From: an uncultured Desulfomonile sp.
Lineage (GTDB): Bacteria; Desulfobacterota; Desulfomonilia; Desulfomonilales; Desulfomonilaceae
DNA: 21,360 nt
Assembly: GCA_937915285.1 (NCBI GenBank)
Contig: CALDNG010000401.1
Span: 1 to 21,360 of the forward strand
Reading direction: 5' to 3'
Shown: one piece after another, positions 1 through 21,360 of the stretch
Layout of the letters: each line of letters opens with the position of its first letter
How positions within the stretch are numbered: the first letter of the stretch is position 1
Program-made: the position numbers and the translations under genes
The notes under the pieces: model-generated
The model's database searches: none
Told to the model about the DNA's origin: nothing
Seen by the model: only the letters and a program-made list of their open reading frames with translations

Positions 1-1
1 A

Positions 2-946
2 CTTTATTACATGAACAAATCCGCCTCACGAATGCTCTCTGACAACAGCTCGCTCAAGAATTACCTGTTTGGAACGTCCAGTCTTGATGACGAGCTACGA
101 AATTATTATCCTGAAAAGCTTCTTGTAAATCTTTCCCGGGCAAACTTTGATAATGGAGACACAGTAGAGATTTTTGGGAAACGTGTAGAAATTGGAACTG
201 ACGGCAGACGCTATGAATTGCAGCTAGGACCTCAGGTAATACTGATAAGGGATATTACGGACCAGTTCCTTGTTAGCAAAGAGATTGGCAAGCTTTATCG
301 ACACGAGTTAGGGGCGGCGCTCGACATAATGGGAATAGGACTGCAAACCGCCAGGCAGATGATAAAGGACGATAAAACCGAAGACGCTCTGAATTTTATA
401 AATCAGGTCGAGTCAAAGAGGCAGCAGCTCGTGTCCATGCTCGAAGAGCGCATAGACTTCATAAGATTGCATTCGGACTCTTTTCGCATAACCCCTTCAC
501 AGGTCAACCTGAATGTCACGCTCGAAAAATGCGTATCAAGTTACAGACAGGCAGCCGTAGAGAAAAAGATCACAATTTCTGCCAATCATCTAAAGACTCA
601 TGCCGTGTATGTAAGTGGCGAGGAACGATTTCTCATTAAACTATTTGACAATCTGCTAAGGAATGCAATCAAGTTCTGTAATGAGTCCGGAGCCATAAAA
701 ATTACTCTTGGAGTCAGACGTTCGGAGGCCTTGGTCAAGCTAGAGGACAACGGCGTAGGAATACCGGAGAAAAATTTAAATAGAATTTTCAGACTGGGCT
801 TCACCACAGGAGGAAGCGGAAGAGGACTATATTTGGCCAGGAAAATAGCCCAGGCTCATTCCGGACGTATAGAAGTCAAAAGTAAAGAAGGGCAGGGCTC
901 CTCTTTCTCTGTTTTTCTTCCGCTGGTCGTGGAGGCAGAAGAATGA
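2..946 (+). CDS. Sensor histidine kinase, N-terminus cut by window edge (PAS remnant, HisKA, HATPase)
   Basis: The frame is open to the left edge. The first Met (base 11) has no ribosome-binding site in the 10 visible bases and sits where a PAS fold has already begun, so the gene probably starts outside the window. Numbering from that Met: residues 1-85 look like most of a PAS-type sensor domain ending in the typical ILIRDIT strand. H98, in RHELGAALD, is the likely phosphoacceptor of the dimerisation helix. The ATP-binding domain shows the N box (DNLLRNAIKF, about 213-222), G1 box (DNGVGI, 247-252) and G2 box (GGSGRGLYLA, 267-276). No transmembrane segment is visible in this part. The stop overlaps the next gene by ATGA, so the two kinases are probably co-translated and work in one signalling route. 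The input signal is unknown. Confidence 0.9.
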   Translation, partial: LYYMNKSASRMLSDNSSLKNYLFGTSSLDDELRNYYPEKLLVNLSRANFDNGDTVEIFGKRVEIGTDGRRYELQLGPQVILIRDITDQFLVSKEIGKLYRHELGAALDIMGIGLQTARQMIKDDKTEDALNFINQVESKRQQLVSMLEERIDFIRLHSDSFRITPSQVNLNVTLEKCVSSYRQAAVEKKITISANHLKTHAVYVSGEERFLIKLFDNLLRNAIKFCNESGAIKITLGVRRSEALVKLEDNGVGIPEKNLNRIFRLGFTTGGSGRGLYLARKIAQAHSGRIEVKSKEGQGSSFSVFLPLVVEAEE

Positions 947-2049
947 ACTCAAGGATGAGATTGCTGATAGCAGATGATGAGCCTATCATTCGCGACACTG
1001 TGCGTCTCATGCTTGGCGCAATTTATGAAATCGACCAGACGGACTCGGCCAAAGGCCTCAGAAAAACAATCAAAAAGGGATTCGACGCAGTATTGCTCGA
1101 TATAATGTTTCCAGATGGCAATGGAATAGATCTTTGCCGGGAACTAAAGGGTTCTTACCCCGATCTTACTGTCATAATAAGCTCTTCCATGGAGACGGTG
1201 GATGCATGGAATTCAGCTTTTGACGCAGGCGCCGACAGTTACATAGAAAAGAGGGAAATCCTGAATCAGGATCCACGAAAAATTTCCCTTATGATTAATA
1301 ACCTAGTGGAGAGAAACAAACTCAGACGACAGGCAGAGGATCAGAACAAGTGGCAGGCTGAGTTGCTCTCAGTCCTGTCCCACGACGTCCGGGCGCCTTT
1401 CCAGTCCGTCTTGGCCTCCCTGAATCTGTTGCAAAAAAGCGTCGTAACTCCGGAGATGAAACCAGTGATCGACGAAACGCTTGAATCGGTTCGTCAGCAA
1501 CTTGCATTCATAAACGCTCTTCTCGATTTAATGAGGCTCGAATCAGGAGTCACAAGCCTCAGATTGACACGTTTTGATCCCAATCTACCTGTTAACCAGA
1601 GTGTCCAGACGGTAAAGAGTTTGATGTCAGGAAAAAGTCTTGATCTGAAATTGAACCTTGGAACCGGTTTACCCCAGATCAGCGCCGACATCGCCCAGAT
1701 GGCCAGGCTGGTCAACAATCTGCTAAGTAACGCCATTAAATTTACCGCGCGTGGCGGATGGATTGAAGTTGCCACGAAGATGCGCTCAAAAAACGGTGTC
1801 GACGGAATCGAGATATTGGTAAAAGACAACGGAACTGGAATCAAGGAGGCTGACCGGAATTGCATCTTTGACAAATTCCGTAGGGGAAAGGATAGAGGCA
1901 CTGAAGGTGAAACAGGTTCTGGTCTCGGGCTTGCAATGTGCAAGGAAATTGTCCAGTTGCATAACGGGGAGATTTCCCTTGACAGTAAACCCGGTGAAGG
2001 AAGCGCATTCAGGATATGGTTACCCCTGGAATTTCAGAGGGACGGATAG
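943..2049 (+). CDS. Response regulator receiver-histidine kinase hybrid
   Basis: A 368-residue cytoplasmic protein with an N-terminal receiver domain followed by a kinase core. Receiver: acidic pair D11/D12, phosphoacceptor D53 in LLDIMFPDGNG, switch S80-S82, and K103 in YIEKRE. Kinase: H147 in LSHDVRAPF, N box NNLLSNAIKF (258-267), G1 DNGTGI (295-300) and G2 GSGLGLA (325-331). A likely coiled linker joins the parts at about 118-140. There is no DNA-binding output domain. The order receiver then kinase suggests that phosphorylation by a partner, probably the kinase encoded just upstream, controls this kinase. The ATG is preceded by GGAGG (931-935) and overlaps the upstream stop by 4 bases. 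An alternative ATG at 955 has a weaker site. The domain assignment is firm. The pathway is unknown. Confidence 0.93.
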   Translation: MNSRMRLLIADDEPIIRDTVRLMLGAIYEIDQTDSAKGLRKTIKKGFDAVLLDIMFPDGNGIDLCRELKGSYPDLTVIISSSMETVDAWNSAFDAGADSYIEKREILNQDPRKISLMINNLVERNKLRRQAEDQNKWQAELLSVLSHDVRAPFQSVLASLNLLQKSVVTPEMKPVIDETLESVRQQLAFINALLDLMRLESGVTSLRLTRFDPNLPVNQSVQTVKSLMSGKSLDLKLNLGTGLPQISADIAQMARLVNNLLSNAIKFTARGGWIEVATKMRSKNGVDGIEILVKDNGTGIKEADRNCIFDKFRRGKDRGTEGETGSGLGLAMCKEIVQLHNGEISLDSKPGEGSAFRIWLPLEFQRDG

Positions 2050-2061
2050 GGTTTTGATTCA

Positions 2062-2081
2062 CCACGAAAAATCGATCGTGG
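2062..2081 (+). repeat. Small inverted repeat between kinase and lipoprotein genes
   Basis: CCACGA (2062-2067) and TCGTGG (2076-2081) form a perfect 6-bp stem around an 8-base loop. There is no T-tract, so it is not a standard terminator. It lies 25 bp before the downstream ATG and could be a processing or attenuation hairpin, an operator, or chance. Confidence 0.3.
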
Positions 2082-2106
2082 ACGCAAGCCTCGAACTGGT
2101 AAGGCC

Positions 2107-2730
2107 ATGAAAAAACAAAACTGTTTGATCTATTGTGTGATCCTTGGAGCGCTTCTGACCCTTGCTGGCTCAGGATGCGACCTGGCTCCGGCAAAGCCTG
2201 AAGAGGCGTTCATTGTATACAGAGACCGAATGAAAAACGCACAGATAAACAGCGCACGTCCAATGTTATCTCAGAATTCGCTTGAGCTGGTCCAAATGAT
2301 AGAGTCTACTTACCATCCTGACCAGGCTCCTGAAAACATTGCCTTTCTCAATATCCTTGATCCTACCGCCATCCCGACACCCCTCAAGATAGAGGATACA
2401 CGTGCCAGCCTGGAGGTGAGGACTCTCAAGGGTTTGACCAGGACTGTTGTGCTAACTCGGTCGGATTCCAAGAGCAAATGGAAAGTTGATTTGACAGAAG
2501 AGCTTAGATTGCTTGGTAATTTTCTGGCGGCACGAAAAACACTGGACTCCATGCAGGAACAGGCTGGAGAGTTTGCCGCGACCTGGAAAGCTATGGACAG
2601 CCAGTTGAGTAAGAAAAATGTCACGGACAAGGACCAGGAGGCGCGAGACCATGCTCGGGAGACAAAAAAATCAACGCTCAAAAAACCGGCGAAGGCCCAG
2701 AAAAAAGGGCCTTCATCCAGGGAAGAGTAA
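2107..2730 (+). CDS. Predicted small lipoprotein with Lys-rich tail
   Basis: A 207-residue exported protein of unknown function. Residues 1-23 are a lipoprotein-type signal (MKKQN, then a hydrophobic core) ending in LAGSGC with C24 as the candidate lipidated cysteine. The glycine at -3 makes the lipobox imperfect. Residues 30-145 start with an amphipathic helix (EEAFIVYRDRMKNAQ) and end in strands with KWKVDLTEEL. The pattern recalls small NTF2-like/DUF4878-type lipoproteins, but this is only a resemblance. The last 40 residues are a highly charged, Lys-rich, probably disordered tail. It follows the two kinase genes by 57 bp on the same strand and converges on gatB with only 15 bp between stops. 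The start is supported by the signal peptide. The Shine-Dalgarno sequence is weak (AAGG very close to ATG). Confidence 0.8.
   Translation: MKKQNCLIYCVILGALLTLAGSGCDLAPAKPEEAFIVYRDRMKNAQINSARPMLSQNSLELVQMIESTYHPDQAPENIAFLNILDPTAIPTPLKIEDTRASLEVRTLKGLTRTVVLTRSDSKSKWKVDLTEELRLLGNFLAARKTLDSMQEQAGEFAATWKAMDSQLSKKNVTDKDQEARDHARETKKSTLKKPAKAQKKGPSSREE
2691..2714 (-). terminator. Candidate rho-independent terminator of the gatCAB operon
   Basis: GAAGGCCC (2691-2698) and GGGCCTTC (2707-2714) form a perfect 8-bp GC-rich stem with an 8-base loop. Read on the - strand, the hairpin lies about 30 bases beyond the gatB stop and is followed after five bases (GCCGG) by six T. It sits inside the last codons of the convergent lipoprotein gene, so the sequence does double duty as coding DNA and terminator. 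The offset T-tract keeps confidence moderate. Confidence 0.5.
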
Positions 2731-2745
2731 ATAATGCGAGCCGAA

Positions 2746-4188
2746 TCATCCTTGAGACAATTTTGACAACTGTTCCGCAAGTAACTTGTTAAGCATCCCA
2801 GGATTGGCTTTGCCCTTGGACGCCTTCATGGCCTGTCCCACAAAGAAACCCATCACCTGAGTCTTTCCGCTAAGATACTTGCTCACTTCGTTGGGGTTGT
2901 CCTTCAGAATCTGCAAGATTATGTTTTCAAGTTCCGAGGTGTCTGAGACCTGCATGAGGCCTTTTTCCTGGACAATTTTTGCAGGATCCTCGCCTGTGGC
3001 CCACATGTCATCGAACACAGTCTTGGCGATCTTGCCGGATATTTTTCCTTCCTCAATCATCTGAAGCAGCGAGGCCAGTTGTGATGGTTTCACAAATATT
3101 TGGCTGAATGACTTCTCATCCGCTTTTAAAGCCCTCATGAATTCAGTCATTATCCAGTTGCTGACCGACTTGGGGTTATTGAAGGATTTAACAACTTCTT
3201 CAAAATATTCTGCAAGTTCCCTCGAGGCTGTGAGCACTCCCGCGTCGTAAGAAGGTATCCCAAATTCGCTGATGAAGCGTTCTTTTTTTTCTGCAGGCAG
3301 TTCAGGCAGTGTTTGTCTTATTTGATCCACCCATTCTTCGGGCACATGCAACGGCAGTAGGTCCGGGTCTGGGAAATATCTGTAATCGTGCGCCTGTTCC
3401 TTGCTACGCATGGAAACGGTGGATCCAGTCACCGGGTCAAAGAGTCTGGTTTCCTGCACGATCCTGCCACCGTCCCTCAACACATCAGTGTGCCTTTCAA
3501 TTTCATATTGAAGGCCTCGCTGGACGTTACGGAACGAATTCATATTCTTAAGTTCAGTTTTTGTCCCTAAAGCCGTAGTTCCAACCGGCCTCAAAGAGAC
3601 ATTCGCGTCACACCTGAAGCTTCCTTCCTCCATGTTCCCATCGCATATTCGCAGGTAGACAAGCACCGAATGAAGCGTTTTCAAATAACTCGCTGCTTCT
3701 TCAGGTGACCTCATATCCGGTTCTGAAACGATTTCAATCAGCGGTACGCCGGTTCTGTTGAGATCAACGTAGGAAACAGGCTTGAATTCGTCATGAACAA
3801 GTTTTCCCGCATCCTCTTCCATGTGAATCCTGGTAATTCCGATTTTTCTCTGACCGCTCTCTGTTTCCACCATCACCCAGCCATGCTCTGAAATAGGCAG
3901 TTCATACTGGGATATTTGGTAGTTCTTGGGCAAATCCGGATAATAATAGTTTTTTCGGGCAAACCTGCTGAATTCATTAATCCGGCAATTGCACGCTAGG
4001 GCCATCTTGATCGTGAATTCAAGAGCCTTTCGGTTGAATACCGGCAGAGTTCCGGGCATGCCCTGACAAATCGGACATGTGTTCATGTTGGGCTGCGCCC
4101 CAAACCTAGTCGAGCACGAACAAAAGGCCTTAGAATCCGTGAGTAATTGAGCGTGAATCTCCAGTCCTATAACAGCTTCGTATTCCAT
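2746..4188 (-). CDS. gatB: Asp-tRNA(Asn)/Glu-tRNA(Gln) amidotransferase subunit B
   Basis: A 480-residue full-length GatB. It is the tRNA-binding and kinase subunit that activates misacylated Glu-tRNA(Gln) or Asp-tRNA(Asn) with ATP and receives ammonia from GatA. Visible hallmarks: the N-terminal [13 protein letters not shown], a CxC...CxxC zinc site (C23, C25, C38, C41) followed by GMPGTLPV, the cradle-domain segments [19 protein letters not shown] and [24 protein letters not shown], and the C-terminal helical and YqeY-like domains (about 300-478) ending in [16 protein letters not shown]. The ATG follows GAGGGG, which overlaps the gatA stop, so translation is coupled to gatA (7-bp gap). It is the last gene of gatC-gatA-gatB. 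Its presence means that amidated Gln- and/or Asn-tRNA is made by the indirect route. Confidence 0.97.
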
Positions 4189-4195
4189 AGTCCCC

Positions 4196-5665
4196 TCAGT
4201 TAACCTTCAGCGATGGCCTGGCGAGGTGGCGCTTGGCACAGTTCTGGAAGGCAGACGATAATTGTATGAGTTTGGATTCCTTAAAGTGCGACGCTATGAG
4301 CTGGATGCCGATGGGCAGCCCTTCAGAGGATAAGCCCCCTGGTATGGAAATCCCAGGCAAGCCCGCCATGTTTACAGGGATTGTGAAAACATCGGTGAGA
4401 TACATCTGCATCGGGTCATCAATCTTTTCTCCAATCCTGAAAGCAGGCGCCGGCGCTGTGGGGCAGAGGATAGCGTCACAGGATTCGAAAGCCTTCTTGA
4501 AGTCCTCGGTTATTAGAGTTCGTATTTTGGCAGCCTTCAGGTAGTAGGCGTCATAGTATCCGGAAGATAGGGCATAGGTTCCTAGCATGATGCGTCGTTT
4601 GACTTCTTGGCCAAATCCTGCGGCCCTGGATTTACAATACATGTCAATCATACCCTCTACATCCGGGGCTCTGAAACCATACTTTACACCATCATAGCGA
4701 GCCAGGTTTGACGAGGCTTCACAAGGCGCTATCACATAATATGCGGCAATACCGTAATCTAGATGTGGAAGTGAAAGCTCGATGAATTTTACCCCTAGGT
4801 CCTCAAAAACCCTTTTTGCATCAGCCAGCACATTTTCCACATCCCGGTTTTCTATTTTTTCGAGAAACTGGGAAGGAGCCCCGATGGTCATTCCTCCCAC
4901 CGATGTGTTCAGGAAGGCTGTGAAGTCCGGGTGATTCACCGGAGCTGACGTCGAATCCATAGGGTCATGCCCGCAGATGAGATTTAGAAGTAAGGCTATA
5001 TCATTTACATCCCGCGCAAACGGGCCTATCTGGTCCAGGCTCGAGGCGTATGCCACAAGACCGAACCTAGACACTGATCCATAAGTCGGTTTCATGCCTG
5101 AAACCCCGCAATAAGATGCAGGAAGTCTTATAGATCCACCGGTATCCGAACCTAGGGAAACAGTTGTTTCGCAGGCTGCGACAGAAGCAGCCGAACCTCC
5201 GCTTGAGCCGCCCGGCGTAAGGTCCAACCCCCAGGGGTTTCTCGTGGGACCCCAGTGGGATGTCTCAGTTGAAGACCCCATCGCAAATTCATCCATGTTT
5301 GCGCTGCCCAGGATTACCATACCTTCACGTTCGAGCTTTTCCACTACCGTAGCATTATAGGGCGGTTTGAAATTCTCAAGTATTTTTGAGCCGCATGTAG
5401 TTCTTCGTCCTTTAAAACACATGTTATCTTTTATGGCTATTGGTATGCCAGTCAGGGGAGAAGACGCGCCGGACGCCAGGAGACTATCAGCTCGGCGGGC
5501 AGACTCCAGGGCTGCCTCCTCATCCAGGCTTACAAACGCCCTGACGTCAGGTTCAACCTCTTTGATGCGATCAAGAACAGATTGTGTTATCTCCACCGAA
5601 GATGTTTTTCCCTGCCTAAGCAAACTCATCAATTCATGTGCGGATTTACTGAAAAGGTCAGACAA
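4196..5665 (-). CDS. gatA: Asp-tRNA(Asn)/Glu-tRNA(Gln) amidotransferase subunit A
   Basis: A 489-residue amidase-signature enzyme that hydrolyses glutamine (or asparagine) and channels ammonia to GatB. The Ser-cisSer-Lys triad is intact: K79 in IAIKDN, S154 in the [10 protein letters not shown] signature, and S178 in GSDTGGSIR, the same positions as in well-studied GatA proteins. [21 protein letters not shown] and the TPTAPAPAF region ([11 protein letters not shown] here) also fit. The start codon is TTG (5665-5663), with GGGAG six bases upstream (5672-5676). The next in-frame Met (residue 13) would cut into the first helix, so TTG is preferred. It sits 44 bp after gatC and 7 bp before gatB. 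Confidence 0.97.
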
Positions 5666-5709
5666 AGGATTCTCCCTTTCTACAAGACAGTTTCGAGAGT
5701 TTATCGTTT

Positions 5710-5997
5710 TTAATCTATGATTTTGGGTACCTTGAAAGAGGTGCCTTCAATTGATGGCGCATTTGAAAGGGCCGCCTCAATGGGCAAAGAGGGTTTGACC
5801 ACGTCATCCCTCAATGGATTGAACAATTCCACAGGACTGGCCATAGGTGGGACATTTTCGGTATCCACTTCTGCCAGGGTGTCCATGTATTTTAAAATAT
5901 CATCGAGCTGGCTCAAGTATTTGGCCTTCTCTTCCTGCGTCAGGTGAAGTCTACCTAATACAGCCACATAATCGACCTGTTCCGGGGTTATTTTCAC
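5710..5997 (-). CDS. gatC: Asp-tRNA(Asn)/Glu-tRNA(Gln) amidotransferase subunit C
   Basis: A 95-residue GatC, the small subunit that wraps around and stabilises GatA at the GatA-GatB interface. Hallmarks are VDYVAVLGRLHLTQEEKAKY at the N-terminus, a central LDDILKYMDTLAEVDTENVPPM, and the C-terminal PLRDDVVKPSL. The length is typical. The start codon is GTG (5997-5995), with GAGG six bases upstream (6004-6007). First gene of gatC-gatA-gatB, with a candidate promoter just upstream. Confidence 0.96.
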   Translation of the reverse strand: MKITPEQVDYVAVLGRLHLTQEEKAKYLSQLDDILKYMDTLAEVDTENVPPMASPVELFNPLRDDVVKPSLPIEAALSNAPSIEGTSFKVPKIID

Positions 5998-6048
5998 AGT
6001 TAGCCTCTAATCTGGTGAGTTATTTTCATCCTATCTTAAAACTTCAAC

Positions 6049-6075
6049 TTTATAATTGGAAAATTCAACAGTCAA
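6049..6075 (-). promoter_or_regulatory. Candidate sigma-70 promoter for gatCAB
   Basis: On the - strand, TTGACT (6075-6070) and TATAAA (6054-6049) are separated by 15 bp, slightly short of the ideal 17. They lie 52 bp upstream of the gatC GTG, in the 135-bp gap after the cytochrome gene. Found by eye; no transcript data. Confidence 0.38.
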
Positions 6076-6132
6076 GCCGGAGCTTATGGAGCTGAATAAA
6101 TGAACAGCCCTTGAGTTCCAGACTAAGTTGCT

Positions 6133-8076
6133 CTATTGTATAAGTTCCCGTGACCATTGGTATTTATGTCTGACGGAAGGGTTGGTTAATTTATCCACCA
6201 CTTCTTTTGGTAGGGGGCCTGCAGGCGCTTCATGCAGACTGAACTGCGTCGGTCTACCCTGATCGTCCATGAATGAATCCCACTTGAAAAGTTTTCCCGG
6301 GACAAGGCTTTCGGCTTGCATCAGAGGATATATGGCAGGCTTCTCAATTCCTTTGAGGGTTTCCCCCATGCCTGCAGCCTTTGAACTACCGTGGCAATCA
6401 TGGCAACTTCTTCCCAGCTTTGAGGTCGTGTGAGGGGTATAAGGGTTAACTATGAAAGCAGGGCGTTTTTCGCCTGTGTCAGGAACAACCCTGTCCCAAA
6501 CGGCCAAGTCATTCCTGTCCACATACGATATTACATATTGATACATGGGCCTCAAAACCGTGACCATGCCTTTGGAATCAAGACCGAGTGGAGGATTTGA
6601 CCACCTTCGCAGTATCCAGCCCCTGTACCAGACTCCTATTCGGGAACGATTGTTCAGCCAATCAAAAGAATAGGGTGGCTTCCAGTCATCCTCCGGTAGG
6701 TTGGGTGTTCTTCCCTCTTTAGGTGGAATGAGTTCTGCAAATGCTCCGGCGTAACGCTTGATAAGCGCCTGCGCCTGAGGGTCATTCTGCGACGCGTTGA
6801 TAGACCACTTCCAATATTCCGGCCTCTCATCGAGCATCAAATTGAGGCCATAGTCCTGAAAAGACCATGCCGCATGACAAGCTGAACAGGCAAGCTTCCC
6901 GGAATGGGCTTTAATACTGTGAGCCATAATTTCGGCATTCCATTTCGGGATATGCCTCTCTTTTTTCCCCATCAAAATAAGGTTTCCTGCAACGTCTGAA
7001 AGCACCGAGGGGTGATTGCCATCAACATGACAGCCGCTGCAAGTAATCCTGACATTTTTTGTAAGCCCTTCTGGAGGTTTTCCTGTTCCGTGTATCTCGT
7101 CAAGGGTGTGGCAATCCGCACAACCCATTGAAGCCCTGAAGTGGGTATCCGGGCTCAGCCTGTGTTGCTCCGAACCATAAATGGTTGGGGCCTGATGTCC
7201 GCCAACAATTGGCGACTTGAATCCGCGATTATGGTCCTTTTCATAAAGGCCAACGAAATCAGAGCCCACGTGGTTTGAATTGTGACATTTGAGACACGCT
7301 GTCACACCCACGTTTCTCACAATGGCGTGATAAGAAGGTTTTCCGGCGCTGGTGTTGGAGTAGGCAATGTGACAGGCTGAGCATCCCTTGCCTTTGCTCT
7401 CTCCAGGGCGATTGGAACCCTTGGTGTGAAGGTGACACCGCAGACAGGACCTGCGCAGTAGGTCAGCGCCCAGGTTGATGGAAATTTGCTCCCCTTTTTC
7501 CATTCCCTCAGCAGATGAAGCCGACTCTTGAATTGTACTCAAGAAAGATGACGGATCTGGCGCCTCGGTTAGGTTGAATTCGCTCACAGTGGCATAGAAG
7601 GGTTTTGAGCACTCCTTTGCCCCAAAAGCGAACAAGGTTTGGTTGATCATCCTGGGAGACAAAGCCATGGGCGATCGTTTAACCTTGTGCGTCACTTCCG
7701 GGTGACATTTTCCACATGTATTATCAACGACACACAGTGATCCAGGGTCCGGTATAAGTCCTTTGTGCGCCTGTTCCTTGACATCTGCGCTTATGTCACC
7801 GCCGTGGCATTTATCGCATGAAATGGCGTGCGAAGGGTCCATTCGTGAATTATCCTGGTGACATGACACGCATCGGGGAGATCCTTTGCATTCGACCAGA
7901 GCTTCAATAGATGGCTTTGATCCCCACCATTCCGGATAGAGTTCAACCACGCCTGAAGTGATAGCATTGTCTTGCGGAACCAGACTGATGTCTGTTTCAG
8001 TTGGCGCACCATGCCCCGCAGAAATAGTGATGGACGACAAGACAGTCAAGACAAGAATGATCTTTAGCAGTTTCAT
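6133..8076 (-). CDS. Periplasmic decahaem cytochrome c
   Basis: A 647-residue exported cytochrome. Residues 1-24 form a Sec signal peptide (MKLLK, hydrophobic core, cleavage near GHGA/PTE). Ten CxxCH haem-attachment motifs start at C69, C87, C121, C211, C232, C261, C319, C346, C397 and C558. The first nine lie between 69 and 401. The tenth is isolated behind a 150-residue Trp/Pro-rich stretch (about 405-555). No CxxCK-type catalytic haem site is present, so an electron-transfer role is more likely than an octahaem nitrite/tetrathionate reductase. Extra cysteines C63 and C115 each precede a haem motif by C-x5-C spacing, and C156 is unpaired. I do not recognise the subfamily or redox partner. 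It follows the small Cys-rich secreted protein gene by 46 bp on the same strand, and a good Shine-Dalgarno is not evident close to the ATG. Confidence 0.92.
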   Translation of the reverse strand: MKLLKIILVLTVLSSITISAGHGAPTETDISLVPQDNAITSGVVELYPEWWGSKPSIEALVECKGSPRCVSCHQDNSRMDPSHAISCDKCHGGDISADVKEQAHKGLIPDPGSLCVVDNTCGKCHPEVTHKVKRSPMALSPRMINQTLFAFGAKECSKPFYATVSEFNLTEAPDPSSFLSTIQESASSAEGMEKGEQISINLGADLLRRSCLRCHLHTKGSNRPGESKGKGCSACHIAYSNTSAGKPSYHAIVRNVGVTACLKCHNSNHVGSDFVGLYEKDHNRGFKSPIVGGHQAPTIYGSEQHRLSPDTHFRASMGCADCHTLDEIHGTGKPPEGLTKNVRITCSGCHVDGNHPSVLSDVAGNLILMGKKERHIPKWNAEIMAHSIKAHSGKLACSACHAAWSFQDYGLNLMLDERPEYWKWSINASQNDPQAQALIKRYAGAFAELIPPKEGRTPNLPEDDWKPPYSFDWLNNRSRIGVWYRGWILRRWSNPPLGLDSKGMVTVLRPMYQYVISYVDRNDLAVWDRVVPDTGEKRPAFIVNPYTPHTTSKLGRSCHDCHGSSKAAGMGETLKGIEKPAIYPLMQAESLVPGKLFKWDSFMDDQGRPTQFSLHEAPAGPLPKEVVDKLTNPSVRHKYQWSRELIQ

Positions 8077-8122
8077 GCAGTTCAGTCGAATTAATCAATT
8101 CCTCGGAGGCTCTTGAAAATCA

Positions 8123-8713
8123 TTATCGGAACTGTCCGACGATTCTCTCCAGTTGTCCGGTTGGTAAAGCGCCACCGGTTGGATTGTTGATTCCAAAACT
8201 GACCAGAACATCTTGAACAGCGCGCAGGGCTACAGCATGATTTGGGTGCTGCGGCGGTATTCCGTTCATTACGAGGATTTGTCCGGCTGCCTCAAATTCT
8301 CGGCCTGGAACAAGATTCAACGGATTGGGCCAAACGAATTCAGCTCTTCTAGGCTGAGGTCTGGCAGGCTGTTCTTGGGCAGCTACCGTTGGCTGTTCAA
8401 CAGGTCTTTGTCGCTGTGGTTTTTCAGACTGCTGAGCCGGCCTGGCTGCAGGAACCGACTCCTTGGCATTTCCAGATATGCAGTGATCCGGATTCCTGAA
8501 ACATTTGAGCCTGCATTGCTCCGCGAAATATTCATCGAGACCCGAGGCGCCGCAGCAGCTATAGCATTGGTCTCTGGTCTGCTGGGCCTCGACCGAACAG
8601 AAAACCCCAAAAGCCAGACTCATAAATATGCCTGTCAGGATGATCGCAGGAACTCTTAAAACGGGTTTTAGGCAAAAGTAACGACATTTTTCATACTCAA
8701 TAGTGGTATTCAT
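8123..8713 (-). CDS. Small secreted Cys-rich protein of unknown function
   Basis: A 196-residue hypothetical protein. A long basic N-region plus hydrophobic segment (about 21-44, ending SVEA/QQ) looks like a signal peptide. The mature protein begins with a compact cysteine module, C50-x2-C53-C54-x12-C67-x3-C71-x6-C78, likely a disulfide-bonded knot. Next comes a Pro/Gln/Arg-rich linker (about 84-124), then a 70-residue C-terminal domain (FVWPNPLNLVPGREFEAAG onwards) whose end (AVQDVLVSFG...LPTGQLERIV) faintly recalls peptidoglycan-binding repeats; that is a guess. The ATG has a strong AAGGAGG upstream. The gene lies 46 bp before the decahaem cytochrome gene and is probably co-transcribed, which suggests a periplasmic role, perhaps with that cytochrome. 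The family is not recognised. Confidence 0.78.
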   Translation of the reverse strand: MNTTIEYEKCRYFCLKPVLRVPAIILTGIFMSLAFGVFCSVEAQQTRDQCYSCCGASGLDEYFAEQCRLKCFRNPDHCISGNAKESVPAARPAQQSEKPQRQRPVEQPTVAAQEQPARPQPRRAEFVWPNPLNLVPGREFEAAGQILVMNGIPPQHPNHAVALRAVQDVLVSFGINNPTGGALPTGQLERIVGQFR

Positions 8714-8897
8714 GAGCCGAGCCTCCTTGAACGATTTGTCAGGAAGTTAGAAACCTTCTTTTCGATAAACAAGACATTTCCCTTGATAGTCCGGTCGATG
8801 AGTCACTGGAACGTTATCATCAGTCTAGCTCGCCTTAGTTCAAAAGAGCCGCTTAGTCAAGTTAGACCCTGAAGTGAAATTCTATCTGAATAATTTA
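8714..8897. other. Intergenic region upstream of the Cys-rich protein gene
   Basis: An AT-rich 184-bp gap between two - strand genes. It probably holds the promoter for the Cys-rich protein/cytochrome pair. On the - strand TTGACT and TTGAAC boxes are visible (around 8840-8860), but neither has a convincing -10 at the right distance. No clear terminator hairpin for the upstream lipoprotein gene was found. Confidence 0.3.
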
Positions 8898-9767
8898 TCA
8901 TTCTTTATCACTACCTTTGAGCGGAACGCATTTCTTTCCGGCCGAACTGAAAGAAAGATGGTTTTTGAAGCCTGAATAAGGTCTTTTTTCAGATTCAAAA
9001 GTCTCAGTCCACAAGTTTTCTATGGGATCCCAAACGTAAGTTCGGAAATAATAGCTCTTGCCCTGAACAAAATAAACACCCAGGGACCACTCATCAGTTG
9101 TATTGTGCTTGCACATCCTCACATAGACAGAATCACGCTCTCTATTGACCACATCAATAGCCGCATTCTTTATTTTGGTGACATATTTTGAATGATCGTG
9201 TTTACGGAATTCCGGATTTCTCTCTTCAATCTCTGAGCCCAACATTTCGTCTTCATCAGGACCCTGTTTTGTTCTCACAGGTTGCAATGGTTTGTCCCCA
9301 CGTTTCTGATCCTTTTCTTCGGGAAAATCCCTCTGCTCAGCTCCTGTGAGCCTTTTTGGAGGTTTCTGGGCATCTTCGGTCTGGGTTGTGTTATCCTTGA
9401 CTGCTGAGGCTGAAGTCGGCGGTACCGGCTGCTTTGAAACCGCTGACTTTTGATCAGGTTCTGGCTCTTTGGGGCTGTCCTTGATGTCTTCCTTCATCGG
9501 GTCAGAAGAGTTTCTGACTGGCTGGACCGTTTGAGCCTCCGACGAAATCTGAGAAGTTGACTTGTCCTTTTCGGAATCATCAAATTTTGGCTTTATGAGT
9601 GTGGATTGAGGCGATTGTGCTACAGAACGGTCAGATGACTTGATCAGGCCCGAAAATGTTTTAGTGCAGCCCGAAATGATAACCAGCAAAAGCCCCATGA
9701 ACAAAAAGAACCTCAGATTTTTAAGCCATCTGCACGAGTTTTTGCACGAAGGTTCGGAATGATCCAT
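8898..9767 (-). CDS. Predicted lipoprotein with long charged linker
   Basis: A 289-residue protein of unrecognised family. Residues 18-34 are a hydrophobic stretch ending in IISGC, a good lipobox with C34 as the lipidated cysteine; the N-terminal region before it is long and contains C8 and C12. Residues 40-190 are a low-complexity, Lys/Glu/Asp/Pro/Ser/Gln-rich and probably disordered linker. Residues 190-289 form a compact domain with aromatic beta-type segments (SVYVRMCKH, WSLGVYFVQGKSYYFRTYVWD) and cysteines C219 and C280. The layout of lipid anchor, flexible spacer and folded head suits a protein spanning part of the periplasm. The start is the only Met upstream of the hydrophobic core; the ribosome site is weak. 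It is divergent from the PEP carboxykinase gene across a 395-bp gap. Confidence 0.75.
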   Translation of the reverse strand: MDHSEPSCKNSCRWLKNLRFFLFMGLLLVIISGCTKTFSGLIKSSDRSVAQSPQSTLIKPKFDDSEKDKSTSQISSEAQTVQPVRNSSDPMKEDIKDSPKEPEPDQKSAVSKQPVPPTSASAVKDNTTQTEDAQKPPKRLTGAEQRDFPEEKDQKRGDKPLQPVRTKQGPDEDEMLGSEIEERNPEFRKHDHSKYVTKIKNAAIDVVNRERDSVYVRMCKHNTTDEWSLGVYFVQGKSYYFRTYVWDPIENLWTETFESEKRPYSGFKNHLSFSSAGKKCVPLKGSDKE

Positions 9768-9868
9768 TAGAATACAATTCTCGTAATCATTTGAGTCTGA
9801 GTCTAAGCTGTAACTCCATGGGCTCGCTTGCAGGAGCCAATCAAGTCCGGTAGAGGCTATTCCTATAC

Positions 9869-9883
9869 TTTTTGGACCAAAAA
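9869..9883. promoter_or_regulatory. Perfect 15-bp palindrome, candidate operator
   Basis: TTTTTGG-A-CCAAAAA, two perfect 7-bp half-sites around one base. It is 102 bp upstream of the lipoprotein ATG and 280 bp upstream of the PEP carboxykinase ATG. The symmetry suits a dimeric regulator. No regulator is identified. Confidence 0.35.
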
Positions 9884-9886
9884 CGC

Positions 9887-9909
9887 AACCGGGAGACCAC
9901 CTCTCGGTT
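9887..9909 (-). terminator. Hairpin next to a T-tract (possible attenuator)
   Basis: AACCGGGAG (9887-9895) pairs with CTCTCGGTT (9901-9909) around ACCAC. Read on the - strand, the stem has one A-C mismatch and is followed by GCG then five T (which belong to the 9869-9883 palindrome). It could be an attenuator in the leader of the lipoprotein gene or end an unseen short RNA. On the + strand the stem is complete with one G-U pair but has no T-tract. Confidence 0.28.
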
Positions 9910-10162
9910 CATGACCCCTGATTGCCATGCCCTTAATGTAAATAAACAATTCGTGTTTTACCATCATTGTGGTATACATGAGTAGCGCTGTCTGAAATCC
10001 GGATCATTGACAAACCGAATTAATTAGCCAATCAGCGGATATTACGGGCAGTTTCTCTAAATTTTTTCAGCCGCTTGAATGCGAATCAATTTTGCAATCT
10101 AAAACTAACCGGAAAACTACAAGAGACACAAAATAGTCCCACAAACCTTTTCAGGAGGCGGT

Positions 10163-11866
10163 ATGTCAACAGAGAGATTTTTGAATCCAAAACACACTAG
10201 TTCATTTCAAGCTATTATCAAGACAGTTTTCTACGGAAACAACGTAAGAAAAGTCAACTTGAAGGAATGCTACGAACTGGCTAGCAAACAGCCTGGAGTT
10301 ATTGTTACAGATCATCCGATGTATAAAGCCAAAGAAATGGGGCTTCCGGCTGATGCAAAAGTTTTGGTGGTAAATGATGGATCTATATTAGGCAGAACAG
10401 CAAAGGCCAGGGTACTAGTTCCCAAAATGGGCGCTGACAAGGGCAAATATGAGACGATTCTGCGTGAAGCAGTCTACGACATGGGTAACAAGCCACTGAT
10501 CTATGCTAATGCTTACATGGGCCTCGATACGGACTGCATGATCAGGGTTCATTATCTAACCACCGAACGACACGCGATTAATGCGCTTAACGTCTGCCTG
10601 AACTTCCAGCATGAGACGCCTGAATACCTTGAGGAGTACGAGAAATCTACCAGACTGGAAGGCGAAACCGATGTCATTATGATCGCTGACCCTGATTGGA
10701 AGCACCCCGATTTTCCTATTGGATTGGTCATCATAGATCCGGAACATAATGCAGTGGCTGTCCTGGGTTTGAGGTATTTCGGGGAGATGAAAAAGAACCT
10801 CCTGACATTTGGCTGGACGATCGGAGTCAGGGCCGGCATGGTGGCGTGTCACGCCGGAATAAAAGAATTCCATCTGCAGGAGGGGAATTCCTCCATGGCA
10901 GTATTTGGTTTGTCAGGGTCGGGGAAATCTTCGCTCACCAATTCAGCATTCCATGAGGGAGCCATAAAGACTGATCAGGGAGAAAAGGTTACCGTCATAC
11001 ACGATGACGCTTTCAACATCGACATGGCTCACAAGAAGAGTATTGTTCTTGAGCCCAACCTCTTTGACAAAACCGATGGCACCGAGACAGGATCCAAGGA
11101 TATCGATTTCTGGATGACCGCCATGAATCAGATGGTCACAGAGAATGAGCACGGGGCGAAAGTGATCTTTCCTACTGATATCCGGAACAGGAACGGCCGC
11201 GCCATAAAAAGCAGGGAATGGCTTCTGAATCTCGCAGACACCGGTCCTATGCCCAATTACGTGTGTTACCTGATGAAAGACACAACCCTGCCACCTATCA
11301 CTTTCATTTCAAACCACAGGCTGGCTGTCGCAATGGGCGCATCGCTGGCAACCATGAGAACATCGGCCGAGAATGTGGCTGAATCAGAGATGAACCGACT
11401 GGTTTTCGAACCTTTTGCCAACCCTTTCAGGGTTTATCCCCTAACCCTTGATTGCGATCGCTTTGAGGAGCTTTTCAAAAGAGGAGCAGTTGGGGTCATA
11501 CTCAACACGAACAAATTTTACGGATCCAATAGCAAGGAAATAGATATCCCGAAAGAACTGACTCTACCCATGGTAGTGCATTTGGCCAGGGGGAAAATGG
11601 ACATGGAAGACTGGCCGGTGTATCCGGGTCTAAGTCTCCCCAAGAAGGGATCTCTTACCTTTCTTGATAGCGCCTATGATGAAAAGTACACTCCGCCGAC
11701 CACCCTTGACTATTACAAGTTGTTGCAGAAACGAACTCAGCAGAGAATTGACTTTCTGGCTGAACTGACAAGACAGGGTGAAATCCAGGAGAGATTTGTA
11801 GACTCGGTAAGGCTGGCCATGATCACACTTGATGACACCATTAGAGATCTTGAGAAAAAACTTTGA
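10163..11866 (+). CDS. pckA: Phosphoenolpyruvate carboxykinase (ATP-type), divergent
   Basis: A 567-residue cytosolic enzyme expected to interconvert oxaloacetate and PEP with ATP/ADP. Overall similarity to E. coli-type PckA is low, but by-eye alignment keeps the active site: R78 in LGRTAK (for the GRSPKDK arginine), K210/K211 in FGEMKKNLL, H230 in ACHAG, the P-loop GLSGSGKSS (249-257, where GLSGTGKTT is usual), the metal-binding pair D281/D282 in VIHDDAF, R346 in NGRA, and TLPPIT for the usual LPPVS. The ATG has a strong AGGAGG (10153-10158). It is a single gene ended by a strong terminator. In an anaerobe it may serve gluconeogenesis from acetyl-CoA-derived carbon or PEP carboxylation with ATP gain. 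It could instead belong to an uncharacterised PEPCK-like family with altered substrate. Confidence 0.85.
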   Translation: MSTERFLNPKHTSSFQAIIKTVFYGNNVRKVNLKECYELASKQPGVIVTDHPMYKAKEMGLPADAKVLVVNDGSILGRTAKARVLVPKMGADKGKYETILREAVYDMGNKPLIYANAYMGLDTDCMIRVHYLTTERHAINALNVCLNFQHETPEYLEEYEKSTRLEGETDVIMIADPDWKHPDFPIGLVIIDPEHNAVAVLGLRYFGEMKKNLLTFGWTIGVRAGMVACHAGIKEFHLQEGNSSMAVFGLSGSGKSSLTNSAFHEGAIKTDQGEKVTVIHDDAFNIDMAHKKSIVLEPNLFDKTDGTETGSKDIDFWMTAMNQMVTENEHGAKVIFPTDIRNRNGRAIKSREWLLNLADTGPMPNYVCYLMKDTTLPPITFISNHRLAVAMGASLATMRTSAENVAESEMNRLVFEPFANPFRVYPLTLDCDRFEELFKRGAVGVILNTNKFYGSNSKEIDIPKELTLPMVVHLARGKMDMEDWPVYPGLSLPKKGSLTFLDSAYDEKYTPPTTLDYYKLLQKRTQQRIDFLAELTRQGEIQERFVDSVRLAMITLDDTIRDLEKKL

Positions 11867-11888
11867 TAGACCCAAAGTCAAAAAGCGA

Positions 11889-11917
11889 CGCAGGCAGGGT
11901 TGCATAGTCAGCCTGCG
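11889..11917 (+). repeat. Hairpin in the pckA 3' untranslated region
   Basis: CGCAGGC (11889-11895) pairs with GCCTGCG (11911-11917) around a 15-base loop, just after the pckA stop and before the main terminator. It has no T-tract. It may stabilise the 3' end of the mRNA or be a secondary terminator element. Confidence 0.35.
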
Positions 11918-11932
11918 CCTTGAATCGGAATA

Positions 11933-11967
11933 AAAAGAAAGGCTCCTGTAAGAGCCTTTCTTTTTTT
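11933..11967 (+). terminator. Strong bidirectional rho-independent terminator
   Basis: GAAAGGCTC (11937-11945), a six-base loop CTGTAA, and GAGCCTTTC (11952-11960) are followed by seven T; A-rich sequence before the stem gives a T-rich tract on the - strand too. It lies between convergent pckA (+) and the small membrane protein gene (-) and should serve both. Confidence 0.88.
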
Positions 11968-12009
11968 CAACACCGATTTGTTTTGATTAATTATCGGATC
12001 TGTGAGCTG

Positions 12010-12423
12010 TTACCCGTTTTGGTTTGGAGGGTAAATATCGGACTGAACCGTACACGATGGTTTAGGTTCGCATTTGGCGCCCTTCAATCCAATCTTGTTG
12101 AAAAGAGGAACGATGAAACCTCCAAGCCATGCCTGCGGGAGGAATTTCTCGGTAACCCAGACCATCACGAAAACTATTCCAGCGATTATCCCCGCCCCAA
12201 TCAGGAAACTTATCAGCACCGCCAATCCAGACAGGAGAAGGCAGAAATAAACTGGAAAGAGGAAACCATAAATGAAACCACGTCCTACGCGGGTCGCAGG
12301 ATCATCGTCCTCATCTTTGCCAAGAATATCGTTGAAAAGGTTGACAAAATAGTTCTTCTTGTAATAGCTCAACGCCGCGCTAATCAGACCCAAAGCTATC
12401 ATTCCGATCAATTTCCAAAGCAT
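12010..12423 (-). CDS. Small integral membrane protein of unknown function
   Basis: A 137-residue protein. A hydrophobic N-terminal helix (about 4-21) is followed by a polar, acidic loop (NDILGKDEDDDPATR, 31-45), then a long hydrophobic stretch (about 48-92) that can form two transmembrane helices, then a polar tail with C118, C124 and a Pro/Asn-rich end. The start is well supported: AGGAGG six bases before the ATG and a good promoter upstream. It lies 137 bp downstream of ffh on the same strand but has its own promoter and shares the bidirectional terminator with pckA. An open frame on the opposite strand covers the same DNA but lacks these signals. The family is not recognised. Confidence 0.78.
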   Translation of the reverse strand: MLWKLIGMIALGLISAALSYYKKNYFVNLFNDILGKDEDDDPATRVGRGFIYGFLFPVYFCLLLSGLAVLISFLIGAGIIAGIVFVMVWVTEKFLPQAWLGGFIVPLFNKIGLKGAKCEPKPSCTVQSDIYPPNQNG

Positions 12424-12473
12424 ATTTTCCTCCTGTTATGGTTCATGCCCGACTAATGGAATTCAGGCTTTAT

Positions 12474-12502
12474 AGAATAAAGATTTTTAATCGATCTAAC
12501 AA
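12474..12502 (-). promoter_or_regulatory. Candidate sigma-70 promoter for the small membrane protein gene
   Basis: On the - strand, TTGTTA (12502-12497) and TATTCT (12479-12474) are separated by exactly 17 bp, each matching 4 of 6 consensus bases. The start of transcription would fall about 45 bases before the ATG. Confidence 0.42.
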
Positions 12503-12560
12503 GCAATAGAATGACTGACGATTCAAATTTTTGTTGATCCACTCTCTGAAAAACTACCCG

Positions 12561-14093
12561 TCATCTTTTTGATTTCTTGCGCGCTTTACGGGCCTCCTTG
12601 TTTTTCTTCCTCTGTTTATCAAGCGTTTTCTTGGAAGTCACCTTACCCTTGGATAACTCGGGGAGGGCAAATGGGTTCTCAGGTGTAGGAACTGCACCCG
12701 TTCCAGACCCTGTGAGTCCTGAGAATCCGTCACTGAGCATCTTTTTTAAGCCCTTGAGACGCTTGAACCTCCCTTTGATTTTACCGCCGCCCATCGCGCT
12801 CATCAGGTCTCTCATGTCTTTGAACTTGGTTAGCAGGTCCTTGACCTCACTGTCTTTCCTGCCCGACCCAGTAGCTATGCGTTTGATACGGCTGTCGTCG
12901 ATGATGTCCGGTTGCTTGCGTTCTCTCGGAGTCATGGAATTTATGATGGATTCCACCCGAACCAGTTCATAGTCGTCGATGGTGGCCTGCTGAGGCATTG
13001 CCCCCTGAAAGAATGGCAATTTTTCCAGCACGTCTTGAAGCGGCCCCATTTTCTTTATGGTTTTCACCTGATTAAGAAAGTCGTTCAGCGAGAAATCCCC
13101 TTGAAGCATGCGCATTGCGTCTTCTTCGGCTTTTTTCTCGTCAACTACTTCCTCAAAGTCGCGGACTAGCCCGACAACGTCTCCAAAACCCAGAATCCTT
13201 GAGGCCAGCCCATCTGGTCTGAATTCTTCAAGGCGGTCCAGTCCCTCTCCCATACCTACAAACTTTATCGGAACCCCGGTTGCCTCTTTGACTGAGATAG
13301 CCGCTCCACCGCGAGCGTCACCATCCAACTTTGTAAGTATGAAACCGGTCAGGGTGATGCGCTCGTTAAAAGCCCTGGCAACATTCACAGATTCCTGGCC
13401 AATCATGGCGTCACAGACAAGAAGCACATTGTCAGGGGACGTAAGCTCCTCTATCTGTCTCAGTTCTTCCATGAGAGATTCATCGACGGTAAGCCTGCCG
13501 GCTGTATCAAAGATTGCTACATTGCATCCGAGCGTGGCGGCCTGAGCCAATGCTTTCGAACATATCTGGGGTGGGGCGCCGCTCTCCGAGAAAACGGGAA
13601 TGTTTAAGGAAGCCCCAAGGGTCTTCAACTGATCAACAGCAGCAGGACGGTACACGTCGGCTGCGACCAGCATCGGCCGCTTTCCGGACTTCATCAGAAG
13701 TTTGGCTAGCTTGGCTGACGTGGTTGTTTTTCCGGAACCCTGGAGTCCTACCATCATTATGGCGCTGACCGGACTGGCCTTGAGGTTCAGGCCCGTGTCC
13801 GCCGGTCCCATGAGTCTGACCAGCTCGTCATGGCAAAGTCTTATGAAATGATCGCCAGGAGAAACCTTGAGCTTCTTGTCCTTGTGCTTGACCCTTACCT
13901 GAACGATCTCGCCCAGAGCCTGTTCCTTGACCTTGTCAAGAAATGACCTGGTTACATTAAACTCTACGTCGGCTTCCAACAGGGAGACTCTAACAATTTT
14001 AAGGGCTTCCGCCAGATTCTCCTCATTGAGAGTCCGCATGCCCTGAAGATACTGTTTAGCGTCCCGGAATCCACGACTCAGAATTTCAAGCAC
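12561..14093 (-). CDS. ffh: Signal recognition particle protein Ffh (SRP54)
   Basis: A 510-residue SRP GTPase that, with 4.5S RNA, binds signal sequences of nascent membrane proteins and docks with FtsY. N domain: 1-100. G domain: P-loop GLQGSGKTT (116-124), DVYRPAA (146-152), DTAGR (196-200), TKLDGDARGG (254-263), and the closing VGMGEGLDRLEEF. M domain: about 325-440, with the helix pair QGDFSLNDFLNQV and the RNA-binding MTPRERKQP...SRIKRIATGSG. The C-terminal 70 residues are a Gly/Pro linker and a strongly basic Lys/Arg tail. Length is at the long end for bacteria. The start is GTG (14093-14091), with AGGAGG eight bases upstream, and MLEILSRGF aligns with normal Ffh starts. It is transcribed divergently from the adjacent dehydrogenase gene. 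Confidence 0.97.
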   Translation of the reverse strand: MLEILSRGFRDAKQYLQGMRTLNEENLAEALKIVRVSLLEADVEFNVTRSFLDKVKEQALGEIVQVRVKHKDKKLKVSPGDHFIRLCHDELVRLMGPADTGLNLKASPVSAIMMVGLQGSGKTTTSAKLAKLLMKSGKRPMLVAADVYRPAAVDQLKTLGASLNIPVFSESGAPPQICSKALAQAATLGCNVAIFDTAGRLTVDESLMEELRQIEELTSPDNVLLVCDAMIGQESVNVARAFNERITLTGFILTKLDGDARGGAAISVKEATGVPIKFVGMGEGLDRLEEFRPDGLASRILGFGDVVGLVRDFEEVVDEKKAEEDAMRMLQGDFSLNDFLNQVKTIKKMGPLQDVLEKLPFFQGAMPQQATIDDYELVRVESIINSMTPRERKQPDIIDDSRIKRIATGSGRKDSEVKDLLTKFKDMRDLMSAMGGGKIKGRFKRLKGLKKMLSDGFSGLTGSGTGAVPTPENPFALPELSKGKVTSKKTLDKQRKKNKEARKARKKSKR

Positions 14094-14175
14094 TTGGATG
14101 GCCTCCTGGAAAAAGTTACTTCCTGAACTCTTTTTTATAACATATTAGACTCTGAAATGTAATAGTTTTCTTTAC

Positions 14176-14204
14176 TTGCCCCGATACGGGAATTCTGGTA
14201 TAGG
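14176..14204 (+). promoter_or_regulatory. Candidate sigma-70 promoter for the kdnB-kdnA-kdsB unit
   Basis: TTGCCC (14176-14181) and TATAGG (14199-14204) are 17 bp apart, with a TGn extended -10 (14196-14198). Transcription would start near 14211, giving a leader of about 33 bases. The spacer contains a small CCCG-ATA-CGGG symmetry. The 150-bp region also serves divergent ffh; a TATAAA box on the - strand near 14137 lacks a good -35. Confidence 0.5.
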
Positions 14205-14243
14205 TTGTCCGTTTTAGTCTCAGAATAAGCTAGAGAGGTTGAA

Positions 14244-15404
14244 ATGATAGAGCGGTTGAAGCATTTCCATTTTAAGACAAGAATCGTGTCAGGGGTAGCG
14301 GCCATTTCCGGCCTGGGTGAGTTAGCTAAATCCATGGGGGCCACAAGATATTTGATGGTTGCCGACCCATCCCTTGAGAGTCATGGAATCCTGGAATCCG
14401 CTCGAAAAAGTCTCAGGGACCACAATGTGAGTGGTGAAGTAAGTTTGAAGGTTGAGCCTGAGCCGTATCTAGACAACGCTGATTCTGCTGCGGACATTGG
14501 TCGCGATCTCAAGGCCGACATTGTCATAGGTATTGGCGGTGGTTCGGCAATGGATACAGCCAAAGCGGCGGCGGTATTGCTTACTAACCCCGGGCTTGCT
14601 GAAGCGTATGTGGGATTGAACGTCGTAAAGAAGCCCGGTGTCCCGACGATAATGATCCCGACAACGGCCGGAACGGGTTCGGAAGTCACGTTTACCGCAG
14701 TGTTCACCAACCGGCAGACCAAAGCCAAAGGCGGCATCAACAGTATTCACATGTTCCCCGACGCAGCATTACTGGACCCGGAACTAACCTTGTCCCTGCC
14801 TGCCGATGTTACGGCCTCGACCGGAATGGATGCTCTGACTCATGCCATAGAGTCTGTCACAAGCCTGTCTTCAACAGTTTTCACTGAGAGTCTTTCGTTT
14901 ACAGCGATCCGTCTCATATCTGCCAGCTTGCGACGAGCAGTTTACAGGGGTACTGACATTGAGGCACGTGAAAACATGCTATTGGGCAGCCTTTTCGGCG
15001 GATTGGCGTTAGCGGACGCAGGAGTGGGCGCAGCTCACGCCCTGGCTTACCCATTGGGTGGTAATTACAGGATTCCGCATGGCCTGGCTAATGCTGTTCT
15101 TATTCCACATGTAATGGAATTCAATCTCCCTGCAGCCGAAAGATCAATGGCTCTTATTGCGCAAAGCATGGGAGAGTCAGTGGAAAGCCTTTCTACGAGG
15201 TGGGCGGCTGAGGCGGCCGTGGATGGTGTGAGGACCCTGTGTGACGACATCAATATTCCTGGGGGACTTTCTGAAATAGGAGTTCCTTTCGAGGACATTC
15301 CAATGCTCGTAGAGGGAGCCCTAAAGGTCACGAGGCCGGTTGAGAACAACCCCAGGAAGTTGGGCGCAGAAGAAGCGACGTTAATTTATGAGGCGGCCTT
15401 CTAG
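14244..15404 (+). CDS. kdnB: Iron-type alcohol dehydrogenase, probable Kdo C8 oxidase (KdnB-like)
   Basis: A 386-residue group III (iron-containing) alcohol dehydrogenase family protein. Seen directly: nucleotide-binding GIGGGSAMDTAK (96-107), PTTAGTGSEVT (139-149), and the four expected metal ligands D196, H200 (MDALTHAIES), H265 (AHALAYPLGG) and H279 (IPHGLANAVLIPH). The family covers many alcohol substrates, so the specific call rests on context. It is followed by a DegT-type aminotransferase and a CMP-Kdo synthetase, the same trio as Shewanella kdnB-kdnA-kdsB. There KdnB oxidises the Kdo C8 hydroxyl to an aldehyde for transamination. Shewanella KdnB was reported to use metal and O2 rather than NAD(P); the GGGS motif here leaves NAD(P) use open. 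ATG is preceded by GAGAGG. A generic fermentative dehydrogenase is the main alternative. Confidence 0.75.
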   Translation: MIERLKHFHFKTRIVSGVAAISGLGELAKSMGATRYLMVADPSLESHGILESARKSLRDHNVSGEVSLKVEPEPYLDNADSAADIGRDLKADIVIGIGGGSAMDTAKAAAVLLTNPGLAEAYVGLNVVKKPGVPTIMIPTTAGTGSEVTFTAVFTNRQTKAKGGINSIHMFPDAALLDPELTLSLPADVTASTGMDALTHAIESVTSLSSTVFTESLSFTAIRLISASLRRAVYRGTDIEARENMLLGSLFGGLALADAGVGAAHALAYPLGGNYRIPHGLANAVLIPHVMEFNLPAAERSMALIAQSMGESVESLSTRWAAEAAVDGVRTLCDDINIPGGLSEIGVPFEDIPMLVEGALKVTRPVENNPRKLGAEEATLIYEAAF

Positions 15405-15499
15405 TTTTTACCAAAGTTGATGGCTGAACGGTTTTGAGGCTGTTTTGAATAAAGCGCAGACGAATTGCAAATGCGCACAGATATCACCAGGAGAATAAG

Positions 15500-16705
15500 A
15501 TGCCAGGCTATGAGTGGATCGGCGACAAGGAGCGTGAACAGGTAAACCAGGTCTTTGATACCGGCATACTCTTCAGATATGAATTTAAGAATGAGAGAAA
15601 CGGGGTTTACAAGGTTAGGGAGTTTGAAGAGAAATTTGCGGCTTTCAACGGAACCCCCTATGCCCAGGCCGTCACTTCAGGCACTGCTGCCCTGAAGGTG
15701 GCCATGGCTGCTCTAGGAATACAGCCGGGTGATGAAATCATTACCCAGGGATTCACTTTCATCGCTACCTTTGAGGCGATAATTGAGGCCGGCGCCATAC
15801 CGGTTCCCTGTGAAATCGATGACACCCTGAATCTTGACCCGGAAGATTTCCGAAAGAAGATAACACAAAAAACTGCCGCAGTAATTCCTGTTCACATGCT
15901 GGGATCTCCTGCAAGGATCAACGAAATAATCCAGATCGCATCGCAGAAGGGCATCAAGGTCCTGGAAGACACCGCTCAGGCTCTGGGCGCATCGGTGAAT
16001 GGAAAAAAAGTTGGATCCATTGGGCATGCAGGAACATTTTCATTCGATTTCTATAAAACGATCACTACCGGTGAAGGTGGGATGGTCATAACAAATGACC
16101 AGAATACATACGTCAGGGCCTCGGAATACGCTGACCACGGTCACGACCATAACCCCGCAGTCGGCAGAGCCCTCGAAGGAAGAAGTTTTCTAGGCTTCAA
16201 CTATCGAATGAACGAAATGCAGGGCGCAGTTGGTTTAGCCCAGCTAGAACGGTTACCAGAAATACTGAAGGTTCAGAAAAACAATCAGGAGAAAATCAGG
16301 AGCCTGTTGGGAAGCATCAAAAATATTGAACTGAGGGCTTTACCAGAGGGAGCGCAGGACAGTCATACGCACCTGTGTTTCTTTCTGCCTGATTCTAACA
16401 AAACCCTGGAATTCCATAAACGCCTCACATCCAACGGTGTTAGCGCAATCCACTTCCAGAATAATCTATGGCATTTTCTGCCCAACTGGGAGCACTTGAT
16501 TGGCCAGAAGACTGCGTGGCCCGGTTGTTTCCCCTTCGGGAAACCATACTGCCAGTCGGAAATCAGTTATTCCCCTGACATGCTCCCGAGGTCCGCTGAC
16601 TACCTTTCAAGGACCATAGTGCTTCCAATCAGTCTGAAACTCGACCGAGCTTCCATAGACAGGATATGCAATGAAATAGAAAACATATCCAGGGATATTC
16701 TGTAG
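15500..16705 (+). CDS. kdnA: DegT/DnrJ/EryC1-family aminotransferase, probable Kdo8N synthase (KdnA-like)
   Basis: A 401-residue PLP-dependent sugar aminotransferase. Hallmarks: substrate/PLP segment TSGTAALKVAMAAL (59-72), VLEDTAQALGA with D157 and Q160 contacting PLP, Schiff-base lysine K186 in SFDFYKTITTGEGGM, and YRMNEMQGAVGLAQLERLPE. Length is typical. Family members aminate keto- or aldehyde-sugars using glutamate. Placed between an iron-type dehydrogenase and CMP-Kdo synthetase, the best inference is amination of 8-oxo-Kdo to 8-amino-3,8-dideoxy-manno-octulosonate (Kdo8N), as for Shewanella KdnA. ATG has AGGAG a few bases upstream. It lies 95 bp after the dehydrogenase gene and 12 bp before kdsB. 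Another C-terminal amino-sugar pathway is possible, but no nucleotide-sugar dehydratase or epimerase is nearby. Confidence 0.78.
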   Translation: MPGYEWIGDKEREQVNQVFDTGILFRYEFKNERNGVYKVREFEEKFAAFNGTPYAQAVTSGTAALKVAMAALGIQPGDEIITQGFTFIATFEAIIEAGAIPVPCEIDDTLNLDPEDFRKKITQKTAAVIPVHMLGSPARINEIIQIASQKGIKVLEDTAQALGASVNGKKVGSIGHAGTFSFDFYKTITTGEGGMVITNDQNTYVRASEYADHGHDHNPAVGRALEGRSFLGFNYRMNEMQGAVGLAQLERLPEILKVQKNNQEKIRSLLGSIKNIELRALPEGAQDSHTHLCFFLPDSNKTLEFHKRLTSNGVSAIHFQNNLWHFLPNWEHLIGQKTAWPGCFPFGKPYCQSEISYSPDMLPRSADYLSRTIVLPISLKLDRASIDRICNEIENISRDIL

Positions 16706-16717
16706 GCCGGAAGTTAT

Positions 16718-17473
16718 ATGGGGAAAGAGTCAATCAGGATTGTAGGTTTTATTCCAGCCAGGGCAGCGTCTTCACGTTTCCCTGGCAAACCATTGGCTGA
16801 TATTTGTGGCAAGCCGATGATCGTCAGGGTTTATGAACGGGCTCTTGAATGCGATTCCCTGAGTGACGTTTACGTGGCTACAGATTCGACCGTCATACTG
16901 GATTGTGTAACTGAACACGGCGCAAAAGGAGTTATCACGGGTAGTGATCATCCGAGTGGCACCGACCGGATAGCGGAAGCTGCCAATCTGACAGGCATGG
17001 GGCCCGATGACATAGTTGTCAACATACAGGGAGATCAACCTCTCTTTGAACCGCTGATGGTTACTCAGGTCGTTGCGCCACTTGTAGAGGATGACTCCAT
17101 ACCCATGAGCACCCTGATCTACCGCATAGTTCGTGATGAGGAAATAAATCATCCCAACGCCGTTAAGACAGTTTTTGACAGGGAAGGATTCGCTCTCTAC
17201 TTCTCAAGAGCCACGATTCCCTATTGCAGGGAGAATGGAACCACATGCGATTTTTTCAAGCATCACGGCGTATACGCCTATCGAAAGGATTTTCTGGATC
17301 AATTCGTCAAGCTGCCTGTCGGATACCTGGAAGACAAGGAGAGGCTCGAGCAACTCAGAGCTTTGGAGAACGGCTATAAGATCAAGGTAGTATTGACCGA
17401 ATTCGATTCCATCGAGGTCGATACCCCCGAGGATCTGAGACGGGTAAACGAGATTTATTCAAACATGGTTTGA
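16718..17473 (+). CDS. kdsB: 3-deoxy-manno-octulosonate cytidylyltransferase (CMP-Kdo or CMP-Kdo8N synthetase)
   Basis: A 251-residue enzyme that transfers CMP from CTP to Kdo (or Kdo8N), activating it for the transferase that attaches it to lipid A. Hallmarks: IPARAASSRFPGKPLADICGKPM near the N-terminus, GTDRIAEA (81-88), NIQGDQPL (102-109), YFSRATIPY (161-169), the substrate histidine region FFKHHGVYAYR, LEQLRAL, and C-terminal EVDTPEDLRRV. Compared with E. coli KdsB, IPWDRD is IPYCRE and QGDEP is QGDQP, so parts of the substrate pocket differ; this may reflect an 8-amino substrate but could be simple drift. It follows the aminotransferase gene by 12 bp with a GGAAG ribosome site, so it is probably in its operon. 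Confidence 0.93.
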   Translation: MGKESIRIVGFIPARAASSRFPGKPLADICGKPMIVRVYERALECDSLSDVYVATDSTVILDCVTEHGAKGVITGSDHPSGTDRIAEAANLTGMGPDDIVVNIQGDQPLFEPLMVTQVVAPLVEDDSIPMSTLIYRIVRDEEINHPNAVKTVFDREGFALYFSRATIPYCRENGTTCDFFKHHGVYAYRKDFLDQFVKLPVGYLEDKERLEQLRALENGYKIKVVLTEFDSIEVDTPEDLRRVNEIYSNMV

Positions 17474-17604
17474 CAATTTGAAGTTATTGATGGTAGAGGT
17501 TAATGGTTTAGCTATAAGTTTTAAAGCGCGGTCGACGGATCGGATTGTAATCGGTGTCTTCAACCCGGCGCTGGAATGTCAGATGAAAAGAGGTTATCAA
17601 ATAG

Positions 17605-17823
17605 GTGAGTAGGGACGACAATGTCAAGGTAGAAGGAACTGTTGTAAAAGTTCATTCTGGTGGAATGTATCAAGTGGAAACAGATGACGGAAAGAGCATC
17701 CGGACAAAACTATCCGGGCGTATGTCCCGATTCCGTATTAAAGTACTTTTGGGTGACCGGGTAACAGTGGCCCTCTCCCCCTATGACTTGAGCCATGGGT
17801 TGATTGTCTATCGAGGGAAGTGA
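17605..17823 (+). CDS. infA: Translation initiation factor IF-1
   Basis: A 72-residue single OB-fold (S1-type) protein that binds the ribosomal A site during initiation. Hallmarks: VKVEGTVVKVHSGGMYQVETDDG, LSGRMSRFRIKVLLGDRVTV, and the closing ALSPYDLSHGLIVYR, all matching the IF-1 pattern over its full length. The start is GTG (17605), with an AGAGG 11 bases upstream. It lies 131 bp downstream of kdsB on the same strand; no terminator is visible between them, so read-through from the LPS genes is possible. Confidence 0.95.
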   Translation: MSRDDNVKVEGTVVKVHSGGMYQVETDDGKSIRTKLSGRMSRFRIKVLLGDRVTVALSPYDLSHGLIVYRGK

Positions 17824-18024
17824 TCAAAACCAACCCCGATCCAGCGTCCGCGTAATTTTAAACAATTCATCAGGCTCCAATAAATAGTTGGCCCGGCAGA
17901 TGAGCGCAGTTAACCTGGAATTATTTTTCTGGATAGCTCCTGCATTATGTCTTCAGGCAGTACTTAATCTAAACATCCTTTAACAATTTTGTTGAAAGTC
18001 AGTTCTAAAGAAACAGAGGGCATG

Positions 18025-18030
18025 TATAAT
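18025..18030 (+). promoter_or_regulatory. Perfect TATAAT -10 box upstream of the PhnP-like gene
   Basis: TATAAT is at 18025-18030 with only a weak -35 (TTCTAA, 18003-18008, 16-bp spacer). Transcription would start near 18037, almost on the upstream ATG at 18041, which supports the ATG at 18074 as the true start. An AACAA-TT-TTGTT symmetry lies just upstream (about 17982-17993). Confidence 0.45.
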
Positions 18031-18073
18031 TGCGCCCTGGATGTATTTCTTCAGGCACGAGGTTCAGAAACCC

Positions 18074-18997
18074 ATGGGAGAATTAGTTTTTCTGGGAACC
18101 GGTAGCGCATGGAGGGCGCCGGAGCACAATTGTGACTGCGTCATTTGTTCCACCATGAGAAGCAGGGGAGAAGAGCGGACCAGATCGTCAATACTTGTCG
18201 AGTCTTCTGTCAGGATTCTTATTGATTGTGGTCCCGATCTGCTCACTCAAATGAAAACTAACTCAGTTAAGCGACCGGACGTAGTCTTAATCACCCATGA
18301 ACATGGCGATCATTTTCTGGGACTCGATGAATTGCTGGCTTTCAAGCGCAGTGTTCCAGGCCACCTTTGGCGACCGATACCGGTTTACGCCTCGGAAGAA
18401 ACCTGGAAGGCCATTCAAACAAGGTTCTTTTATCTTGTCGGATCTGTAATCGACAAAAAGATTGCGGTTCCAGGTGAACAAATAGAATTATCAGGCGCCT
18501 TCATCACTCCATTTAAGACTAATCACGGACGGTCAGCCCCCGGTTCTTTGGGCTATGTTCTAGAATCTCTCAATTCCGGAGCATCAACAAAGATAGTCTA
18601 TACATCAGATTTTTTTGACCTGCCTGAAGAGCCTGACTTCATAAGGAACCCAGACATACTGCTGCTGCAATGTCACTGGTTGAATGAGCCGGACGAGAAC
18701 AAGCCATTTCATATGAGTCTTGCCAGGGGTATTGACTTCATACGTAGATGGAACCCAATAGGGACAGTTTATTTATTACACCTTTCAGCGTCTGATGTAG
18801 TGGACGGCGACCCGTGTAACGACAGGCCCAAAAAACCTGCCTGTTCAAGGCGATTGACTGGTCCGTCCAATGGGGAACCCTATCGGACCCCGTGCTGTCA
18901 ATCAGATTGGGAGTCAGTTGTTCGGAAAATAACGACAGACTTTGGAATAGGTTGTAAAATGGAAGTTGCTTACGACGGATTAAGGGTTCGGTTCTGA
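18074..18997 (+). CDS. PhnP-like metallo-beta-lactamase-fold phosphodiesterase/hydrolase
   Basis: A 307-residue MBL-fold protein resembling PhnP, the phosphoribosyl cyclic phosphate phosphodiesterase. Seen: LGTGSAWRAP at the N-terminus, the CxCxxC cluster C20-C22-C25 that holds a structural zinc in PhnP, the THEHGDH metal motif (74-80), H151 (KTNHGRS), D179 (YTSDF) and H236 (LLHLS). PhnP has HISH at the last site; here it is HLSA, so the second His, the fourth structural zinc ligand, is missing. An approximately 35-residue insert with C248, C257, C274 and C275 follows, before the usual ending MEVAYDGLRV. Start: the frame is open from ATG 18041, but the promoter position, GAGG at 18059-18062 and family alignment favour 18074. 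No other phn gene is nearby, so the substrate is uncertain. Confidence 0.82.
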   Translation: MGELVFLGTGSAWRAPEHNCDCVICSTMRSRGEERTRSSILVESSVRILIDCGPDLLTQMKTNSVKRPDVVLITHEHGDHFLGLDELLAFKRSVPGHLWRPIPVYASEETWKAIQTRFFYLVGSVIDKKIAVPGEQIELSGAFITPFKTNHGRSAPGSLGYVLESLNSGASTKIVYTSDFFDLPEEPDFIRNPDILLLQCHWLNEPDENKPFHMSLARGIDFIRRWNPIGTVYLLHLSASDVVDGDPCNDRPKKPACSRRLTGPSNGEPYRTPCCQSDWESVVRKITTDFGIGCKMEVAYDGLRVRF

Positions 18998-19027
18998 ACC
19001 TGTATTTACCGAAGGTTGTGAGGCCCT

Positions 19028-19041
19028 GAACATAAGTGTTC
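19028..19041. promoter_or_regulatory. Small inverted repeat before the CMD-like gene
   Basis: GAACA-TAAG-TGTTC, perfect 5-bp arms, 39 bp before the ATG at 19081. It could be an operator. It does not match the spacing of the classical GAAC-N4-GTTC LexA box. Confidence 0.25.
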
Positions 19042-19080
19042 CACAACATAAAGCAAGAGAATTCTGGTTTAGGAGGTTTC

Positions 19081-19479
19081 ATGTCGGACGATCTCAAGAA
19101 CAGGACAGCCGCCACGGCGAAGTTGTATTTTGACAACTATTCAGGCGAAAGACCTTTCGATCTATGGCGCTCTTTTGACAAGGGACTGGCCAAAGATTTG
19201 TCCATGTTCATTACAGGCCAGATGTATGCACGGGAGAAAATCCCTCATCCCACCAGGCAACTGGTCACGGTAGCGGCGCTAACCGTGCTGGAGCGACTGG
19301 AAGAGCTAAAGTTGCACATCTACGCTGCTCTAAACGTCGGCTGCAAGCCCCAGGAGATAGCTGAAGTGATATTTCAGTGTGGGATTTATGGTGGAATGCC
19401 GGTCGTGAATCAGGCTCTCAAGGTGTTGCGCGAGACCTTGCAGGAAACCGGGAGATGGCCTATTGATGTTTCGGAATAA
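19081..19479 (+). CDS. Carboxymuconolactone decarboxylase-like family protein
   Basis: A 132-residue all-helical protein of the CMD/AhpD-like superfamily. The pattern HPTRQLVTVAALTVL...ELKLHIYAALNVG, then QEIAEVIFQCGIYGGMPVVNQAL, is typical, with H79 and the GGMP turn. It lacks the CxxC of AhpD peroxidase partners (cysteines are only C88 and C100), so it is nearer the decarboxylase-type branch. Many such proteins have no proven reaction. The start at 19081 has a perfect AGGAGG four bases upstream; a GTG 45 bases earlier is in frame but has no ribosome site. It stands alone between the PhnP-like and M48 genes, so context does not define its role. Confidence 0.88.
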   Translation: MSDDLKNRTAATAKLYFDNYSGERPFDLWRSFDKGLAKDLSMFITGQMYAREKIPHPTRQLVTVAALTVLERLEELKLHIYAALNVGCKPQEIAEVIFQCGIYGGMPVVNQALKVLRETLQETGRWPIDVSE

Positions 19480-19616
19480 TTTACGGGTGTCTTTCTTGGC
19501 GCATGGATTTTCCTTGCCCCCTTCAAACGTTCCGTTCTGAACAAGACTAGCTTTTTCGAAGCCACTCTTGCGCCAATGGCCTTGGGCTCATGTTTTCAGG
19601 AGGTTGATTTTCAGAT

Positions 19617-20459
19617 TTGAGGCTGTTTTTCAGAATCATTACCTGCTTTTCTGCTCTAGCCCTATTGGCTTGCGCCTCGGTTCCCCACACGGGCAGAAGA
19701 CAGCTGAATTTTGTCTCGGATCAACAACTGAATGCTCTCGGAGCAAAGGCTTTCGATGAGATTTTGGCCAGGGAGCCTGTTTCAGGAGACCGAAATCTCA
19801 CTGAAAAAGTTAAGCGTGTCGCTGATCGAATAGGCAAGGCTGCTGACGAAACCGACAAACCGGGTTTCAAATGGGACGTGAGGCTGATTGACAAGGATGT
19901 CCCTAACGCGTTCTGTTTGCCTGGTGGGAAAATAGTAATCTACCGCGGAATTTTGCCTTACGCCAGAACAGAGGCCGGTCTTGCCGCCATAATTGGCCAT
20001 GAGGTTGCGCATGCGGTTGCCAGGCATGGGGGGGAAAGGCTGAGCCAACAGCTAACACTCGAGGGTGTCAGCGCTATCGGGGCAGAAATATTTAGGATGA
20101 GTGATGGAAAGCTAGATGCCAGGTCCAGGGCGATCATAGGGGCATTGGGATTTGGCGCCACAGTTGGGGTCATATTGCCTTTCAGCAGGACACATGAATT
20201 CGAGGCCGACAGGATAGGGCAGACCTACATGGCCAAGGCGGGATACGACCCTGAGGAAGCTGTACGACTTTGGGAGCGCATGGGGGCCATCAAGAAACCT
20301 CCTATACCTCCTTGGCTGTCCACCCATCCACCCGATGAGGAGCGTGTGAAGAAATTGATAGAACTCCTGCCGGAAGCCCGCAAAACGTATGACAACGCGA
20401 GGGAGCGAATAGGCCTGGGAGCGACACTCGATTCCAAGTCACAGCAGGATGGTCTTTAA
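19617..20459 (+). CDS. M48-family metalloprotease lipoprotein
   Basis: A 280-residue protein. The signal peptide ends in the lipobox LLAC with C19 as lipid site, so it is a periplasmic lipoprotein. Zinc site: HEVAH (H128, E129, H132) and the third ligand E194 in RTHEFEADRIG. C-terminal STHPPDEERV also fits BepA/LoiP/YcaL-type M48 peptidases that clear misfolded outer-membrane proteins. There is no TPR domain, so it is nearer LoiP/YcaL than BepA. Start: a stop lies in frame at 19605 and TTG (19617) is the only usable start before the signal peptide; AGGAGG (19598-19603) is 13 bases upstream, unusually far, so expression may be weak. The stop overlaps the next ATG as TAATG, so the RNA ligase-like gene is coupled to it. 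Confidence 0.92.
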   Translation: MRLFFRIITCFSALALLACASVPHTGRRQLNFVSDQQLNALGAKAFDEILAREPVSGDRNLTEKVKRVADRIGKAADETDKPGFKWDVRLIDKDVPNAFCLPGGKIVIYRGILPYARTEAGLAAIIGHEVAHAVARHGGERLSQQLTLEGVSAIGAEIFRMSDGKLDARSRAIIGALGFGATVGVILPFSRTHEFEADRIGQTYMAKAGYDPEEAVRLWERMGAIKKPPIPPWLSTHPPDEERVKKLIELLPEARKTYDNARERIGLGATLDSKSQQDGL

Positions 20460-21049
20460 TGGGATCAGTTAACAAGCTAAGAGCTTTTCTGGCTATTGAA
20501 CTGGATGCCCCTTCCATGGATTACCTTGGACGGATATCTTCCAGACTCAAGGTGAGCCAGGCGGATGTCAGTTGGGTGAATACCCGCAACGCGCATCTCA
20601 CACTGAAATTTCTTGGTGATATCTCTCCTGAAACTCTGCTCTCAGTCAATCGGATATTGTCTCCTGTTTTTGGCGAACAGAAGCCGTTCAAATTACGTCT
20701 GGAGGGTGTAGGGGTTTTTCCAGGGCTTGAAAGACCAAGAGTTGTCTGGGTAGGAGTCAGGGATGAATCCGGAATGCTTGGGAGATTATTCGAACGCTCG
20801 GAGTCGGCCTTCGAATCAATAGGGTTCCCGAGAGAAAATAGGCCCTTCAATCCTCACCTGACCCTGGGAAGAGTGCGATCAAGTAGTGGAAAAATGGCCT
20901 TGGTAAAAGCCGTTATGGACAGTTCAAGACAGATCGGTCCAACACTTGAAGTCAACCATGCTGTCCTTTTCAGGAGTGACCTCAAGCCAACGGGAGCCGT
21001 CTACACTGCCCTGCAAAGATTTGATTTTGATTCGGAGAATCGAAAATGA
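20459..21049 (+). CDS. thpR: RNA 2',3'-cyclic phosphodiesterase / 2'-5' RNA ligase (ThpR/LigT)
   Basis: A 196-residue 2H phosphoesterase. The two catalytic HxTx motifs are intact: HLTLKFLG (H46) and HLTLGRVR (H133), about 87 residues apart as expected. RAFLAIEL at the N-terminus and VFPGLERPRVVWVGV are also family signatures. In vitro these enzymes open 2',3'-cyclic phosphates and can ligate 2'-5' RNA ends; the cellular role is unclear. Its ATG overlaps the M48 protease stop by one base (TAATG), which suggests translational coupling without an obvious functional link. No strong terminator follows, only a short GGCC-TTTG-GGCC hairpin at about 21057-21066. Confidence 0.95.
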   Translation: MGSVNKLRAFLAIELDAPSMDYLGRISSRLKVSQADVSWVNTRNAHLTLKFLGDISPETLLSVNRILSPVFGEQKPFKLRLEGVGVFPGLERPRVVWVGVRDESGMLGRLFERSESAFESIGFPRENRPFNPHLTLGRVRSSSGKMALVKAVMDSSRQIGPTLEVNHAVLFRSDLKPTGAVYTALQRFDFDSENRK

Positions 21050-21097
21050 TTTTCGGCCTTTGGGCCTCATACTCTCCTTTGTAATGATGAAACTGAA

Positions 21098-21360
21098 ATG
21101 AAAAAGGACCTAAAAAAAATTCACAAAACCGATTCGGGATTATGGGTGATTTTTAAGGTTTGTTTGGTCACAGTATGTTTGGCTCTATGTGTGGATGAGC
21201 CGGTCATTGCCGACCTCAGCGCTGTAATGATGGGACAAACCGGTGAGAGCAACCAGGATGCAGCTATTGTAAATGGGGAGCAAACTACTGAAAAACAAAC
21301 ACCGGAGTCGGGGATAAAAACACAAGCCCTAGAAACCTCTAGGCAGCTCTCATTAAAAGA
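21098..21360 (+). CDS. N-terminal part of a secreted protein, cut by window end
   Basis: The frame is open from ATG 21098 to the window end (87 codons visible). Residues 1-14 are Lys-rich and residues 15-31 hydrophobic (WVIFKVCLVTVCLAL), with a plausible signal-peptidase site after VIA (residue 38). The rest is polar and Gln/Glu/Thr-rich and looks like a linker. The ribosome-binding site is weak, with only GATGA upstream. The signal peptide supports a real gene, 48 bp after thpR on the same strand. Function cannot be told from this fragment. Confidence 0.62.
   Translation, partial: MKKDLKKIHKTDSGLWVIFKVCLVTVCLALCVDEPVIADLSAVMMGQTGESNQDAAIVNGEQTTEKQTPESGIKTQALETSRQLSLK

What the first reader, a model, noticed from the sequence alone, without database searches (positions are those of the whole stretch)
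14244..17473. Kdo8N (8-amino-Kdo) biosynthesis cassette outside Shewanella
Iron-type dehydrogenase, DegT-family aminotransferase and KdsB lie in a row behind one candidate promoter. This is the gene content of Shewanella oneidensis kdnB-kdnA-kdsB, the only route I know to 8-amino-3,8-dideoxy-manno-octulosonate, which was described as restricted to Shewanella. Catalytic residues of all three are intact (D196/H200/H265/H279; K186; NIQGDQPL and LEQLR). No other sugar-nucleotide genes are present, so Kdo itself is the likely substrate. If true, this organism has an amino-sugar inner-core LPS with an extra positive charge, expected to alter resistance to cationic peptides.
Basis: partly seen in the sequence, partly recalled or inferred. 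Interest (0 to 1): 0.78.

Follow-up and report, generated by a model that had tools for sequence, protein, structure and literature searches.

The report
Amino-Kdo operon with swapped dehydrogenase
Three neighbouring genes of an uncultured Desulfomonile-like bacterium probably build an amino version of a core outer-membrane sugar known from Shewanella, but with a different dehydrogenase for the first step, so the sugar may be more widespread than thought.

Summary
The three genes are real: an iron-type dehydrogenase (14244-15404), a DegT aminotransferase (15500-16705) and KdsB (16718-17473).

The aminotransferase is a KdnA relative: 41% identity to the solved Shewanella enzyme, its best match by sequence and by fold.

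The dehydrogenase is not KdnB. It belongs to a separate KdnA-linked group, here called adhA.

In 395 genomes of the phylum (Desulfobacterota), 93 have KdnA: 63 with adhA, 27 with true KdnB, none with both, 3 with neither. In the other 302 neither enzyme reached the thresholds used. adhA lies upstream of kdnA, KdnB downstream. On the KdnA tree the partner changes inside the window's own clade. I conclude that adhA does KdnB's job, oxidising Kdo at C8, and that the operon makes CMP-Kdo8N.

The cassette KdsB is the only KdsB over the family cut-off in 7 of 7 closest genomes, which also carry KdsA, KdsC and a Kdo-transferase-family gene. No chemistry was measured, and the window's own genome is not held.

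New variant of a known pathway.

The parts
14244..15404 (+). adhA: group III (iron-type) alcohol dehydrogenase, 386 aa, proposed Kdo 8-dehydrogenase; not KdnB. Metal ligands D196, H200, H265, H279; GGGS dinucleotide motif 98-101; Asp41
15500..16705 (+). kdnA: PLP-dependent DegT aminotransferase, 401 aa, PLP lysine K186; proposed transaminase giving Kdo8N
16718..17473 (+). kdsB: CMP-Kdo synthetase family, 251 aa, proposed to activate Kdo8N (and/or Kdo); D230-S231-x-E233 signature

Best explanation
The operon makes CMP-Kdo8N for the LPS inner core. (1) adhA, a metal-dependent dehydrogenase from a different group III subfamily than KdnB and probably using NAD+, oxidises the C8 alcohol of Kdo to the aldehyde. 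(2) KdnA transfers an amino group to C8, giving Kdo8N. (3) KdsB activates it with CTP, and a Kdo transferase uses it. Shown here: gene content, KdnA relationship, non-orthology of adhA and KdnB, mutual exclusion of the two, change of partner on the KdnA tree, a single KdsB over cut-off and the presence of Kdo-supply and transferase genes in close relatives. Inferred: every chemical step, the cofactor, the C8 position, and the presence of Kdo8N in LPS.
For: KdnA: best PDB match 5k8b at 304 bits, next 197; best fold match 5k8b, TM 0.90. Trio in L001-L007, 7 of 7. In one draw of 395 genomes of the phylum: 93 with KdnA, of which 63 adhA, 27 KdnB, 0 both, 3 neither (18.3 with both expected under independence); 0 of 302 others reach the adhA or KdnB thresholds. 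In 48 genomes behind first-scan loci (4 also in the draw): KdnB 21, adhA 20, both 0, neither 7. KdnA-linked ADHs are one side of one branch against 34 other ADHs, SH-aLRT 97. KdnB groups nested among adhA-type rows on the KdnA tree. In G109 and G036, where adhA is away from kdnA, kdsB is next to adhA. Single KdsB over cut-off in 7 of 7 close relatives; KdsA, KdsC and PF04413 in 7 of 7.
Against: No enzyme assay or LPS chemistry. KdnA is only 41% identical to the characterised enzyme. The own genome is not held. The exclusion statistics ignore shared descent, and the thresholds (E 1e-75, 430 and 536 bits) were set after seeing scores. The adhA profile was built from KdnA-adjacent enzymes. When KdnB is used as root, the other ADHs nest inside the KdnA-linked ones, so 'one clade' depends on the root. 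3 of 93 and 7 of 48 KdnA genomes show neither enzyme. 13 of 92 KdnA genomes have more than one KdsB match at 1e-35. KdnB orthologues occur in the same phylum, so adhA is not simply the anaerobes' version.
Confidence: 0.72

Rival explanations
1. The adhA/KdnA pair makes a different amino-ulosonate: adhA oxidises another hydroxyl of Kdo, or a related acid, and this KdnA clade has shifted its position or substrate.
For: KdnA is 41% identical to the characterised enzyme; adhA is not KdnB; many DegT enzymes act on other sugars.
Against: Inside the same KdnA clade two groups, 2 and 9 rows, have KdnB and no adhA at the threshold, so the same kind of KdnA goes with the C8-acting enzyme; kdsB sits beside both types.
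Confidence: 0.15
2. adhA is a general alcohol or aldehyde dehydrogenase that happens to sit beside kdnA, and KdnA takes an aldehyde made by another enzyme.
For: Its closest solved relatives are methanol, 1,3-propanediol and lactaldehyde dehydrogenases.
Against: It is tied to KdnA across the phylum draw, is found elsewhere in KdnA genomes when not adjacent, and never occurs with KdnB there; the other ADHs of the same genomes fall in another part of the tree.
Confidence: 0.08
3. adhA is a fast-evolving KdnB orthologue.
For: Same superfamily, same metal ligands, same gene company.
Against: On profiles of each type, full-length adhA genes beside KdnA in the draw score 538-649 on their own and 111-173 on the KdnB profile. 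KdnB of the same phylum scores 432-599 to a KdnB query. FucO- and AdhE-type ADHs group with adhA, not with KdnB. The two also lie on opposite sides of kdnA.
Confidence: 0.03

Closest known systems
Kdo8N pathway of Shewanella oneidensis (KdnB, KdnA, KdsB; Gattis et al. 2013: title seen in reference lists, abstract recalled, paper not held)
   Same: KdnA relative, KdsB, an iron-type dehydrogenase, gathered in one place; presumably Kdo as substrate
   Different: Dehydrogenase from another subfamily, upstream of kdnA; in the loci with true KdnB seen here it is downstream
KdnA, PDB 5k8b
   Same: Best match by sequence (304 bits) and fold (TM 0.90); shared MPGxE, DHGHDH and WH...NW stretches
   Different: 41% identity; the window belongs to the adhA-associated clade
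KdnB, PDB 5k8c
   Same: Group III dehydrogenase superfamily, GGGS motif and metal ligands
   Different: 110 bits only; different part of the tree; recalled as using O2 rather than NAD(P)
Lactaldehyde, methanol and 1,3-propanediol dehydrogenases (FucO type)
   Same: Closest characterised dehydrogenases by PDB score; FucO 35% identity over 372 columns, Asp41 aligned with FucO Asp39, a residue recalled as favouring NAD
   Different: Below every NCBIfam equivalog cut-off listed; apart from the KdnA-linked ADHs in the tree
KdsB (TIGR00466)
   Same: Over the cut-off, catalytic motifs intact
   Different: D-S-x-E signature where E. coli has P-G-T-G

Membership tests
KdnA | Closest to characterised KdnA among DegT enzymes | tested here: met
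   5k8b first in the PDB by sequence and by fold
KdnA | PLP lysine and motifs shared with Shewanella-type KdnA | tested here: met
   K186 and DHGHDH invariant in the 11-row alignment A1
KdnA | Makes Kdo8N from 8-oxo-Kdo and glutamate | not testable with these tools
   Needs an enzyme assay
KdnB (cd08184-type 8-oxidase) | Sequence in the KdnB subfamily | tested here: not met
   110 bits to 5k8c, many other ADHs score higher; tree
KdnB (cd08184-type 8-oxidase) | Group III metal ligands and dinucleotide motif | tested here: met
   D196, H200, H265, H279 and GGGS invariant in A2
KdnB (cd08184-type 8-oxidase) | Oxidises Kdo at C8 | not testable with these tools
   Only genetic equivalence is shown
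KdsB | Over the TIGR00466 cut-off with catalytic motifs | tested here: met
   231 bits, cut-off 155; motifs
Kdo8N pathway | Kdo supply and transfer genes in the genome | tested here: met
   KdsA, KdsC and PF04413 in 7 of 7 closest genomes; the window's own genome is not held and KdsD was not searched
Kdo8N pathway | No second KdsB bypassing the cassette | tested here: met
   One over cut-off in 7 of 7 closest genomes, at the cassette
Kdo8N pathway | Kdo8N in the LPS | not testable with these tools
   Needs mass spectrometry or NMR

The most novel reading that the evidence does not exclude
adhA is an oxygen-independent, NAD-linked Kdo 8-dehydrogenase recruited separately from KdnB and exchanged with it in evolution. 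Because the only KdsB of these genomes travels with the pair and carries its own acidic D-S-x-E signature, Kdo8N has replaced Kdo as the sole inner-core ulosonate in about a quarter of an anaerobic phylum, and with KdnB in many Bacteroidota.
Probability: 0.35. Interest if true: 0.75.

Novelty: new variant of a known kind. Interest (0 to 1): 0.6.

Why it matters
Kdo is the near-universal link between lipid A and core. Kdo8N has been called a hallmark of Shewanella (PMC6357163, passages read). If the reading is right, about a quarter of the sampled genomes of this phylum (93 of 395) have the genes for it, two dehydrogenase lineages serve one step, and the report that KdnB needs O2 (recalled) has to be squared with KdnB orthologues in lineages known as anaerobes. 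It also gives a predicted substrate to an enzyme that databases call only alcohol dehydrogenase, and names cultured organisms in which the LPS can be checked.

Tried and rejected
Rejected: KdnB orthology of the window dehydrogenase; the promoter; a second KdsB in close relatives; plasmid relatives (1026 records match, all under 60% identity, the listed best near 35%); viral contigs (31 pattern matches, none a relative).

Rows moved or dropped: G142 first looked like an adhA genome without KdnA; its contig ends inside a KdnA gene (residues 1-108), so it was moved to KdnA-positive. G289 (adhA cut by a contig end, 458 bits) and G072 (KdnB cut by a contig end) were counted as having the enzyme. 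Without these three moves: 92 KdnA genomes, 61 adhA, 26 KdnB, 0 both, 5 neither, and one adhA genome outside. In the tree the KdnB rows, the KdnB sister, L061 (long branch) and 19 near-copies were left out. G017 has KdnB and also a 477-bit ADH paralogue, below the adhA level. Loci of the first scan and of the draw overlap (L001 and L087 are one genome, and others likewise), so the two sets of counts are not independent, and the 72 KdsB include such repeats.

Led nowhere: KdsB specificity from residues, strong in counts but not independent on the tree; Kdo-contact residues in PMC3149649, of which one unhelpful passage was seen; neighbourhoods of non-adjacent KdnB, where no LPS setting was recognised and my ORF picker missed KdnB in 3 of 13 loci; greedy ORF choice lost KdnA in a few loci, so counts rest. 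The KdnA model has weak stretches (221-233, 339-359) and its alignment held Shewanella-type rows.
Full report
What is there. The window holds three + strand genes in a row: adhA 14244-15404, kdnA 15500-16705, kdsB 16718-17473, with gaps of 95 and 12 nt. ffh lies upstream and divergent; an IF-1-like gene follows kdsB. G+C of the three genes, 0.49-0.53, is that of their neighbours. No genome is held for the window. Its closest relatives are Desulfomonile-like MAGs (L001: 82% KdnA identity, 87% ADH identity). L001-L007 have the trio in the same order, 7 of 7.

The aminotransferase is KdnA-like. Its best PDB match is S. oneidensis KdnA 5k8b at 304 bits, the next 197; 40.6% identity over 399 columns. 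It shares MPGxE at the start, DHGHDH and a WH...NW stretch with gammaproteobacterial KdnA in an 11-row alignment. A predicted model (mean pLDDT 78) matches 5k8b best (TM 0.90, E 6e-39; next E 2e-32). The best 80, which were kept, include Desulfobacterota, Bacteroidota, one Elusimicrobia and one Omnitrophota MAG.

The dehydrogenase is not KdnB. Against the PDB it scores 261 bits to a methanol dehydrogenase and 110 to KdnB 5k8c. A dehydrogenase from a Desulfobacula cassette (L055) scores 530 to 5k8c, so true KdnB exists in this phylum and looks quite different. Loci come in two kinds. In 90 loci from a draw of the phylum, adhA lies upstream of kdnA in 53, KdnB downstream in 19, neither in 18, both in 0. 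In the 80 loci of the first scan the counts are 22, 13, 45 and 0 (same strand, within 2.5 kb). Thirty of the 90 had only about 1.5 kb of flank, and the two sets share genomes.

Whole genomes. In one draw of 395 genomes of the phylum of G001, a KdnA match at E 1e-75 or better is in 92, KdnB at 432 bits or more in 26, adhA at 536 bits or more in 62. All 26 KdnB genomes have KdnA. 61 of the 62 adhA genomes do, and the last, G142, has a KdnA gene cut by its contig end. None has both. Adding G142 and two enzymes cut by contig ends (G289 adhA, G072 KdnB) gives 93 KdnA genomes: 63 adhA, 27 KdnB, 0 both, 3 neither (G019, G217 and G174; the KdnA genes of the first two lie at contig ends). Under independence 18.3 with both would be expected; that ignores shared descent. 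KdnA genes without a neighbouring dehydrogenase mostly have one elsewhere in the genome: adhA in G366, G384, G403, G046, G036 and G109, and 1.3 kb upstream in G170; KdnB in G199, G309, G114, G146, G083, G119, G045 and G189. In 48 genomes behind first-scan loci, chosen mostly because no dehydrogenase was local, and 4 of them also in the draw, KdnB is in 21, adhA (552 bits or more) in 20, both in 0, neither in 7. Of the 16 Bacteroidota among them 15 have KdnB and none adhA. Thresholds were set after seeing the scores: the next match below 536 bits is 517, from a genome without KdnA, and ten further genomes hold a KdnB-like protein at 296-326 bits, one of them with KdnA and adhA.

Trees. Without KdnB, 55 KdnA-linked ADHs are one side of a single branch (SH-aLRT 97) against 34 others: 32 paralogues, several from the same genomes, plus FucO and AdhE. 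Rooted on KdnB, those others nest inside the KdnA-linked ADHs, so whether the group is a clade depends on a distant root. The KdnA tree separates an adhA-associated clade with the window from KdnB-associated lineages with Shewanella and Bacteroidota. The partner label needs 4 changes over 103 rows, which supported branches force; without the odd genome G114, which has two KdnA genes, it needs 3. Inside the adhA-associated clade two groups have KdnB instead: L011 with L021, and nine rows with L139. The direction of change is inferred. One KdnA lineage has thus gone with either dehydrogenase, the strongest reason to think that adhA gives the same product as KdnB.

KdsB and the pathway. In G001-G007 exactly one KdsB passes the family cut-off, and it is the cassette's. 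All seven have KdsA, KdsC and a PF04413 (Kdo transferase family) gene; KdsD was not searched. Over the draw, 356 of 395 genomes have KdsB over the cut-off, so KdnA marks a subset of KdsB-bearing organisms. Of the 92 KdnA genomes, 13 have more than one KdsB match at 1e-35 and at least 3 have none (from the listing, which leaves 4 genomes without a match unnamed). A D-S-x-E stretch just before the VDT motif is in 66 of 72 KdsB from KdnA loci and in 3 of 87 from genomes without a KdnA match. On the KdsB tree only 2 independent pairs stand on supported branches, so this may be shared descent; the 87 are biased to high family scores and the 72 hold some repeats. When adhA lies away from kdnA in G109 and G036, kdsB is beside adhA.

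Mechanism. Proposed: Kdo is oxidised at C8 by adhA with a divalent metal and probably NAD+, transaminated by KdnA, activated by KdsB and transferred to lipid A. The GGGS motif and Asp41 are invariant in 13 rows, and Asp41 aligns with FucO Asp39, whose role in NAD preference is recalled. Gattis et al. 2013 (not held, abstract recalled) reported that KdnB uses a metal and O2. A NAD-linked enzyme would suit anaerobes, but the same phylum also holds KdnB orthologues, so either those do not need O2 or they are silent under strict anoxia.

What is in print. Searches for Kdo8N, KdnA/KdnB, chemical names, KEGG and UniProt ids and for Desulfomonile with LPS or Kdo (first 8 of 1,702 listed) showed me no paper on this pathway in Desulfobacterota or on another dehydrogenase for it; the library is open access only. 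Annotation-level mentions outside Shewanella exist: kdnB in Leptospira (PMC8510873, passages), a predicted gut pathway (PMC13402473, passages), K19714 predicted in pig stomach (PMC10850238, passage), Pseudoalteromonas (PMC9966250, passage), and JGI's name for many KdnA proteins. PMC5125639 (passages) places KdnB in its own FeADH subfamily. Among the 120 listed relatives of adhA, names given by sources are alcohol dehydrogenase or iron-containing alcohol dehydrogenase. Kdo8N genes outside Shewanella are thus partly visible already; the alternative dehydrogenase, its exclusion of KdnB and the changes of partner are what seems new.

Noticed in passing
window 17605-17823 +: Translation initiation factor IF-1-like gene (72 aa, PF01176, GTG start) just downstream of kdsB.
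   Followed up: no
G001-G007 (genomes of L001-L007): The KdsA and KdsC matches lie in one open frame of 471-488 codons in 7 of 7 genomes, which suggests a KdsA-KdsC fusion protein.
   Followed up: no
window 10163-11866 +: 567-aa protein with only a weak match to ATP-dependent PEP carboxykinase (58 bits): a divergent member.
   Followed up: no
window 6133-8076 -: Multihaem c-type cytochrome of 647 aa with cytochrome c7 and c3 matches.
   Followed up: no
G193, G218, G399, G362, G284, G138, G345, G107, G166, G120: A KdnB sister type (296-326 bits to a KdnB query) in ten genomes, nine of them without a KdnA match; its substrate is open.
   Followed up: no
L009, L012, L013, L023 and other Desulfobulbaceae loci: kdnA sits behind pantothenate genes (a PanC-like and a PanD-like protein by eye; shared clusters), with the dehydrogenase elsewhere in the genome or not found.
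   Followed up: partly
G114 (L132, L176): One 6.3 Mb genome has two KdnA genes, one of each clade, with KdnB only: contamination or real double set.
   Followed up: no
G025, G027, G028, G030, G031: In these Bacteroidota kdsB and kdnB lie about 0.5-1.4 kb apart although kdnA is elsewhere (coordinates).
   Followed up: partly
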